Shown piece after piece: positions 1 to 64,000 of a stretch of DNA of 64,000 nt. The notes beneath the pieces are model-generated. The model was not told the origin of the DNA. It made no database searches and was given only the letters and a program-made list of their open reading frames with translations. A program made the translations under genes and the position numbers. Numbering within the stretch: position 1 is the first letter of the stretch; each line of letters opens with the position of its first letter. The stretch comes from an uncultured bacterium. Lineage in GTDB: Bacteria > UBP6 > UBA1177. The stretch is from NCBI GenBank assembly GCA_905233945.1, contig CAJOFY010000017.1, positions 1 to 64,000 of the forward strand. The letters run 5' to 3'.

Positions 1-626
1 TTGTTGAGGTGCGCCACCCCCTCACGAAACTGCGCTGCTGCTGCCTTGTCGCCGGCCATCATCTCGATTATGCCGCGTTTCTGCGCCAGATCGTTGGTGA
101 TTTTTTCGACATGAACCAAAGTTTTGTTGAGGTGACTCTCCTCGTCGGTGAGTTTTTTGAGGTTTGTCGCGATCTCGTCGATTTTTTCAACCATCGGCTG
201 AAGTTTTTTAATGACTTCGTTGATGTCATCCACCATCTGCGTTTCAAAAATATAGTTACGGTCAGCCGCAGGCTCGCTGATATTGGGAGTAGTCACGATA
301 AAGCGCGAAGAACCGATCAAAGGCCTTTCAAGCGTAAAAACCGAACTTTTGTTGATTCTGTCCGCGTGTTCTTCCGGAACCTTGACGACAACAAGAACCG
401 TTCCTTTATCGTTAAGCTCGAATCTGTCGACTTTTCCTATTTCAAAACCGGAAAAAAGAAGCGGCATTCCCTCGGTGATACCCTCGCCGGTAGCGGACGA
501 AAGTGTAAAATAGAGATGGTTTGTGAAGACATTTTTCCTGATAAGGATGAACACAACGGCTGCAACTATCATAAACACCGAAAGCAGCAGGAACAAACCG
601 ACTTTAAAATTCGCGGAACTTTTCAA
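1..626 (-). CDS. mlaD: MlaD/MCE-domain transport protein, partial
   Basis: Partial gene: about 208 N-terminal residues are inside the window and the C-terminus lies beyond position 1. I chose the TTG at 626 because AGGTGG sits just upstream and no in-frame ATG precedes it. Residues about 7-27 form one hydrophobic anchor. Residues about 35-115 read as an MCE domain (beta-rich, with GITEGMPLLFSGFEIGKV). From about residue 130 it is helical and likely coiled coil. MCE proteins of this layout form the periplasmic substrate-binding ring of Mla-type phospholipid ABC transporters. The permease and ATPase genes are not visible, and would be expected outside the window. A fitting promoter lies at 689-662. 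The opposite strand has an open frame that is only its shadow. Confidence 0.85.
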   Translation of the reverse strand, partial: MKSSANFKVGLFLLLSVFMIVAAVVFILIRKNVFTNHLYFTLSSATGEGITEGMPLLFSGFEIGKVDRFELNDKGTVLVVVKVPEEHADRINKSSVFTLERPLIGSSRFIVTTPNISEPAADRNYIFETQMVDDINEVIKKLQPMVEKIDEIATNLKKLTDEESHLNKTLVHVEKITNDLAQKRGIIEMMAGDKAAAAQFREGVAHLN

Positions 627-661
627 AACCCACCTGAAACACCAAAATAAAAAACCGAAAT

Positions 662-689
662 ATTATAAAGATCAAACAAATTAAGTAAA
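662..689 (-). promoter_or_regulatory. Promoter of the mlaD-like gene
   Basis: Read on the minus strand: -35 TTTACT (689-684), 16-bp spacer, -10 TATAAT (667-662), followed 36 bases later by the TTG start. Confidence 0.5.
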
Positions 690-718
690 GGAATCAGTCA
701 AAAATTGTAAGCGAAAAG

Positions 719-1621
719 TTAATCGTTTCCTTCTTCATCCTCTTCATCATCGGGATAGATGCAGGCAGCCTCTTCCCCGAGAAATTCGTCGTAGCCGCAT
801 ACGGCGCCGTCTATTTCGCAGAATTCTACGGCTTTGTAACCGTACCATTCCGAACACCAGTGCAGAGCACCGTTTTCATCGCATGTCGGGACGTATGTTT
901 CAGGGTCACATTCTTCCATTTCACAGGTTTTGCCGTCTTCGGAGCAGGCCGAGTTGCACGGTCTGTCTTCGCCGTAAAACAGAAGTTTTCCTTTGCTTGT
1001 CTGCTTGCATGTAGATTCATAATACCAGAAATAAAATCCGTCATCTTCAGCGGTGCATTCCGAGTCTTTGCCTAAGGTTTCGCAACGTGAAAAACATGTA
1101 GCCCAGTTGTGTTCCCAGCCTTCGTCGTTTCTGCGGTAGGTAAGGCAGACGGGAGTATCTTCATCGCATTCATATTTTTCCACGAAAGCGTTGTAGCCTA
1201 CCGTTTCTCCCTCATTATCATATATCTCTTCTTCCCTGCAGTAAACAAGGGTGTTGCCGTCGCAGAATTCAACAAAAGTGTCAAAATCGCACGCTGCACC
1301 CTCGGTGTTGTCCTGATTGGCAGGAACTTCAAAAAGATTCTCATCGGCTACAAGTTCAGGATCAATATCATCTGTTTCTGAATTACTTGAATCGGCGTCA
1401 TCGTCGTTTGCAGAATCTCCGGTATCGATATCATTTCCGGTGTCGTTGCCTGTATCGTTTCCGGTATCGGTGTCCTCATCGTTTACCGTATCGCCTGCAT
1501 CAGCATCGGTCCGGCTGCCCTCTTCGTCTGAGACTTCAGTTTTGCCGTTGCTTGAGTTTTCGCATGCAACAAAGAAAATCATTGATAAAACCATAAGTGA
1601 AAGCACAAAAAACTTTTTCAT
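719..1621 (-). CDS. Cys-rich lipoprotein with acidic stalk, copy 2
   Basis: 300-residue lipoprotein of unknown function. A signal peptide ends in lipobox FVAC, with the acylated Cys at residue 20. Residues about 25-88 are a low-complexity Asp/Thr/Gly/Asn/Ser stalk, followed by a domain with 18 cysteines. The 18 Cys occur in the same order as in the neighbouring lipoprotein ending at 1656, with shared stretches such as VPANQDNTE, FCDGNTLVYC and CNSACSEDGKTCE, so the two are tandem paralogues. The even Cys number suggests a disulfide-bonded outer-surface domain. RBS GGAGG precedes the ATG. Only 34 bases separate it from the upstream paralogue, so it is probably cotranscribed from the promoter at 2600-2573. 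Confidence 0.85.
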   Translation of the reverse strand: MKKFFVLSLMVLSMIFFVACENSSNGKTEVSDEEGSRTDADAGDTVNDEDTDTGNDTGNDTGNDIDTGDSANDDDADSSNSETDDIDPELVADENLFEVPANQDNTEGAACDFDTFVEFCDGNTLVYCREEEIYDNEGETVGYNAFVEKYECDEDTPVCLTYRRNDEGWEHNWATCFSRCETLGKDSECTAEDDGFYFWYYESTCKQTSKGKLLFYGEDRPCNSACSEDGKTCEMEECDPETYVPTCDENGALHWCSEWYGYKAVEFCEIDGAVCGYDEFLGEEAACIYPDDEEDEEGND

Positions 1622-1655
1622 ATCAACCTCCAGTAATTGTTTTCAGTTATTCAAC

Positions 1656-2540
1656 CTACTTTGACATGCAGCTGAATCTGTCCTCATCTTCAATATATCC
1701 GCAAACCCAGTCTGCATCATCAAACTGTTCACAGAAAGAGGCTGTTTCCACTCCGGACCAGTCAGAACACTCGTGCAGAACGCCGTTTTCATCGCAGTAA
1801 GCTTTGTCTTCCGCGGGATTGCATTCTTTTATTTCGCAGGTTTTGCCGTCTTCCGAACATGCCGAGTTGCAGGATTTTGCTTCTTCGACAAATTTAAGTT
1901 TTCCCTTGCTTGTTTTGATGCAGGTGTATCTTTCATACTCAAAGGTAAAACCAGAGTCATTGGATGCGCAGTTTTCTCCGGGACCTTCATTTTCGTTATC
2001 ACAGGACGCGTAACAGTCCGCCGTGTTCCAGCGTTCTTCTTCGCCGTATGCATAAGTGAAGCATACAGGAGTTTTACCCTCGCACTGCCATTTTATGACG
2101 ATCCATTTTCCTTCCTCCTGAGAACCGCAGAAAACAAGAGAATTACCGTCGCAGAACTGAACGAAAGTTTCCGGGTTACATACTGCGTTTTCGGTGTTGT
2201 CCTGATCAGCCGGGACTTCAACAAGGTTTTCATCAACTGTGTGATCCTCAGCCTGGCCGCTGCCTGATTCTCCTGAATTGTCTGAACTGCCGGATTCTCC
2301 TGAATTGTCTGAATCTCCGTGATTGCCTGGATCACCTGAATTATCTGGATCACCTGAATCACCGGAATTGCCTGATTCTCCTGAATCGCCGGATTCTCCT
2401 GAATCGCCGGAATCTGAACCGCCATTCTGTTCTGTGTCGGATTTTCCGTTTTCCTTATCTTCTTTTTTGGAACTGCCGCCGCATGAAACAAAGAAAATCA
2501 TTGATAAAACCAAGAGTGAAAGCACAAAAAACTTTTTCAT
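1656..2540 (-). CDS. Cys-rich lipoprotein with Ser/Gly/Asp repeat stalk, copy 1
   Basis: 294-residue lipoprotein, function unknown. Its signal peptide is almost identical to that of the downstream paralogue and ends in FVSC (Cys 20). The stalk (about residues 35-95) is built from short Ser-Gly-Asp/Glu and Asn-Ser-Gly repeats, encoded by imperfect tandem 9/18/27-bp units. The C-terminal domain has 18 cysteines at positions equivalent to copy 2. Compared with copy 2, the folded domain is conserved while the stalk has a different composition (Ser/Gly instead of Thr/Asp), as expected if the stalk only extends the domain away from the membrane. First gene of a two-gene unit; RBS GGAGG and a promoter lie just upstream. 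Confidence 0.85.
   Translation of the reverse strand: MKKFFVLSLLVLSMIFFVSCGGSSKKEDKENGKSDTEQNGGSDSGDSGESGDSGESGNSGDSGDPDNSGDPGNHGDSDNSGESGSSDNSGESGSGQAEDHTVDENLVEVPADQDNTENAVCNPETFVQFCDGNSLVFCGSQEEGKWIVIKWQCEGKTPVCFTYAYGEEERWNTADCYASCDNENEGPGENCASNDSGFTFEYERYTCIKTSKGKLKFVEEAKSCNSACSEDGKTCEIKECNPAEDKAYCDENGVLHECSDWSGVETASFCEQFDDADWVCGYIEDEDRFSCMSK
2262..2425 (-). repeat. Degenerate coding tandem repeat in lipoprotein stalk
   Basis: On the plus strand, units such as GATTCTCCTGAATTG and GATTCTCCTGAATCGCCG recur with 18- or 27-base spacing. All are multiples of 9 and stay in frame, encoding the SGDSGES-type stalk. Confidence 0.75.
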
Positions 2541-2572
2541 ATCGACCTCCGCATGTTGAACAAAAACGCCGG

Positions 2573-2600
2573 ATTATAGTTAGTGCGGAATAATTTGCAA
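2573..2600 (-). promoter_or_regulatory. Promoter of the tandem lipoprotein genes
   Basis: Minus strand: -35 TTGCAA (2600-2595), 16-bp spacer, -10 TATAAT (2578-2573). The -35 hexamer is palindromic and also fits the divergent promoter. Confidence 0.65.
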
Positions 2601-2622
2601 TTCCGGCAGAAATCTTTAAAAT
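2595..2622 (+). promoter_or_regulatory. Divergent promoter of the DRTGG-ATPase-hydrogenase-like operon
   Basis: Plus strand: -35 TTGCAA (2595-2600), 16-bp spacer, -10 TAAAAT (2617-2622), 47 bases before the DRTGG start codon. The -35 hexamer is the same six bases used by the opposite promoter. Confidence 0.55.
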
Positions 2623-2669
2623 CTCGCGTTTTTTCTGGTTTATTACCTTTTATTTTATGGTGCTTGATT

Positions 2670-3014
2670 ATGAAAATAAGTGAAATTGTTACTCTTCTCA
2701 ATGCAAAAATCGTATGCGGCGAAGAATTTACCGACCGCGAGATCGAAAGGGCGTTTGCATCTGATCTGATGAGCGACGTTCTTACAACTCCTTTTGACAA
2801 CGGCGTTCTTATCACAGGGCTCGCAAACCCGCAGTCTGTAAGAACTGCCGATATGATGGATGTTTCGACCATAATCCTTGCGAGAAAGAAAAAAGCGACC
2901 GAGGAGATGATCGAGCTTGCAAGGGAAAACGACGCCGTAATTATTGAGTGTCCGCTTTCAGTATATCACATTTCGGGCATTCTTTACGAGCACGGTCTTA
3001 GTCCGGTTTATTGA
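2670..3014 (+). CDS. DRTGG-domain protein
   Basis: 114-residue soluble protein starting MKISEIV. An upstream ATG-less extension exists, but this ATG fits the family start. The alternating beta/alpha pattern with FDNGVLITGLANPQSV, VSTIILARKK and VIIECPLSVYHIS matches stand-alone DRTGG domains, a putative small-molecule-sensing fold also found beside CBS or HPr-kinase domains. In clostridia and Thermotogae such short DRTGG proteins are encoded next to an RsbW-like ATPase and [FeFe]-hydrogenase subunits, exactly the order here. The three genes are closely spaced (18 and 11 bases), so they are one transcription unit. Role inferred as a sensor or adaptor; not shown. Confidence 0.75.
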   Translation: MKISEIVTLLNAKIVCGEEFTDREIERAFASDLMSDVLTTPFDNGVLITGLANPQSVRTADMMDVSTIILARKKKATEEMIELARENDAVIIECPLSVYHISGILYEHGLSPVY

Positions 3015-3032
3015 TTTTTTTCAGGGTGAGCC

Positions 3033-3446
3033 ATGAAGTTCGAGTATCACGTTGAAGGCGGAGATTTCCTGAACGCGGGCAACGCTTCGGGGAACATCAA
3101 GAAAGTTCTTAAAAAACTTAATGTCGATCCAGGTGTGCTGAAACGTGTCGTCGTCGCGCTTTACGAAGCCGAGGTCAATATCGTGGCACACGCTTACCGC
3201 GGAAACATTACCGCAGATATTTCGCCGCAGAAAATAGAGATAGTTCTTGACGACGAAGGTCCCGGAATCCCCGATATCGGCCTTGCGATGCAGCAGGGTT
3301 ATTCGACCGCTTCCACAAAAGTGCGCGAAATGGGTTTCGGAGCCGGAATGGGTCTGCCGAACATCAAGGCGAACACCGATGATTTGAAGATAGAAAGTGT
3401 TGTAGGCAAGGGGACAAAGATAACGCTCTCGTTTAACCTTGCATAA
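3033..3446 (+). CDS. RsbW-like histidine-kinase-type ATPase
   Basis: 137 residues forming a lone HATPase_c (GHKL) fold. The N-box is in ALYEAEVNIVAHAYRG, the G1 box is DDEGPGIPDIG, and a G2-like stretch FGAGMGLPNIK is followed by GKGTKITLSF. No dimerisation/phosphoacceptor domain or sensor is attached, so it resembles anti-sigma serine kinases and the ATPases that accompany hydrogenase clusters. A ribosome-binding site (AGGGTGAG) precedes the ATG. Located between the DRTGG and hydrogenase-like genes, it probably works with both in a redox- or hydrogen-responsive signalling complex (inference). Confidence 0.8.
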   Translation: MKFEYHVEGGDFLNAGNASGNIKKVLKKLNVDPGVLKRVVVALYEAEVNIVAHAYRGNITADISPQKIEIVLDDEGPGIPDIGLAMQQGYSTASTKVREMGFGAGMGLPNIKANTDDLKIESVVGKGTKITLSFNLA

Positions 3447-3457
3447 ACGGAGGTCTC

Positions 3458-4834
3458 ATGACGACGCGCAATAAAAAACCTTTTTTTCACCACGCGCTCA
3501 GAATCAACAAAAACAAGTGCATAGGCTGCACGCACTGCATGAGAACATGCCCGACGGACGCGATAAGGATCCGAAACGGCAAGGCTTCTGTCAATCCCGA
3601 CAAGTGCGTCGACTGCGGAATGTGCATGATTTCGTGCAAACACAACGCGATAATTGTCGAGCAGGACGATTTCCAGAGGATTTTCGACTACAAATGCCGC
3701 GTTGCCCTTGTTCCTTCGGTTCTGATGGGGCAGTTTGACGAAAATTCAGGAACAAAATCGATTTTCGAAGGTTTGAAAAGCGTCGGTTTCACCCATGTCT
3801 ACGAGGTTTCGCGCGCATCGGCACTCATTGAGGAAGCCCAGGACGAGTATGAACAGCGCAGCGATGTCGAATTTCCGCTGATTTCATCGTTCTGTCCCGC
3901 CGTAATCAGGCTGATTCAGGTGAGATTCCCTTCGCTTCTCAAGCATATAACCCTGATCAAGCCGCCCCTTGATATCGCAGCGGCGCACTGCAGGAACGAA
4001 CTCGAAAAGACAGGAATAAATTCTTCAGATATCGGTATTTTTTATGTCTCTCCGTGTGCCGCGAAAATCGTCGCGATAAAACACCCTGTCGGCGAGAAAA
4101 AATCGGCTGTCAACGGCGTAATCAACATGGATCTGATTTACAACAAAATCTATTCTTTCGTTTCGAACGATAAAGCCGATTCGGGAAAACTCTGCCGTCC
4201 GGCCGACAATACGCACGTCACATGGGAACTTACAGGCGGCGAGTGCATCAGGCGTGACAATCACGCGATGGCGGTTGACGGAATCCACAATGTCATCGAA
4301 ATTCTGGACAAACTCGAGAACGGCGAGCTTGATGAGAACATAACTTTTCTCGAACTCAGGGCGTGCGACGAAAGCTGTGCCGGAGGAATCCTTGTTCCAG
4401 GCAACCGCTTCCTGACAGTGAGAAACCTGATTCAAAGGGAAACTCTTCCTCCGTGCAGAAAAACAGCCGACAAAAACGATGCGGCGTGCCAGAACTGCCG
4501 CCTTTTCGGAAAATGCGGAAGCGAGTATCTGCCGGAAGCCTTTAAACTTGAAAAACTTCAGCCGAGATCTATGCTTTCCCTTGACGATGACATGGAAATA
4601 GCTCTCGAAAAAATGGAGCATGTCGATACGATCATGCAGATTCTTCCGAATATCGACTGCGGAATGTGCGGCTCTCCGAGCTGCCAATCTCTTGCTGAAG
4701 ATATCGCACGCGGTGTCGCGGAACTCGACCAGTGCGTTTTCCTCAGGATCACGGCAACAAAAGATGCCGAAGATGTAAAAACTCTTAAAGAATCTGTCCG
4801 CAACGTCTGGGGAAGAATCAATAATAACGAATAA
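3458..4834 (+). CDS. [FeFe]-hydrogenase-like iron-sulfur protein, probably sensory
   Basis: 458 residues. Two [4Fe-4S] ferredoxin motifs come first (Cys 21/24/27/31 and 50/53/56/60), then an H-cluster-type domain and a C-terminal Fe-S motif CGMCGSPSC (401-409) plus Cys 426. In the H-cluster domain, motif L1 reads SSFCPA (Cys 146), L2 SPCAAK (Cys 200) and L3 RACDESCAGG (Cys 303/307). The four cubane ligands are kept, but the proton-relay Cys of canonical TSCCP is Phe and the Met of MPC is Ser. That pattern is typical of non-prototypical, sensory (HydS-like) hydrogenases, not of fast catalytic ones. No PAS domain, NuoF/E-like partner or maturase gene is nearby. RBS GGAGG precedes the ATG. Confidence 0.82.
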   Translation: MTTRNKKPFFHHALRINKNKCIGCTHCMRTCPTDAIRIRNGKASVNPDKCVDCGMCMISCKHNAIIVEQDDFQRIFDYKCRVALVPSVLMGQFDENSGTKSIFEGLKSVGFTHVYEVSRASALIEEAQDEYEQRSDVEFPLISSFCPAVIRLIQVRFPSLLKHITLIKPPLDIAAAHCRNELEKTGINSSDIGIFYVSPCAAKIVAIKHPVGEKKSAVNGVINMDLIYNKIYSFVSNDKADSGKLCRPADNTHVTWELTGGECIRRDNHAMAVDGIHNVIEILDKLENGELDENITFLELRACDESCAGGILVPGNRFLTVRNLIQRETLPPCRKTADKNDAACQNCRLFGKCGSEYLPEAFKLEKLQPRSMLSLDDDMEIALEKMEHVDTIMQILPNIDCGMCGSPSCQSLAEDIARGVAELDQCVFLRITATKDAEDVKTLKESVRNVWGRINNNE

Positions 4835-4836
4835 TT

Positions 4837-4912
4837 GTCGATTAGGTTCGACGCCGCCAGATTTTGTCGGAATAACGTTATAACGGGATAACGTGATAAC
4901 GGATTAAATTCG
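4837..4912. repeat. Dispersed 8-bp-array element 1
   Basis: Sits between two convergent genes. A left arm GTCGAT followed by TTCGACGCC leads to four exact 8-bp units, ATAACGTT, ATAACGGG, ATAACGTG and ATAACGGA, at 4872-4903. The unit is a phase of the palindrome GTTATAAC. Related elements lie at 34308-34416 and 40028-40144. Confidence 0.75.
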
Positions 4913-5422
4913 TTATTCCACGGCACGACGGACGCATTTCACCAAATGAGTCTCGCTTTTAAGCGCCTGATTTTCTTCTGTTTCTTCTGAAATCATGAAA
5001 ACAAAAACTTTCCCGCCGTGAAACGGTGTTTTTGTCCAGAAAGTGCCGGAATCGACAAAATCCTCATATTTCACGCACTTTCCGCAGAGCTCGTTTCCGC
5101 AGTTGTTCCATTCGCAGCTGTCGGTGACGGCGCAGAAATCATGATTTTCCTCTTCAATGCAGAAATTTTTGAGTGTTCTAATCTCGGAAATTTCGGGAAG
5201 ACGCCAGTCGTCGAAGCCGTTTTCGTCAAGGTTATCGCAAAATGCGACAGCTTTTTCAAAAGTCATTTTTTCCGTTGACGACTGTGACCACGAATATGGA
5301 TACTGATAAGGTTTTCTGCGCAAAAAAAATCCTGCCGCGACAACTGCGGCAATCAGAAGAACCATAAAGATCCTTTTTTTCGCCGAACGCCGGGCAGGAT
5401 ATGAAAAACCGGAATTTCTCAA
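4913..5422 (-). CDS. Membrane-anchored DUF1566 domain protein
   Basis: 169 residues. A basic N-terminus is followed by one hydrophobic segment (about residues 18-36, signal anchor or uncleaved signal), then a periplasmic DUF1566/Lcl C-terminal-like domain. It contains the hallmark stretch FDDWRLPEISEIRTL, FWTKTP and a final VKCVRR. DUF1566 domains are common in surface proteins of Deltaproteobacteria and are related to C-type-lectin-like folds; the ligand is unknown. Four further Cys (CAVTDSCEWNNCGNELCGKC region) may form disulfides. The start is a TTG three bases after the rho stop with no clear Shine-Dalgarno, so translation is probably coupled to rho. Confidence 0.75.
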   Translation of the reverse strand: MRNSGFSYPARRSAKKRIFMVLLIAAVVAAGFFLRRKPYQYPYSWSQSSTEKMTFEKAVAFCDNLDENGFDDWRLPEISEIRTLKNFCIEEENHDFCAVTDSCEWNNCGNELCGKCVKYEDFVDSGTFWTKTPFHGGKVFVFMISEETEENQALKSETHLVKCVRRAVE

Positions 5423-5425
5423 TGT

Positions 5426-6676
5426 TTATGCGTTCATAGCCTTGAGGAAATCCTTGTTGGACTTTGTCTTGCTCATCTTGTCAAGCATGAATTCCATAGA
5501 ATCGATGACATTGAGCGGATGAAGGAGCTTTCTCAAGATCCAAACCTTGTTGAGAACATCGGGCTCGAGAAGGAGCTCTTCCTTTCTTGTCGCCGACTTG
5601 TTGATGTCGAGACACGGGAAAATTCTCTTTTCCATGAGCTTTCTGTCAAGGTGGACTTCCATGTTACCGGTTCCTTTGAACTCTTCAAAAATGACTTCGT
5701 CCATACGGCTACCGGTATCGATAAGTGCAGTCGCGATGATTGTGAGCGAGCCGCCTTCCTCGATGTTTCTTGCAGCACCGAAGAATCTTTTCGGTTTGTG
5801 GAGAGCGTTTGCATCTACACCGCCGGAAAGGATTTTGCCTGACGGCGGAACGACTGCGTTGTAAGCACGTGCAAGTCTTGTGATGGAGTCAAGAAGAATA
5901 ACGACATCCTTGCCGTATTCAACCATTCTCTTAGCCTTTTCAAGAACCATTTCGGCAACCTGAACGTGGCGTGTAGCCGGCTCGTCGAACGTTGAAGCGA
6001 TGACTTCTGCCTTAACGCTTCTCATCATATCGGTAACTTCCTCGGGACGTTCGTCGATAAGGAGAACGATGAGGAAAATGTCGGGATGGTTTTCTGTGAT
6101 CGAGTGAGCAATGTCCTGAAGAAGAACGGTTTTACCTGTTCTCGGCGGAGCAACCAAAAGACCGCGCTGTCCCATGCCTATCGGAACAAGAAGGTCCATG
6201 ATTCTTGTGGACATAACAGTGCTTTTTGTCTCAAGATGGATCTTCTGAGTCGGGTAGAAAGGAGTGAGGTTGTCGAAAAGAGGTGTATGTCTGTTCTTTT
6301 CGATGTCTTCCGATTCAAAAACCGACGTGATTTTCTGAAGTGCGAAGTATCTTTCGCCTTCTTTCGGGCTTCTGATTTCGCCGCTGATCGTCTGACCTGT
6401 GCGGAGACCGTATCTTTTGATCATTGACGGCGGAACGTAAATGTCGTCGGGACCCGGAAGGTAGTTGTATTTCGGGCTTCTGAGGAAACCGAAACCGTCC
6501 GTGAGGATCTGAAGGACGCCGTCCGCTTCAATAATTTCATTGTTTTCTACAAGTTTCTGCAGGATTTCATAAATAAGTTCCTGAAATCTTTTCGATGAAG
6601 CCTCTTCGATTCCGAGCTGTTCGGCCATCGCGACAAGTTCGTCTGTTTTCTTGTTCTTTAATTCTTGTAAATTCAT
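5426..6676 (-). CDS. rho: Transcription termination factor Rho
   Basis: 416-residue hexameric RNA-dependent ATPase that ends Rho-dependent transcription in the cytoplasm. The N-terminal Rho-N helical domain is followed by the cold-shock-like RNA-binding domain ([16 protein letters not shown]). The RecA-like core has Walker A PPRTGKT, Walker B ([14 protein letters not shown]) and the Q/R-loop region ([13 protein letters not shown]). Length is close to the usual 419. I place the start at the ATG at 6676 because GGAG lies six bases upstream; a TTG four codons earlier overlaps that site. The putative promoter is about 150 bases upstream, leaving a long leader, a common arrangement for autoregulated rho. 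Confidence 0.97.
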
Positions 6677-6830
6677 AAGTTTCTCCAAAATGTTGATAAA
6701 ATATCGAAATTAAAGGACTCTTTCAAAGAAATTACCCATTTCTTACTCAAACGAGAATCAATTTTTGATTTTTGTTAAAACACCCAACCATTGGCATTGA
6801 GAGTGAACAAAACGAAATTCACGGGCTGGA

Positions 6831-6858
6831 TTGATAGTAAATAAAAGGCGTTTGTCAA
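6831..6858 (-). promoter_or_regulatory. Promoter of rho
   Basis: Minus strand: consensus -35 TTGACA (6858-6853), 16-bp spacer, -10 TATCAA (6836-6831). It lies about 150 bases before the rho ATG, with no open frame between. Confidence 0.5.
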
Positions 6859-6922
6859 GATTTTTTTGATTGTGATTACTAAGCAAGCGATTTTCCTGAA
6901 AGATTCGATTACACAATTCAGT

Positions 6923-7174
6923 CTACATACAGACACGTTTGAGCTCTGCTTCACATTCGTCATCCGAAGGGAGAACAGTTTCGACTTTTCCGCCTTCCGA
7001 AGTTAATTCGGTTTCCGACACAACAGATCCGTTACTGCACGTGCAGTTTTTAGTGAACGAATTAGCCAGGACTTCATAGACACACTTTCCTTTTTCAGAT
7101 TCGCAGGAAAGAATCGCTGCGGAAAGATTCATAGCGAACGCGAGCACTGCGAGTATGACAACTATTTTTCTCAT
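6923..7174 (-). CDS. Small exported Cys-containing protein
   Basis: 83 residues, unrecognised. Start at the ATG at 7174, which has GGAGG five bases upstream. A clear signal peptide (MRKIVVILAVLAFAMNLSAA) ends around residue 20. The mature part of about 60 residues has six Cys (SCESEKGKCVYE, NCTCSNGSV, DDECEAELKRVCM), suggesting a small disulfide-rich periplasmic or surface protein. It stands alone on the minus strand upstream of rho, and the 246-base space between it and rho holds the rho promoter and leader. Confidence 0.7.
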   Translation of the reverse strand: MRKIVVILAVLAFAMNLSAAILSCESEKGKCVYEVLANSFTKNCTCSNGSVVSETELTSEGGKVETVLPSDDECEAELKRVCM

Positions 7175-7311
7175 GGCTTCCTCCATCAAAACAAACTGCG
7201 GATTTTGTCCGCGCACACCTATTTAGTTACATGTATAGCCGATTTTTCTGACAAAAATATGGAAAAAACTATAAAAAACTCGACAACAGATTGATTTTAT
7301 TACAAAAAAAC

Positions 7312-7356
7312 TATAGTGGTAAACAAAAACTGGACAGAAAAATTCCCACCAAAAGT
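7312..7356 (+). repeat. Left direct repeat flanking the AAA+/DUF4143 gene
   Basis: About 45 bases containing GGTAAACAAAAACTGGACAG, matched in the same orientation by 8843-8886. Lies 124 bases before the ATPase ATG. Confidence 0.85.
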
Positions 7357-7390
7357 ATGCAATAATCAAACTGCAATAATTAGATTGACC

Positions 7391-7466
7391 TGACTTTGTG
7401 TCAAAATGTGCCAAAAAATGCCTTGACTTTGTGATGAAACTTAATATAAAATAGCCTGACTTTGTG
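7391..7466 (+). promoter_or_regulatory. Three 33-bp-spaced repeats over the ATPase promoter
   Basis: TGACTTTGTG occurs at 7391-7400, 7424-7433 and 7457-7466, spaced exactly 33 bases (about three helical turns). The bases between are degenerate. The second copy overlaps the -35 and the third lies just downstream of the -10, so they look like operator sites. Confidence 0.65.
7423..7450 (+). promoter_or_regulatory. Promoter of the AAA+/DUF4143 gene
   Basis: -35 TTGACT (7423-7428), 16-bp spacer, -10 TATAAA (7445-7450), 29 bases before the ATG. Confidence 0.6.
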
Positions 7467-7479
7467 ATTGAAGGCTGAA

Positions 7480-8841
7480 ATGACGAGTTTTTGGCGAAAA
7501 ATAGAAAACGATATAAAAAAATGGGAAATGTCAAATGCCCGCAAACCGTTGGTGCTGCGTGGAGCGAGACAGACCGGAAAAACTACGCTGATAAAAAAAA
7601 TCGGTAAGGAGTTCGACACTTTCGTTTATCTCAACCTGGACGAGCCGAATGACCATAAACTGTTTGAAAATACTTTGAATGTCCGTGATCTGGTGCAGTA
7701 TATTTTCCTCGAAAAAGGAATCCGAAAAACAGGCAGAACCTTGATTTTTATTGACGAGATACAGAATTCCGCAAACGCTGTGAGGATGCTGCGCTATTTT
7801 TACGAGGAAATGCCGGAACTTTATGTGATAAGTGCCGGTTCTCTGCTTGAAATAATGATGGATGCCAACAAAATCAGCTTTCCTGTCGGAAGAGTGCAGT
7901 ATCTCTACCTTTATCCGATGACTTTCGAGGAATTCCTCTGCGCCGCAGGGGAGAGCGACCTGCTCGATTTTTACCGGATGATTCCCGTCCCTGAAATCGC
8001 GCATGACAAACTCTTGAAAATGTTCAGACTTTACATGTTTGTCGGAGGAATGCCGGAAGCTGTCGCCGCATACGTGAAAACAAGGGATCTTTCGGAACTT
8101 ACGCATATTTATTCCGATCTTATGACCGCATTTAAAGACGATGTTGGCAAGTACGCTAAATCCCGGCACGAATCAGATATTATCCGCCATGTCATGGACT
8201 CTGTTCCTTCGCAGACACCTGAGCGCATAGCGTTCGCGAATTTCGGTAACAGCGGCTACGGATCGAAAGATGTCGGCAATGCGCTCCGAACTTTGGAGCG
8301 GGCGATGCTTATCTATCTCAGATATCCGGTGACAAATTCAGATTTTCCGATAGTTCCAGATATGAAAATGAAACCGCATCTTCAGTTTCTGGACAGCGGC
8401 CTTTTATGCTCCTCTGTCGGAATCGAAACGATGTATTTCAACAATACGCCGGTAAGCGAAATCTACTCAGGCAAACTCGCGGAACAGATCGCTGGGCAGG
8501 AACTGCTTGCCTCCGAAAAAGCGGCAGAACTTAACAAACCGCTTTTCTGGACAAAAGAAAAAAAACAGTCGAACGCGGAAGTCGATTTTATCAGGATTTA
8601 CAAAGGCAGGATCTATCCGATCGAGGTGAAATCAGGAAGCACCGGAAGGCTGCGTTCACTTCATTCCTACATTGACAATTCCGACTGCGACTGCGCAATA
8701 AGGCTTTACAGCGGAAAATTTTCTGTTGACGAACTCAAAACTCCGATTGTAAACGGCATCGGCGGCAAGGAATTCAGACTTCTTAACCTGCCGCTCTACG
8801 GCACTGCGAAGATAAACGAATATATCGAAGAGTTTTTATAA
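7480..8841 (+). CDS. AAA+ ATPase with C-terminal DUF4143 domain
   Basis: 453 residues. The N-terminal AAA domain has Walker A GARQTGKT and Walker B LIFIDEIQ. The C-terminal DUF4143 region ends with AEVDFI...YPIEVKSG, the D-x(n)-ExK signature of a PD-(D/E)XK nuclease-like fold. This common family is often multicopy and patchily distributed; its biological role is not established, though defence, toxin-like and regulatory roles have been proposed. I chose the ATG at 7480 (GAAGG upstream) over a TTG four codons earlier. The gene is bracketed by direct repeats (7312-7356 and 8843-8886), the right copy beginning one base after the stop, which suggests an acquired cassette. The 33-bp repeats upstream suggest its own regulation. 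No transposase or partner gene is present. Confidence 0.88.
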   Translation: MTSFWRKIENDIKKWEMSNARKPLVLRGARQTGKTTLIKKIGKEFDTFVYLNLDEPNDHKLFENTLNVRDLVQYIFLEKGIRKTGRTLIFIDEIQNSANAVRMLRYFYEEMPELYVISAGSLLEIMMDANKISFPVGRVQYLYLYPMTFEEFLCAAGESDLLDFYRMIPVPEIAHDKLLKMFRLYMFVGGMPEAVAAYVKTRDLSELTHIYSDLMTAFKDDVGKYAKSRHESDIIRHVMDSVPSQTPERIAFANFGNSGYGSKDVGNALRTLERAMLIYLRYPVTNSDFPIVPDMKMKPHLQFLDSGLLCSSVGIETMYFNNTPVSEIYSGKLAEQIAGQELLASEKAAELNKPLFWTKEKKQSNAEVDFIRIYKGRIYPIEVKSGSTGRLRSLHSYIDNSDCDCAIRLYSGKFSVDELKTPIVNGIGGKEFRLLNLPLYGTAKINEYIEEFL

Positions 8842-8842
8842 T

Positions 8843-8886
8843 TATAGCGGTAAACAAAAACTGGACAGAAAATCCTCCTCAAAAGT
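8843..8886 (+). repeat. Right direct repeat flanking the AAA+/DUF4143 gene
   Basis: Same-orientation copy of 7312-7356, sharing the 20-base core GGTAAACAAAAACTGGACAG and the end AAAAGT, with a few substitutions and one base gap. Starts one base after the ATPase stop codon. Confidence 0.85.
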
Positions 8887-8944
8887 GTTTTTTGCAACCG
8901 TACGAGTCTCTATCGATTTTCCTGGAAATTTTTCAGCCGTTTTT

Positions 8945-10060
8945 CTAATCGACTTTGTAGTAATAGATCCTTGCGGTGACACGCATAGGTTTGACTGATT
9001 CGCCGCCGGTGACGGAAATGCGGTAGGAGATCGGCTTGTCGTTGCCTTTTGCCGCCTGATCGACGTATGAGATGAAATATTTGTAGCCTTCGCCGTTTTC
9101 TTCCGGGAAAAATATGCTGACCGGAGATTCGACGAGCTGGGAGGGGAAGTATCCCATAACTGTGCCGAATTCGACATTTACTTCGGGCATCGGGTCGTTT
9201 TTTGCCGCGTTTTCGTCAAGATATCTGATTTCAAGAAGCATTTTCGCATGCTGTTTCGGGTCAGCGTCGAAATTTCCTTTGAGATCGTGCGTACTCAGTT
9301 CGAACGAGGGGTTCTCTTTGTTTATGACAGCCGATTTTTTCATGACTCTGTAACCAGTTTCGTCGGGATCACCGTAATCCCACACCGATTCGAGATCGCC
9401 GTTGAAATTGACACCGTTAAGTTTGTACTTAACTGGGATCCCGAGTGTCGGGCTGAAGTAGACTTCGCCGGTAAATTCAGTGTTTCCGAGAAAGTCGCCT
9501 AGAGTGCCTTCGCTTATTTTTCCGCTTCCGGTGTAGTGGCGAACTCCCGAATACGAGCCTGACGGAGTATCAATTGAAACATTCTCTTCCTCAAGTTTGA
9601 GTGTCCAGTCGAGCGGGACATCGACTTCAAGCGGCATTCCCGGGAGTTTTACCGTGAATTCGCCGCTTCCTTCCGTCGTTTCGCCGAGTTCAGGCAGATC
9701 TACTTCGACTGCCTCTTTCGGTTTTATCCCATCCCCGCTTTTTGAAGTGTAGCCGCCGAACACGATCTTTTTTGTCTCTTTCGTGACCGGAAACGGCGAA
9801 AAGAGCATTTCCGCCTCGCTGCTGCCGCCGATTTTGACATCGATCACGTCGAAAACCCTTCCTGAAAATTCAGATGTTCCCGATCTTCCTAGAACATGGA
9901 GCTTTTTTTCATTAGTGAGCATCCCCGCGTTGATCGCCGCGACACTTGTCACAGTCGGTTCGCCGTAAGGGCTTTTTTCCGCGTTGAAAGAGCTGTCGCT
10001 TCCGCCTCCGCAGGCAAACATAAAAAGCGCGAATAATGCAAAAAATGTGAATTTTTTCAT
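8945..10060 (-). CDS. Uncharacterised lipoprotein
   Basis: 371 residues. The signal peptide ends in lipobox MFAC (Cys 17) followed by GGGSDSS, so it is likely outer-membrane anchored. The rest is beta-rich without Cys. I do not recognise a domain; the sequence suggests a beta-sandwich-type protein (for example GSYSGVRHYTGSGKI, FTGEVYFSPTLGIPVKY). RBS GGAGG precedes the ATG. It follows uvrB on the same strand after 18 bases and is probably read through from uvrB, although no functional link is evident. Confidence 0.75.
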   Translation of the reverse strand: MKKFTFFALFALFMFACGGGSDSSFNAEKSPYGEPTVTSVAAINAGMLTNEKKLHVLGRSGTSEFSGRVFDVIDVKIGGSSEAEMLFSPFPVTKETKKIVFGGYTSKSGDGIKPKEAVEVDLPELGETTEGSGEFTVKLPGMPLEVDVPLDWTLKLEEENVSIDTPSGSYSGVRHYTGSGKISEGTLGDFLGNTEFTGEVYFSPTLGIPVKYKLNGVNFNGDLESVWDYGDPDETGYRVMKKSAVINKENPSFELSTHDLKGNFDADPKQHAKMLLEIRYLDENAAKNDPMPEVNVEFGTVMGYFPSQLVESPVSIFFPEENGEGYKYFISYVDQAAKGNDKPISYRISVTGGESVKPMRVTARIYYYKVD

Positions 10061-10078
10061 ATTTCCCTCCTTAAAGAA

Positions 10079-12049
10079 CTATTCCTTTTTCTCTCCCAAA
10101 CTTGCTTTGTATTGGAAGATTTTGTCGCGCAGTATCGCGGCATATTCGAAATCCCATTCGGCAGCCGCTTTTTTCATTTCGCTTTCGAGTTCGGCGATGA
10201 GTTTTATGGTCTTGTTGCGCGGCATTTTGGTGACACCTTCCTTTGATTTGCCGGGGATGTGCGATTCGATGTCGAGGATCGCCTTTTTGGTGACGCTGTG
10301 CGGCGTGATGCCGTGCTCGGCGTTGAATTTTTCCTGGATCTGTCTGCGGCGCATGGTCTCATAGACTGCGTTTTTGAGGGAATCGGGCATCGTGTCGGCA
10401 AAAAGGAGAGCTCTGCCGTTTTCGTTTCTTGCGGCGCGTCCTATCGTTTGAATGAGTGACGCTTCGCTGCGCAGGAATCCCTCTTTGTCGGCATCTAAAA
10501 TCGCTACGAGCGAGACTTCGGGAATGTCTAATCCTTCGCGCAGAAGGTTGACTCCGACGAGGACATCGAACATGTTTTTCCGCAGTTCCATGACGATCTT
10601 GAGACGCTCGATGCTGTCGATGTCGCTGTGGAGATAGCGCGCTCTGATGCCGCGTTCCTTGAGGAAATCGGTGAGATCCTCCGCCATTTTTTTCGTGAGC
10701 GAAGTTACCAGAACTTTGCCCCCTTTTTCCGTTTCTTTCACGATCTCGTCATAAAGAGTGGCGATCTGGTTTTTTGCCGGAAGTATCTGCGGAAGCGGAT
10801 CAAGTAGCCCGGTAGGCCTGTTTATAAGTTCAATGATTTCAGAAACTTGCTCGATTTCATACTCTTTCGGAGTTGCCGAAACGAACATCACTTTATCGGT
10901 TTTTGCGATAAATTCGTCGAAATTGAGCGGCCTGTTGTCAAGCGCGCTCGGAAGGCGGAAACCGTATTTCACGAGGATTTCTTTTCTCGCGCGGTCGCCG
11001 CGGAACATTCCCTTTATCTGCGGCAGAGTGACATGTGATTCGTCAACAATGACAAGAAAGTCGTCGCCGAAATAATCCATGAGAGTCGGCGGAGTCTCGC
11101 CCTCCTCGCGGTTCGTGATGTAACGCGAATAATTCTCGATCCCGGAACAGTATCCGGCAGTCTCAAGCATCGCAAGATCCTGTGTGACGCGCTCTTTTAT
11201 CCGCTGCGCCTCGATCAGTTTGCCGCTGTTTTCAAAGTATTTTATGCGTTCTTCAAGCTCTTTCCTGATTTTTTCGACCGAGCGCTTCAAAGTCTCTTTT
11301 TCGGCGACATAGTGGCTTGAAGGATAGACGCTGACCGAGTCAAGACTTTTGATTTTCTGCCCGTCGAAAGGACGGATCAGCGAAATTTCCTCGATCTCGT
11401 CGCCGAAGTAGGAGATCCTCACCGCAACTTCCTCTTCATAAGGCGGGAAGATATCGACAACATCGCCCCGCACGCGGAATTTGCAACGGGTAAGATCGGC
11501 ATTCGTCCGCTCGTACTGCGTTTCGACGAGGTCGTCGCACAGTTTTTTCATCGGGTAGGTGTTTCCGACAAAAAGTTTTATCGTGAGATCCTTGTAGTAT
11601 TCAGGCGAACCGATGCCGTATATCGCACTTACCGAGGCAACGATCACGCATTGCCTGTTTTCAAGCAGGTGAGCTGTGGCATAGTGGCGCATCCGCTCGA
11701 TGTCGTCGTTTCGCGCCGCGTCCTTTTCGATGTAGGTGTCGGTCGTCGGAATGTAGGCTTCAGGCTGGTAGTAGTCGTAAAACGAAATGAAGTATCCCAC
11801 CGCGTTTTCCGGAAAAAAGTTCTTGAATTCGCCGTAAAGCTGCCCTGCAAGCGTCTTGTTGTGGGCGATGACGAGTGTCGGAACATTCAAAGCCTTGATA
11901 AGATGCGCCATGACGAAAGTTTTGCCAGTTCCCGTCGCACCGAGGATAAGCTCGCGCTTCGAGCCGTTCTTGAAATTGTTGATTACCTTTTTTATCGCCT
12001 CTGGCTGGTCTCCGGCCGGCGCAAAGTCTGAATGAAGCTTGAATTCCAT
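10079..12049 (-). CDS. uvrB: UvrABC excinuclease subunit UvrB
   Basis: 656 residues, near the usual 660-670. It is the damage-verification helicase of nucleotide excision repair, loading on DNA with UvrA and recruiting UvrC. Visible are Walker A GATGTGKT (about residues 39-46), the beta-hairpin segment YDYYQPEAYIP, the DESH box (VDESHVTLPQ), helicase motif VI in QTIGRAARN and the C-terminal UVR motif (LIAELESEMKKAAAEWDFEYAAILRDKI) that contacts UvrC. The ATG at 12049 has GAGG upstream. A well-placed promoter lies at 12101-12074; slyD diverges on the other side. Confidence 0.98.
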   Translation of the reverse strand: MEFKLHSDFAPAGDQPEAIKKVINNFKNGSKRELILGATGTGKTFVMAHLIKALNVPTLVIAHNKTLAGQLYGEFKNFFPENAVGYFISFYDYYQPEAYIPTTDTYIEKDAARNDDIERMRHYATAHLLENRQCVIVASVSAIYGIGSPEYYKDLTIKLFVGNTYPMKKLCDDLVETQYERTNADLTRCKFRVRGDVVDIFPPYEEEVAVRISYFGDEIEEISLIRPFDGQKIKSLDSVSVYPSSHYVAEKETLKRSVEKIRKELEERIKYFENSGKLIEAQRIKERVTQDLAMLETAGYCSGIENYSRYITNREEGETPPTLMDYFGDDFLVIVDESHVTLPQIKGMFRGDRARKEILVKYGFRLPSALDNRPLNFDEFIAKTDKVMFVSATPKEYEIEQVSEIIELINRPTGLLDPLPQILPAKNQIATLYDEIVKETEKGGKVLVTSLTKKMAEDLTDFLKERGIRARYLHSDIDSIERLKIVMELRKNMFDVLVGVNLLREGLDIPEVSLVAILDADKEGFLRSEASLIQTIGRAARNENGRALLFADTMPDSLKNAVYETMRRRQIQEKFNAEHGITPHSVTKKAILDIESHIPGKSKEGVTKMPRNKTIKLIAELESEMKKAAAEWDFEYAAILRDKIFQYKASLGEKKE

Positions 12050-12073
12050 GAAAAATCCTCAAAAAACCGAAAG

Positions 12074-12101
12074 ACTATACACTTAAAAAGCGGGATGTCG
12101 A
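12074..12101 (-). promoter_or_regulatory. Promoter of uvrB
   Basis: Minus strand: -35 TCGACA (12101-12096), 16-bp spacer, -10 TATAGT (12079-12074), 25 bases before the start codon. I saw no clear LexA-type box. Confidence 0.55.
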
Positions 12102-12129
12102 AAAATTTCACATCAAAGCCGATAATTCT

Positions 12130-12157
12130 TTGCACTTTTTTCATAAATCCTTAAAAT
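12130..12157 (+). promoter_or_regulatory. Promoter of slyD operon
   Basis: -35 TTGCAC (12130-12135), 16-bp spacer, -10 TAAAAT (12152-12157), 55 bases before the slyD ATG. A small GAGAT/ATCTC inverted repeat with a T-run follows in the leader. Confidence 0.45.
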
Positions 12158-12211
12158 ACTGCGATTTTGAGATGTAATCTCGATTTTTTTTAATATTAGG
12201 AGGAGTAAAAA

Positions 12212-12757
12212 ATGGCAGTTCAGAAAGGCGACAAAGTGGCGATCCACTACATCGGACGTTTGGAAAACGGAAAGGAATTCGACAATTCCTATGAAAACGG
12301 CGAACCGATAAAGTTCGAAGTCGGCGGCGGCATGGTAATTCCAGGCTTTGAAGACGGCGTTATCGGCATGGAAATCGGCGACAAGAAAACGATAGTCATC
12401 CCGCCGGAACAGGCTTACGGCGAAAGAGACGAACGTTATGTCTTCGATGTCCAGAAGTCCGAATTTCCGAAGGATGCGGATGTTCACGAAGGTGCGATTT
12501 TCCAGATGCAGAGCGACCACGGCGAGGTAATCCCTGTTGTTGTCGAAAGAATCGAAGGCGACACGGTTTATCTTGATGCGAACCATCCGCTTGCAGGAAA
12601 AACTCTCACTTTCGAAATGGAACTTGTTGCGACAGGCGTTGAAATTCCTCATCATCACTGCGGATGCGGCTGTGAGGAGTGCGGAGACGACTGTGACTGT
12701 GACGACCATGACTGCGGCGATCACGACTGTGACTGCGGATGCGGACATCATCACTAA
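12212..12757 (+). CDS. slyD: FKBP-type peptidyl-prolyl isomerase SlyD
   Basis: 181 residues. Residues 1 to about 145 form the FKBP domain with the SlyD insert-in-flap (IHYIGRLENGKEFDNS, VIPGFEDGVIGMEIGDKKTIVIPPEQAYGERD, then the IF domain, then NHPLAGKTLTFEMELV). The last 35 residues hold 10 Cys and 8 His in a CGCGCEEC/HDCGDHDC pattern, the metal-binding tail that in E. coli SlyD binds nickel and zinc. It folds proteins at Xaa-Pro bonds in the cytoplasm and may store or deliver metals. RBS AGGAGG precedes the ATG. No nickel enzyme gene is in the window, so the metal use is open. Confidence 0.95.
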   Translation: MAVQKGDKVAIHYIGRLENGKEFDNSYENGEPIKFEVGGGMVIPGFEDGVIGMEIGDKKTIVIPPEQAYGERDERYVFDVQKSEFPKDADVHEGAIFQMQSDHGEVIPVVVERIEGDTVYLDANHPLAGKTLTFEMELVATGVEIPHHHCGCGCEECGDDCDCDDHDCGDHDCDCGCGHHH

Positions 12758-12784
12758 CTTTAAATATTGATTGGAGGTTTTTTT

Positions 12785-14377
12785 ATGGCTTCTGTTTTAG
12801 CTTATCTTCTTGTGACAGCCGGTATTGTCATTGCCGGTATTATTGTGTGGAAATATGTCAAGGATCTGCATGAATCGCCGCGCGACATGTGGATTCTTTT
12901 CGGATACATGGTCATCCAGTACATCGCTTATGCCGCAATGAACCCGGTTCTTACTCTCTGGCTTTCGGCTGACTGCGGACTCAATGACCAGTGGGCTGGA
13001 AACGTAATTATGATCTGGTCGATTCTCCTTTCCTGCATAGGCATGGTTGCAGGCGCGCTGGTTGATACGATCGGCGTCAGGAAAGTAATGTTTTTGAGCG
13101 TTATATTCCTTTTCGTTTCACGTCTGGCGATGACATTTATAACCCATCCGGTGATCGTTTTCATCGTCGGTTTCATCCCGTTCGCACTCGGCTTTGCCCT
13201 CGTTTCACCCGTTATTTCGGTTTCGATCAAAAGATACACGACTAAAGAAGGTGCGGCTCTCGGATTCGGTCTTTTCTATGTCATCATGAACGCTGCATAT
13301 GCTGTCGGTGGCTGGCTTATCGACTTTGTCAGAGACAACTTCGCTGAAAGAGATGCAGCAGGAAAAATTATAAACGAGAATGCCGGAACAACACTTGCCG
13401 GAATCCATTTCTCGAGTTACCAGATTCTCTTCCTGATTGCTGTCGGAATGACAATTGTAGGTGCACTTGTAATCATGTTCATCCGTGACGGTATCGAAGT
13501 TGTTGAAGAAACCGACGAAAAAACCGGAAAAACCACTTCAAAAATCATCAAAAAACCTGTCGAACAGCACGGAAGCGGCCTTCAGGCTGTCAAAGGCGCT
13601 GCGGTTTCAATGGGTAAAAAGATCGGCGGTGCCGTAAAGGAAAACTACTTCTGGATCTTCATCGGCATCCTCACAATCACCCTCTTTGTCCGCTTCGTCT
13701 TCTTCCACCTTCACTACACTTTCCCGAAATACGGAATCAGAGTCCTCGGCGAAGGCGCGAAAATCGGTTCGATCTACGGCGTTTTGAACCCGGTTCTCAT
13801 TATTTACCTCACTCCGCTCGTCGCAGCTTTCACGAGAAAGACAAAATCTTACAAAATGCTTGTCATCGGCTCGCTCGTTTCGGCTGCCAGCTGCTTTATC
13901 GCGGTTCTTCCCGGCACGATGTTCTCTTTCCTCAACGATTCCGTCCTGAGCGAGATCATCTTCATCAAATGGCTCGGAATTGCAAAGGATATGAATGGAC
14001 TTCAGGAATTTTTCGCACAGAATCCGCTTTCGATGCAGTACTGGTCGCTGATTTTCTTCTTCATCATCTTCACTATCGGCGAATCGATCTGGTCCCCGAG
14101 ACTTATGCAGTTCACGGCGGAAATCGCACCGAAAGGAAAAGAGGGAACCTACATTTCTCTTTCGGTCCTTCCTTTCTTCTTCGCTAAATTCTTCGTTGCT
14201 CCGCTTTCGGGCTGGCTTGTAAGCTCCTATGTTCCGCTTGACGAAGCAGGAAAAATAGCTTCGAATTATCCGAACCACCACATGGTATGGGTAATAATCG
14301 GCGGAATGGCGCTTATCACTCCGGTCGGACTGCTGGTTTTGAGGCCTTTCTTCAAAAAACACATAAAAGAAGCGTAA
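12785..14377 (+). CDS. Major facilitator superfamily transporter
   Basis: 530 residues with about 12 membrane segments, split by a cytoplasmic loop (about residues 240-280, rich in Lys/Glu). Motif-A-like GALVDTIGVRKVMF lies between helices 2 and 3, as in MFS permeases. Substrate not predictable. I place the start at the ATG at 12785 because TTGGAGG lies seven bases upstream. It follows slyD by 27 bases and ends one base before the response regulator, so transport and regulator are cotranscribed, which may mean that the regulator responds to the transported compound. Confidence 0.85.
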   Translation: MASVLAYLLVTAGIVIAGIIVWKYVKDLHESPRDMWILFGYMVIQYIAYAAMNPVLTLWLSADCGLNDQWAGNVIMIWSILLSCIGMVAGALVDTIGVRKVMFLSVIFLFVSRLAMTFITHPVIVFIVGFIPFALGFALVSPVISVSIKRYTTKEGAALGFGLFYVIMNAAYAVGGWLIDFVRDNFAERDAAGKIINENAGTTLAGIHFSSYQILFLIAVGMTIVGALVIMFIRDGIEVVEETDEKTGKTTSKIIKKPVEQHGSGLQAVKGAAVSMGKKIGGAVKENYFWIFIGILTITLFVRFVFFHLHYTFPKYGIRVLGEGAKIGSIYGVLNPVLIIYLTPLVAAFTRKTKSYKMLVIGSLVSAASCFIAVLPGTMFSFLNDSVLSEIIFIKWLGIAKDMNGLQEFFAQNPLSMQYWSLIFFFIIFTIGESIWSPRLMQFTAEIAPKGKEGTYISLSVLPFFFAKFFVAPLSGWLVSSYVPLDEAGKIASNYPNHHMVWVIIGGMALITPVGLLVLRPFFKKHIKEA

Positions 14378-15739
14378 ATGAATAGAATCGTTCTTGTAAT
14401 CGACGACGACGAAAACATCCTTATTTCCATGAAATCAATCCTCGGCGATTACGGCTATACCGTGATGACGGCGAAGTCAGCGCCGGAAGGCCTTAAAACC
14501 GTAAAAGAACTTGAGCACGAGCTTTCGCTTATAATAACCGACCTTGCTCTTCCAGGCGGTTTTGACGGATTTTTCATCATTGACGCGGTCAAGGATCTGG
14601 AGACAAAAATCCCGATAATCATGATAACCGCATACGGAAACGTTGAAAACGCAGTCAAGGCAATGCAGCTCGGTGCCTACACATTTCTTGAAAAGCCGAT
14701 AGACACGAAAGTTCTGCTCGAGCAGATGAACAAAGCGATAGAAGTCGGCAACCTTATGAAGGAAAACGTCCGCCTGAAGAAAGAAAACCTTGATATTTCG
14801 GCGGATAAATACCGCATAATTTTCCAGAGCGAGGCAATGGAAAAACTGCTGAAAAATGCAGAAAAGTATGCAAAAACCGATGAGACAGTCCTTATCACAG
14901 GAGAAAGCGGAACAGGCAAAGAACTCGTTGCCCGTTTTGTTCTGCGTGCAAGCAGACGTGTCGGAGCACCGTTTATCGCTTTCAATGCCGCTGCAGTCAC
15001 TGAATCACTGATGGAATCGGAACTTTTCGGCTACAAAAAAGGGGCTTTTACCGGCGCCGACAAAAACTCGCCGGGGCTAGTCGGAGCAGCTGAAGGCGGC
15101 ACGCTTTTCATCGATGAAATCGGAGACATGCCGCTCAGCCTGCAGACGAAACTTCTCCGTTTTCTTGAATCACGTGAATATCTTCCGGTCGGCAGTTCGA
15201 CTCCGGTCCACGCAAATGTCAGGATAATCGCCGCGACGAACAAAAACCTCGAAAAAGAGGCTGAAAAAGGGAATTTCAGGCAGGATCTCTACTACAGACT
15301 GAGCACTTTCATCCTCCACATCCCGTCATTGAGGGAGCGCAAAGAGGATATTCCGCTTCTAGTCAAACATTTCGTCGAAAAAGCCTCAGTCGAATTCGGA
15401 AAAGAGATAGTTTATCCGGATCACGATACGATAAAAGCCCTGGTCAAACAGGAATGGAAAGGAAATGTCCGCGAGCTCAAAGGCTTTGTCAGCCGATTTG
15501 TTCTCACCGGTTCCGGACTTCCTTCCGATAAAGCTGAAACAGGTTCCGACACCTCATCAAGCCGCGGTGCTGCGGTTCTTTCGTTCCGCGTCGGAGACAA
15601 GACGCTTGACGAAATCGAAAAAATAATGCTTGACGCGACACTTAAATTCACAAACGGGGACAAACACGAAACGGCAAGACTTTTAGGGCGTTCCGAACGG
15701 ACTCTCTACCGCAAACTTTCAAAAGACGAAGAATTGTAG
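14378..15739 (+). CDS. NtrC-type sigma-54-dependent response regulator
   Basis: 453 residues. The receiver domain has acidic pocket DDDE and phosphoacceptor Asp 55 (ITDLALPG), followed by a sigma-54 AAA+ domain with Walker A GESGTGKE (175-182) and the sigma-54 contact loop GAFTGA (222-227), then R-finger region and a C-terminal Fis-type helix-turn-helix (HETARLLGRSERTLYRKL). It activates sigma-54 promoters when phosphorylated. The start follows the MFS stop directly, so translation is coupled. No histidine kinase gene is adjacent. I did not find a convincing sigma-54 promoter (GG-N10-GC) at a gene start in this window. Confidence 0.95.
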   Translation: MNRIVLVIDDDENILISMKSILGDYGYTVMTAKSAPEGLKTVKELEHELSLIITDLALPGGFDGFFIIDAVKDLETKIPIIMITAYGNVENAVKAMQLGAYTFLEKPIDTKVLLEQMNKAIEVGNLMKENVRLKKENLDISADKYRIIFQSEAMEKLLKNAEKYAKTDETVLITGESGTGKELVARFVLRASRRVGAPFIAFNAAAVTESLMESELFGYKKGAFTGADKNSPGLVGAAEGGTLFIDEIGDMPLSLQTKLLRFLESREYLPVGSSTPVHANVRIIAATNKNLEKEAEKGNFRQDLYYRLSTFILHIPSLRERKEDIPLLVKHFVEKASVEFGKEIVYPDHDTIKALVKQEWKGNVRELKGFVSRFVLTGSGLPSDKAETGSDTSSSRGAAVLSFRVGDKTLDEIEKIMLDATLKFTNGDKHETARLLGRSERTLYRKLSKDEEL

Positions 15740-15752
15740 TTACGAGGCAAAC

Positions 15753-17948
15753 TTGAGGAAAGTTTCTGTTTTTACTGCCGTTTTCCTTTTTCTGATTTTT
15801 TTTGTCTGGGCATTTTCCGAAAGCTGGGACAGAGTCGGAGAACTGCTTTTTCTCCACCTGACATCAATCTCTGTGCTTTTTCTCTTTTTTACTGTTTTTT
15901 TTGTCGTCTCAAAAGCCGATACAGCGCTTCTTCGTTTTCTGAAAAAGCTGGAACCCTGCTCCTTCCGGATTTTCCCCTCCATAGCCTTTGTTTCGTCGCT
16001 GATTGTCTCGCACTTCATTTTTCATGACCTGCCTCATGTCCCGGACGAAATAAACTACAAGTTTTTAGCCGAGTCTATCCTTGGAGGAAGTATTTCGACA
16101 CCGCTTCATCCTCATTATGAATTTTTTCATATTTTATACACACAGCAGACAGTTTCAGGCTCTTACTCGATATACCAGATCGGTTACTCGGTTTTTTTAG
16201 CCCCTTTTGTTTTCTTCAAAGTGCCGTTTCTCTGCAATCCGCTGCTGAATGCGCTCTCGGTTTTCCTTATTGGAAAAATTACCTGTGAGTTTTACGGAAA
16301 AACAGTTGCTTTCATCACGATGGCCCTCGCCTCTTTCTCGCTTTTCATCGCGATTATGGGCGGAACGCTGATGGCGCACTCGTTCTGCGCCGCATGCACC
16401 CTCGCCTCTTTTTACTTTGCGATACTCTCTTTGAAAAACAGCGGTCAAAAGAGGTATGTTTTCACTGCAGTTTCGGCACTTTTCATCTCATTTCTGATGT
16501 TCATAAGACCTCAGAACGCTCTTTTCATTCTTATCTTTATTTCGGGCTACATATTTGTTTCCGTTGATAAAAAATCGTTTTTCAGAATCATTCCGGTTAT
16601 GGGTTCTGTAATTTTCATCTTCCTGATTCTCTTCCTTTATTCGAACTATGCGGTAAGCGGAAACATAACGGAACTGAAACACGAAAAATACTGGAACGTT
16701 TCCGAGCCTGTTGACAACTGCATGGGACTGGGACTTGGAAAAGGATGCAAATTCGGAACTCCTTACGAAATGCCGCCCGAAGGTCTCACATTGCCTATCG
16801 CATTCAAAATAACAGCAGAAAGACTTTACTATTTTGTCTCGGTAACAGCCTTCAACCCACTTATGTTTCTGTTTCTGATCTTACTTTTCTTATATGCGAA
16901 AGATGCTGCGCTTATCAAAAAAGACCTAATACTTCTAAGCTGTTACCTTATTTTCCTGGTGGTTTACTTTTTCTACTACTACACAGACACCGGTTACGGC
17001 GCGAGATATTATTTCGAGTGTTCTTTCTTCCTTTTCCCGCTTATAGCAAGGGGAATCATTCTGATGTATGAAGAAAGCAGAAAGTTTTACGGTTTCGCAG
17101 TTTTCGGACGCGGACTGCTTGTGACAGCCTTTATTTCGGCCTCATTTCTTTTCCAGTATCTGTTTTCACTCCCTTACGTGATAAAATGCTATTCACAGGG
17201 TTCCTGGGGAACGGATCTGCTTCTGGAAAAAGCATTGGAAGAAAAAAATATCAAGGAAGGAGTCTTGTTCGTATCGCCGGATTCCCTCTTTGCTAACGGC
17301 ATTTCAAGAATGAATCTCCATAAAATCGACGAAAATAAAATAATTTTCGCCCTTGATCTCGGCAAAAACTCCGACCAGAATCTCATGGATTACTACAAAG
17401 GAAAAAAATTCTACTCCCTCGTTTTTGACCCTGAAGCAAAAAAAATTCCTGAAATCACTGAAATAAAGAGAGACAAAAGCATAAATATAGTCACCGCAGA
17501 AATGGAACACAAAATCTATCCTGTTGACGGTACCCCGGATTACTGCAACAAATTTCCGCAGTATCCCTTTTTTATAAATCAATATGCAGGGTTTATCCTC
17601 CCGCTGAAAATATTTTCCGACAGAACTTTCTTTTTCTGCCGTTTCACAAGCGCAGACCAGTTCTATACTTTTGGTCAGAATTTTGAAAAAGCAGGGAATT
17701 ACAAGGTCAGAATCACTTTCGCTGCGACACCGGAAAGCGGAAAGTTTTATTTTGAAACGGGCAAATTCAGTAAAAAAATAGACTTTTCTTCGCAAAACAG
17801 CCATCTTGATACCGTAGAATTTGATGTTTTCCTCAAAAAAGGGATGAATTTTATAAAACTTTCGCCCGATTTTGAAGGGAAACAGAAATATTTCATTATT
17901 GACAAATTTGAATTTTTCCCGTCTGAACAGATTGAGGCTTTAAAATGA
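15753..17948 (+). CDS. GT-C-type membrane glycosyltransferase-like protein, copy 1
   Basis: 731 residues. About 12 membrane helices occupy residues 1 to about 480 and a C-terminal soluble domain of about 250 residues follows. After the third hydrophobic segment the loop PHVPDEINYKF carries the Asp-Glu (98-99) typical of the catalytic first loop of ArnT/PMT-type (GT39/GT83) enzymes that use polyprenyl-phosphate sugars on the periplasmic side. The C-terminal part, ending in a beta-rich region with FYFETGKF and GMNFIKLSPDF, resembles carbohydrate-binding modules. Start is a TTG with GAGG six bases upstream. It overlaps the next gene by ATGA, and the two are paralogues. The acceptor is unknown. 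Confidence 0.78.
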   Translation: MRKVSVFTAVFLFLIFFVWAFSESWDRVGELLFLHLTSISVLFLFFTVFFVVSKADTALLRFLKKLEPCSFRIFPSIAFVSSLIVSHFIFHDLPHVPDEINYKFLAESILGGSISTPLHPHYEFFHILYTQQTVSGSYSIYQIGYSVFLAPFVFFKVPFLCNPLLNALSVFLIGKITCEFYGKTVAFITMALASFSLFIAIMGGTLMAHSFCAACTLASFYFAILSLKNSGQKRYVFTAVSALFISFLMFIRPQNALFILIFISGYIFVSVDKKSFFRIIPVMGSVIFIFLILFLYSNYAVSGNITELKHEKYWNVSEPVDNCMGLGLGKGCKFGTPYEMPPEGLTLPIAFKITAERLYYFVSVTAFNPLMFLFLILLFLYAKDAALIKKDLILLSCYLIFLVVYFFYYYTDTGYGARYYFECSFFLFPLIARGIILMYEESRKFYGFAVFGRGLLVTAFISASFLFQYLFSLPYVIKCYSQGSWGTDLLLEKALEEKNIKEGVLFVSPDSLFANGISRMNLHKIDENKIIFALDLGKNSDQNLMDYYKGKKFYSLVFDPEAKKIPEITEIKRDKSINIVTAEMEHKIYPVDGTPDYCNKFPQYPFFINQYAGFILPLKIFSDRTFFFCRFTSADQFYTFGQNFEKAGNYKVRITFAATPESGKFYFETGKFSKKIDFSSQNSHLDTVEFDVFLKKGMNFIKLSPDFEGKQKYFIIDKFEFFPSEQIEALK

Positions 17949-20143
17949 ACACTCTCGGCAAAATATTGATTCTGGCACTAATTTTCATCATATTCTTCTT
18001 CTGGGCGACATTCGGCAACATATTGTCGCCGTTTATCACATCCTTTCCAATATTCCACATTTTCTTCTTCCTTTTTATGATTCTATTCTCGCTTCTTTAC
18101 GTAAAATACGACTTTTCCGTTAAGAACCTGAAATTCGGCAAATCACCGTTTTTCATCCTTCCCGCAGCCGCTTTCGTAATCTCTCTTGTCATAGCCTTTC
18201 TGTTTTTTCAGGGAATTCCACATATTCAGGACAGCGTGAACTACCTTGTCATGGCGCAGAATTTTTCTGTCGGAAGACTGCATGACAAAATGCCGGAGCA
18301 CTACGAATTTTTTCAGTATGTCTATATGATTCCTGACGGTGAAAAACTTTATTCGATCTTTCTGCCGGGATTTTCATTTCTTCTCGTTCCTTTCGTTATT
18401 TTGGGAATTCCAGTCATTGTCAATCCGCTTCTCACCGCGCTCAATGTCTTTCTTGTAGGAAAAACCGCAGAAAAGCTCTTTGACAGAAGAATTGCCGTAA
18501 TTTCAATGTTTTTCATGCTCTTTTCAGTATTTTTCATAATCATGGGCGGAACATGGATGGCACACCCATTCTGTATGACCATGACACTTTCAGCAGTTCT
18601 GGCCTACATTTACATGACTGAGCAGAAATCGGTTATATATCCTGTGATATTGGGAATTTCATTGGGATGGCTGGCCTGGACACGCCCGCAGAACACTCTT
18701 TTTACAGGAATTCCGCTGATTCTGCACTACGGTTACACTGTCTTAACAAAGCGCGATGCAAAAATTTTTGCCGAAGCTCTGAAAAAAGGTTCTTTCGCTC
18801 TTCTTTCTTTTGCGCCGTTTCTTGTTCTGCTCCTTTACTACAATTCAATTTACACAGGCAACCCTTTGATTTTCAAACAGGATCTGTTTTTCAACTATAG
18901 CGAGCCGCGCAATTTCTGCCACAGATTCGGCCTGGGAACAGGCTGCCCGAAATCAAACTGGATCGAACTGCCGCTTGAAGGGCTCACTTTCTCTCACGCA
19001 ATACTCGTATCATACCGCAGACTTTCGTCGCTTATTATGAACCTTTTTCTTCACCCGATGACATTCATTCTTATGCCGTTCGGATTCCTTTTTGCAAAAA
19101 ACAATAAAGATTTCAACAAATTGTTCTTTTTATTCTCAATATTTTTTGTAAATCTGGCAGGATATTTTTTCTTTTATTTCGACGGAAATGTCTTCGGACC
19201 GCGCTATCTTTATGAAACATCGTTTTACCTGATCATAATTTTTGCATACTCCTTCTGCGTGATCCTTGACGGTAGCTTTACAAATGCAAAAAACGCCAGA
19301 ATATTCAAAATAGCAGCACTTTCTCTGCTTTCCGCCGGAGTTCTGTACCAGACGTTTTTTGCACTTCCGGCCCTTAAAAGCAGCTACGAGAAAGGTTTCT
19401 GGAACATCAGTGCGGATCTCAAAAAAGCTCTTGATGCTAAAGGAATCAAGGAAGGAATCGTTTTTGTCGGCCCGGTCACGATGTACGGCTCCGGCTATGC
19501 CCTTATGGATTTTGCCCATCCCGAAAACAACAAAATTATTTATGTCCGCGACTGGGGAGAAAAACAAAACCGCAGGATAATGTTTGAATATCCTGGCAAA
19601 AAATATTACTGGGCACCTTTCAAAAAACTGGAATACAACACCGATCCTCCTGAAATAATTGAAATTTTTGCGCCGGAAGATACCGGAGAAATCCATATCG
19701 AGCTTGAAAGCAAATTTTATCCTCTGACAGGAAGCCCAGATTACTGCAACGTATTTCCGGAGAGGTCTTATCTTGACGTGTATCTGGAAATGGAACCTCC
19801 ATACAATTACCTTGTACCATATCAGTTCTTGATGTTCTGCAGATTCATAAACACTGAACAATATTACGATTTCAAGCAGAAAGTAAATAAAAGCGGTGAT
19901 TACGAAATAAGAGTAAACGGTCTGCAAGGCAAGGAAATGGGCAACTTCGACATTTTTGTTGACGGCAAAAAAGCGGCAGAACTTAATTTCTATGCTGACG
20001 AGAAAAAAATGACCGATATTTCATTCAACGCACGCCTCGAAAAAGGTATGCATGATTTCAGGATAGTTCCGCGAGAACTTGTCAACAAATACAACTATTT
20101 CATGATAGATTCCGTAGATTTCGTGCCGAAAAAACTTTTTTAG
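17945..20143 (+). CDS. GT-C-type membrane glycosyltransferase-like protein, copy 2
   Basis: 732 residues, a paralogue of the preceding gene along its whole length, with shared blocks (FQGIPHIQDSVNY, IMGGTWMAHPFC, PEHYEFFQYVY, GSPDYCNVFPE). The membrane part is followed by a C-terminal domain with FDIFVDGKKAAELNF and GMHDFRIVP, which suggests a jelly-roll carbohydrate-binding module. At the position of the Asp-Glu pair of copy 1 it has Asp-Ser, so either the catalytic base is Asp alone or this copy is less active or differently specific. The ATGA overlap indicates strict cotranslation with copy 1; a heteromeric or sequential pair is likely. The last gene of the slyD-led operon. Confidence 0.78.
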   Translation: MNTLGKILILALIFIIFFFWATFGNILSPFITSFPIFHIFFFLFMILFSLLYVKYDFSVKNLKFGKSPFFILPAAAFVISLVIAFLFFQGIPHIQDSVNYLVMAQNFSVGRLHDKMPEHYEFFQYVYMIPDGEKLYSIFLPGFSFLLVPFVILGIPVIVNPLLTALNVFLVGKTAEKLFDRRIAVISMFFMLFSVFFIIMGGTWMAHPFCMTMTLSAVLAYIYMTEQKSVIYPVILGISLGWLAWTRPQNTLFTGIPLILHYGYTVLTKRDAKIFAEALKKGSFALLSFAPFLVLLLYYNSIYTGNPLIFKQDLFFNYSEPRNFCHRFGLGTGCPKSNWIELPLEGLTFSHAILVSYRRLSSLIMNLFLHPMTFILMPFGFLFAKNNKDFNKLFFLFSIFFVNLAGYFFFYFDGNVFGPRYLYETSFYLIIIFAYSFCVILDGSFTNAKNARIFKIAALSLLSAGVLYQTFFALPALKSSYEKGFWNISADLKKALDAKGIKEGIVFVGPVTMYGSGYALMDFAHPENNKIIYVRDWGEKQNRRIMFEYPGKKYYWAPFKKLEYNTDPPEIIEIFAPEDTGEIHIELESKFYPLTGSPDYCNVFPERSYLDVYLEMEPPYNYLVPYQFLMFCRFINTEQYYDFKQKVNKSGDYEIRVNGLQGKEMGNFDIFVDGKKAAELNFYADEKKMTDISFNARLEKGMHDFRIVPRELVNKYNYFMIDSVDFVPKKLF

Positions 20144-20281
20144 ATGTTCACATTCGTCCTTTCACCTTTATTAATTTTTTAATATTTATTATCTTAAATA
20201 TTTGCCTATTTGAAAAAAAAGTCGTTAAATACGCCGCATTTTTTTTGAACGGTCTTTTTTTTGTTATTTTAGGAGGCTTTT

Positions 20282-22474
20282 ATGTCACAATTGGTTTACT
20301 TGGTTCTGGGTGCTTCCGTTCTTGCTCTCGCTTTCGCTTTCTTCTTCTTCAAACAGATGATGAAAGAGGACGAGGGAACGGACACAATGAAAAAAATCGC
20401 GGCTTATGTAAGACGCGGTGCAATGGCTTACCTTAAACAGCAGTACAAGGTCGTAACGATCGTTTTCTGCGTTTTGACGGTAATTTTTGCCATTATGGCG
20501 ATTTTTAAACTTCAGAACGGCATTGTCTGGTTTGCTTTCCTGACAGGCGGTTTCTTCTCGGGACTTGCCGGATTCTTCGGAATGAAAACGGCGACCTACG
20601 CTTCGGCTAGAACAGCAAACGCTGCGAGAAAAACTCTCAACAGCGGTCTTCAGGTTGCTTTCCGTTCGGGAGCTGTTATGGGTCTTGTTGTTGTCGGTCT
20701 TGCTCTGCTTGACGTTTCGCTCTGGTTCATCGTTCTTAACAACACCGGACTTCTGGAACTTGTCGGCGCAAAGTCTGATCTGATAACAATCACAACCACG
20801 ATGCTTACTTTCGGAATGGGTGCGTCTACTCAGGCTCTTTTCGCAAGAGTCGGCGGCGGTATCTACACAAAGGCTGCCGATGTCGGTGCTGACCTTGTCG
20901 GAAAAACGGAATACAACATCCCGGAAGACGACCCGCGTAACCCCGCTACGATCGCTGACAACGTAGGCGACAACGTAGGCGACGTCGCAGGTATGGGTGC
21001 AGACCTTTACGAATCATATGCTGGCTCGATCCTTGCCACGATGGCTCTCGGTGCTGCTGCATTCCAGGGCGAGATGCAGTTTAAAGCTGTTCTTGCTCCG
21101 ATGATGATTGCTGCAATCGGCGTTCTTCTTTCGATCATCGGTATTTTCCTTGTTAAAACGAAAGAAAATGCAAGCATGAAAAATCTTCTTTCGGCACTTA
21201 GCCGCGGAACAAACACCGCAGCGGTTCTTATCGCAGTTGCTACATTCTGCATCTTTGCAGGACTTTTCGGAACTGCTGATAATCGCTGGTGGCAGACATC
21301 CCTTTCCGTTGTTGTCGGACTTCTTGCCGGCGTAATCATCGGAAAATTCACAGAATACTATACTTCCCAGTCATACAGACCGACCCAGAAAGTCGCTGAA
21401 AGTTCGACAACAGGACCTGCGACCGTTATCATTTCCGGTCTCGGACTCGGAATGCTTTCGACCGCTATTCCGGTAGTTACTGTCGGTGTTGCGATCATCC
21501 TTTCATACCTCTGCGCAAACGGCTTCGAACTTGCGTTCAACGCTGCAAACCTTTCGCAGGGTCTCTACGGAATCGGTATCGCTGCAGTCGGTATGCTTTC
21601 GACTCTTGGTATCACCCTTGCAACTGACGCTTACGGTCCTATCGCCGACAACGCCGGCGGAAACGCTGAGATGAGCGGCCTTGAACCTGAAGTTCGTCAG
21701 CGCACGGATGCTCTTGACGCTCTCGGCAACACAACGGCTGCAACCGGTAAAGGTTTCGCAATCGGTTCTGCTGCTCTTACCGCTCTCGCTCTTCTTGCTT
21801 CATACGTCGAGGAGATCAAAATCGCCCTCGTCCGTACAGGCGAAGCGCTTCCGAACGGTGTTGCAGCTGCAGAAGCTACACTTATCAACTTCATGGAAGC
21901 ATATAACGTCAACCTTATGAACCCGATCGTTCTCGTCGGTGTTTTCATCGGCGCGATGATGGCGTTTGTTTTCTGCGGACTTACGATGAATGCAGTCGGC
22001 AGAGCAGCTCAGAAAATGGTTGAGGAAGTCCGCCGTCAGTTCAGCACGATCACCGGAATCCTTGAAGGTAAGGCTGAACCTGACTACGAACGCTGTGTTG
22101 CTATTTCGACGAAAGGCGCTCAGCACGAGATGCTTCTTCCTTCGATTCTTGCAATCGTCGTTCCGGTAGTCACCGGTCTTGTTCTCGGTGTCGGCGGTGT
22201 CCTTGGTCTGCTCATCGGCGGCCTCTCGGCAGGATTCGTACTCGCGGTATTCATGGCGAATGCAGGCGGTGCGTGGGACAACGCGAAAAAATATGTCGAA
22301 GAGGGCAACCTCGGCGGCAAAGGTTCCGACTGCCACAAAGCAACTGTTGTCGGCGATACAGTCGGCGATCCTTTCAAAGATACATCGGGTCCGTCGCTTA
22401 ACATTCTTATCAAGCTTATGAGCATGGTTTCGATCGTTATGGCAGGACTTACTGTCGCATTCCATCTTATGTAA
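20282..22474 (+). CDS. hppA: K+-dependent membrane-bound pyrophosphatase (Na+ or H+ pump)
   Basis: 730 residues with about 16 membrane helices. The enzyme couples pyrophosphate hydrolysis to ion export across the inner membrane. The catalytic signature DVGADLVGKTEYNIPEDDPR followed by NPATIADNVGDNVGDVAGMGADLYESY is intact, as is the second acidic region near the end (KKYVEEGNLGGKGSDCHKATVVGDTVGDPFKDTSGP). The motif GNTTAATGKG has Ala where K+-independent enzymes have Lys (NTTKA), so it belongs to the K+-dependent class, most members of which pump Na+. RBS AGGAGG directly upstream. Such pumps save energy in anaerobes. Confidence 0.97.
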   Translation: MSQLVYLVLGASVLALAFAFFFFKQMMKEDEGTDTMKKIAAYVRRGAMAYLKQQYKVVTIVFCVLTVIFAIMAIFKLQNGIVWFAFLTGGFFSGLAGFFGMKTATYASARTANAARKTLNSGLQVAFRSGAVMGLVVVGLALLDVSLWFIVLNNTGLLELVGAKSDLITITTTMLTFGMGASTQALFARVGGGIYTKAADVGADLVGKTEYNIPEDDPRNPATIADNVGDNVGDVAGMGADLYESYAGSILATMALGAAAFQGEMQFKAVLAPMMIAAIGVLLSIIGIFLVKTKENASMKNLLSALSRGTNTAAVLIAVATFCIFAGLFGTADNRWWQTSLSVVVGLLAGVIIGKFTEYYTSQSYRPTQKVAESSTTGPATVIISGLGLGMLSTAIPVVTVGVAIILSYLCANGFELAFNAANLSQGLYGIGIAAVGMLSTLGITLATDAYGPIADNAGGNAEMSGLEPEVRQRTDALDALGNTTAATGKGFAIGSAALTALALLASYVEEIKIALVRTGEALPNGVAAAEATLINFMEAYNVNLMNPIVLVGVFIGAMMAFVFCGLTMNAVGRAAQKMVEEVRRQFSTITGILEGKAEPDYERCVAISTKGAQHEMLLPSILAIVVPVVTGLVLGVGGVLGLLIGGLSAGFVLAVFMANAGGAWDNAKKYVEEGNLGGKGSDCHKATVVGDTVGDPFKDTSGPSLNILIKLMSMVSIVMAGLTVAFHLM

Positions 22475-22486
22475 TGATCTTTTAAA

Positions 22487-25393
22487 ATGTCTGTCGTCAT
22501 CCGCCTTGCAGATCTTGTAACTTCCGATTCGTATTTCGACGGATGTTCTCTGCACGGACAAAATTCCACGATGATACTTTCGGTATCTGTCAAAAACGGG
22601 ATAACGTTCGTGCAGGGCTCTGCGGGCGGATGCGACGTCAGACTTGAAATAGATGAGTCCGGCAATATTTCCAGCAAAATATGTTCCTGCCACAGCGGTG
22701 ATATGTGTGCCCACGTTATCGCGACGGCTCTTGCGTTCAACGATCTTTCGATGGACAATACCGACATTTCGGAACAGCTTTCGCGCTTCAACGTGAAAAA
22801 GGATACGCACAAAATGCAGCCTCCTTTCAAAATTTCCGTTGACCGGAAAATCGGTCTTGTCAGGCTTGAAGACAATAAAGACCTTCAGCTTTCAAGGCTT
22901 TCGGGGCTTCTTTCGGATAACGACCTTCTTCTTCTCGTATCCCTCTCTCCCGAAAAGTTTGCAATCGGCCAGCTTCAGCTTTTTGCTGCGGAAAATCCGC
23001 TCATGCTTTCATACAATGTTGACTCGGAAGGAATAGATTTTTCAATCCCTGAAAGTGTTTTCTACTCTCCGGTAAACGGCGTTGCAATCGACTGCGACGA
23101 AGGTGCTGTATGGAGATTCCCGGCAAACATCAGGGACACAGTTTCGGCACTTGTCGGCAAAACTGTCGGCTATACAAAAAAAGAGGCTCTCATAAAGGCT
23201 GTTTCCGATCTCAACGACAGCCTGAGTCCCGAAGTCGTTCTGAGCGGAGCCTTCAACCTGACCAAAGTAGAACTTGATAAAAATACGAGTGCCGTTTTCA
23301 AGACAGAGCTCAAGGAAGGAAAGGTTTTCCTCAAGATCTTTCTTCAAAACGGCAGAACGTCGATCGAATTCCAGCCCAGAAAAAGAACCCTGGAACAGAA
23401 ATATCCTGTAAACGGACGAATCTATTCCATTGATCCCCAGCTTGTCCGTGATATAAAAAACGCTCTTGCGGCTGACGGTTTCAGACTTTTCAAAAACTCA
23501 TACACTGTTCCGATGCAGGAATATTCGAGGATAATCTCGCCGGAAAGCGCACTCTCGCAGGTCGGAACAGTCGTCAACGAGCAGGAAGTCAGGAAAATCA
23601 ACATTCCGCAGGCAGCAGCCGAAAATTCAGAGATAGTTCTTGACGTAAACAGCGACGAGCAGTGGTTTTCCTTCAACATCAAACTGCCGCAGATGTCCGA
23701 TTTTATCCCGTCTTCCTCGCTTATCGAGGCTGTAAGGCAGTTCGGGCGCGGCATCGAGGAACCTGTTGTGAACGATACCGAAGGAAAGCCTGTGATCCTT
23801 GAAAACAGCGCCGATTTTCTGACCAGAATTTCCGAAATGATAGGCTCGTCAGTCTACTCCGACAGCGAAAAACTGCCTGTTGCCGGTCTTCTCGGGCTTT
23901 TGAAGTCGAAAAATAAAAAAGTTCTCAAAAATTTTACCGGCTCAGCCGAAGCGAAAAAGAAATACATCGAAATTTTCGATTCCCTTTCGAAAGGCGAACT
24001 TCCCAAACCGGACGAAACCCACATTGCAGGAATACCTCTCAGAAAGTACCAGCTTGAAGGTTTCAGATGGATGTCGCTCCTCAAGAACCTCGGATTAGGC
24101 GGTATTCTTGCCGACGAGATGGGCCTCGGAAAAACACTGCAGTCGCTCTGCATGATAAAGTCAGAGACCGGCGATATGCCCTCGATCGTCGTCTGCCCCA
24201 AGACACTGGTGTGGAGCTGGGACCGCGAAATCGAAAAGTTTTTTCCCGGCATGAAACGGATAGTCATCGACTCGCTGAAACCGGAAGAGCGCATAGCCAA
24301 ATGGAAAAGCGCGGAAAAAGAGCTGATCATCACCTCATATTCTGTCATTATAAACGATTTCGCGCAGGTCAAGAACAAGTCTTTCGAAACAATCGTCATC
24401 GACGAGGCGCAGCAGATAAAAAACAACAACACGAAACGGTTCAGACTTCTGAGCTCGCTCAAGTCAAAGCACCGTTTCGCCCTTACCGGAACGCCGCTCG
24501 AGAATCACGTGAGCGATCTCTGGAGCATTTTCCAGTTCATCATGCCGAACTATCTCGGTGTCAAAAAAGATATTGACAAAATGGAAAAAACCGGTGCAAA
24601 CGAAGAACTCGAAATTCTGCGCAAAAAAACCACCCCTTTCATTCTGCGCCGCCTGAAAAACGAGATTCTTGACGAACTTCCAGAGCTTATAGTCAAGGAA
24701 TATCCGGTCGAAATGACACCCAGACAGAAGGATGTCTACCTTTCCACCATGCTGCGCAGCAAGGCCGAGTTCATAGACCGCGGCGACTCGATAAACAAAA
24801 TAGAGATTCTGGCGCTGCTTTCAAAGCTGAGACTTGCCGCGGACCATCCCTCTCTTGCGGCTGACGGTGCGCTTGACCCCGAACTTTCCGGAAAAACAGC
24901 CGCTGTGCGCGAACTTTGCGACGAAATATTTTCCGGCGGAGGCAGAGTACTGATTTTCAGCCAGTATGTGAAGATGCTGAAAATAATAGAAACCGCTTTC
25001 CGCCTTGACGGAACGGAATATTTTTACATGGACGGCGACACGAAGGACCGCATGGATCTTGTCGAACAGTTCAACAGCGGAGAGAAAAAGGCGTTTCTGC
25101 TGAGCCTGAAAGTCGGCGGAGTCGGTCTTAATCTGACCGGAGCCGATCATGTCATCATCGTCGATCCGTGGTGGAATCCGGCTGTTGAAGAACAGGCGTG
25201 GTCCCGCGCACACAGAATCGGACAGACAAAAAAAGTCGTTGTCACAAAACTTTACTCAAAGGGAACAATCGAGGAGAAAATTCTCAATCTGCACCAGAAA
25301 AAGCGCGGAATGATCGACTTTTTCCTATCGAAGAGCCTGAAAGAACCCGATGAGGATTTTGTCAGAATGGTTGCCGATCTGGCATTTGAATAG
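22487..25393 (+). CDS. SNF2-family helicase with SWIM zinc finger
   Basis: 968 residues. An N-terminal SWIM-type zinc finger (CSCHSGDMCAHV) is followed by a middle region of unknown fold and a C-terminal Swi2/Snf2 ATPase: DEMGLGKT around residue 542, DEAQ around residue 638, and motif VI region WSRAHRIGQTKKV near the end. This layout matches bacterial RapA-like/HepA-type SNF2 proteins that move along double-stranded DNA; the partner is unknown. It begins 12 bases after hppA with no visible Shine-Dalgarno, so it may depend on coupling. The gene 3' of it follows after 8 bases. Confidence 0.93.
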   Translation: MSVVIRLADLVTSDSYFDGCSLHGQNSTMILSVSVKNGITFVQGSAGGCDVRLEIDESGNISSKICSCHSGDMCAHVIATALAFNDLSMDNTDISEQLSRFNVKKDTHKMQPPFKISVDRKIGLVRLEDNKDLQLSRLSGLLSDNDLLLLVSLSPEKFAIGQLQLFAAENPLMLSYNVDSEGIDFSIPESVFYSPVNGVAIDCDEGAVWRFPANIRDTVSALVGKTVGYTKKEALIKAVSDLNDSLSPEVVLSGAFNLTKVELDKNTSAVFKTELKEGKVFLKIFLQNGRTSIEFQPRKRTLEQKYPVNGRIYSIDPQLVRDIKNALAADGFRLFKNSYTVPMQEYSRIISPESALSQVGTVVNEQEVRKINIPQAAAENSEIVLDVNSDEQWFSFNIKLPQMSDFIPSSSLIEAVRQFGRGIEEPVVNDTEGKPVILENSADFLTRISEMIGSSVYSDSEKLPVAGLLGLLKSKNKKVLKNFTGSAEAKKKYIEIFDSLSKGELPKPDETHIAGIPLRKYQLEGFRWMSLLKNLGLGGILADEMGLGKTLQSLCMIKSETGDMPSIVVCPKTLVWSWDREIEKFFPGMKRIVIDSLKPEERIAKWKSAEKELIITSYSVIINDFAQVKNKSFETIVIDEAQQIKNNNTKRFRLLSSLKSKHRFALTGTPLENHVSDLWSIFQFIMPNYLGVKKDIDKMEKTGANEELEILRKKTTPFILRRLKNEILDELPELIVKEYPVEMTPRQKDVYLSTMLRSKAEFIDRGDSINKIEILALLSKLRLAADHPSLAADGALDPELSGKTAAVRELCDEIFSGGGRVLIFSQYVKMLKIIETAFRLDGTEYFYMDGDTKDRMDLVEQFNSGEKKAFLLSLKVGGVGLNLTGADHVIIVDPWWNPAVEEQAWSRAHRIGQTKKVVVTKLYSKGTIEEKILNLHQKKRGMIDFFLSKSLKEPDEDFVRMVADLAFE

Positions 25394-25401
25394 GAGGTGA
25401 T

Positions 25402-25827
25402 ATGGAAAACTCACTGAAAAAACGCATTTTAGGAACAAAAAGAGGCTTCTACGGCCTTATTCTTTCGGTGGTAAGCGTTCTTGCGCTCTGCTGGATGTTA
25501 TATGCAAGAGACGACGCGCGTGCCGAATACGAAGCGCTCAAGGCAGAGGGTTGTTTCATGGACGACAACTCATGGAAGCAGCTTGACAAGGAGGAACAGA
25601 CGAGACTGAACAGCAAGGAGTTCACGCGTCGCTGTATGGCCGCTTCGAACAGGCTTTCCCAGGCCGAGCACGCACCATCTATTTTCGCGGTCCTCGGAAT
25701 GATAGGATTACTGCTTCTAGGCTCGTCGTTCGCCAACATAAAAAGCAACGCAGACAAAGTTATGGAGGAATTTGAAAACGAAAACCCTGAAGAAAAAGGA
25801 GAAGAAAATGATAACAAACTATCTTGA
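25402..25827 (+). CDS. Small membrane protein, two predicted helices
   Basis: 141 residues, unrecognised. Two hydrophobic segments (about residues 16-35 and 93-110) bracket a hydrophilic, charged loop of about 55 residues with two Cys; the C-terminus is acidic (EEFENENPEEKGEEN). RBS GGAGGTG precedes the ATG. Its 3' end overlaps the start of the carbonic-anhydrase-like gene by 20 bases. Function unknown. Confidence 0.65.
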   Translation: MENSLKKRILGTKRGFYGLILSVVSVLALCWMLYARDDARAEYEALKAEGCFMDDNSWKQLDKEEQTRLNSKEFTRRCMAASNRLSQAEHAPSIFAVLGMIGLLLLGSSFANIKSNADKVMEEFENENPEEKGEENDNKLS

Positions 25828-26398
25828 CAAGATTCCAGTCATTGATTCAGAGGCCGTAATCTTCAAAACTGCCGACATTATCGGCGACGCAGTCATCGGG
25901 AAAGGAAGCAGCGTCTGGTTCGGTGCGGTTGTCAGAAGCGATGTCAACACCATTAAAATCGGCGAGGATACGAATATCCAGGACAATGCGACAATCCACG
26001 TCACGACTGCACTCTACCCCACCACAATCGGAAAAGGCGTGACTGTCGGGCACAACGCGGTAATCCACGGCTCGACCATCGGCGACAACGTCCTCATCGG
26101 AATGGGTGCGGTCGTTCTTGACGGATGCAAGATCGGGAAAAATTCGATAATTGCGGCAAATTCAGTGCTTTTAGGCGGCACCGAAATCCCCGAGGGGGTT
26201 CTTGTAGCCGGAAATCCTGCAAAAATAAAACGCGAAGTTACAGATGAGGAAATCGAAGGCTTGAAAAAATCAGCCGAGAATTATGCAAGATACGCGCGCA
26301 ACTATTTGACTTATTCAAAAGATTCAATATATTCTTCGTCCGATATGAAACGGATCATCGAAAGTTTAACATCTGATAAATCAGGGGGATTAAAATGA
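25808..26398 (+). CDS. Gamma-carbonic anhydrase family protein
   Basis: 196 residues forming a left-handed beta-helix of hexapeptide repeats (IGDAVIGKGSSVWFGAVVRSD and so on) with a C-terminal helix. The zinc ligands of the gamma class are present as His in NATIHV and in GHNAVIHG. The protein is either a trimeric carbonic anhydrase or a close non-enzymatic relative (YrdA/PaaY-type). The start at 25808 has AAGGAG upstream and lies inside the end of the previous gene; a longer frame begins at an earlier ATG-less position. It overlaps the 5'-nucleotidase start by ATGA. Confidence 0.9.
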   Translation: MITNYLDKIPVIDSEAVIFKTADIIGDAVIGKGSSVWFGAVVRSDVNTIKIGEDTNIQDNATIHVTTALYPTTIGKGVTVGHNAVIHGSTIGDNVLIGMGAVVLDGCKIGKNSIIAANSVLLGGTEIPEGVLVAGNPAKIKREVTDEEIEGLKKSAENYARYARNYLTYSKDSIYSSSDMKRIIESLTSDKSGGLK

Positions 26399-27942
26399 GA
26401 AAATTTCTCGTTGCTGTTTTTTGCATTCTTTCAGTTCTGACGGTTTTCGGAGAAGACAACAAAGACCGTCTTCTTACAGTCATTTTTACTAATGATTCCC
26501 ACGGTATGGCCTGGAAATTCGACGAGCCGCACAATCCGGGTATCGGCGGTCTCGCTGCCCAGAAGACACTTGTCGACGAAATCAGGGCCGAAGTCCAGGG
26601 CAAGGGCGGAAACGTTCTCGTTCTCAGTGCGGGCGACATCACTCTCGGAGATCCGAGAAGCAATATCTGTGAAAACATCCCGATGGTTGAAGGCATGAAC
26701 CTTGTCGGCTACGATGCAATGGCTATCGGAAACCACGAATTCGACTTCGGTTTCGAAGCTTTCAAAAAAATGCAGGAAACGGCTAAATTCCCGTTCCTCA
26801 GCGCAAATATGTACAAAGAAGGCGGAACAGAATCAATCGGTCAGAACTCTATTGAAAAGAAATTCGATGACGACCTCAAAGTAGCAGTGCTTGGTCTTAC
26901 GACACGTGAAACCGAAAGTATTTCAAGCCAGGGCATCAAAGGAAACCTCACAATGAGCGATCCTGTTTTAACCGCTAAGACACTGGTTCCGATTCTTAGA
27001 AAGAAAAACGATATCGTTATCGTTCTCAGCCACCTCGGCTTTTACGACAGCGACAAAAGTTTCGACGGCTACGAAGGCGACAACTACCTTGCAAAGGCTG
27101 TTCCGGGCATTGACCTCATAATCGGCGGCCACACGCAGAGACAGCTTGAAAGCGCAGTACAGATCGGTGATACCAGAATTGTACAGACTGAAGGTTTGGG
27201 CAAATGGGTCGGAAGAGTCGACATCTATATCAAAGGCAAAAAAATAAATAAGATCGAATACAAACTGATCCCGATCAACCTCAAGGACAAAAACGGAAAG
27301 TTAATCGGAAAGGAAATCAAGGAAAATAAAGCAATGCTTGACATGCTCAACCGTCAGAAATGCGATTTCCCGACCAAGCAGATCGGCACAATCGACAGAG
27401 ACCTTGACGGCAGCGATGATATCGCAAGAAAGAAAGAAGTCGAGCTCGGCGACATCATCACCGACATTATGCGTGAAAAAACAAAAGCTGATATCGCTCT
27501 CCTGAACGGCGGAAGCATCAGACAGTCCCTCAAGAAAGGCGCTGTAACGGAAAAAGACATCTACAGCATTTTCCCGTTCCAGGATACAGTTTACACAGCA
27601 AAACTTACCGGCGCGCAGATTCAGGACATTCTTGATTTCTTCGCTCAGAAAGGCATCGGTGCTGGCGGATTCCTTCAGGTTTCCGGTGTCGAAATGATTT
27701 TATACAAAGGTGGTGCGGAAGAAGTCAAAATCGGCGGCAAAAAACTTGATCCGAAAGCGACTTATACTGTTGCGCTTAATTCCTTTATCGCAAACGGCGG
27801 AGACGGATACGCGATGCTCAAAGAGATCAAATCAAAGAAGGACACCGCTTATCTTCTTTCGTCGATTCTTGTAGATTACATGAAGGCAAAAGGAACTTTC
27901 GCAAAAACGAATGTCGGCCGCATAAAAATTATTAACAAGTAA
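26395..27942 (+). CDS. 5'-nucleotidase / UshA-type metallophosphohydrolase
   Basis: 515 residues. A signal peptide (MRKFLVAVFCILSVLTVFG) directs it to the periplasm. The N-terminal metallophosphatase domain has FTNDSHGM, LSAGDITLGD, GNHEFDFG, VVLSHLG-type and GGHTQ metal-binding motifs. The C-terminal 5'-nucleotidase domain has NGGSIRQSL, FPFQD and SFIANGGDGY. It hydrolyses extracellular nucleotides to nucleosides and phosphate. The downstream adenosine-kinase-like gene would rephosphorylate the nucleoside, a plausible purine-salvage pair. Coupled by ATGA to the carbonic-anhydrase-like gene. Confidence 0.93.
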   Translation: MRKFLVAVFCILSVLTVFGEDNKDRLLTVIFTNDSHGMAWKFDEPHNPGIGGLAAQKTLVDEIRAEVQGKGGNVLVLSAGDITLGDPRSNICENIPMVEGMNLVGYDAMAIGNHEFDFGFEAFKKMQETAKFPFLSANMYKEGGTESIGQNSIEKKFDDDLKVAVLGLTTRETESISSQGIKGNLTMSDPVLTAKTLVPILRKKNDIVIVLSHLGFYDSDKSFDGYEGDNYLAKAVPGIDLIIGGHTQRQLESAVQIGDTRIVQTEGLGKWVGRVDIYIKGKKINKIEYKLIPINLKDKNGKLIGKEIKENKAMLDMLNRQKCDFPTKQIGTIDRDLDGSDDIARKKEVELGDIITDIMREKTKADIALLNGGSIRQSLKKGAVTEKDIYSIFPFQDTVYTAKLTGAQIQDILDFFAQKGIGAGGFLQVSGVEMILYKGGAEEVKIGGKKLDPKATYTVALNSFIANGGDGYAMLKEIKSKKDTAYLLSSILVDYMKAKGTFAKTNVGRIKIINK

Positions 27943-27971
27943 TTCTTTCACCAGTTTCAAAGGTATCAGTC

Positions 27972-28946
27972 ATGAAAAAAATCCTCGGCATGGGAAATGC
28001 CCTTCTTGATATTCTTGTGGCTTTGCCAGGTGATTCGGTTCTTGCGGAACTTGGTCTCGCGAAAGGCAGCATGCAGCTTGTAGACCTTGCTTTCAGCGAA
28101 AGAGTTCTGAAAACGGTCGAAAACCTCGATTTTTCGCTTGTGAGCGGCGGCAGCGCGTCAAACACGATCCACGGGTTGGCAAAACTCGGAGTCGAAACCG
28201 CTTTTATCGGCAAAGTGAGCGAAGACGAATTCGGCAGCATTTTCAAAAAAGATATGCTGAACTCCGGCATTACGCCTCTTCTTTTCAAGGACGAGCCGCA
28301 GACAGGCAGGGCTATAGCGCTGATTTCGCCGGATTCGGAGCGTACTTTCGCGACATATCTCGGTTCGGCGGTAAAACTTGCCGCGGATGAGCTGACAGCT
28401 GATCTATTCAAAGGTTACGACATTTTTCACGTCGAAGGTTACCTTGTCCAGGATCACAATCTGATTGAAAGATCGCTTGTTCTGGCAAAAGAAGCGGGAC
28501 TTACGACTTCACTCGACCTTGCAAGTTTCAATGTCGTCGTCGAAAATCTGGGATTTCTGCAGTCGATAGTCGAAAGATATGTCGATATCGTTTTTGCAAA
28601 CGAGGAGGAGGCCCGCTCCTTCACCGGTCTTCCGGCTGAGGAAAGCGCTCTGAAAATAGCGGAAATGTGCAGAATCGCCGTTGTAAAAACCGGGCCGAAA
28701 GGTTCGCTTGTAGCTTCAGACGGCAGACTGCTGGAAATTCCGCCTGTTGATGCGAAACGTGTTGACACAACCGGCGCCGGAGACCTTTACGCATCGGGTT
28801 TCCTCTACGGCTTCGCAAACGGGCTTCCGCTTGAAAAAAGCGCGATGGCAGGAACAATTCTTGCAGCGTGCGTCATAGAAAAAATCGGGGCCAAAATCCC
28901 CGGCGAATGCTGGCCTGATCTAATTGAAAGAATAAAAGCATTATGA
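27972..28946 (+). CDS. PfkB-family sugar/nucleoside kinase, adenosine-kinase-like
   Basis: 324 residues. Ribokinase fold with GNALLDILV at the N-terminus, GSASNTIHGLAKLG, and the C-terminal PfkB signature DTTGAGDLYASGF with catalytic Asp. The opening MGNALLDIL and GSMQLVD pattern match bacterial adenosine-kinase-like members better than ribokinase. Cytoplasmic phosphorylation of a nucleoside (adenosine or similar) fits the preceding 5'-nucleotidase. Coupled to the next gene by ATGA. Confidence 0.88.
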   Translation: MKKILGMGNALLDILVALPGDSVLAELGLAKGSMQLVDLAFSERVLKTVENLDFSLVSGGSASNTIHGLAKLGVETAFIGKVSEDEFGSIFKKDMLNSGITPLLFKDEPQTGRAIALISPDSERTFATYLGSAVKLAADELTADLFKGYDIFHVEGYLVQDHNLIERSLVLAKEAGLTTSLDLASFNVVVENLGFLQSIVERYVDIVFANEEEARSFTGLPAEESALKIAEMCRIAVVKTGPKGSLVASDGRLLEIPPVDAKRVDTTGAGDLYASGFLYGFANGLPLEKSAMAGTILAACVIEKIGAKIPGECWPDLIERIKAL

Positions 28947-29308
28947 GTACAAGCGTGATTTTTCTTATTCTGGCAATAGTTTTCAACGCCGGAGCAAACA
29001 TTCTGATGAAAGCCGGAGTGATGACTGATCCAGTGAAACTGAGCGACGGAATAATCCCATTTGTGCTTAGCTACATCACGAATCTCAAGCTCATGTCCGG
29101 CATTGCCTGTTTCGGAATCGCACTCGTTTTCTACACAAAGGCTTTGGAAAAATTCAATCTTTCAATAGCTTACCCGATGATGACTTCATGCGGGCTCATA
29201 ATCGTGACACTCTGGTCGCTTTTTGTATTTCACGAAAAACTCAGCGCCGTTCAGTTCGGCGGTCTTTTTATGATAATAGGGGGAATATGGCTTATAAATA
29301 TTCATTGA
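28943..29308 (+). CDS. EamA/SMR-like four-helix membrane protein
   Basis: 121 residues with four hydrophobic helices and motifs of the small multidrug resistance / half-EamA group (NAGANILMKAG, FNLSIAYPMMTSCGLIIVTL, IGGIWLIN). Similar single-unit proteins flip lipid-linked sugars (ArnE/F type) or export cations. Next to a polysaccharide export gene, a lipid-sugar role is possible but unproven. Its last 22 bases overlap the start of that gene. Confidence 0.8.
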   Translation: MSTSVIFLILAIVFNAGANILMKAGVMTDPVKLSDGIIPFVLSYITNLKLMSGIACFGIALVFYTKALEKFNLSIAYPMMTSCGLIIVTLWSLFVFHEKLSAVQFGGLFMIIGGIWLINIH

Positions 29309-30306
29309 TTTTAATGGTGCTTCTTTCCGTAAGTTCCTGTGCTTACTCAGGATTCACAAAATTCGCAGATGTGCCTGAAGAGGATTTCAAAGTCGAGGAG
29401 ATGACTTTCGACGAGGAATTCAAGGAATTTGCCGAAGAAACGATGAATTACACTGTCGGAATCGGCGACGAAATCAAAATCACTATTTACGGAAACCCGC
29501 AGGACAGTACGCAGGCAACCGCTCTGGGAGAGATTTTCGGCTATGCTGTCGATGAAAACGGCGAAATCAACATTCCGCTTCTGAAACAGGTGAAAATCGC
29601 CGGCCTCACAAGAAAGGAGATTGTCAAAAAGCTCGAGGAAGGCTACTCGAAATTCATAAAAGACCCGCACATAATGTTCGATATCGTAAAATACGAGAGC
29701 AAATTCTATTATGTTGTGGGAAACGTGAAAAACGCCGGCAAAAACCCGATAAAAGTCAACACGAATATGCTCGAGGCTGTAACCGGAATGGTTCCGACAT
29801 CGACTTCGGAAAGAGGCGCGGTGGAGTTTGTCTATCTCAAGCGCGGAGAAACTGTTCTTCCGATAAGCGTAAGCGAAATCGCAACCGGAGCACGTGATTT
29901 TTCAAAGTATTACCTTCACGACGGCGACACGTTCTACGTTCCCGCTCCGTCATCAAACAGAGTCTATATTCTTGGTGAAGTCAAAAATCCTGGTGCTTTT
30001 GAAATGAACTCCGGCAGCTACACAATGATCGACCTTGTTGCAGATGCCGGCGGCCTTATCCAGCCCAACGCCGCTGACGGAAGAATCTATATGGTGCGTC
30101 AGACCGGAGGAAAACACCTGCTGGTTCAGTTTCATTTTGATGATATTATGACCGGAAAAGCCGGCCAGGTGCGTCTTATGCCGGGAGACAGAGTTTATGT
30201 CGCCACGATGGCTTTAGTCAGCTACAACCGCATAATCCAGCAGATTGCTCCGACATTCTCGCTCCTTTACACAGGAACACTTCTTTTCAACAGTTGGACG
30301 AAGTAA
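29287..30306 (+). CDS. Wza-type polysaccharide export lipoprotein
   Basis: 339 residues. Lipobox SVSSC with Cys at residue 18. The polysaccharide-export domain (YTVGIGDEIKITIYGN, GEINIPLLKQVKIAGLT) is followed by SLBB domains (FYVPAPSSNRVYILGEVKNPGAF) and ends in a hydrophobic helix (FSLLYTGTLLFN). Members form the outer-membrane secretin-like channel for capsule or exopolysaccharide. The ATG at 29287 is inside the preceding gene; longer starts would lose the signal peptide. No Wzc, Wzy or glycosyltransferase cluster follows, so this is an orphan Wza unless the GT-C pair or the WecA-type gene at 47396 feeds it. Confidence 0.92.
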   Translation: MAYKYSLILMVLLSVSSCAYSGFTKFADVPEEDFKVEEMTFDEEFKEFAEETMNYTVGIGDEIKITIYGNPQDSTQATALGEIFGYAVDENGEINIPLLKQVKIAGLTRKEIVKKLEEGYSKFIKDPHIMFDIVKYESKFYYVVGNVKNAGKNPIKVNTNMLEAVTGMVPTSTSERGAVEFVYLKRGETVLPISVSEIATGARDFSKYYLHDGDTFYVPAPSSNRVYILGEVKNPGAFEMNSGSYTMIDLVADAGGLIQPNAADGRIYMVRQTGGKHLLVQFHFDDIMTGKAGQVRLMPGDRVYVATMALVSYNRIIQQIAPTFSLLYTGTLLFNSWTK

Positions 30307-30371
30307 ACTCTAAACCGAAAGTTGTTTTTCTCTGACAATTTTTTGAGTTAAAAAAAAGATAGATTCCTGAA

Positions 30372-31394
30372 TTATAGAAAAAATTCAGTCATAAAACGCT
30401 CGATTTCTATATTTGTCTCGGCAGTTCCGGTTTCAGCCGCACCTTTCATGCCGAACTCTATCGCGGAAATACGCCGCAATGCCTGAAGAACAACCGAATT
30501 TTTATATTTTGCGGCTATTGACGAGGCGTTCCCGCGCATATAAAAAACCTTCATGGAAGCCAGATACGACGATATTTCGCCGCCCCTGCCCTCGTGAACC
30601 ATTATCTTTATCTGCATAATCGCTTTGAAATGCTTAAAAAACATCGAAATCATCACCGGATTGACCTTCTGCTCCGCTTCGACAACCAAAGTCTCCCGGT
30701 AAAGTGCTATCGCAGCTGCTTTTTTCCCGGAAACAAGCATATCCATTATTCTGAAGATTATCTGCTCGCTGAGATCGTTGAGAACAAGACTCATCCTGTC
30801 GTAAGTCATCTCCTTAATCCCTTTTGCCTCAGCGTAAAGTTTCAGCTTTTCAATCTCGTTGTGAATAAAAAACATATCCTGATTCGCGCCGTTCTGGAAA
30901 AAAACAGTCAAATTTTCATCAGGAGTAAAGGGTTTGAACTCATTTTTTATAAAATTTTTGAGTTCAGGCGCTGTAGGAAGCTGCACAGGAAAATAGATTT
31001 TCGTCATTTTCTGCAATGTTTTGAAGAACTTGAGCCGTTTATCAACTTCACAGAGCATCACAATCAGGAAGTTGGCCATTTCGCATGAATCGATGTAGCT
31101 TTCCAAAAGCCGCTGCTCCGTATCTGCAAGTTTTTCCGGAATTTCCAGAACGACAAGTCTGCATCTTGCAAAAAGAGTTATCTCTCTCGCCGTGCCTATT
31201 GCCTCAGAAACAGCGTTTTTGTTTTCTCCGGCATCGAAAAAACAGACCTCGACACCGTTTCCAGCATCTGCCTGAGAAGCGATTTCGGATTTCATACTCT
31301 TCAAAACATAACGCTCAGGACAGTGTATAAAAAAAATCCCGCCGCTTTTGTCAAAATCTATGAAATCTTTTATAGAAGGGGGATAGTTTTTCAT
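30372..31394 (-). CDS. holA: DNA polymerase III subunit delta
   Basis: 340 residues, the clamp-loader wrench subunit. The N-terminal region reads FFIHCPERYVLKSM, the middle lacks a functional Walker A as expected for delta, with ITLFARCRLVVLEIPEKL and NFLIVMLCEVDKR; the C-terminal collar has FFKHFKAIMQIK and a final FMTEFFL. Length is normal. It begins two bases after the DUF1232 gene and ends a minus-strand run that includes tsaC and purE. HolA sequences are weakly conserved, so the call rests on overall layout. Confidence 0.9.
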   Translation of the reverse strand: MKNYPPSIKDFIDFDKSGGIFFIHCPERYVLKSMKSEIASQADAGNGVEVCFFDAGENKNAVSEAIGTAREITLFARCRLVVLEIPEKLADTEQRLLESYIDSCEMANFLIVMLCEVDKRLKFFKTLQKMTKIYFPVQLPTAPELKNFIKNEFKPFTPDENLTVFFQNGANQDMFFIHNEIEKLKLYAEAKGIKEMTYDRMSLVLNDLSEQIIFRIMDMLVSGKKAAAIALYRETLVVEAEQKVNPVMISMFFKHFKAIMQIKIMVHEGRGGEISSYLASMKVFYMRGNASSIAAKYKNSVVLQALRRISAIEFGMKGAAETGTAETNIEIERFMTEFFL

Positions 31395-31396
31395 GG

Positions 31397-31822
31397 CTAA
31401 AGCAAAATATTCAAAACACTCTGGATGTCTTTTTCGTCAACTTCGCCGAACCAGTCGGTCAGTTTGTTTCTCGCCTGCATGATCGTATCGTTGTCAACAT
31501 AGGCCAGGACGCTTTTGAGCGTGCCCAGAAGTGCTCCAAGATCATCGGCGTAACCTATAACGGGAATCCAGTCCGGAATAAGATCTACAGGACAGATAAG
31601 GTATCCGAGAGCAGCAACAACAAGTGCTTTGTATATCAAAGGCACTTTTTCGCTCTGCATTGCATAGAAAAGAAGAAGCGCCGTAAAGACAACCCTTGTT
31701 CCGGCAATCTTTCCATAATTCCTGATTTTATCGAAAAATGAATCCTCGCTGAAATATTCGGAGTACTTTTCCTTGTTGTCGATAACTTCCTGTGCTGCTT
31801 CTTTTTCCTTGCCTTCGTACAT
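31397..31822 (-). CDS. DUF1232 (YkvA-like) membrane protein
   Basis: 141 residues with two hydrophobic segments. The diagnostic DUF1232 stretch LICPVDLIPDWIPVIGYADDLGAL is intact, followed by a C-terminal helix with DWFGEVDE. The family is a widespread small inner-membrane protein with unknown function. GGAGG lies upstream of the ATG. A 65-base space separates it from the upstream methyltransferase gene. Confidence 0.85.
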   Translation of the reverse strand: MYEGKEKEAAQEVIDNKEKYSEYFSEDSFFDKIRNYGKIAGTRVVFTALLLFYAMQSEKVPLIYKALVVAALGYLICPVDLIPDWIPVIGYADDLGALLGTLKSVLAYVDNDTIMQARNKLTDWFGEVDEKDIQSVLNILL

Positions 31823-31887
31823 AAAAACCTCCGTCTAAGTTACGGCTCTTTTTTTAATGCAATATTCCGGAAAGTCAACGGGATTTT

Positions 31888-32652
31888 TTAATTATTTTGG
31901 CGATTTTCATACATGATTTCCATTCCGGTTCCGGAATATCCGCCGTTTGAATCACGGAGCTCGAAAATTTCGGCATCGGAAAGAGGAAAAAGGGCGGTTT
32001 CGCTGCCAAAAACAAATGAAGCCGCGAATGTCGCCGGTTTTGTGAAGCTGTTTTCGCGGAAAAATGCAATGTTTTTAAGGGTAAAACCGTGCTCGGCAGC
32101 TGAAAAAAGGGCAAACTGAAGGCGGGATGCCGGAAAAACGACCAGAAATTTTCCCCCTTTTCTCAAAATATTTTTCGATGCGGCAAAAAAATCGGCGAGG
32201 CTTCCCGCGACTTCGTGCTTGGCAAGAGCTTTTTCGGAATCAGAATTTATGTGTCCGCTTTCGTTAGCGAAATAAGGCGGATTAACAAAAATAATATCGT
32301 ATTTTTTCCTTTTTTCAGCGGCGAAAGAGATAAAATCGGCAAAAACCGGGACAATTTCACCGTTCAGGCCGTTATGCCAGATATTTTTTTCAAGAATCCT
32401 GAACATTGTTTCCTGAATTTCGACGCACTCGATTTTCGGCAGAAATCCGCGCCGTTTCAGAACAATCGAGACAATCCCGCTCCCCGCACCTATTTCAAGC
32501 GCAGAGTTTTCAGAGCCCGAATTCTGGCAGATTCTATTTACGAACCATGAAAGAATCATCGAATCTGAATTGAAACGGTAACCGTTCTTCGATTGGTACA
32601 ACTCCGTGGATTTATTATAGATTTTATTGAGAGTAAGTTCTGTTTCAGGCAT
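31888..32652 (-). CDS. tRNA1(Val) adenine-N6-methyltransferase-like protein
   Basis: 254 residues, Rossmann-fold methyltransferase. SAM motif I is LEIGAGSGIVSIVL and the catalytic motif is DIIFVNPPYF (NPPY of N6-adenine methyltransferases). The N-terminal YQSKNGYRFNSDSMIL fits the TrmN6/YfiC group that modifies A37 of tRNA-Val. It may also act on RNA more broadly. Separated by three bases from tsaC, so two tRNA-modification genes are paired. Confidence 0.87.
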   Translation of the reverse strand: MPETELTLNKIYNKSTELYQSKNGYRFNSDSMILSWFVNRICQNSGSENSALEIGAGSGIVSIVLKRRGFLPKIECVEIQETMFRILEKNIWHNGLNGEIVPVFADFISFAAEKRKKYDIIFVNPPYFANESGHINSDSEKALAKHEVAGSLADFFAASKNILRKGGKFLVVFPASRLQFALFSAAEHGFTLKNIAFFRENSFTKPATFAASFVFGSETALFPLSDAEIFELRDSNGGYSGTGMEIMYENRQNN

Positions 32653-32655
32653 AAA

Positions 32656-33288
32656 TCAAAGAATTTTTCTCAAAATGTCATCTTTCTTTATCGCCCCTTC
32701 GCGAAGAATCTCGAAATTGTGGTGCTCGACTCTGACAATTGTCGAAGGAATGTTCGTCGGACTAGCGTGATGCTCGATCGAAATCGAATCGTCGCAGATA
32801 AGGACACCGTCTATCATTCCGTCGAAATAAGAAAAAACATCGGTATAGTTCGTCGCCGGTTTCTGTCCCGTCAGATTCGCGCTCGTACTGACTATCGGAT
32901 GCCCTACGAGGTCGATAAGTTTATTTACAAAAGAATACGGCGAACATCTTATTCCGACAAATCCGGTTCCGCCGGTTATGAAATCGGGAAGCTCTTTTCT
33001 GCACTCGTGAATGATCGTGAGCGGTCCCGGCCAGAAAAATTTTGCAAGTCTCTGGGCAACAGGAAGAAAACCGTCGATCAGTTCGGCAAGCATCTCATCT
33101 TTCTTGTTGTTTGAAATGAGAACCGAGAGCGGTTTATTGGGCGCTGTTCCTTTGATCTGTTTGATTCTCATTACCGGTTCTTCCTCAAAAATTATTGAGC
33201 CGAGACCGTAAACTGTTTCTGTCGGATATGCGATTACCTGGCCGTTTCTGACCTTCCACGCAGCTTCTTCGATAGAAAGGATCTCCAT
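32656..33288 (-). CDS. tsaC: L-threonylcarbamoyladenylate synthase
   Basis: 210 residues, Sua5/YciO/YrdC family. Visible are KR-type N-terminal binding region YPTETVYGLG, IKGTAPNKPLSVLI, WPGPLTII, GIRCSPYSFVNKLI and SANLTGQKPATN. The enzyme makes the threonylcarbamoyl-AMP donor for t6A37 on ANN-decoding tRNAs. It is close to the short TsaC form without the Sua5 C-terminal domain. It lies one base from purE and three from the tRNA methyltransferase, within one operon. Confidence 0.94.
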   Translation of the reverse strand: MEILSIEEAAWKVRNGQVIAYPTETVYGLGSIIFEEEPVMRIKQIKGTAPNKPLSVLISNNKKDEMLAELIDGFLPVAQRLAKFFWPGPLTIIHECRKELPDFITGGTGFVGIRCSPYSFVNKLIDLVGHPIVSTSANLTGQKPATNYTDVFSYFDGMIDGVLICDDSISIEHHASPTNIPSTIVRVEHHNFEILREGAIKKDDILRKIL

Positions 33289-33289
33289 A

Positions 33290-33778
33290 CTACACCTCTT
33301 TAGCTAATTCATTGATTTTATTATCTTTTATTTCAACTTCTTCCTTCATTTTCTGCTTGTATGCCGTAAGTTTTGCAGCAAGTACGGCATCGTTAAGAGC
33401 AAGAATCTGGACTGCAAAAAGTCCCGCGTTCTTTGCCCCGTCTATCGCCATTGTCGCAACCGGAACACCTGAAGGCATCTGGACTGTGGCATAAAGCGCA
33501 TCAAGACCGTGAAGCGCTCCGGAATCCAAAGGAACAGCGATAACGGGTTTTGTTGTGTGAGCCGCAACCACTCCTGCAAGATGTGCCGCCGCACCGGCAC
33601 CGGCTATAAAGCACGCGCCGTCAAAATTCTCGACCAGAGCGACCGTTTTTTCAGGCGTTCTGTGCGCCGAACTTACATGAACCTCGAAGTCAACGCCGAA
33701 TTCCTTGAGAACCGTGACAGCTTTCTGCATGACTTTCCAGTCGGAATCGCTTCCCATGATAATCATTACTTTGTTCAT
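33290..33778 (-). CDS. purE: N5-carboxyaminoimidazole ribonucleotide mutase
   Basis: 162 residues, class I PurE. Motifs MGSDSDW (substrate phosphate site), SAHRTPEK (catalytic His), and GAGAAAHLAGVVAA are intact. It converts N5-CAIR to CAIR in purine synthesis. PurK is not adjacent. The ATG overlaps the stop of the upstream exported-protein gene by ATGA. Confidence 0.97.
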   Translation of the reverse strand: MNKVMIIMGSDSDWKVMQKAVTVLKEFGVDFEVHVSSAHRTPEKTVALVENFDGACFIAGAGAAAHLAGVVAAHTTKPVIAVPLDSGALHGLDALYATVQMPSGVPVATMAIDGAKNAGLFAVQILALNDAVLAAKLTAYKQKMKEEVEIKDNKINELAKEV

Positions 33779-34245
33779 TTTTTTACTCCGTCACTTTTGT
33801 TTTTATTCTGAATTTTATAGTGAGCGTCTGTCAGTTTATCTATGTTTTTCTTTGAAATTTCAAGGCATTTCTCAACTTCGCCACGGTTGTTTCTTTCTTT
33901 CGACAATGAATATTTTTTTATATTTTCCGAGCACTTCAGAAGCTGGTCGAAAGCCGAAACAATTTCTTTGGTCAAAGCGTCGGGATTTGCATTTTTTGCA
34001 AGAATTATCGATTTTCCGTTCTTGATTGTCGCATCGGTCTCGTCAAGAATCGCCTCAATGTATTCGCTACCGGCAGCATTTGCAGCAGCGAGGCTCATCG
34101 TCAGGGCCTGAAGCCTGTATGCGAGCGAAATCTCACCGATTGCCGCCGCCTGATATTTCAAGGTCAGAAGCGTTTGTTCGGCGCTTTCCGGAAAAAGGGT
34201 GAAAAAAGAAAAGAGAATTATAAAAACAAGGGAAACGCGCTTCAT
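33775..34245 (-). CDS. Exported helical protein of unknown function
   Basis: 156 residues. A signal peptide (MKRVSLVFIILFSFFTLFPESA) is followed by a mostly helical mature part with one pair of Cys and a Lys/Asn-rich tail. I do not recognise a family. It is the first gene of the purE-tsaC-holA run, with a good promoter upstream; translation is coupled to purE. Its place at the head of a housekeeping operon is odd. Confidence 0.65.
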   Translation of the reverse strand: MKRVSLVFIILFSFFTLFPESAEQTLLTLKYQAAAIGEISLAYRLQALTMSLAAANAAGSEYIEAILDETDATIKNGKSIILAKNANPDALTKEIVSAFDQLLKCSENIKKYSLSKERNNRGEVEKCLEISKKNIDKLTDAHYKIQNKNKSDGVKK

Positions 34246-34271
34246 AAAAACTCCCCGAAAAAAAGCGCATT

Positions 34272-34299
34272 ATTATACTTTTTTTAATGAAAAAGTCAA
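34272..34299 (-). promoter_or_regulatory. Promoter of the purE-tsaC-holA operon
   Basis: Minus strand: -35 TTGACT (34299-34294), 16-bp spacer, -10 TATAAT (34277-34272), 27 bases before the first ATG. The dispersed 8-bp-array element starts nine bases upstream of the -35. Confidence 0.7.
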
Positions 34300-34307
34300 A
34301 ATTTGGT

Positions 34308-34416
34308 GTCGATTTTATCGATTGGATTCGACGCGCCGAAGATCAGGATCGTTATACCGTGATACCGTTATAACGTTATTACGACGGCGCGAATCGTTCT
34401 GAACGATAATAACGAT
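34308..34416. repeat. Dispersed 8-bp-array element 2
   Basis: Four 8-bp units, GTTATACC, GTGATACC, GTTATAAC and GTTATTAC (34351-34382), sit between inverted GC-rich arms: GATTCGACGCGCC on the left and GGCGCGAATC on the right, with GTCGAT at the left edge. Same architecture as the elements near 4837 and 40028. Confidence 0.75.
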
Positions 34417-35418
34417 TTATTTTTTGCCTTCGGTGTATTCCACCATCCAGTTGTAGTGGTCGCGGAAAATTTCTTCGACATTTCTGAACTTCATTCCGAG
34501 CTCTTTCTGAGCTTTTTCGGATGAAGCGTGGAGGTCGCTTTTCAGGATTCTTGCACTGCCGCGCGTGATAACAGGTTCAACGCTCTTGAAAAAGCGGTAA
34601 AAACAGTTTTCTGCCAAAAATCCCATTGTGTACATGAGCCAGTACGGAAGCGAAACACTCGGGCGTTTTCTGCCGGAAAGTTTTTCAAGGATTCCCATCA
34701 TTTCGTCGTTTGTGACGTGTCCGCCGGTAAGGAGGTAAAATTCGCCGGTTTTTCCTTTTTCGCCCGCAAGAATTATTCCATCGACGACATCACGGACATC
34801 GACCCAGTCGAATCCGCCGTAAGCAGGGTAAGCGGGAAGTTTTCCTTTGCGGAAATTCATTTCCATCGTTCCCATCTGCGACGGACGGAAGTCGTTCGGC
34901 CCGAGAATTCCGACGGGACACACTGTGACAGCGTCGATTTTGCCTTCCTTGACAGCTTTCTGGACAAGAAGAGAACCTTCTGCCTTGGTGATTCCGTATT
35001 CGAGCATCGCTCTGTCGGGATTGAATCCCATTTCTTCAGTTGCAACAACGCCTTCGCCGGGATCGCCGAGAGCTTCGATCGAGCTGACATGGACAAGCCT
35101 TTTCACATTGTTTGCAATGCAGGCATCAATAACATTCTGCACACCGTCAACATTGACAGTCTTGATTTTGTCATAAACACCGCACTTTATAGAAATCGCC
35201 GCAGCGCAGTTGTAAACCAGATCGGCTCCTTCAAAAGCCTTTTTCAGCGATTCAAGATCCCTCGTGTCACCTTTTACTTCCTCGAAATCGAGCCCTTCGA
35301 TCGCCTTTCTGACCGTTGTCGCCTCGTGGATAAGAATTCTCGGTCTGATGCCGCGTTTGTTAAGTTCGCGGACAAGATTGTTGCCGACATGACCGCTTGC
35401 GCCCGTGATAACTATCAT
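34417..35418 (-). CDS. NAD-dependent epimerase/dehydratase (extended SDR)
   Basis: 333 residues. Rossmann motif GASGHVGNNLV (TGxxGxxG) at the N-terminus, catalytic YxxxK as YGITK, and an active-site Ser region (VHVSSIEALG). It resembles dihydroflavonol-4-reductase/3-beta-HSD-type SDRs; substrate unknown. The ATG at 35418 has GGAGG upstream; a TTG four codons earlier overlaps this site. A promoter with 16-bp spacing precedes it, and it stands as a single-gene unit. Confidence 0.88.
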   Translation of the reverse strand: MIVITGASGHVGNNLVRELNKRGIRPRILIHEATTVRKAIEGLDFEEVKGDTRDLESLKKAFEGADLVYNCAAAISIKCGVYDKIKTVNVDGVQNVIDACIANNVKRLVHVSSIEALGDPGEGVVATEEMGFNPDRAMLEYGITKAEGSLLVQKAVKEGKIDAVTVCPVGILGPNDFRPSQMGTMEMNFRKGKLPAYPAYGGFDWVDVRDVVDGIILAGEKGKTGEFYLLTGGHVTNDEMMGILEKLSGRKRPSVSLPYWLMYTMGFLAENCFYRFFKSVEPVITRGSARILKSDLHASSEKAQKELGMKFRNVEEIFRDHYNWMVEYTEGKK

Positions 35419-35454
35419 TTTTCCCTCCAAAGTGATAAAAAAAACAACCTGCGA

Positions 35455-35482
35455 AATATAACGATAATTTGATGTTTTTCAA
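35455..35482 (-). promoter_or_regulatory. Promoter of the SDR gene
   Basis: Minus strand: -35 TTGAAA (35482-35477), 16-bp spacer, -10 TATATT (35460-35455). Confidence 0.5.
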
Positions 35483-35520
35483 ATAATGAAGTTACAGCAG
35501 AAATAATTTTTTTGCCGGTA

Positions 35521-36279
35521 CTATCCTAACTTTTCCTTAACTTCGCGCCTGAAATCGTCGAAAGTCATGTCGTCGCGGATTCCGAAACGGGTGAGCGCAA
35601 AATCGTATTTGACCGGATCTTCCGGTGCGATTTCGGCGTAATGAGAGGTTATTTCGAGCGCGGCTTTGTAATTCGGCGCCTTTTTTTCGGTAAAACCGAG
35701 GATCTTCGCCGCTTTGAAGGCATGTGTATCGAGCGGAACTACCAAATCGGCTGGATTTGCCTTTGTCCAGCCGCCGGGGTCGACCTCGTCGTTTCTCACC
35801 ATCCAGCGGAAAAATAGATTGAGCCTCTTGCATGCCGAACCGTCGGCAGGAGAAGGGATAAGATACGATTTCTGCGAAAGATTCATCTCGTCAACGAATT
35901 TTTCGACTCCGCAAAGATATAAATTTTCGAAATTCCCGTATTCCCTGAGAACGTGCTTCATTCCGCGGAAAAGTTTTGCCAGATCCTCGTCAGTCGTGAA
36001 GCGGTGGACAAAACCTTTGTATATTTTGAGAAAATCCTTTTCGCTGTGGGAAGTGACGAAATCGAACGGTTTTCCATCGATCGGAAGGAGGATCCTGTCG
36101 ATCGATTTAAGGATCTGAGCGACTCTGCCGTAAGCGATGGAAGAAGCTAAAAGTGCAATGATCTCACGGTCTTTTGTCTCAGGATAATCATACAGGAATT
36201 TCAGCGGGTCAGGATCTACAAGACCCCTTTTATTGAGCTTTTTGTAGAGAGATTCAAGAAGATTTTTGAGTTCGCGCAT
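35521..36279 (-). CDS. TIGR02757 family (DUF2400) protein
   Basis: 252 residues starting MRELKNLLES at 36279; the frame stays open upstream but inside hutU, so that part is a shadow. Conserved stretches LLASSIAYGRVAQILKSI, RFFRWMVRNDEVDPGGW and PLDTHAFKAAKILGF match the DUF2400/TIGR02757 family, a helix-hairpin-helix, DNA-glycosylase-like fold of unknown function. Its ATG overlaps the hutU stop (TAATG), which implies coupling, although there is no evident biochemical link with histidine degradation. Confidence 0.88.
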   Translation of the reverse strand: MRELKNLLESLYKKLNKRGLVDPDPLKFLYDYPETKDREIIALLASSIAYGRVAQILKSIDRILLPIDGKPFDFVTSHSEKDFLKIYKGFVHRFTTDEDLAKLFRGMKHVLREYGNFENLYLCGVEKFVDEMNLSQKSYLIPSPADGSACKRLNLFFRWMVRNDEVDPGGWTKANPADLVVPLDTHAFKAAKILGFTEKKAPNYKAALEITSHYAEIAPEDPVKYDFALTRFGIRDDMTFDDFRREVKEKLG

Positions 36280-38291
36280 TATTTGACCGCTTTCATCACT
36301 TTCGCGATGAGTTCGTCCTTGACGATGTAGGGAAGGGTGAGGTGGTCTTTGTGCTCGTTGTTTTTGTTGTATTCGACAACTGTTTCGATCGAGTGTTCGT
36401 TTCTTGCCCACGCTCTTCTTGAAACGCCGCCCATGACGTCCCACGGGAATGCGATGTCAAGTATCGCGTCAACTCTTTCTGAGCCGTCAAGAACCATGCC
36501 GAAGCCGCCGTTGATCGATTTGCCGATCCCTACGCCGCCGCCGTTGTGAAGTGCTACAAGGCTCATGCCTCTTGCGCAGTTGCCGGCGAAAATGTTGGTC
36601 GCCATATCGGCCATGATGTTGGAACCGTCCTTGATGTTCGATGTTTCGCGGTACGGGCTGTCTGTTCCGCCTGTGTCGTGGTGGTCACGTCCGAGCATGA
36701 TGGGACCGACAATACCTTCGCGGACCATTTCGTTGAATTTCTTTGCGATCTGTGTTCTTCCCGCCGCATCCTGATAAAGAATTCTTGCCTGAGTTCCGAC
36801 GACGAGTTTGTTTTTCATCGCGTCTTTTACCCAGTGGTAGTTGTCCTTGTCCTGATAACGGAGGACCGGGCGGCAGTGCGCGATGACTTCTGCAGCCGCT
36901 TCGTCGGTTTTCGCAAGGTCGCTCTCTTTGCCGCTGAGGCATACCCAGCGGAAGGGGCCGTAACCGTAATCGAAAAGTTCAGGTCCAAGAATATCCTCGA
37001 CATAGCTCGGCCAGATGAAGCCTTCGAAAGTATCTTTTCCGTTTTTGGAGATCTCTTTGACACCTGCGTCAAAGATAGCTCTCATGAAGGAGTTGCCGTA
37101 ATCGAAGAAGTATGTTCCCTTCGCGACGAGCTTTTTGATGACTTCGAAGTGTCTGCGCAGCGTTGCGTCTACAAGCTGACGGAATTTCGGTTTGTCGTTT
37201 GCAAGGAGTGCCGTTCTTTCTTCGAACGTGATCCCTGCCGGGCAGTAGCCGCCTTCGTAAACCGCGTGGCAGCTTGTCTGGTCACTGAGAAGGTCGATGT
37301 GGATGTTTTTGGAGTCGGCGTATTCAAGCAGATCGACGATGTTGCCGTGGTAAGCGATACTGACGGGCTCTTTCTTTTCGATGTATTCGAACGCTTTTTT
37401 GAAAGCCTCTTCAGCACTGTCGGTAACAAGCGAGACCCAGCCCTGGGAATGTCTTGTCTCGATTCTGGAAGCGTCGACTTCGGCGAAAATGCCGACACCT
37501 TTCGCGATTTCAACTGCTTTCGGCTGTGCGCCGCTCATGCCGCCGAGACCGCTCGAAACGAAGAGTTTGCCGCGAAGGTCACCGTCCCACGGAACACCGA
37601 GTTTCATTCTTCCTGCGATTAGGATCGTGTTGTATGTGCCGTGAACGATCCCCTGCGGTCCGATATACATCCAGCCGTAGTTCGCTACACCGAGAGCCGC
37701 TGCGCGGTTGAAGTTCTGCATATCGTCGAAAAGTCCGACCATGAGTCCGTTCGTCGTGATGACACGAGGTGCTCTTTTGTGCGATTTGAAAAGGCCGAGC
37801 GGATGACCGCTGTGGAGAACGAGCGTCTGTTCGTCGGTCATAACTTCCAAATATTTTTTGATGAGGCGGTACTGCATCCAGTTCTGGCAGACTTGTCCCG
37901 TTTCGCCGTAAGTTACGAGTTCATAAGGATAAAGCGCGGTCGCGAAGTCGAGGTTGTTGTCGATCATTACCTGGAAAGCCTTGCCTTCGATGCAGTTTCC
38001 TTTGTATGAATCGATCGGTTTGCCCCAGATCTTGCCTTCCGGACGGAAGCGGTAGCCGTAAATTCTGCCGCGGGTGAGAAGTTCTTCCAAAAATTCGGGG
38101 GCAAGCGCCTCGTGAAGCTCTTCAGGAACATAGCGGAGAGCGTTCCTGAGCGAAAGTTCGATCTCGTTTTTCGTGAGTGTGAGCTCTCTTTTCGGAGCGC
38201 GTCTGATCCCTTCCACGAATTTCGGATATTCGGGAAGAACCGGATCAAGTTTGATCGTCATTGCATTCGAAATGTCGAAATTATTGAGCAT
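36279..38291 (-). CDS. hutU: Urocanate hydratase
   Basis: 670 residues, NAD-dependent second enzyme of histidine degradation (urocanate to imidazolone propionate). Typical are YETGQVCQNWMQY-type region (YGETGQVCQNWMQYRL), GYMYIGPQGIVHGT-like block, SSGLGGMSGAQPKA and RDHHDTGG near the C-terminus. It is the long form (about 670 residues) rather than the 550-residue proteobacterial form. ATG at 38291 has GGAGG upstream. No hutH, hutI or ftcD is adjacent, so the pathway must be completed elsewhere or the enzyme acts alone. Confidence 0.95.
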   Translation of the reverse strand: MLNNFDISNAMTIKLDPVLPEYPKFVEGIRRAPKRELTLTKNEIELSLRNALRYVPEELHEALAPEFLEELLTRGRIYGYRFRPEGKIWGKPIDSYKGNCIEGKAFQVMIDNNLDFATALYPYELVTYGETGQVCQNWMQYRLIKKYLEVMTDEQTLVLHSGHPLGLFKSHKRAPRVITTNGLMVGLFDDMQNFNRAAALGVANYGWMYIGPQGIVHGTYNTILIAGRMKLGVPWDGDLRGKLFVSSGLGGMSGAQPKAVEIAKGVGIFAEVDASRIETRHSQGWVSLVTDSAEEAFKKAFEYIEKKEPVSIAYHGNIVDLLEYADSKNIHIDLLSDQTSCHAVYEGGYCPAGITFEERTALLANDKPKFRQLVDATLRRHFEVIKKLVAKGTYFFDYGNSFMRAIFDAGVKEISKNGKDTFEGFIWPSYVEDILGPELFDYGYGPFRWVCLSGKESDLAKTDEAAAEVIAHCRPVLRYQDKDNYHWVKDAMKNKLVVGTQARILYQDAAGRTQIAKKFNEMVREGIVGPIMLGRDHHDTGGTDSPYRETSNIKDGSNIMADMATNIFAGNCARGMSLVALHNGGGVGIGKSINGGFGMVLDGSERVDAILDIAFPWDVMGGVSRRAWARNEHSIETVVEYNKNNEHKDHLTLPYIVKDELIAKVMKAVK

Positions 38292-38322
38292 TTTTTCCTC
38301 CAAAACAGGTTTTTAACGGCGA

Positions 38323-38350
38323 AATATACTACTAAAAAAGAAAGTTGCAA
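38323..38350 (-). promoter_or_regulatory. Promoter of hutU
   Basis: Minus strand: -35 TTGCAA (38350-38345), 16-bp spacer, -10 TATATT (38328-38323), 31 bases before the ATG. Confidence 0.55.
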
Positions 38351-38497
38351 GATTGTTTGAAACACTGGCCGCTTAAATCATGCAGGGAGGCGTCTTCAAA
38401 TACAATATTCGACTATAAAAAGCAAAACATTCGTTTTATTACATTTTTTATTTGACTTTATATATTTTAAATGCAAAAATATGTGTGCGAGGTTGTT

Positions 38498-39178
38498 ATG
38501 AAACAGATAAAAGACTTATACAAAAAAGACAAACCGCGTGAAAAGCTGCTCTCAAGAGGAGCTTCAGCGCTGACAAATACGGAACTTGTCGCCCTGATTT
38601 TAGGAAGCGGCGGGAAAGATCATCCGCTTATGAGTGTATCGAAATCGATAGAAACCCTTCTGGATGAAAAAAAGCTGGCTGCCCTCGACATCGACAAACT
38701 TTCCGCAATAGCAGGGGTAGGAACATCTAAAGCATGCCAGATTTTAGCGGCATTCGAACTTGCAAAAAGGTTTTATACCGAAAGCGACAAACCGCTGATA
38801 AGGACTCCGAACGATCTTCTGCCTCTGCTCAAACCATACTCTGAAAAGAGACAGGAACATCTGTTGACAGTAACTTTAGACGGTTCAAAAAGGCTGATAG
38901 ACATCCATCTCACTTTCATAGGAACGTTAAACTACTCGATCCTCCATCCGCGCGAAGTTTTTGCGTTTGCCTGTACCGACAGAGCTGCGTTCGTAATGAT
39001 TGCGCACAACCATCCTTCAAACGATCTGCTCCCCTCCGACAGCGACAGAGTCATAACCAGACAGATTCAGGACGCAGGACTTTTAATGGGAATCGAACTT
39101 CTTGACCACATCATTTTTTCAAAGGGGAACCAGTTTTACTCTTTTGCGGGAAACGGAGAACTTATGTTCCCCCTTTGA
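38498..39178 (+). CDS. radC: RadC-family JAB/MPN protein
   Basis: 226 residues from the ATG at 38498 (GAGG five bases upstream). N-terminal helix-hairpin-helix region (PREKLLSRGASALTNTELVALILGSGG, LSAIAGVGTSKACQILA) and a C-terminal JAB1/MPN metalloprotease-like domain with the motif HNHPSNDLLPSDSD (HxH-x10-D). Despite its name, its role in DNA repair is doubtful in model species; function uncertain. Single gene, divergent from hutU. The 206-base space upstream is AT-rich and I could not fix its promoter. Confidence 0.95.
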   Translation: MKQIKDLYKKDKPREKLLSRGASALTNTELVALILGSGGKDHPLMSVSKSIETLLDEKKLAALDIDKLSAIAGVGTSKACQILAAFELAKRFYTESDKPLIRTPNDLLPLLKPYSEKRQEHLLTVTLDGSKRLIDIHLTFIGTLNYSILHPREVFAFACTDRAAFVMIAHNHPSNDLLPSDSDRVITRQIQDAGLLMGIELLDHIIFSKGNQFYSFAGNGELMFPL

Positions 39179-39197
39179 AATCTGTTTTACGGCACCG

Positions 39198-39950
39198 TCA
39201 CTTTCCGCTGCCGCTTATCTCCGAGAAAATTTTCCCGATCGGCCCGTTGATTTCAAGGTCGTTTACCGGATCAAGTTTGTAAACCAGATGCTCTTTGTTG
39301 ATTATGACGAGGTGTTTTCCGCGGAAATAGCCGACATATGATGCCGCCGGATAGACAGAAAGCGAAGTTCCGCCGATAATCAGCATGTCTGCCGATGAAA
39401 TTGCAGCAATCGCCTTTGTGACAGCCTCAGCCGGAAGCTGTTCCTCGTAGAGAGTGACATCACAGCGGACGATTCCGCCGCAGTCACAGCGGGGAATCTG
39501 CTCTTTCGATTCAAAAATATAGTCCGCCGGATACTCTTTTCTGCATTTCGAGCAGTAGTTGCGCGTTGTCGTGCCGTGGATTTCGTAAACATTCGTGCTC
39601 CCGGCCTTCTGGTGAAGTCCGTCGATATTCTGCGTGACGACAGCTTTGAGCTTGCCGCGCTTTTCGAGTTCGGCTAGAAAGAAGTGCGCCGCGTTCGGCT
39701 GAACATTCCGCGCATCCATTTTCTGCCTGTAAAACTCGAAGAATACTTCGGGATGGTCAACTAAGCAGCTGTGACTCAGCAAGTATTCGGGCCTGTATTT
39801 TTCGAACTGGACATCGTGCTGGTTGTAAAGTCCGTCCTTGCTTCTGAAATCGGGAACGCCGCTTTCGGTCGAGACTCCGGCACCTCCGAAAAATACAATG
39901 TTTTCCGATTCTTCGATAAATTCACGCAGTTTTTTGATTTTTTCGTCCAT
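39198..39950 (-). CDS. cobB: Sir2-family NAD-dependent protein deacylase
   Basis: 250 residues. NAD-binding GAGVSTESGVPDFRS, catalytic TQNIDGLH and the zinc site CSKC...PRCDC are visible. The second zinc pair is C-x-C (CDC) rather than the usual C-x2-C, and the following RPDVV motif reads RCDVT. It removes acyl groups from lysines using NAD. RBS AGGAGG. Convergent with radC and preceded by a 16-bp-spaced promoter. Confidence 0.94.
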   Translation of the reverse strand: MDEKIKKLREFIEESENIVFFGGAGVSTESGVPDFRSKDGLYNQHDVQFEKYRPEYLLSHSCLVDHPEVFFEFYRQKMDARNVQPNAAHFFLAELEKRGKLKAVVTQNIDGLHQKAGSTNVYEIHGTTTRNYCSKCRKEYPADYIFESKEQIPRCDCGGIVRCDVTLYEEQLPAEAVTKAIAAISSADMLIIGGTSLSVYPAASYVGYFRGKHLVIINKEHLVYKLDPVNDLEINGPIGKIFSEISGSGK

Positions 39951-39978
39951 TTTATCCTCCTTTCAAAAAAAACGAATG

Positions 39979-40006
39979 ATTTTAAATAGAACCCGGGTTA
40001 ATTCAA
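39979..40006 (-). promoter_or_regulatory. Promoter of cobB
   Basis: Minus strand: -35 TTGAAT (40006-40001), 16-bp spacer, -10 TAAAAT (39984-39979). Confidence 0.5.
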
Positions 40007-40027
40007 GTTTTCGATTCTCTTGTTTTT

Positions 40028-40144
40028 GTCGATGCGACGCCCTGTGCCGTTATCCCGTTATTATTCGGTTCGCGCCGTCGGTATAACGTTATAACGTAAT
40101 AACGGGATAACAATCTTGATCTCGGCGCGTCGGACTTGATCGAC
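40028..40144. repeat. Dispersed 8-bp-array element 3, with terminal inverted repeats
   Basis: About 117 bases lying between the divergent cobB and REC-GGDEF-EAL promoters. The ends are inverted: GTCGATGCGACGC on the left, GCGTCGGACTTGATCGAC on the right. Inside is the array GGTATAAC, GTTATAAC, GTAATAAC, GGGATAAC (40080-40111), and an inverted half-array GTTATCCC GTTATTAT (40049-40064). Confidence 0.8.
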
Positions 40145-40172
40145 AATAACGACTGTTGATTTTGACAAAATT

Positions 40173-40201
40173 TTGACAAAATCCCGGCAAAACACTATTT
40201 T
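40173..40201 (+). promoter_or_regulatory. Promoter of the REC-GGDEF-EAL gene
   Basis: -35 TTGACA (40173-40178), 17-bp spacer, -10 TATTTT (40196-40201). A second TTGACA at 40162-40167 is part of an 11-base direct repeat TTTTGACAAAA. Confidence 0.5.
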
Positions 40202-40237
40202 CCACTTGTTTTTTCTTTGATTTTCCGAGAGGGAGAG

Positions 40238-41944
40238 ATGGACGAACAGCAGATAAAAGAAGGAATACACAAGCTGAAGCGGACGGTTCTTGTTGTTGAC
40301 GACGAGCTTATAAACCGGGAACTTCTCGGAGTGATACTTCAACAGGAATACAATGTGCTCTATGCCGCAAACGGACGCGTCGCGCTTGATATTGTCAAAA
40401 GAATACCGGACAGAATATCGCTTGTTCTGCTTGATCTTATGATGCCGGAAGTCAACGGATACGAAGTCCTGAAAGCCATCAAGGCTGATGCAAAACTCAG
40501 AAAAATTCCTGTAATCGTTCTCACATCCGAGAAAAGTGCGGAAGTCGAAAGCCTCCAGCTCGGGGCGGCGGACTTCATTCCGAAACCTTACAATATGCCG
40601 GAAGTTATTATGGCACGGGTCCGTCGTTCCATAGAGCTTGCCGAGGACAACGACATAATCCTCGCGACCGAAACAGATCACCTGACACGGCTTTACAACA
40701 AGGATTTTTTCTTTCAATACTGCACCAAAAGCGATCTTTACGCACCGGAAAAACCGATGGACGCCATTGTAATCAATATTTCACGCTTTCACCTTGTGAA
40801 CGAGCTTAAAGGAAGAACCTTCGGCGATAAAGTCATCTGTGCTCTCGCTGATGAAATAAAATATCATGCTTTCCAGTGTGAAGGGCTTGCTTGCCGCGGC
40901 GGTTCGGATCTTTTTTTCGTCTATCTTCCCCACGACAAATCCCACAAAGATTTTCTTGAGAGCATAGAAGACGCCGTAGCCGAAATCGACGGAGCGGTAA
41001 GAATCAATCTGCGGATGGGTGTTTATCAGAATGTCGATTTCTCCCTCGGCATAGAAGAACGTTTCGACAGGGCAAACATCGCCTGCAACTCGCTCCGCAA
41101 AAGTGTTTCCGAACACTATGCCGTTTACGATTCGGAACTGCATGACAAGGAACTTTTCGCAGAAAAACTCATTCACGAGATTGACAGAGCGCTTGCAGAA
41201 AAGCAGTTCAAGGTAGTATATCAGCCGAAATTCAACATAAAAGGAGACGAACCCCGCCTTTGCAGCGCCGAGGCTCTCGTCAGATGGCATCATCCGGAAC
41301 TCGGAATGATAAGCCCGTGCGTTTTCATCCCGCTTTTCGAAGAGAACGGTCTGATCAACAGGCTTGACAACTACATATGGAGCGATGTAGCCCGCCAGAT
41401 AAAGCTCTGGAAAGATGAATTCGGCGTAACGATTCCTGTCTCGGTCAATGTCTCGAGAGTCGATCTGCTCTCCCCTGGATACGAGGAAAATATGCTGTGG
41501 ATCGTGCATAAGAACTCGCTTCAGCCGGGTGACATGCTGCTTGAAATCACAGAATCGGCATACACCGAAAATTCCGACCGCATAATCGAGATAGCAAACT
41601 CGCTGAGAAACCGCGGTTTCAAACTCGAAATGGACGACTTCGGCTCAGGTTATTCATCTCTCAACATGCTTGCGGCTCTTCCTATAGACGCGCTGAAACT
41701 CGACATGAAATTCGTCCGCAACATCTGCGAGAACGCTAAGGATCTGAGAATGGTACAGCTCATGATCGAAATTGCTGCATTCCTGAACGTTCCGGTCATA
41801 GCCGAAGGGGTCGAGACAGAAGAACAGTACAGGCTTTTAAAGGAAAACGGCTGCGACATAATCCAGGGATACTATTTCTCGAAACCGGTTTATGTTGAAC
41901 AGTTTGCGGAAATGATAGCAAAAGAGGGGGAAAAAAGATGCTGA
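40238..41944 (+). CDS. Response regulator with degenerate GGDEF and EAL domains
   Basis: 568 residues. Receiver domain with Asp 66 (LLDLMMP), a GGDEF domain whose signature is degenerate (GGSDL in RGGSDLFF), and an EAL domain with intact EALVRW, DDFGSGYSSLN, and AEGVETEEQ. The protein is probably a phosphorylation-controlled cyclic-di-GMP phosphodiesterase; the degenerate GGDEF may bind GTP or be structural. ATG at 40238 has GAGGGAG upstream. It overlaps the Hpt gene by 7 bases, suggesting that the Hpt protein phosphorylates it. Confidence 0.93.
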   Translation: MDEQQIKEGIHKLKRTVLVVDDELINRELLGVILQQEYNVLYAANGRVALDIVKRIPDRISLVLLDLMMPEVNGYEVLKAIKADAKLRKIPVIVLTSEKSAEVESLQLGAADFIPKPYNMPEVIMARVRRSIELAEDNDIILATETDHLTRLYNKDFFFQYCTKSDLYAPEKPMDAIVINISRFHLVNELKGRTFGDKVICALADEIKYHAFQCEGLACRGGSDLFFVYLPHDKSHKDFLESIEDAVAEIDGAVRINLRMGVYQNVDFSLGIEERFDRANIACNSLRKSVSEHYAVYDSELHDKELFAEKLIHEIDRALAEKQFKVVYQPKFNIKGDEPRLCSAEALVRWHHPELGMISPCVFIPLFEENGLINRLDNYIWSDVARQIKLWKDEFGVTIPVSVNVSRVDLLSPGYEENMLWIVHKNSLQPGDMLLEITESAYTENSDRIIEIANSLRNRGFKLEMDDFGSGYSSLNMLAALPIDALKLDMKFVRNICENAKDLRMVQLMIEIAAFLNVPVIAEGVETEEQYRLLKENGCDIIQGYYFSKPVYVEQFAEMIAKEGEKRC

Positions 41945-42282
41945 CAATTGAAAAACTCAAGGATTTCGGCGCAAATGTCGAAGAAGGCGTAGCAAGATGC
42001 ATGGGACTCGGCGATTTTTACCTGAAACTCGTGAACATGGCGGTTCCCGATGAGCAGCTGGATGCGCTTGAAGCGGCACTTGCAAAAAAGGATCTCGACA
42101 CCGCGTTCGAAATCGCGCACGCACTCAAAGGAATGTACGGAAACATTTCACTCACCCCGATTTACAAACCTCTCAGCGAAATGACTGAACTCCTCCGCAG
42201 CCGCACCGATACTGACTATTCCGCACTTCTTGCAGAAGCCAGAAAACAGAAAAAAATACTTGAGGAACTGGCAGCTTCTTAA
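41938..42282 (+). CDS. Hpt phosphotransfer protein
   Basis: 114 residues, four-helix bundle. The Hpt motif AHALKGMYGN puts the phosphoacceptor at His 61. RBS GAGGGGG lies inside the preceding gene and the two overlap by 7 bases. Probably the phospho-donor for the receiver domain of the REC-GGDEF-EAL protein. The hybrid kinase that would load it is not in the window. Confidence 0.85.
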   Translation: MLTIEKLKDFGANVEEGVARCMGLGDFYLKLVNMAVPDEQLDALEAALAKKDLDTAFEIAHALKGMYGNISLTPIYKPLSEMTELLRSRTDTDYSALLAEARKQKKILEELAAS

Positions 42283-42285
42283 AAA

Positions 42286-42948
42286 CTACCGCCGATTTCC
42301 GTCGACGAACTCAACCAGCTCATTCGGTTTTGAAATAAGGACATCGGCTCCAAGAGCGGCCAGATCTTCTTTTCTGCCGAAACCCCACAGACATCCGATA
42401 GAAGTTACGCCTGCATTTTTCGCAGTCAGAATATCGGCTTTCATATCACCGGCATAGAGAGTCTGTGAAAGCGGGATTTTTGTAATTTCTGATATTTCAA
42501 ATATTCCGTCCGGAGCGGGTTTGAGCGGCTTCCCCGCCCTTTCGCCCAAAACGGCGTCGAAACGGAACTCTCCTAAAATCGTCTCGGCGTTGAGAAGCGC
42601 GTATTTGTGCTCCTTGTTTGTAAGTATCGAGATTTTCACACCGCGTCTGACAAGCTCTGAAAGCATTTTCCTGATTCCCGGAAACGGCGGAATAGTCCCG
42701 ACCCCTTCTTCGTGGTAAAGATCGAGAACTTCAGGCAGAAGCGCGCTTATCACATCATCTCCTGTCCCTTCAGGCAGGGCGCGCCTGAGCAGCATCCTCA
42801 TTCCGTCCCCGACAAAGCTCTTGTATTTTTCAATGGAATGCGACGGAAAACCGTGACTTTCAAGGACCCTGTTGTTAGTCCGCGAAATAATGTCCAAAGT
42901 ATCGAGAAGTGTTCCGTCCATATCGAAAATGACCGATTTTACCTGCAT
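42286..42948 (-). CDS. HAD-family phosphatase, phosphoglycolate-phosphatase-like
   Basis: 220 residues. HAD motif I DMDGTLLDT, motif II SILTNKEHK, motif III Lys in RAGKPLKPAPDG and motif IV GDMKADILTAKNAGV are all present, with a helical C1 cap. Most similar in layout to Gph phosphoglycolate phosphatase or PpaX; the substrate is not certain. The ATG at 42948 has GAGGG upstream. The gene converges with the Hpt gene and is divergent from ssrA. Confidence 0.9.
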   Translation of the reverse strand: MQVKSVIFDMDGTLLDTLDIISRTNNRVLESHGFPSHSIEKYKSFVGDGMRMLLRRALPEGTGDDVISALLPEVLDLYHEEGVGTIPPFPGIRKMLSELVRRGVKISILTNKEHKYALLNAETILGEFRFDAVLGERAGKPLKPAPDGIFEISEITKIPLSQTLYAGDMKADILTAKNAGVTSIGCLWGFGRKEDLAALGADVLISKPNELVEFVDGNRR

Positions 42949-43021
42949 GATTTCCCTCAACCGTCTTTCAAAACATCTGCCGCCTTTTAGCACAATTCAT
43001 CTCCGTCTGCCAATTTTTCCC

Positions 43022-43049
43022 TTGACTTTTCAGGCGGTTTTACTATAAT
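43022..43049 (+). promoter_or_regulatory. Promoter of ssrA
   Basis: -35 TTGACT (43022-43027), 16-bp spacer, -10 TATAAT (43044-43049), 36 bases before the mature 5' end. Confidence 0.75.
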
Positions 43050-43085
43050 ATCCGCCGTTTTTTCAGAAACGCTTCTTTGAAAATT

Positions 43086-43433
43086 GGGGATGACTTGGTT
43101 TCGACAGGGAGGCTGGATTTTCCGGCTGCATGCCGAGGCGCCGCTGGCCTCGTAAAAAGCGGCAAAACAAGAAACGCAAATAATAATTTTGCATTGGCAG
43201 CTTAAGCCTGCCCGTCCTACTGCGGCTTGTCCGCGGCTTCAGATAGGACGCCAAACAGCGGAATAGCGACCTAAGCCTTTTTCGCAGGGCAAAGGAAGCG
43301 AAATCAATTGCGAAAAAGTGCGAGAGATCCTGCTGCTGGGAGCTTGAACACTAATTAAAACAGACAGCTACGCACGTAGACGCCCGACTTTCCCCCTTTT
43401 TGGACGCGGGTTCGATTCCCGCCATCTCCACCA
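43086..43433 (+). ncRNA. ssrA: Transfer-messenger RNA (tmRNA)
   Basis: 348 bases. The acceptor stem GGGGATG pairs with CATCTCC next to the 3' ACCA, with one G-U pair. The T-arm reads GGGTTCGATTCCC. The tag begins at the resume codon GCA at 43176 and ends at TAA 43203-43205, encoding ANNNFALAA. The tmRNA with SmpB rescues stalled ribosomes and labels nascent chains for proteolysis. The standard one-piece layout; pseudoknot regions follow the tag. It lies 4 bases from the convergent end of plsB. Confidence 0.95.
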
Positions 43434-43437
43434 TTTT

Positions 43438-45705
43438 TTATTTAATCTGCAGAATTTTGACTTTATCAGCAAGTTCCTGTGCGGAAACTGCGTCGAAAGA
43501 TGAAAGATTTTCTGCAATGGCCCCTTTCTTTTCGAGGAAAAAAAGCATTTCAAAGATGTCATCAGCCGTGGCTGCGGCTGTTTCGGCAGAAACTTCCGGC
43601 AGCAGTTTTGCCACAATTTCAGAGTGTGTCACCTTTCCTGTACCAAAGAAACCGTGTTTCGGAATAATTTCCAGAATTTTTCCGAAAATCGTAAATTTAT
43701 CGGCGAAAAATCTGTAAAGCATCGTTCTGAACCACTCCGGAAGAGAAGAAACATCAATCGGGTTTTCGGAATTTATCGATTCGTAGTAGCCCATGATTGT
43801 GTTTTCGAGAAATTCACTCACAAACTGATAAAGGTCTGTTTTCCTGAAAAGTTCGCAGAAAAACGGCGCGAAAGCGAATGCCGCCGAATTTTTGTAGAAC
43901 GAAAACTCGGATGCCGAATCTTTGGAAATCGAAAACTTCCGGTTTTCACCCGAATTTTTGTCAGCAGGCACGAGATCGCCTTTTTTCAGCAGGGTTCCGG
44001 TAAGTTTCGAGCAGTTCACATCAAGGTTGTTCAATGCGTAAGCAGTCTGAATATACGGGAGCGTGTGCAGAATTTCGACAGTTTTTTCCATCCTGTCCAC
44101 AAGTTCGTTTATCGAAAGCGAATCAAAGCAGATAAAAAGAGCCGAAAATACCGCGGAAAAGCTGATGACCGACGATTTTTCCTGCACTTCGGCGATTTTC
44201 AGGGCGGTTTCCTCCGTAAATTTCGTGTTCAGGTAAATCGGCTGTGAAAATTTGATATAAACAGGGCCGTAGTCTGCCCTGAAAAGTGCGAAGACTTTTT
44301 TAAGGAAGTGCTCCGACTCGGGCTGTTTCGCTCCCTGTTTTTCCTTGTTGTAGTCTTCAATTTCCTTGAGTTTTTCATAAGTTATCGAAACCGGAACGAC
44401 ATAGAGCTTTCTGTCGGCGGATTTTGCGATATCGGAAAACATTTTCAGCATTCCTGTCCGCGGAGAACGCACCATTCCGCTTCTCGAGCGCCCTCCTTCG
44501 ATAAAAAATTCGATGTTGTAGCCGGCAGTCACGATCTGTTCAAGATATGTTGTAAGGATTTTTCTGTAAAAATTGTCGTCCTTGATTTTTCTTCTGATGA
44601 AAAACGCTCCCATTTTTCTAAGGATCGGAGAAAGCGGGAAAAAATCGAGGTTGTCACCAGCCGCAACAAGAGGAACGGTAACTTTTTCTTTGTAAAGTAT
44701 ATAGTTCAGTATCAGGTAATCGAAATAGCTTTTGTGTGTCGGGACAAAAACGGTGTTTGCCGCAGGAAGCGCGCAGATTTTGCACAAGTCGCTGATTTCA
44801 TCGCGTGAATATTCAAAACGCGAAAACCGTGCGTTCAGGATTTTTCCCAGAAAATACGAAATCACTTCGGCATAAAGCGGGCTGTACGCAGACGACATCG
44901 AGCGCATCGTTCTTATGGCGGTGCGCTTTTCCTCCTTAGTCTCAAGCTCCATTCTGAAAAGAGTTTCGTTTTTGAGGTCGAGCCAGTTTTTAAGCACCGC
45001 GCCGGAGACATTTGATTTTGAGATATTCATCAGGGTATAGAGTTTTTTGACGAAACTTTCCTCGTTTTCCTCTATTTTCAAAGTTGTCTGAATCCCTATC
45101 CGCAGCGTAAGTTTACGCCGTTTCAGCATGAACATGAGGAGTTCCCACGATGTTGACCAGAAGTTGTAGCGCCCGATGAACTGGTTTATCCAGTCCCAGC
45201 GGATTTTTTTGTCGAGATTTTTGTCCCAGAGCGTGATTACTGGGATGATTTTCGCCTCCTGGTGCTTTATTTTTCTGAAGACTTCGGCAAAAACAGGGTC
45301 AATCGAGAGTTCTTCGGGCGAATCGACCGGAATGTAGAGTGATTCAATGAATTTTTCCTTTATCACAGAAGGTTTGAACAGTGCTGCGAACATCGTCCAC
45401 ATTTCGTTCAAAGGTCTGAAAAAGCGCGTTTTCGGCCCGAAAGAATGAGTCGGCGGAACAATTCCGTTCTCGATCATGAATCCGTTCAGAAGAAACTGCT
45501 CTATTTTGCTGTTCCGCCCCGAAATATAGATTGTAAGCGGCTGTTTTCCGTCGTTTCCGGCACTTTTTTTAAGCAGCTCAAAACCCTCTTTATCAGGAAT
45601 TTCAACGTCGAATTTTCTGAAAAAATAGCGGTATATCCTTTTGTGAATCCAGTTTGCGAACGAACTTACGAAATTTCGCGAGTAAAAGAATCTTCCGCTT
45701 TCCAT
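43438..45705 (-). CDS. plsB: Glycerol-3-phosphate 1-O-acyltransferase
   Basis: 755 residues, PlsB-type membrane-associated enzyme that starts phospholipid synthesis. Catalytic HX4D is HKSYFD, with downstream acyltransferase motifs FIEGGRSRSG and VPVSITYE; the C-terminal region is the long PlsB-specific extension. Slightly shorter than E. coli PlsB (about 806). It starts 6 bases after the FG-GAP lipoprotein stop and is likely cotranscribed with it. Its 3' end is convergent and 4 bases from the tmRNA CCA. The Shine-Dalgarno is weak. Confidence 0.93.
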   Translation of the reverse strand: MESGRFFYSRNFVSSFANWIHKRIYRYFFRKFDVEIPDKEGFELLKKSAGNDGKQPLTIYISGRNSKIEQFLLNGFMIENGIVPPTHSFGPKTRFFRPLNEMWTMFAALFKPSVIKEKFIESLYIPVDSPEELSIDPVFAEVFRKIKHQEAKIIPVITLWDKNLDKKIRWDWINQFIGRYNFWSTSWELLMFMLKRRKLTLRIGIQTTLKIEENEESFVKKLYTLMNISKSNVSGAVLKNWLDLKNETLFRMELETKEEKRTAIRTMRSMSSAYSPLYAEVISYFLGKILNARFSRFEYSRDEISDLCKICALPAANTVFVPTHKSYFDYLILNYILYKEKVTVPLVAAGDNLDFFPLSPILRKMGAFFIRRKIKDDNFYRKILTTYLEQIVTAGYNIEFFIEGGRSRSGMVRSPRTGMLKMFSDIAKSADRKLYVVPVSITYEKLKEIEDYNKEKQGAKQPESEHFLKKVFALFRADYGPVYIKFSQPIYLNTKFTEETALKIAEVQEKSSVISFSAVFSALFICFDSLSINELVDRMEKTVEILHTLPYIQTAYALNNLDVNCSKLTGTLLKKGDLVPADKNSGENRKFSISKDSASEFSFYKNSAAFAFAPFFCELFRKTDLYQFVSEFLENTIMGYYESINSENPIDVSSLPEWFRTMLYRFFADKFTIFGKILEIIPKHGFFGTGKVTHSEIVAKLLPEVSAETAAATADDIFEMLFFLEKKGAIAENLSSFDAVSAQELADKVKILQIK

Positions 45706-45711
45706 AAAACC

Positions 45712-47244
45712 CTAAAATCTGTGAATATACTCAGGTTTTCCGACAACAATTTCACCGTTTCCGATGTTTTTGACCGAATATCCGAAACCTCCTTCGGGCG
45801 ATGCGGGCTGGAACGGGCATTTCTCGAAAGCCGTGGCCGGCATTCCGTTCTCGATTTTCGCGCAGAGAATCATTCCGCCGCTGCCGAAAGTCTTCCCGCC
45901 GGCAATAAGAAGATCCGAGGTTTCCGAAATCTTTATTATATCGAAATCACTGAGCGTCCCCTCGCCCAGTTCCGGCATCTCAGGAACATTCAGCACTGCT
46001 GTCGAACTGAAATTTCCGGCATCGAAAATATAAACCGCGCCGTATTTTTCCTCTTTCGGAGCAAGAACTCCAAGATGTTTTTTCTCGGCGATATCAACAA
46101 CTTTGACCATGCTTCCGAACTGCGAATCCTGCAGCCCGAAAATCTTTTCTGCAGCTCCGTTCTTCCAGTCGTTTCCGCCGGAATAGATGTAAACGCCGCC
46201 TGAATTTGCCGAAGACTCATCCTTTTTCAAACCCCAGCCGGCAACAGCCAGATCGGGCAGAGTGTCGCCGTTAAAATCATCGGTGATCATTCCGCTGCCG
46301 AAATACTGCGCTTTTTCCTCAACTTCGGGAAGAAGAACCGAATTTTCATGCTCGGAAAGACCTGCAGCGCTTCCTTTAAAAAGTGCAACCATTCCCTGAC
46401 TTCCGCCGCCTTCAAGCTCAGGACCAGCGTTCTGACCGCCGGCAAAAACATCTGCAAAACCGTCGTTGTCGTAGTCAAGACATGCGAGCGACTGGCTCAT
46501 ACTGTCTGCCTTCTGCATATATTCGGAAGAAAGGCGCGAAATTGAGGCGTTGTTTTCGTTCCAGCCCGATCCGCCGCCGTAAAAAACAACGATTTCGCCC
46601 GCAGCGCTAAGATTGTTGAAGGTTGCGAGGTGCGATGAAACCGCAAGATCGTCAAAACCGTCGCCGTTTATGTCGCAGAGCTCCGTTGCAGCATAGCCGA
46701 AGCCGACATTGAGTGATTTTTCCGGATGCCCGAGTACAAAAGCGGCATCCTCAAGTTTTTCAACCCTTTTCTCTTTTTCGAAAATATAGAGTTTTCCGGT
46801 CGCCTTATCCCAGTCGAAAGCGGGAATCGACTCATGGATTGCACTTACAGCCCAGTATTTATCGCTAAGCGAAAGAATCGAAAATCCGAAAAATCCGCCG
46901 TTTCCCAGAATCTCTCTCGACTCTGCGTTTCCCGATTCGTCAAAACCGGAAAAAATGTAGATCCCGCCTGTCTGAAGTTCTTCAAAACCTGCGTCTTCGT
47001 CGGAAATTTCATTGCCATTGTCACTGTCATTATAATTCTGTTCTTCGTCAGCATGCGCTCCGCTATCGGATTCGTCGTTGTCCTCCGCAGAATCACCGTC
47101 CCGCGCAGGATCATCGTCGTCACGGATTTCCGTGTCAACGCCGTCATCGCCGGTTTCGTTCGCGGGTTCATCTGACGAGCCGCTTCCGCACGAAACAAGC
47201 GGCACTAAAAACAAAACTAACAGAATTTTTGCTATTGAAGCCAT
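45712..47244 (-). CDS. FG-GAP repeat lipoprotein with acidic stalk
   Basis: 510 residues. Lipobox LVSC (Cys 19), then a strongly acidic Asp/Glu/Asn/Ser stalk to about residue 88. The rest is a beta-propeller of FG-GAP/integrin-alpha-like repeats with calcium-type loops DINGDGFDDLAV, DYDNDGFADVF and DFNGDTLPDLAV. Such propellers bind ligands or other surface proteins. RBS AGGAG precedes the ATG. It shares the lipobox-plus-stalk plan with the lipoproteins at 719, 1656 and 59485. Upstream is a promoter with 16-bp spacing. Confidence 0.9.
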   Translation of the reverse strand: MASIAKILLVLFLVPLVSCGSGSSDEPANETGDDGVDTEIRDDDDPARDGDSAEDNDESDSGAHADEEQNYNDSDNGNEISDEDAGFEELQTGGIYIFSGFDESGNAESREILGNGGFFGFSILSLSDKYWAVSAIHESIPAFDWDKATGKLYIFEKEKRVEKLEDAAFVLGHPEKSLNVGFGYAATELCDINGDGFDDLAVSSHLATFNNLSAAGEIVVFYGGGSGWNENNASISRLSSEYMQKADSMSQSLACLDYDNDGFADVFAGGQNAGPELEGGGSQGMVALFKGSAAGLSEHENSVLLPEVEEKAQYFGSGMITDDFNGDTLPDLAVAGWGLKKDESSANSGGVYIYSGGNDWKNGAAEKIFGLQDSQFGSMVKVVDIAEKKHLGVLAPKEEKYGAVYIFDAGNFSSTAVLNVPEMPELGEGTLSDFDIIKISETSDLLIAGGKTFGSGGMILCAKIENGMPATAFEKCPFQPASPEGGFGYSVKNIGNGEIVVGKPEYIHRF

Positions 47245-47277
47245 CTTTTTCTCCTGACAAAGACAATAAAACGGGTG

Positions 47278-47305
47278 ATTATACTCACAATTAAAAAATT
47301 TGCAG
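47278..47305 (-). promoter_or_regulatory. Promoter of FG-GAP lipoprotein / plsB
   Basis: Minus strand: -35 CTGCAA (47305-47300), 16-bp spacer, -10 TATAAT (47283-47278), 33 bases before the ATG. Confidence 0.5.
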
Positions 47306-47339
47306 TAATATTTATTTCGATACCGTTCTGTTCAGTTTT

Positions 47340-47367
47340 TTGCTTTTTAATCGAAAATCACTATTCT
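47340..47367 (+). promoter_or_regulatory. Possible promoter of the WecA-type gene
   Basis: -35 TTGCTT (47340-47345), 16-bp spacer, -10 TATTCT (47362-47367), 28 bases before the ATG. Confidence 0.4.
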
Positions 47368-47395
47368 TATCGACCGCGTTCATTCGGAGGTTGAA

Positions 47396-48787
47396 ATGAC
47401 ATCATATTTGACATCTTTCATAGTTTCGTTTCTTTTTGTATGCGCCGTTACGCCAATTCTGATAAAAGTCGGCATCAAGTTCGGCTTTGTCGACCAGGTG
47501 AACCAGCGTAAAATCCACCGCGGCGCAATCCCGAGAATAGGCGGTATCGGCATTTCGCTGGGAACTCTCCTTCCTATTTTCCTTCTTTTCTATATCAGCG
47601 GCGGAGTTCATATCGAGACAACCGACAACATTATCATCTTTTTTGCGGGCGGCCTCGGAATAAGCCTCGTCGGTCTTTTTGACGACATCAAAGGGATCAA
47701 TGCCAAAATCAAGTTCCTCTGCCAGATTGCGATTGCGGTCATGGCAACCATGCACGGTGCTTTGATCCAGTCGCTTCCAATGCCGTGGGGAAGGCTCGAA
47801 CTCGGTATTTTCGGCTATGTTCTGACAGTTTTCTGGATAATCGGCATTATCAACGCGTTCAATCTGATTGACGGAATGGACGGCCTTTCATCGGGAATAA
47901 CCCTGTTTTCTTCCCTGACGCTTGCGATGCTCGCTATTGTGAACGGGCATCTTCCTGTTGCTCTCGTAGGACTTGCTCTGGCCGGAGCAGTCACCGGTTT
48001 TCTTATTTTCAACTTCAACCCGGCTAAAATTTTCATGGGTGACTCAGGCTCGATGTTCATCGGATACATTCTGGCCATTCTGTCGCTCAAAAGCCAGTCG
48101 AAGGCACACGCCGTAGTCTCGATAATGGTTCCTATCATAGCGATGGGCCTGCCGATTCTCGACACCACTCTCGCCTTTCTGAGACGAATCCTGAGACACC
48201 AGTCGATTTTCGCCGCCGACAAGCAGCACATACACCATTTTCTGCTTTCGCTCGGCTTCAACCAGCGCAAAACAGTACTCATCCTCTATGCGATTTCGAT
48301 TCTCTTCACGATTCTTTCGATGATTATGATATTCAACAAGAATGTCGATACATTCCTGATAGTCCTTGTCTTTGCGATAATCGTTTTCGTTATGATCACG
48401 AAACTGGGATATGTCGAGATGATTTACGGCAAATTCCGCGTAAAAAAGGAAAATTCTCTTGAAAAACACCTTGAAAACTTCTTTATCGACAGAGTTTCGC
48501 TTGATCCCGATACAAATTTTTTCTCGGAACTCCCGATAAAAGGCTTCGACATCATTGATGTGAAAGGAAAGCTGCTCTTTTCAACCGGTGAAAAGGACAA
48601 AATCAACTTTTTCGACATTTCGGCGAGAAGATCGCGCATTGTCCGCCTTTACTGGACTGAAAACGTTCCGATAATCGGTTCGCGCGAATCGGCGATGCTC
48701 ATTCTCATGGCTAAAATCCTTGTCGCGAAATTCGCTCCGATAAGCGACGAGGACGAGAAAAAATTTCTAGCAGAAATCAAAGAATAA
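47396..48787 (+). CDS. Polyprenyl-phosphate GlcNAc-1-P transferase (WecA/TagO type)
   Basis: 463 residues. About 11 membrane helices with family motifs RKIHRGAIPRIGGIGI, GLFDDIKGINAKIKF, NAFNLIDGMDGLSSG, GDSGSMFIGY and the His-rich loop DKQHIHHFLL. The enzyme attaches a sugar-1-phosphate to undecaprenyl phosphate, starting O-antigen, enterobacterial antigen or capsule-type glycans. The C-terminal soluble extension of about 120 residues is longer than in plain WecA. RBS GGAGG. It could supply the lipid-linked substrate for the GT-C pair or the Wza-type exporter (inference). Confidence 0.93.
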   Translation: MTSYLTSFIVSFLFVCAVTPILIKVGIKFGFVDQVNQRKIHRGAIPRIGGIGISLGTLLPIFLLFYISGGVHIETTDNIIIFFAGGLGISLVGLFDDIKGINAKIKFLCQIAIAVMATMHGALIQSLPMPWGRLELGIFGYVLTVFWIIGIINAFNLIDGMDGLSSGITLFSSLTLAMLAIVNGHLPVALVGLALAGAVTGFLIFNFNPAKIFMGDSGSMFIGYILAILSLKSQSKAHAVVSIMVPIIAMGLPILDTTLAFLRRILRHQSIFAADKQHIHHFLLSLGFNQRKTVLILYAISILFTILSMIMIFNKNVDTFLIVLVFAIIVFVMITKLGYVEMIYGKFRVKKENSLEKHLENFFIDRVSLDPDTNFFSELPIKGFDIIDVKGKLLFSTGEKDKINFFDISARRSRIVRLYWTENVPIIGSRESAMLILMAKILVAKFAPISDEDEKKFLAEIKE

Positions 48788-49546
48788 TCAGAGACTCGTA
48801 AGAACAACCGGACCGTTTGCGGTGATTGCGACAGTGTGCTCGAACTGGCAGCTGAGCTTGCCGTCCATCGTGACGACTGTCCAGCCGTCGCTGAGTGTGC
48901 GTGTTTTGTAGGTTCCTTCGTTTATCATCGGTTCGATCGCGACAACCATTCCCTCCTGAAGTTTAAGTCCGTCGCCGCGCTTGCCGTAGTGCGGGATCGC
49001 CGGATCTTCGTGAAGGTGAACGCCTGTTCCGTGGCCGACATACTCTGTGACAACAGAAAATCCGTGGCTTTCGGCATATTCCTGGATCACAGCGCCGATA
49101 TCGCCGATGTGATTGCCCGGAACGCACTGTTCGATTCCGAGCTCAAGGCATCTTCTGGTAACTTCGACAAGTTTTTTCGCTTTATCGCTCGCTCCCGGCA
49201 TAACGTATGTCATCGTGCTGTCGCCGATATATCCGTTCAGCGTTACGCCGCAGTCAACCGAAAGAATGTCTCCGCGCTGGATTATTTTCGCCTTTCTCGG
49301 AATTCCGTGAACGACTTCGTTATTTACGGCGATACAGGTCGCGTGAGTGTAGTCATCAACTGATTTGAATGTCGGATGACCGCCGTGCTTTTTTATGAAT
49401 TTGTCGGCAAAAGCATCGATCTGAAGTGTCGAAACACCGGGCTTGATGTAACTTTTCAACTCGTGGTAAAGTTCCGCGAGAACATGGCCTGCCGCCTTGA
49501 TTTTTTCTATCTGTTCAGGAGTTTTGATAATAATTTCTTCACACAT
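48788..49546 (-). CDS. map: Methionine aminopeptidase, type I
   Basis: 252 residues. Removes N-terminal Met from nascent proteins. The metal ligands lie in SVDCGVTLNGYIGDST, GHGTGVHLHEDPAIPHYG, and VVAIEPM, followed by QFEHTVAI. It lacks a type-II insert. RBS GGAGG. Its stop is directly adjacent to the end of the convergent WecA-type gene. Confidence 0.97.
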   Translation of the reverse strand: MCEEIIIKTPEQIEKIKAAGHVLAELYHELKSYIKPGVSTLQIDAFADKFIKKHGGHPTFKSVDDYTHATCIAVNNEVVHGIPRKAKIIQRGDILSVDCGVTLNGYIGDSTMTYVMPGASDKAKKLVEVTRRCLELGIEQCVPGNHIGDIGAVIQEYAESHGFSVVTEYVGHGTGVHLHEDPAIPHYGKRGDGLKLQEGMVVAIEPMINEGTYKTRTLSDGWTVVTMDGKLSCQFEHTVAITANGPVVLTSL

Positions 49547-49578
49547 TTTTTCACCTCCGCAAAAACAAAAAGCCCGCT

Positions 49579-49606
49579 ATTTTAAAGAAAAACTGCGGAA
49601 AAACAA
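49579..49606 (-). promoter_or_regulatory. Promoter of map
   Basis: Minus strand: -35 TTGTTT (49606-49601), 16-bp spacer, -10 TAAAAT (49584-49579). Confidence 0.45.
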
Positions 49607-49615
49607 GATTCTTTC

Positions 49616-49669
49616 TTCCCTAAATTCCTTAGACACCCTAGACTCCCTAAATTCCCTATACTCCCTAAA
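49616..49669. repeat. 9-bp tandem array, six units
   Basis: TTCCCTAAA, TTCCTTAGA, CACCCTAGA, CTCCCTAAA, TTCCCTATA, CTCCCTAAA in exact 9-base register. Located between the -35 boxes of the divergent map and FAD-oxidoreductase promoters. Unrelated in sequence to the 8-bp GTTATAAC elements. Confidence 0.85.
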
Positions 49670-49679
49670 TTAAATTTTA

Positions 49680-49707
49680 TTGACTTTAAAAGCCGCAGAA
49701 TTATCTT
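49680..49707 (+). promoter_or_regulatory. Promoter of the FAD/Fe-S dehydrogenase pair
   Basis: -35 TTGACT (49680-49685), 16-bp spacer, -10 TATCTT (49702-49707), 45 bases before the ATG. Confidence 0.5.
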
Positions 49708-49752
49708 GCCCCACTGATTTTGTTTCTTTAACTACTGAATAATGGTGAAATT

Positions 49753-51822
49753 ATGACAAGAATTGAAAAACATCCTGTCCTTGAGATTCCTCAGGGCCAG
49801 AAAGAAGTCGAATTTACTTTCGACGGCAGAAAAATGACAGGTTACGAAGGAGAGGCGGTAAGTTCTGCTCTTTTCGCAAACGGTGTCAGACAGTTTTCGC
49901 TCCACAGAAACGGCAAAGCTCCGCAGGGTATCTTCTGCGCTAACGGCCAGTGCAGCCAGTGCACGGTGATCATCGACGGACTTCCGCAGAAGTCGTGCAT
50001 CACTCCGCTCAAAGCAGGAATGAAGATCGAGACTCTTAACGGCGTTCCGAAACTTGCTGAAGACGACAGACCGGTAGAACACACCGAAAGAAGAAACGAG
50101 TCCTGCGACGTTCTCGTTGTCGGCGGCGGACCAAGCGGTCTCAACGCGACGATCGAACTTGCCCAGCTCGGTTTCAGCGTTATTCTGGTTGACGACAAGG
50201 CGCGCCTCGGCGGCAAACTGCTGCTTCAGACCCATAAATTCTTCGGAAGCGAGGAAGACTGCTTCGCCGGAACACGCGGTGTCGACATCGCCCACATCCT
50301 CGAAGAGAAAGTCAGAAGTTTCAAAAACGTCAAAATCTACACCGAAACAAGCGTTATCGGCGTTTTCAAGGACAAAAAGGCTGGTCTTTTCGTCAAAAAT
50401 AAAAATTATGTCACAGTCGATTTCAAAGGGCTCATCCTTTCGAGCGGCGCAAGGGAAAAGTCAGTTCTTTTCAAAGGCAACGACCTTCCCGGCGTTTACG
50501 GCGCAGGCGCTTTCCAGACGCTTGTCAACCGCGACTTAGTCAAAGCGGCTAAGAAGATCCTCATCATCGGAAGCGGAAACGTCGGTCTCATCGGCGCTTA
50601 CCACGCTCTTCAGGCAGGGATCGAAGTCGCTGCGATCGTCGAAATCGCTCCGAAAATCAACGGTTACAAAGTTCATGCCGACAAAATCAGAAGAATGGGC
50701 GTTCCGATCTACCTCAGCACGACAGTCATCGCGGCTGAAGGCAACGGCAAAGTCGAAAGAGTTACAGTTGCACAAGTCGATGAAAAATGGAATCCGATCC
50801 TTGAAACGGCGAGAACCTACGAAGTCGATACACTCCTTGTCGCTGTAGGTCTGAGCTCGGCTGACGAACTTTTCACGCTGGCTGACCAGTATAATTTCAA
50901 CGTTATGAAAACCGGAGACTGCGACGAGATCGCGGAAGCTTCTTCGGCTATGTTCGGCGGCAAGATCACCGGCAGAAAGATGGCTGCTGCTCTCGGAAAG
51001 ACCGATGCGGCGATCGATGAAAGCTGGCTGAAAAAGGCGGCGGTCCTCAAATCGAGACCTGGAAACACGAAAGAGATAGAAAAACCGGTCATCACGGCGA
51101 AATTCCAGCCGAAATTCTCCTGCCTCCAGGAAATTCCGTGCAACCCCTGCACCACAGTCTGCGCTAAAAAGGCGATCAAACTCAAAAGCGAAACCGGCAC
51201 GATCATGGATACACCTTACTTTGACGGCGAATGCATCGGCTGCGGAATGTGCGTAGCGGCCTGCCCCGGACTTGCTATCGCACTTGCGAAAACAGTCGAT
51301 GACACGAAGGCTGAGATCGTTCTTCCGTATGAATTCAACTGCGATTTCAAAGAGGGCGACAAACTTCCGCTCACCGATATCGACGGCAAATTCATCGAAG
51401 AAGGAACGGTCATCAAAACCGCTTACAACAAGAAGTATAAAACAACTCTCGTCACCCTTAGTGTAACGGCTGCTAATGTCGCTGACATCGCGGGGATCAG
51501 ATACCAGAGCGAAGAAGTCACGAAACCGCTTGCGAAACCTGATTTCACCTACGCTCCGGAAAACAGCATAGTCTGCCGCTGCGAGAGAGTAACAGTCAAG
51601 CAGATAGTCGATTTCATCAAGGAAAACAAAGTCAGAGACGTCAACCAGCTCAAACAGATCAGAGTCGGAATGGGCGCTTGCGGCAGCAAGACCTGCAGCG
51701 TTCTTATGCCGATGATCTTCAGAATGGCGGGCGTAGACTGGAAAGAAGTAACTCCCGGAAGGAAGAGACCGCTGACTGTCGAAACTCCAATGTACGCAAT
51801 TGTAAACGAGGAGGAAAATTAG
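49753..51822 (+). CDS. Multi-cofactor FAD/Fe-S oxidoreductase, alpha subunit
   Basis: 689 residues. Domain order: N-terminal plant-type [2Fe-2S] domain (CANGQCSQC and KSC), pyridine-nucleotide-disulfide-type FAD domain (VVGGGPSGLNATIELA, then IIGSGNVGL), a [4Fe-4S] ferredoxin-like insert (CNPCTTVC and CIGCGMCVAACP), and a C-terminal BFD-like [2Fe-2S] segment (CRCERVT...GACGSKTC). The whole fuses the HcnA- and HcnB-type subunits. Together with the next gene it makes an alpha-beta amine/imino-acid dehydrogenase like HcnBC, octopine oxidase OoxAB, or archaeal-type proline dehydrogenase. Substrate unknown. Promoter upstream at 49680. Confidence 0.87.
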   Translation: MTRIEKHPVLEIPQGQKEVEFTFDGRKMTGYEGEAVSSALFANGVRQFSLHRNGKAPQGIFCANGQCSQCTVIIDGLPQKSCITPLKAGMKIETLNGVPKLAEDDRPVEHTERRNESCDVLVVGGGPSGLNATIELAQLGFSVILVDDKARLGGKLLLQTHKFFGSEEDCFAGTRGVDIAHILEEKVRSFKNVKIYTETSVIGVFKDKKAGLFVKNKNYVTVDFKGLILSSGAREKSVLFKGNDLPGVYGAGAFQTLVNRDLVKAAKKILIIGSGNVGLIGAYHALQAGIEVAAIVEIAPKINGYKVHADKIRRMGVPIYLSTTVIAAEGNGKVERVTVAQVDEKWNPILETARTYEVDTLLVAVGLSSADELFTLADQYNFNVMKTGDCDEIAEASSAMFGGKITGRKMAAALGKTDAAIDESWLKKAAVLKSRPGNTKEIEKPVITAKFQPKFSCLQEIPCNPCTTVCAKKAIKLKSETGTIMDTPYFDGECIGCGMCVAACPGLAIALAKTVDDTKAEIVLPYEFNCDFKEGDKLPLTDIDGKFIEEGTVIKTAYNKKYKTTLVTLSVTAANVADIAGIRYQSEEVTKPLAKPDFTYAPENSIVCRCERVTVKQIVDFIKENKVRDVNQLKQIRVGMGACGSKTCSVLMPMIFRMAGVDWKEVTPGRKRPLTVETPMYAIVNEEEN

Positions 51823-52971
51823 ATGAAAAGTTACGATATTCTCATAATCGGCGCAGGCAGCATCGGTACACCGCTTGCATACAACCTTGCCAAAAAAGGA
51901 AAAAAAGTCTGTGTCATCGAAATGAACGCATCCACCGGAAGAGGCCAGAACAGAGCTGCTATCGGCGGACTCAGAGCAACATTCAGCGATCCCGCGAAAA
52001 TCAAGATCTGTGCTGTTTCCATCAATGAAATCAGCCACATGAAAGAAAATCACGGAATCGATGTAGACTGGGTCGAAGGCGGATACATCTACCCGATCTT
52101 CGAAGAACAGACCGAGAAAAATTTGAAAGAGCTCCTCAAGCTCCAGAAGAGCATGGGGCTCAATATCGACTGGGTTTCGGCTGAAGAAATCAAGGAAAGA
52201 GTTCCCGGAATACGCCCCGAAGGACTTAGAGGCGGAACATTCTCGCCGAACGACGGAAGCGCTTCCCCGCTCAAGACGACAGGCGCTTTCTACAAGCTTG
52301 CAAGAGAGTGCGGAGCTGAATTCAACTTCCACGAAAAAGTCGTTTCAATGGAAGTAAAAGGCGGAAAAATCGTTTCTGTCAAAACCGACAAAGAGACCTA
52401 CTGCGCTGACCTCATCATCAACGCTGCAGGTCCTTTCAGCCGCGAGATCGGTGCAATGTGCGGAGTCGATATCCCGGTTTATCCCGACTGTCACGAAGGC
52501 GGAATCACCGAGCCGGTCGAATATTTCCTCCGTCCGATGGTCGTTGACATCAGACCCGACGCGATTTCGCTCAACTACTACTTCTACCAGAACTACGAAG
52601 GTCAGTTCGTTTTCTGCATCACCCCGAAACCTTCGATCAAAGGGACAGATATCGACAACACGAGCAACTTCATGCCGCAGGTCGTCGGAAGAATGCTTTC
52701 GCTCTACCCGAGACTCCGCAACATCCGCATCAGAAGGACGTGGCGCGGCCTTTACCCGATGACTCCGGACGGTTTCCCGATCGTCGGCAGAACAAAAGAA
52801 GTCGAAAATATGTTCCTTGCAACCGGTATGTGCGGACAGGGCTATATGATCGGCAGCGGTCTCGGCAAAATTTTGTCCGAAATCATCGTTGACAATTCGC
52901 ACGAATACGACTTCATCCTTGACCAGCTCACCCTTTACCGTGACTTCTCCGGTGACGAGATGCTGAAATAA
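51823..52971 (+). CDS. FAD-dependent oxidoreductase (DAO family), beta subunit
   Basis: 382 residues. FAD-binding GAGSIGTPLAYNLAKKG at the N-terminus and the DAO C-terminal region with MTPDGFPIVGRTKEVENMF and GCGQGYM-like GMCGQGYMIGSGLG. It is the catalytic, substrate-oxidising partner (HcnC/OoxB-like) of the preceding protein; electrons would pass from its flavin to the alpha subunit clusters. RBS GAGGAGG lies in the end of the preceding gene and its stop is adjacent, so the two are translated together. Confidence 0.88.
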   Translation: MKSYDILIIGAGSIGTPLAYNLAKKGKKVCVIEMNASTGRGQNRAAIGGLRATFSDPAKIKICAVSINEISHMKENHGIDVDWVEGGYIYPIFEEQTEKNLKELLKLQKSMGLNIDWVSAEEIKERVPGIRPEGLRGGTFSPNDGSASPLKTTGAFYKLARECGAEFNFHEKVVSMEVKGGKIVSVKTDKETYCADLIINAAGPFSREIGAMCGVDIPVYPDCHEGGITEPVEYFLRPMVVDIRPDAISLNYYFYQNYEGQFVFCITPKPSIKGTDIDNTSNFMPQVVGRMLSLYPRLRNIRIRRTWRGLYPMTPDGFPIVGRTKEVENMFLATGMCGQGYMIGSGLGKILSEIIVDNSHEYDFILDQLTLYRDFSGDEMLK

Positions 52972-52997
52972 TCAAAAGCTACTGCCACTTTGTTTTC

Positions 52998-54461
52998 TTA
53001 AATAAAGCTCACAGAACACCCTTTTTCGGTAGTTTTCACAGGAAGCATCGAATCATCAGGAAATTCGTCGATGTCGCTTCCCATCTCAAGATCTTCAGGT
53101 TCATAGGTTTCTTCCTTTATTTCCGGAAGTCCCCCTTTGCATTCGTGTCTTTCGCAGAGCATTTGAAGCGCGGCAAGTGCGTTTATTCTGCCGTAGCCGT
53201 ATTTTTCGCTGAAACCGTTTTCGTCATAATCTGCATCGCCGGGCGAAACTTTGTCGGCAGTTTTTGTGATTATTTCATAAAGTTCGTCGCGGCTGAGCTC
53301 TGGATAAGCCGAAATCATAAGTCCGGCAACCGATGCGGCAAGAGGACACGCGCTGCTCGTTCCGCCGAAAGATGATGTGTAGTCACTCTGCGAGTAGCCG
53401 TACCAGCTCCGGGCGTCGATCGTCCAGATCCCGTCTTTTATCGTGTCTGCCGCAAACGGATTCCAGACATAGTCACCGTCCACATCGGAAGAAGGAGCCA
53501 TAACATCAAGATCTTTTCCGAAATCGCTGTAATTCGAGCGCTTTCCGTAGGCATTCAGCGCACCGACCGCGATCACATCGTCGTTTGCGGCATATCCGTC
53601 GAAAGTATCCACGGCACTGATATCCTCGTTTCCGTTTCCTGCCGCAAAAAATATTACGGTACCGAGCCCTCCGCGCTCGTTCTCCCTGGCATATTTCACG
53701 ATTTCCCTGACGACTTCCGGCATATCTTCGGCGCCGCCGTTGTCAGCCGGCCCCCAGCTGTTTGAAATTATCTGTACGCCTTGATCAAGCACAAAGTTGA
53801 AGGCGTTTGCCATATTCTCGCCCTCGCCCAAAGCCGATCCTGAGCGGACCGGAACGATTTTGCATTCCGGACACGCACCGGCAACCCCGAGATCGTTGTC
53901 TTTCACCGCCGCGATAACGCCTGTTACGCAAGTTCCGTGCGGCTCGTTGTCGTCTGCATACGGATAATCGTCGCCGTCAACCAGATCGAGCCCTTTCAGA
54001 TATTTTCCCGCCATATCGGGGTGATGCAGATCGAAAGCGTCATCGATAACTCCGATTTTAACTCCTTTCCCCGGATTGATTCCGAGACTTTCAAGATAAT
54101 CCCATGCAGCCGCAACCTTGGCGTCGTTTCCCTCGATTCCGCGCTGCCCAGTGTTCAGAAGATGCCACTGGTTTTCAAAAAAAGGGTCTTTGCTTTTATA
54201 CTGGATATTCATTTTTTTGTCTGGAACCGCCCTCTTCACAAGAGGTGATTTCGCAAAGCAATCCAAAGAAATTTCTTTGTTTTCGGTATGTACGGCATAA
54301 AAATCCGTTCTTTTTATCTTGTAAAAATAAGTTATCCCGCACTTTTCAAAATCGCTTTTCAGAAACTTCCGCGCACTGTCTTTCAACTGCACAAAAACTG
54401 TATCTTCGGCAAAAACTGTCGAAAATATCAGTAAAAACGCTGCAAAAAATAGTTTTTTCAT
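52998..54461 (-). CDS. Subtilisin-like (S8) serine protease, secreted
   Basis: 487 residues. A signal peptide (MKKLFFAAFLLIFSTVFA) precedes a prodomain and the catalytic S8 domain. Triad: Asp in GVIDDAFDLHHPDM, His in EPHGTCVTGVIA, Ser in GGTSSACPLAASV; the oxyanion Asn is in FFAAGNGNED. About 45 acidic residues follow the catalytic domain (LPEIKEETYEPEDLEM), so the C-terminus has no extra domain. Likely extracellular or periplasmic protease. Start immediately after the HMA gene on the minus strand (9 bases), as last gene of the DJ-1/hemW/rnhB run. Confidence 0.94.
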   Translation of the reverse strand: MKKLFFAAFLLIFSTVFAEDTVFVQLKDSARKFLKSDFEKCGITYFYKIKRTDFYAVHTENKEISLDCFAKSPLVKRAVPDKKMNIQYKSKDPFFENQWHLLNTGQRGIEGNDAKVAAAWDYLESLGINPGKGVKIGVIDDAFDLHHPDMAGKYLKGLDLVDGDDYPYADDNEPHGTCVTGVIAAVKDNDLGVAGACPECKIVPVRSGSALGEGENMANAFNFVLDQGVQIISNSWGPADNGGAEDMPEVVREIVKYARENERGGLGTVIFFAAGNGNEDISAVDTFDGYAANDDVIAVGALNAYGKRSNYSDFGKDLDVMAPSSDVDGDYVWNPFAADTIKDGIWTIDARSWYGYSQSDYTSSFGGTSSACPLAASVAGLMISAYPELSRDELYEIITKTADKVSPGDADYDENGFSEKYGYGRINALAALQMLCERHECKGGLPEIKEETYEPEDLEMGSDIDEFPDDSMLPVKTTEKGCSVSFI

Positions 54462-54470
54462 GCTGCTGCT

Positions 54471-54731
54471 TTATTTTCCGAACAATGACGAAAAGAGCCC
54501 TTTCTTTTCATAAGGTTCCGATTTCATTGACAAGAATTTAAACCCGCAGGATTCAACAGCTTCACGTACTTTCGTTTCGTCAGGCTCGTTTTCACTGATA
54601 ATTTCACACTCTTTCTTTTCGTGCGAAGCTGTGACATTTTTGACACTAAATTTTTCCCTGACCGCGTCGCAGAGATGTTTTTCGCAATGCCCGCAGGCCA
54701 TTCCTTCAACGCCGACAACAGTTTTAAACAT
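54471..54731 (-). CDS. Heavy-metal-associated (HMA) domain protein
   Basis: 86 residues. CopZ/Atx1-like ferredoxin fold with metal-binding GMACGHCEKH (CxxC) at residues about 10-19, plus a C-terminal tail ending in LFSSLFGK. A cytoplasmic copper or zinc chaperone is likely. No P-type ATPase is adjacent. RBS AGGAGG. Between rnhB and the protease. Confidence 0.88.
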   Translation of the reverse strand: MFKTVVGVEGMACGHCEKHLCDAVREKFSVKNVTASHEKKECEIISENEPDETKVREAVESCGFKFLSMKSEPYEKKGLFSSLFGK

Positions 54732-54749
54732 TTCAACCTCCTTAAATTA

Positions 54750-55367
54750 TTAAAACAAATCAAGCTGTTCCGCTTCTTTTTCTTTTATAAGTCTGAAACT
54801 TTTCCTGTAAATTTCACAGGGACCGATTTTTCTCAGAATTTCATAGTGTTCCGCCGTCGGATAGCCTTTGTGCGAAGCAAGATGATATTCAGGATAGATT
54901 TTATCCCACTTCATCATGATCCGGTCGCGGTAAGTTTTCGCCAGAATCGAAGCTGCAGCGATATTTATGCTTTTGGCGTCGCCTTTTACGACCGCCATTT
55001 CGTTTTCAAACTGTCCGGTTTTTTTGTTCCCGTCGACCAAAACCATGCAGTTTTGTTCAGTTTTCCGCATTATTCTTTTTGCGCACAGGCCCATTCCGTA
55101 AAGCGAGGCACGAAGTATGTTCATTTCGTCGATAACTTCCGGCAGAACCGAATAAACCGCCCAGTAACTGTTTTGAATTATCTGCGGAACAAGCTCCTCT
55201 CTCTTTTTTTCGGAGAGTTTTTTTGAGTCGTTCACGCCCGGAATTTCGCTGAAAAGCGATACAGCCGCAGTCACGACAGGGCCACACAATGGGCCTCTTC
55301 CCGCTTCGTCCGCACCGATTACAAGAAATCCGCGTCCTTTATAAATTTTATCGATTTCGCCTATCAT
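54750..55367 (-). CDS. rnhB: Ribonuclease HII
   Basis: 205 residues. Active-site DEAGRGPLCGPVV, the second Asp region in CMVLVDGNK and KSINIAAASILAKTYRDRIM are intact, with LASHKGYPTAEHYEIL near the end. It cleaves RNA in RNA-DNA hybrids and single ribonucleotides in DNA. It starts one base after the hemW stop. Confidence 0.97.
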   Translation of the reverse strand: MIGEIDKIYKGRGFLVIGADEAGRGPLCGPVVTAAVSLFSEIPGVNDSKKLSEKKREELVPQIIQNSYWAVYSVLPEVIDEMNILRASLYGMGLCAKRIMRKTEQNCMVLVDGNKKTGQFENEMAVVKGDAKSINIAAASILAKTYRDRIMMKWDKIYPEYHLASHKGYPTAEHYEILRKIGPCEIYRKSFRLIKEKEAEQLDLF

Positions 55368-55368
55368 T

Positions 55369-56490
55369 TCAGCACGTTATCGCATCAAAAAGTTTTATAA
55401 GAACGTGATTCAGGAAGTCGCTTCCCTTCTCCGTACACTTCAAAATGCCGTTTTTTTCATCAATTTCAAGAAAACCGTCGGAAACAAGGCCTAAAACAAC
55501 TTTTTCAGAGACAAGCTCAAAAAAGTTTTTGCCGAATAATTCTTTGAAATCATTGATATTTATTCCGATTTTAACACGCAAGCCCATAAGAAGGAACTCT
55601 TCGATTTTCTCGCGCAGCGTTAGTTCCCATGAACTCAGTCCGTCGCCTTCCGTGAAAGCCTTTATGTCATCGGCGTAACGCGATGAAACACCGGTTTTTC
55701 TGATGAACGAAGCCGCTCCGGCGCCGATCCCGAGCCAGGAAGCGTAAGTCCAGTAAAGCATGTTATGCTTTGATTCAAAGCCTTTAAGCGAATAGTTGCT
55801 TATTTCGTAGCGCGAAAAACCTTTTTTCTGCAGAAAACTGCGAATCGCTTTTTCCTGAAGCAGAGTTTCATCCTCGCCCAGAAGTTCCGGCGCGTTTTTC
55901 CGTTCAGGTTTTGAATAGCTGTAAGCAGAAACATGTTTAAACGGAGCAAGTTCAAAAACTCGCGTAAGTTCCTGATTTATTTCACGGTTTTTGCCGAGAC
56001 CGTAAATAAAATCGAAGGAGATGTTGTCAAAATATTTTGCGAAAAGAGGGATGTTTTTTTTCATGTCGGCGACCGTTGTCCTGCGTCCCGTTTCGGCAAG
56101 GACTGCGTCGTCAAACGCCTGGACACCAAGGCTTATCCTGTTCACGCCGCAGTTTTTCAGATTTTTTATCCACGATTCTCCGATGTCTGCCGGATTGATT
56201 TCGACCGTAAATTCGGTTTCCGCGAGATTTATCCCCAGTTTTGAAGCAGTTTTTGCGAATTTCTGAAAAAATTCCTCACTCATCACCGAAGGGCTTCCGC
56301 CGCCGAAATAAACCGAAACGACTTTTGTTCCCGAAAGCTCGCCGAACCTTGATTCAAGCTCGTCAAGAAGGGCTTCGCCGTATTCGTCAGGCGCGCTTTT
56401 TGAGAACTTCGCTACACTGAAAAAATCGCAGTAAAGGCATTTTTTCGGGCAAAAGGGGATGTGAAAATAAATTCCGGAAAAATTGTTCAA
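55369..56490 (-). CDS. hemW: HemW-like radical SAM protein
   Basis: 373 residues. Radical SAM cluster motif CPKKCLYCDFF (Cys-x3-Cys-x2-Cys followed by DF), the HemW signature; HemN oxidases have an extra Cys after x. Other motifs are VYFGGGSPSVM and the C-terminal HemN_C domain (GIGAGAASFI, ...LMGLRVKIGIN). HemW is a heme chaperone rather than a coproporphyrinogen oxidase. Start is a TTG with weak Shine-Dalgarno; a small protein gene ends 10 bases upstream. Confidence 0.9.
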   Translation of the reverse strand: MNNFSGIYFHIPFCPKKCLYCDFFSVAKFSKSAPDEYGEALLDELESRFGELSGTKVVSVYFGGGSPSVMSEEFFQKFAKTASKLGINLAETEFTVEINPADIGESWIKNLKNCGVNRISLGVQAFDDAVLAETGRRTTVADMKKNIPLFAKYFDNISFDFIYGLGKNREINQELTRVFELAPFKHVSAYSYSKPERKNAPELLGEDETLLQEKAIRSFLQKKGFSRYEISNYSLKGFESKHNMLYWTYASWLGIGAGAASFIRKTGVSSRYADDIKAFTEGDGLSSWELTLREKIEEFLLMGLRVKIGININDFKELFGKNFFELVSEKVVLGLVSDGFLEIDEKNGILKCTEKGSDFLNHVLIKLFDAITC

Positions 56491-56500
56491 TTCTCGACCG

Positions 56501-56812
56501 TTAAGATTTTTTGGCTGTTATATCCTCGACACCGATTGTCGCCTTTTCCGAAACGGCGATGAAAAGACGCGCCTTAACACCGTGCTTGTTGAAAAGCTCC
56601 GAAACTTCGGTGTAGATCGTGTTTTTAAGGTCTTCCTTGTCCTCGAACTTGTATTCGCCGATGAAAGTCCCTTCGGGAAGCGGCTGAAGAGTGTTTCCGA
56701 GCCTGATCTGCGCGTAAAGCCCGAGTTCTTCAAGCTCGTCGTGGATAAAATCCCTGTCGTAATTCATTGAGGCAAGAACTTCAAAACTCAAAAAAACGAA
56801 ATAATGCTGCAT
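56501..56812 (-). CDS. Small uncharacterised protein, predicted ferredoxin-like fold
   Basis: 103 residues. I do not recognise a family. The pattern is beta-alpha-beta-beta-alpha-beta: YFVFLSFEVL, RDFIHDELEELGL, IGEYKFEDKEDLK..., VSELFNKHGV, ARLFIAVSEK. Such a layout is seen in many small proteins, including Cas2/GhoS-like RNases and V4R-like folds, but no catalytic residue is evident. It sits in a tight run between DJ-1 and hemW. Confidence 0.55.
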   Translation of the reverse strand: MQHYFVFLSFEVLASMNYDRDFIHDELEELGLYAQIRLGNTLQPLPEGTFIGEYKFEDKEDLKNTIYTEVSELFNKHGVKARLFIAVSEKATIGVEDITAKKS

Positions 56813-56820
56813 AGCCGCAC

Positions 56821-57360
56821 CTAATCAGAAAGTTTTTCCATAACAGCCGCAGCAAATTTCTCGGCTGCGTTCGGGCCGTTGCCTGTAACAATATTGCCGT
56901 CAGATACGACATCTTTATTTACGAAAGTAGCGCCGGCGTTTTCCATGACCTTGCTTGTTTTCATGCCGTATTCAGGATCGTCGCCCAGCCAGACGGTAAC
57001 TTTTCTGCCGCGGACGACATCAGCTTTGGCAAGAATCGTCGGAGCCCAGCAGATTGCCGAAAGAACCTTGTGGTTTACCGAATTTTTAGCAATTTCGACC
57101 GCTCTGACGCTGGCTCTGACAGAAGGAGTTCCCATTCCGCCGACAAAAACAACGCCGTCAAAATCGGCTTCGTTCACCTCGTCAAGCGAGTATCTGACAT
57201 CGAAAGCCGCGCCGAACATTCCTGTTGCAGTGCCTTTTTCCGTGCTTGCGACAGTGACGTCGATTCCTTCACCCAGAAACTGCTTGTAAGAAACGACAAA
57301 TTCCTCATCCCTGAAATTTTCATGCGCAATGATCATCAAAACTTTCTTTCCGCTAAGCAT
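56821..57360 (-). CDS. DJ-1/PfpI family protein
   Basis: 179 residues, flavodoxin-like alpha/beta fold. The nucleophile elbow is AICWAPTILA with Cys, and Glu is in the early region (DEEFVVSYKQF). Members act as chaperones, glyoxalases or amidases; the exact role is open. RBS AGGAGG. A 16-bp-spaced promoter lies upstream. First gene of the run down to the protease at 52998. Confidence 0.92.
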   Translation of the reverse strand: MLSGKKVLMIIAHENFRDEEFVVSYKQFLGEGIDVTVASTEKGTATGMFGAAFDVRYSLDEVNEADFDGVVFVGGMGTPSVRASVRAVEIAKNSVNHKVLSAICWAPTILAKADVVRGRKVTVWLGDDPEYGMKTSKVMENAGATFVNKDVVSDGNIVTGNGPNAAEKFAAAVMEKLSD

Positions 57361-57399
57361 CTTTGCCTCCTTAGAACATCAAAAAAACAAAAGCGCATT

Positions 57400-57427
57400 A
57401 TTTTATAAGATATTGATTTTCAGGCAA
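57400..57427 (-). promoter_or_regulatory. Promoter of the DJ-1/hemW/rnhB operon
   Basis: Minus strand: -35 TTGCCT (57427-57422), 16-bp spacer, -10 TAAAAT (57405-57400). Confidence 0.45.
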
Positions 57428-57471
57428 TATTTCGGGCACAAAAAATTTTTCGCCGAAAAACGAAAAAAAAG

Positions 57472-57499
57472 TTGACTTTAATTTTTTCCTGACTATAAA
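57472..57499 (+). promoter_or_regulatory. Promoter of secG
   Basis: -35 TTGACT (57472-57477), 16-bp spacer, -10 TATAAA (57494-57499), 37 bases before the ATG. Confidence 0.65.
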
Positions 57500-57536
57500 T
57501 TCCGCCGCTGATGTTTTTTTGACTATGAGGTTTGCA

Positions 57537-57932
57537 ATGTTCGAGGCTTTTGCAGTCGTTCAGGTTGTTATCTGCGTGCTGCTTGTCATCATCATCCTTC
57601 TTCAGGAAGGTAAAAAAGGAATGGGAGCTATTTTCGGTGGTTCGAGTAGTTCTGTTTTCGGTGCAAGAGGTGCCGGAAATATCCTCACCAAAATCACTTC
57701 CGTTCTTGCAATCCTCTTCATGCTCAACTCAGTTTGGATGTCCTACATTTCAAGCAGTGACAAGTCTGTCGTAAAAGTTGAGCAGGCTGAAAAGACGGCT
57801 CCTGCTCCGGTTGCGGCACAGCCCGCGGAAGAAAAGAAACCGGAAGCGGTTGAGCAGAAAAACGATCAGCAAGAAGCTCCTGTCGAAGAACAGAAACCTG
57901 CTGAAGAGCAGAAAGAAGCTCCAGCTGAATAA
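57537..57932 (+). CDS. secG: Preprotein translocase subunit SecG
   Basis: 131 residues. Two transmembrane helices (about residues 4-24 and 52-72) flank the conserved SecG loop with GKKGMGAIFGGSSSSVFGARG. The C-terminal tail is Ala/Pro/Glu/Lys/Gln-rich, low complexity. It promotes SecYE-dependent export. The ATG at 57537 has GAGG six bases upstream. tRNA-Leu follows 63 bases after the stop. Confidence 0.95.
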   Translation: MFEAFAVVQVVICVLLVIIILLQEGKKGMGAIFGGSSSSVFGARGAGNILTKITSVLAILFMLNSVWMSYISSSDKSVVKVEQAEKTAPAPVAAQPAEEKKPEAVEQKNDQQEAPVEEQKPAEEQKEAPAE

Positions 57933-57946
57933 CACAGCTGGCAGCT

Positions 57947-57985
57947 TCGGCAGAAGCCGATTTGTTCCTTTTTATTTGAGTTTTT
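57947..57985 (+). terminator. Possible intrinsic terminator after secG
   Basis: Stem TCGGC/GCCGA with loop AGAA, followed by a T-rich stretch. The stem is only five base pairs, and readthrough into the tRNA gene is possible. Confidence 0.4.
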
Positions 57986-57995
57986 TCCCTCCGGT

Positions 57996-58083
57996 GCAGG
58001 AGTGGTGGAATTGGTAGACACGTAAGACTAAGGATCTTATGCCTATTGTTGGTGTGGGGGTTCGAGTCCCCCCTTCTGCACCA
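57996..58083 (+). tRNA. tRNA-Leu(AAG)
   Basis: 88-nt class II tRNA with encoded CCA. The acceptor stem GCAGGAG pairs with CTTCTGC (one G-U), the T-arm is GGGGG-TTCGAGT-CCCCC. The anticodon stem TAAGA/TCTTA is perfect and the loop CTAAGGA puts the anticodon at AAG. Leucine is assigned by the anticodon and the long variable region. Bacterial Leu tRNAs usually carry GAG, so an A at position 34 (which would need conversion to inosine) is unusual; see findings. Confidence 0.93.
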
Positions 58084-58114
58084 TCTTTTATTTTTTCAAT
58101 ATTTTGGATTTTGA

Positions 58115-58903
58115 ATGTCGTTTTTTTGGGTTTGTCTCTTTTCTTATCTTTTAGAAAAGGATTCAATTCTTGAAAAAGCGGAAAATGTAGGATTTTTCTA
58201 TAAAAACGCAGAGATTTCAGAGTCTTCAGACTGTAAAACAAACGAAAATACGCTTTGCATCGAGCATAACGGCATAAAATATTCCGTCAAAAGGCGCGGA
58301 ACATTCAGCGCCGAAACGAAAATTTCAGATAAATCGCTGCACCTCACCATAAATCCCGACAACGACTACATCTCATACTTTCTTTACATACAGACAGAAA
58401 AAACTGTCCACAAAGTCAAAATCACGAAAAAGGAACTGGTTCTTGAAGAAAATGCCGGAAACATCGTGCGCCTTCAGATTACTGGAACCGGCTCAGGCGG
58501 CCCCGAAATTCTCTGGAGCCGGAAATTCAAGGATGCAAAACTCACCGAATTTTCAAAAAATTTCAACAATTCATTGAATTTATTAAGGAAATTATTTAAA
58601 GCAAAAGCGATTGCAATAGATCAATCTTTGCAGGAAACGGCTCTTTTATCACTTGAAAAAGTGAAAAAAGAAGGTTTGAAACACTATTCTTCAAAAGAGG
58701 GAAGCGTCCGTCACAGCGGAGTACGCAAAAAGATCCTTGGCGAAAACCTTTTCGCCGCGAAAAACGAGGCCGAGGCGTGGAAAATGCTGGTTTCAAGCCC
58801 GTCGCACCTTTACAACCTCATAAATCCGCAGTTCGGGCATTATTTCTACGCAATCGAAAAAGGAAAGGACGAAATTTCAGGAGCTATAATTTTTTCGGAA
58901 TAA
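58115..58903 (+). CDS. CAP/SCP-domain-like protein
   Basis: 262 residues. The C-terminal about 110 residues resemble the CAP (cysteine-rich secretory/PR-1) domain: LQETALLSLEKVKKEGLKHY, RHSG, GENLF and SPSHLYNLINPQFGHYFYA. The N-terminal half is beta-rich and unrecognised. An N-terminal signal is not obvious (the hydrophobic stretch FFWVCLFSYLL is short), and the start near the tRNA lacks a clear Shine-Dalgarno, so the N-terminus is uncertain. Confidence 0.65.
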   Translation: MSFFWVCLFSYLLEKDSILEKAENVGFFYKNAEISESSDCKTNENTLCIEHNGIKYSVKRRGTFSAETKISDKSLHLTINPDNDYISYFLYIQTEKTVHKVKITKKELVLEENAGNIVRLQITGTGSGGPEILWSRKFKDAKLTEFSKNFNNSLNLLRKLFKAKAIAIDQSLQETALLSLEKVKKEGLKHYSSKEGSVRHSGVRKKILGENLFAAKNEAEAWKMLVSSPSHLYNLINPQFGHYFYAIEKGKDEISGAIIFSE

Positions 58904-58915
58904 ACGGAGGTAAAA

Positions 58916-59455
58916 ATGAAAAGATTCTGGGTATTTGTGACTTTGCTGCTCTCAATTTTCAGCCTTTTTGCTGAAGAAGAAATCTCACAGGACGAAAATG
59001 CATGCGATTATGCAAGACAATCGAAAAGCATCGAAGTCTGGCAGAAGTATCTTGAAAAATTTCCGGAAGGAAAGTGCGCTTTCGAGGCTGAAAGCGAAAT
59101 CGAAAAACTGAAAAACGATAATCAACCTGCTGAAGAAGAAAAATACGAACCAGCGCCGGAACCGACCTACATCGTTCTGACCTCAGAGCCGGTTCTGTAC
59201 TACCGTCCATACAAAACAGCCGGAATATCACTGCTTGTAGTCGGACTTGCAGCAGATGTCGCAGGCGGAATAACCTATTACACCGGCTGGTTCAAAGATG
59301 ATTCCAAAATGATGCTCGGTGGACTTATCACAAGCATCGTCGGAGTTCCGCTTTGGATCACGGGCGCAGTTCTTATCGGCATAAGAAAACCTATGCCCAG
59401 CCAGAATGTGGAAATCAGCCACCTCTCTGTAGCTCCGACAAAAGGCGGTTTCTAG
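58916..59455 (+). CDS. Exported membrane protein with two C-terminal helices
   Basis: 179 residues. Signal peptide MKRFWVFVTLLLSIFSLFA, then a short region with a TPR-like spacing (EVWQKYLEKFPEGKCAFEAE), a Pro/Glu-rich linker and two hydrophobic helices (about residues 101-120 and 130-150) separated by a Gly-rich turn, as in proteins with a Gly-zipper pair. RBS GGAGG. It lies 12 bases after the CAP-like gene and 29 before the lipoprotein gene, so the three form one unit. No specific function. Confidence 0.65.
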   Translation: MKRFWVFVTLLLSIFSLFAEEEISQDENACDYARQSKSIEVWQKYLEKFPEGKCAFEAESEIEKLKNDNQPAEEEKYEPAPEPTYIVLTSEPVLYYRPYKTAGISLLVVGLAADVAGGITYYTGWFKDDSKMMLGGLITSIVGVPLWITGAVLIGIRKPMPSQNVEISHLSVAPTKGGF

Positions 59456-59484
59456 GCTGCGCCACCACAAAACGGAGGTTTAGA

Positions 59485-60714
59485 ATGAAGAATTTCAGCC
59501 TTGTTTTCGCAATTTCCACTCTGTTTTTCGCAGTTTCCTGCGATTCAGGAATCAAGTTTGACAACCCGAATGACAAAAACTCTGATGCATATCAGGGTGA
59601 CAGAGATCAGGAGACGTCGGATAATGATACCGGCGATACAATAGAGCCCGACACAGACACTTCGAGCAGCGATATAACTGATAACGATATCGATAATACC
59701 GACACGACAGATACTCAGGATGACGATTCAGACACTAGCAAACCTGACACAGACAATCCTGATACGACTCCTGACGACGGCGATCCCGAGCAAGAAGAGA
59801 CCACCACTGATGACGCCAACACATCTGCACCAAATAACGGTGATGATGATACAGAAACAGATGACAATACAGACACCTCGGATTCGACTCCGGATAACGA
59901 TTCGGACACGGATCAAGGCAGAAAACAAGGTGAACTTTACGGAGAATGTTACCCGAACGACACATGCAATGCAGGTCTGATCTGCGATGTTGAAAACAAT
60001 ATCTGTATAAAAGACACCGACAACACCTCAGATGATTCTGATTATGATACTCCTGATGTGGATGCGGACACCAGCACCGAAATGCCCGATCAAGATCATG
60101 ATCCAATACCTGAAAACTCCTGCAATTCAAACTCCGACTGCTCCGGTGCTACTCCATACTGTTCTATCACAACGTCAGAATGTATTGCAAACGCAGTTTT
60201 TATAACGGAATACGTCGAAGGAAGCAGCGAAAACAAGGCGATCGAGATCTACAACGGTTCAAAATCATCAGTAAATTTAAGCAATTTCACTATTCAACAG
60301 GCAAAAAACGGCAGTAGTTTCGGTTCTGATGCAAATTACATTTACAATTTTCCTGCATCTTCCCTGCTCGCACCCGGAGCAACTTATGTTGTCTGCAATG
60401 ATTCTGCCGAGGACTCTCTTTTGTCACACTGCGACGACAAACCGTCAACAGGCTTGACTTTAAAGTTCAACGGAGACGACGGCATGGCTTTATTTGAAGG
60501 TACTTTAAAAGTTGATCAGATAGGGATTCAGGGAGATACTGCACCTTGGAGCGTAGCCGGTGTTTCAAATGCAACCGCAAACCACACTCTGAGAAGAAAA
60601 ACAACAGTCATTCAAGGAACAATCGACTGGGACGCTTCTGCAGGAACAACTAATGAAAACTCAGAATGGATCGTGCTTGATAATGATACATTTGATGGTT
60701 TAGGAATAAGATAA
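59485..60714 (+). CDS. Lamin-tail-domain lipoprotein with long acidic stalk
   Basis: 409 residues. Lipobox AVSC (Cys 19). Residues about 25-210 are a Asp/Thr/Ser/Asn-rich low-complexity stalk, broken by small Cys pairs (CYPNDTCNAGLICDVENNIC and CNSNSDCSGATPYC). The C-terminal about 180 residues match a lamin-tail (LTD) beta-sandwich: FITEYVEGSSENKAIEIYNG, LAPGATYVVCND, TLRRKTTVIQG. LTD proteins are extracellular adhesion- or DNA/cell-wall-binding modules in bacteria. GGAGG precedes the ATG; longer starts upstream overlap the previous gene and would remove the lipobox. Confidence 0.9.
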   Translation: MKNFSLVFAISTLFFAVSCDSGIKFDNPNDKNSDAYQGDRDQETSDNDTGDTIEPDTDTSSSDITDNDIDNTDTTDTQDDDSDTSKPDTDNPDTTPDDGDPEQEETTTDDANTSAPNNGDDDTETDDNTDTSDSTPDNDSDTDQGRKQGELYGECYPNDTCNAGLICDVENNICIKDTDNTSDDSDYDTPDVDADTSTEMPDQDHDPIPENSCNSNSDCSGATPYCSITTSECIANAVFITEYVEGSSENKAIEIYNGSKSSVNLSNFTIQQAKNGSSFGSDANYIYNFPASSLLAPGATYVVCNDSAEDSLLSHCDDKPSTGLTLKFNGDDGMALFEGTLKVDQIGIQGDTAPWSVAGVSNATANHTLRRKTTVIQGTIDWDASAGTTNENSEWIVLDNDTFDGLGIR

Positions 60715-60787
60715 CAACTTACGTTTTTTTCCGGCTAAATACCCGGTTTCCCCCAAATTTTTTCGACCAAAAATTACCACAAACCGA

Positions 60788-61924
60788 TCAGTTGTTCAGC
60801 ATTTCCAGCATGAGTCTGAGGGCAACTTCGACTGCGCCGAAATCGGGAAAGAAAAGGTTTGAGTGAAGGGAAATCGGTTCAGAAGCGGGATTTTTGCGGC
60901 ACCCTACCCAGAACATTATTCCGCTCCATTTTTTCGAGAAATAGCCGAAATCCTCGCCTACAAGGTCACCTTTTTTGTAGATGCACTTTATTCCGTGCTT
61001 TTCCGCGGCGGTTTTGAGTTTTGCGAAAAGTTCAGGTGTGTTGCGGACTTCGATATATTCGCCTAAAATCGTGAGTTTAGCGCTGCAGCCGTATGTTTCA
61101 GCGCATCTTTTCGCGGTATCTTCGACTATTTTAGTGCCCAAGCTCATCATTTCGGAAGTGAACGAGCGCAAAGTTCCTTCGATTTTGGAGTATCCCGAAA
61201 CGACGTTTCTCGCCGTTCCCGAAACGAGTTTTCCGAAGTGGGCGTGGAAAGTGTCGGTCGGATTTATGGTTTTTCGGATATTGTGCTCTACGACCGTGAG
61301 AAATTCAGCCGCTGCAGCGAGAGCGTCGTGACCGCGTTCAGGAAAGGCCGCGTGCGCCGTTTTACCTTCGAAAACGACATCGACTTCACGCGGAATCGCA
61401 AAAAGAATGTTGTCGTTAGAAGCTATCTCGCCGACAAGAAAGTCGTCGTTCACATGTATTGCGTGAGCAGCTTCGATATTGTAACTCTCAAAAACGCCGC
61501 TTTCGATCATCTTTCTCGCTCCCCCTGCCCCTTCTTCGCCAGGCTGGAAGACAAAAAGGATATTTTTTTTCGGCAGTTTTTCCGCAACTTCCATAAGAAT
61601 TCCGCAGAGGACAGTCATGTGGATATCGTGGCCGCATGCGTGCATGACTCCCGGATTTTTGGAAACTATTTCGTGATCTGGGCTTTCATCGACCCTGATC
61701 GCATCCATATCGGCACGGAAAAGTTTGTAAGGAGCGTCTCCGCCGTTGTGGTAATCGATAACTATCGAAGTAAGGAACGGACGTTTGACCGTGAAAAGCG
61801 GCGAGCCTTTTGCGACTTCGTCAAAGAAACCAAGGATGATCTCAGCCGTTTTGAACTCGTTGAACGAAGGTTCCGGCGACTCGTGCAGAGTTCTGCGGAG
61901 TTTTTTAAGTCTTTCAAGATCCAT
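60788..61924 (-). CDS. M20-family metallo-aminoacylase/amidohydrolase
   Basis: 378 residues. Metal-binding HACGHDIHMTVL, GEEGAGGARKMIESG, and AAHAIHVND are the family motifs, followed by the dimerisation domain (TVEHNIRKTINP, ...FHAHFGKLVSGTARNVV). It hydrolyses N-acyl amino acids or short peptides (hippurate/IAA-amino acid/carboxypeptidase type). RBS GAGGAG is inside the end of the tricorn-like gene, and the start codon follows its stop directly, so the two peptidases are coexpressed. Confidence 0.92.
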   Translation of the reverse strand: MDLERLKKLRRTLHESPEPSFNEFKTAEIILGFFDEVAKGSPLFTVKRPFLTSIVIDYHNGGDAPYKLFRADMDAIRVDESPDHEIVSKNPGVMHACGHDIHMTVLCGILMEVAEKLPKKNILFVFQPGEEGAGGARKMIESGVFESYNIEAAHAIHVNDDFLVGEIASNDNILFAIPREVDVVFEGKTAHAAFPERGHDALAAAAEFLTVVEHNIRKTINPTDTFHAHFGKLVSGTARNVVSGYSKIEGTLRSFTSEMMSLGTKIVEDTAKRCAETYGCSAKLTILGEYIEVRNTPELFAKLKTAAEKHGIKCIYKKGDLVGEDFGYFSKKWSGIMFWVGCRKNPASEPISLHSNLFFPDFGAVEVALRLMLEMLNN

Positions 61925-64000
61925 TTACTTCTCCTCAAGAAGGACTTGTACCGCCTTTTCGACCTGCGGATCACGTCCTTCGATGATGTTGTTCGGGAGC
62001 ATCGGGACTACAAAATCGGGAACGAGTTCGTTGTTCTCAAGATATTTTCCGTCGTTTCCGATAATTCCTATCTGCGGGATGCCGAAGTAGAGCGATTCAT
62101 CGAGAAGAAGCGGCCACCATACTGCCGTAGCCGTTCCCGCGACGGGCATTCCGACGATTTTTCCGAGTTTGAGTTCGCGGTAAGCGTAAGGGAACATGTG
62201 GGCGTCGCTGTAGTTGCCTTCGTTTACGAGAAGAACTGTCTTTTTCGTCCAGCGGTCCTGAGGATCGCCGCCGAAATTCTTGACTCCGCGGTGGCTGTAC
62301 TGCGTGTATTTTTTGCCGCCGAAAAGAACTGAAAGCTCGTCGTGGAGCCATCCGCCGCCGTTGAAACGCGTATCGATGACGATTCCTTCGGCGTCGCTGT
62401 ATCTGCCCATGATCTCGTCAAATATCGTCTTGAAGCTTTCGCCGTCCATGCCTCTGATATGGACATAGCCGAATTTTCCTTCCGAAAGTTTTTCGACTCT
62501 TTCGCGGTTTTTCTTTACCCATCTGTTGTAGAGAAGTTCGAATTCAGCACGGTAGCCGATAGGTTTAACGACTTCATCCCAGCGTTCCGAAGTTGCCGGA
62601 TTCCAGAGAGAGAGTCTCACTTTCGTATCAGCGGTGCGGTTGAGCAGTTTGTCGAAACTTTCAGCAGTTACGGCGAGACCGTTGATCTTCTCGATCACAG
62701 CACCTGCTTTGATCTTGCTTTCAGCCTTATCTAACGGGCCGCCCTTCATGATCTCGTCGATTTTCACGCCGTTTTTGTCAAAGGAGTAGAATATCCCAAG
62801 CCTTCCCGATGCGTCGCCCATAGGCATATACGGCATATATCCGCTTCCTGTGTGGGAAACGTTAAGCTCTCCCAGCATTTCGGAAAGAAGCTCGCTGAAA
62901 TCGTAGTTGTTGTTGATGAAGGGGATGAATTTTGCGTATTCATCCTTGTATTTCGCCCAGTCGACGCCGTGGAGACCGGTGTCGTAGAACTTATCGTTCA
63001 TCGTCTTCCAGACATATTCGAAAAGGTATGCGTATTCAGAATTTTTGTTGACCGAAAATTCCGCCGCAGGTGCTACAGATTTCATTTTTCCGTCTGCAAG
63101 ACCGAGTTTCGATGCCTTTCTCAAAGCAAGAATGAAAAGCGAAGTTCCTGCACTATCGGGAACAATGGAAAACTGCGGATCATCCCAGAAAGCGAGATTT
63201 CTCGGATGCGGGATCGAAGAAAGCTGCTTTTCTGTTTTTTCGCGCAGATTGAGAGCGACGATCCTGATTTCGGCAGGTTCGTAACTCATGTAGTAAAGCG
63301 TCTCGCCGTCTTTTGAAACAGCGTTTTCGACATATTTCGCCGGATTGAGGGAAACTTTCACGATCCTGTCTTCAATATCCGTTTTGTCGAAAGCGACAGC
63401 CTCTTTTTTCTCCTCGGGTTTTGCCGCTGCCGGGTTAGGCTGTGTCGGCGGAACGTTTTTCGCGGAAGCCGCTTTCTTGTTAGCCTCGGCCTTTTTCTCT
63501 ATGTCGATCTCATCTTTCGTCTTCTGGAAGTTGTCGAATCCTTTTTTGTTGAGGAAGAAAAGGTAAAGCTCGTCTTTCCCTATCCACGAAATGAATTCGC
63601 CGTTCCCGCTCCACCTCGGCAGAGCGTCGAAAGTTCCCGAGTTCGAGATGTTTGTAAGTTCGCCGCCTTTTGCCTCAACTATGCCGATCTCGCCGCTCCA
63701 GCGGTCTCTGTCGTTGAATACGACCGCAAGACGGGTGCTGTCTGGAGACCATGAATACTGCTGGTCGCCGTCGATGTAGGAGACGTTTTTCTCGCCAGCC
63801 ATAACAGTCGTGTGAGTGTTCTTTTCGGTGTCGAAAACAACGAGTTCAGTCCTGTTTTTGAGGTATGCGATCTTCTTTCCGTCAGGAGAATAGTAAGCCT
63901 GGAATGCGTTGAAATCGCCAGAAATCACTTCTTTCTCGCTGATTTTTGTCGAAGACGAGAAATATGGCTCGTCCTCGTCATCCATCGATGTTTCGTAAAT
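61925..64000 (-). CDS. Tricorn-like protease (S41), N-terminus outside window
   Basis: About 690 residues visible and the frame stays open beyond 64000; the N-terminus is missing. The visible part begins in a TolB-like beta-propeller (YSPDGKKIAYLKN, YSWSPDSTRLAVVF). A Lys/Ala/Pro-rich linker (around 63440-63520), a PDZ domain (GGPLDKAESKIKAGAVIEKING) and the S41 catalytic core follow (VIDTRFNGGGWLHDEL, NEGNYSDAHMFPYAYRELK with the catalytic Ser). Similar proteins cut cytoplasmic or periplasmic peptides into short products that the M20 enzyme next to it could finish. Confidence 0.9.
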   Translation of the reverse strand: MYETSMDDEDEPYFSSSTKISEKEVISGDFNAFQAYYSPDGKKIAYLKNRTELVVFDTEKNTHTTVMAGEKNVSYIDGDQQYSWSPDSTRLAVVFNDRDRWSGEIGIVEAKGGELTNISNSGTFDALPRWSGNGEFISWIGKDELYLFFLNKKGFDNFQKTKDEIDIEKKAEANKKAASAKNVPPTQPNPAAAKPEEKKEAVAFDKTDIEDRIVKVSLNPAKYVENAVSKDGETLYYMSYEPAEIRIVALNLREKTEKQLSSIPHPRNLAFWDDPQFSIVPDSAGTSLFILALRKASKLGLADGKMKSVAPAAEFSVNKNSEYAYLFEYVWKTMNDKFYDTGLHGVDWAKYKDEYAKFIPFINNNYDFSELLSEMLGELNVSHTGSGYMPYMPMGDASGRLGIFYSFDKNGVKIDEIMKGGPLDKAESKIKAGAVIEKINGLAVTAESFDKLLNRTADTKVRLSLWNPATSERWDEVVKPIGYRAEFELLYNRWVKKNRERVEKLSEGKFGYVHIRGMDGESFKTIFDEIMGRYSDAEGIVIDTRFNGGGWLHDELSVLFGGKKYTQYSHRGVKNFGGDPQDRWTKKTVLLVNEGNYSDAHMFPYAYRELKLGKIVGMPVAGTATAVWWPLLLDESLYFGIPQIGIIGNDGKYLENNELVPDFVVPMLPNNIIEGRDPQVEKAVQVLLEEK

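Follow-up and report, generated by a model that had tools for sequence, protein, structure and literature searches.

The locus of interest lies in a window, by which we mean the whole stretch of DNA analysed (64 000 nt), in which ARAGORN recognized a single tRNA gene besides tmRNA. This gene, a tRNA-Leu with anticodon AAG, was returned at exactly the coordinates of the original prediction (Table 1), and Rfam RF00005 agreed, matching positions 57996–58080 with a score nearly twice the gathering score of 29 (E = 3.5e-9). Its acceptor stem, GCAGGAG/CTTCTGC, contains one G-U pair and the discriminator base is A73; the variable arm is long, and the anticodon stem TAAGA/TCTTA is perfect over 5 bp, enclosing the loop CTAAGGA. 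The five paired positions of this stem were kept in all 92 of the distinct AAG tRNAs that we collected. Minimum-free-energy folding of the single sequence was uninformative and did not favour the cloverleaf (z = −0.70), as is common among tRNAs; it is the covariance model, together with conservation, that supports the tRNA call. The mature tRNA was identical across the 13 genomes of the genus in which it was found (the window's own included), whilst the DNA around it showed mostly 71–88 % identity to the window in nine named records of those genomes, and an identical tRNA amid diverged flanks indicates strong constraint. These observations confirmed that the tRNA-Leu gene is intact and carries A34. 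Further records of the genus derive from rumen and gut samples.

Table 1. Positions within the window of the tRNA-Leu(AAG) gene, its anticodon elements and the features directly upstream
Feature	Positions	Strand	Evidence
secG (preprotein translocase subunit), immediately 5′ of the tRNA gene	57537–57932	+	Pfam PF03840, 73.1 bits (cut-off 29.2)
Weak hairpin resembling a terminator, in the secG–tRNA interval; not taken as evidence of function	57947–57960	+	Consensus scan
tRNA-Leu, anticodon AAG, encoded CCA	57996–58083	+	ARAGORN; Rfam RF00005, 55.3 bits
Anticodon arm TAAGA-CTAAGGA-TCTTA	58023–58039	+	Read from sequence
Anticodon AAG (A34 A35 G36)	58030–58032	+	ARAGORN, anticodon at tRNA position 35

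The window belongs to an assembly (G000) of 2.65 Mb in 56 contigs, 99.7 % complete, in which 42 RF00005 matches were typed one by one. The leucine tRNAs of this genome carry the anticodons AAG, CAG, TAG, CAA and TAA, and no tRNA-Leu(GAG) was found among the 42 tRNAs of the 99.7 %-complete assembly. Only two have A at position 34, tRNA-Leu(AAG) and tRNA-Arg(ACG), and the loop of the latter (CTACGGA) differs from that of the former at position 35 alone. When a single tRNA-Leu(RAG) pattern was run over 290 genomes, comprising 28 of the phylum and 262 of other families, 212 were matched: 37 had AAG only, 175 had GAG only and none of the 290 had both. The absence of GAG, which the original prediction had named as a check, thus held in G000 and, as mutual exclusion of the two anticodons, throughout the survey.

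Within the order (the UBP6 lineage), AAG was present in 21 of the 25 genomes searched and GAG in none; in the four order genomes without a match (G001, G010, G018 and G024), which are fragmented or incomplete, TAG and/or CAG were the only NAG isoacceptors. AAG is a fixed trait of the UBP6 order. It was found as well in the outgroup family of the phylum (G025–G027), and no GAG member turned up among the 28 phylum genomes in the survey. Outside the phylum, 13 genomes with AAG were spread over 10 families. One family, f15, includes both an AAG genome (G186) and a GAG genome (G038), a split that suggests a recent switch; in G186 (L268) the common GAG arm, CCATC-TTGAGGG-GGTGG, has base 34 alone altered. 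A stricter pattern, requiring the D-arm typical of the window's tRNA plus T39, was run over 84 980 species and found 111 stretches. Among the 80 of these that were listed, most were Cloacimonadota, Hydrogenedentota, UBP6 or unnamed rumen bacteria, and some were Clostridia (including Pumilibacter intestinalis), Myxococcales/Deltaproteobacteria, Deferribacterales and Mycoplasmopsis primatum, these taxa being read from record titles, in which single MAG labels may be wrong. Bacterial tRNA-Leu(AAG) has been reported almost entirely from the class Bacilli, with Mycoplasma and Prochlorococcus mentioned briefly, and whether it extends further is a question raised by that same study (PMC13249217). Its fixation in UBP6 and its presence in records labelled Cloacimonadota, Hydrogenedentota, Myxococcales, Deferribacterales and Clostridia would mean that leucine decoding by inosine arose or spread across a broader range of bacteria than had been supposed. 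The interpretation first proposed is supported in that AAG is present without GAG, but the trait is no quirk of one genome, being fixed in the lineage and common to several other phyla.

The position of the gene bears on where it came from. In E. coli K-12 the tRNA-Leu(GAG) gene leuU, the product of which reads CUU/CUC, likewise lies directly after secG; the two differ in having G34 there and A34 here. The window's gene is the positional equivalent of the tRNA-Leu(GAG) of this secG–leuU arrangement, and, lying after secG, the AAG gene occupies the site of the GAG gene. Using a SecG profile, we found secG on the upstream side in 76 of the 118 AAG loci that have A38, in 4 of the 8 that have G38 and in 10 of 31 GAG loci, E. 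coli among them, several of the loci being cut short. The position after secG places the wobble switch at the site of the GAG gene. A different history, affecting the origin only, is that the gene began as a duplicate of tRNA-Leu(UAG) in which U34 became A, the GAG gene being displaced later, as opposed to the GAG gene changing in place. We consider this rather unlikely: the loop CTAAGGA and the A31-U39 pair do match tRNA-Leu(UAG), with loop CTTAGGA, save at base 34, but E. coli and nine other GAG loci also have their tRNA-Leu(GAG) gene behind secG, and the D-arm pair T11-A24 is of the GAG type. Moreover, with the anticodon arm excluded, the closest GAG sequence (82 %) is nearer than the closest UAG sequence (73 %), although the medians are 69 and 72 %, respectively; the tRNA body alone does not distinguish descent from GAG from descent from UAG.

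The loops of the collected tRNAs fell into distinct kinds. All 30 of the GAG tRNAs carried T32 and either G38 or T38, in contrast to C32 and A38 in the window's tRNA, and A38 was found in 84 of the 92 distinct AAG tRNAs but in 0 of the 30 GAG tRNAs, counts that are not independent as the sequences are related. Class I of the AAG loops, CTAAGGA (C32, A38), occurs in the UBP6 order, Cloacimonadota, Hydrogenedentota and others. Class II, TTAAGGG, occurs in G025–G027 and in families f17, f168, f15 and f135, and is the usual GAG loop TTGAGGG with base 34 alone changed; family f106 has the loop TTAAGGA. In Streptococcus pyogenes, TadA edits tRNA and mRNA within the motif YUAMGRA and tRNA-Leu(AAG) is fully edited in vivo; in vitro this tRNA is edited by S. 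pyogenes TadA and not by E. coli TadA, the core motif of which (UACG) is narrower (PMC11472039). The TadA of Streptococcus pneumoniae also edits tRNA-Leu(AAG) (PMC13249217). The class I loop, to which the window's tRNA belongs, fits YUAMGRA, whereas class II misses it at position 38; the tRNA-Arg(ACG) loops were CTACGRA in genomes checked from both classes. C32 and A38 are also the loop context of tRNA-Leu(UAG), and hence need not have been selected for TadA.

Together with TadA, tRNA-Arg(ACG) forms the canonical inosine system of bacteria. The TadA of G000, which is 165 aa long and encoded at C25:29329, scored 176.9 bits against NF008113, the NCBI TadA model (cut-off 150), carries the HAE and PCxxC motifs and is ∼48–51 % identical to TadA of E. 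coli, S. aureus, B. subtilis and S. pyogenes. Its gene lies within a tRNA cluster, Ser(TGA)-Ser(GCT)-Arg(ACG)-tadA-Ser(CGA)-Ser(GGA) (L060, 1205–2197, G000 contig C25), directly after the gene of its substrate tRNA-Arg(ACG), and this arrangement recurs in other genera of its own family and in family f2, hence in two families of the order. In G017, a member of the window's own family (L332, 1700–4726), secG, tRNA-Leu(AAG), tRNA-Arg(ACG) and tadA all lie within 3 kb, with secG–tRNA-Leu(AAG) 1.6 kb upstream of tadA on the same stretch, making tadA and both of its presumed substrates neighbours. Our comparison of TadA sequences found no residue by which AAG and GAG lineages can be told apart cleanly. 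The Val at E. coli position 114 is a post hoc candidate and was rejected as a clean marker of AAG: it was present in 5 of 6 class I lineages and in 4 of 30 GAG TadAs, and the column had been picked after inspection. As a separate observation, the TadA of G025, G026 and G027 (L250, L256 and L252, respectively) has a conserved loop near the active site, GARDPK..SLY, that is shorter by about ten residues in 3 of 3 genomes; the full segment is kept in the TadA of most other lineages, and the tRNA-Arg(ACG) loop of these three genomes is normal despite the shortened enzyme.

The heavy use of CTT that had been noted in the neighbouring genes extends to the window as a whole: its 51 ORFs contain 1722 leucine codons, with CTT at 44 %, CTC at 26 %, CTG at 19 % and CTA at 1 %, CTT and CTC together making up 70 %. 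The ribosomal protein cluster contains 148 CTT and 70 CTC (24 %) among 297 leucine codons, and CTT exceeds CTC in these genes whereas TTC, ATC and AAC exceed their T forms. For G000 the CTT:CTC ratio is 63:37, where the other NNY pairs average 40:60, a U excess of +0.23. In a stretch from G020, of the same order, CTC reaches 35 % and is the commonest leucine codon. CTC stands at 26–35 % in the class I genomes G000, G020 and G166 and at ≤ 16 % in eight class II genomes sampled, although base composition differs between them. AAG and GAG genomes overlap in leucine codon usage, which follows base composition, and codon usage as a proof of editing was dropped as too dependent on it.

As an explanation for these findings we favour, with a probability of roughly 0.83, that tRNA-Leu(AAG) is a replacement for tRNA-Leu(GAG) the A34 of which is converted to I34 by TadA, and that it reads CUU and CUC. 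The edited state, TadA as the editor and the decoding range are inferred from the loop motif, from the free use of CTC in a genome with no GAG tRNA and from the published behaviour of streptococcal TadA. The gene would provide the lineage's only dedicated tRNA for CUU and CUC. TadA, the usual target of which is tRNA-Arg(ACG), would also deaminate A34 of tRNA-Leu(AAG) after transcription; the resulting tRNA-Leu(IAG) would read CUU and CUC well, and CUA in addition, leaving the remaining leucine codons to the UAG, CAG, UAA and CAA tRNAs. The original prediction had offered either a TadA of wider specificity or an unmodified A34. Between the two, a loop that fits the S. pyogenes motif and the 24 % share of CTC in the ribosomal protein cluster favour editing, and a canonical TadA is present, but no residue clearly marks the enzyme, the wider specificity being suggested by the substrate and not seen in TadA itself.

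An unmodified A34 reads CTC poorly. Were the base nevertheless left unedited, the tRNA would read mainly CUU, and CUC would be read slowly by the same tRNA or by tRNA-Leu(UAG) via U34 superwobble or oxyacetyl/methoxy-uridine. This is improbable in our view, and less likely than editing. Consistent with it, Oenococcus oeni has four A34 tRNAs and edits only two of them (PMC11066159), CTT exceeds CTC in G000 beyond the U-over-C preference of other codon families (the +0.23 above), and the rarity of CTA makes extra reading of CUA unneeded. CTC, however, accounts for 24–26 % of leucine codons, ribosomal genes included, and is the commonest of them in the G020 stretch, whilst an orthogonal A34 tRNA for leucine, for which no editing was detected, preferred CUU over CUC by 87:13 in E. 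coli (PMC11066159). The match of CTAAGGA to a known TadA motif likewise argues for editing. In addition CmoB, the only cmo5U enzyme searched for, was not found over its cut-off (21.5 versus 275 bits), which argues against cmo5U34 allowing the UAG tRNA to cover CUC. A GAG gene missed by the assembly, with the AAG gene as a redundant or degenerating copy, is very improbable. The assembly is in 56 contigs and its 42 tRNAs lack tRNA-Ile(GAT) and tRNA-Ala(TGC), the genes of which are presumably in gaps together with the rRNA operons, but GAG was found in none of the 25 order genomes, 21 of which carry AAG, and tRNA-Leu(AAG) is identical in 13 genomes of the genus.

The class II loop, judged by its departure from the motif, may belong to tRNAs that are unedited, and may represent a step before inosine expansion. 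We tentatively consider, with more doubt than confidence, that two states exist: class I, with a TadA loop, would be edited, and class II would be a GAG tRNA with a G34 to A change in its loop that is read unedited or is edited by an altered TadA. If this were true, the UBP6 phylum would retain an intermediate of inosine expansion alongside its final step, and TadA would be recruited through changes at positions 32 and 38. With two loop classes, short RNA hairpins offer a direct test of what turns an A34 tRNA into a substrate of TadA.

The tRNA described here joins a known kind, tRNA-Leu(IAG), and the device is one already known from streptococci. Like the tRNA-Leu(IAG) of Streptococcus and the Lactobacillales (PMC11472039, PMC13249217), it is encoded as AAG in a genome in which GAG is absent and TadA is present, has a loop that fits YUAMGRA and serves codons, CTT and CTC, that are strongly used. 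It differs in belonging to another phylum and in that editing was demonstrated there and is predicted from genes here. Furthermore, the A34 tRNAs of S. pyogenes differ from each other at positions 35 and 37, whereas both of those found here have G37 and differ only at position 35; the location of the UBP6 gene after secG and the clustering of UBP6 tadA with tRNA-Arg(ACG) are additional differences. The tRNA-Leu(AAG) of O. oeni is similarly a second A34 tRNA in bacteria on which TadA is believed to act, according to Rafels-Ybern et al. (2019) as cited in PMC8266599, but that species has four A34 tRNAs (PMC11066159) as compared with two in G000. Lastly, tRNA-Arg(ACG) shares A34 and, in G000, a loop one base removed from CTAAGGA, but is specific for arginine and has C35, where the window's tRNA is specific for leucine and has A35.

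Two further features of the window were recorded. The tmRNA (43086–43433, + strand) encodes the tag peptide ANNNFALAA, and downstream of the tRNA-Leu(AAG) gene, at 59485–60714 (+ strand), lies a gene for a protein resembling a lipoprotein, in which a long low-complexity stretch rich in Asp, Thr and Ser precedes a lamin tail domain (PF00932).
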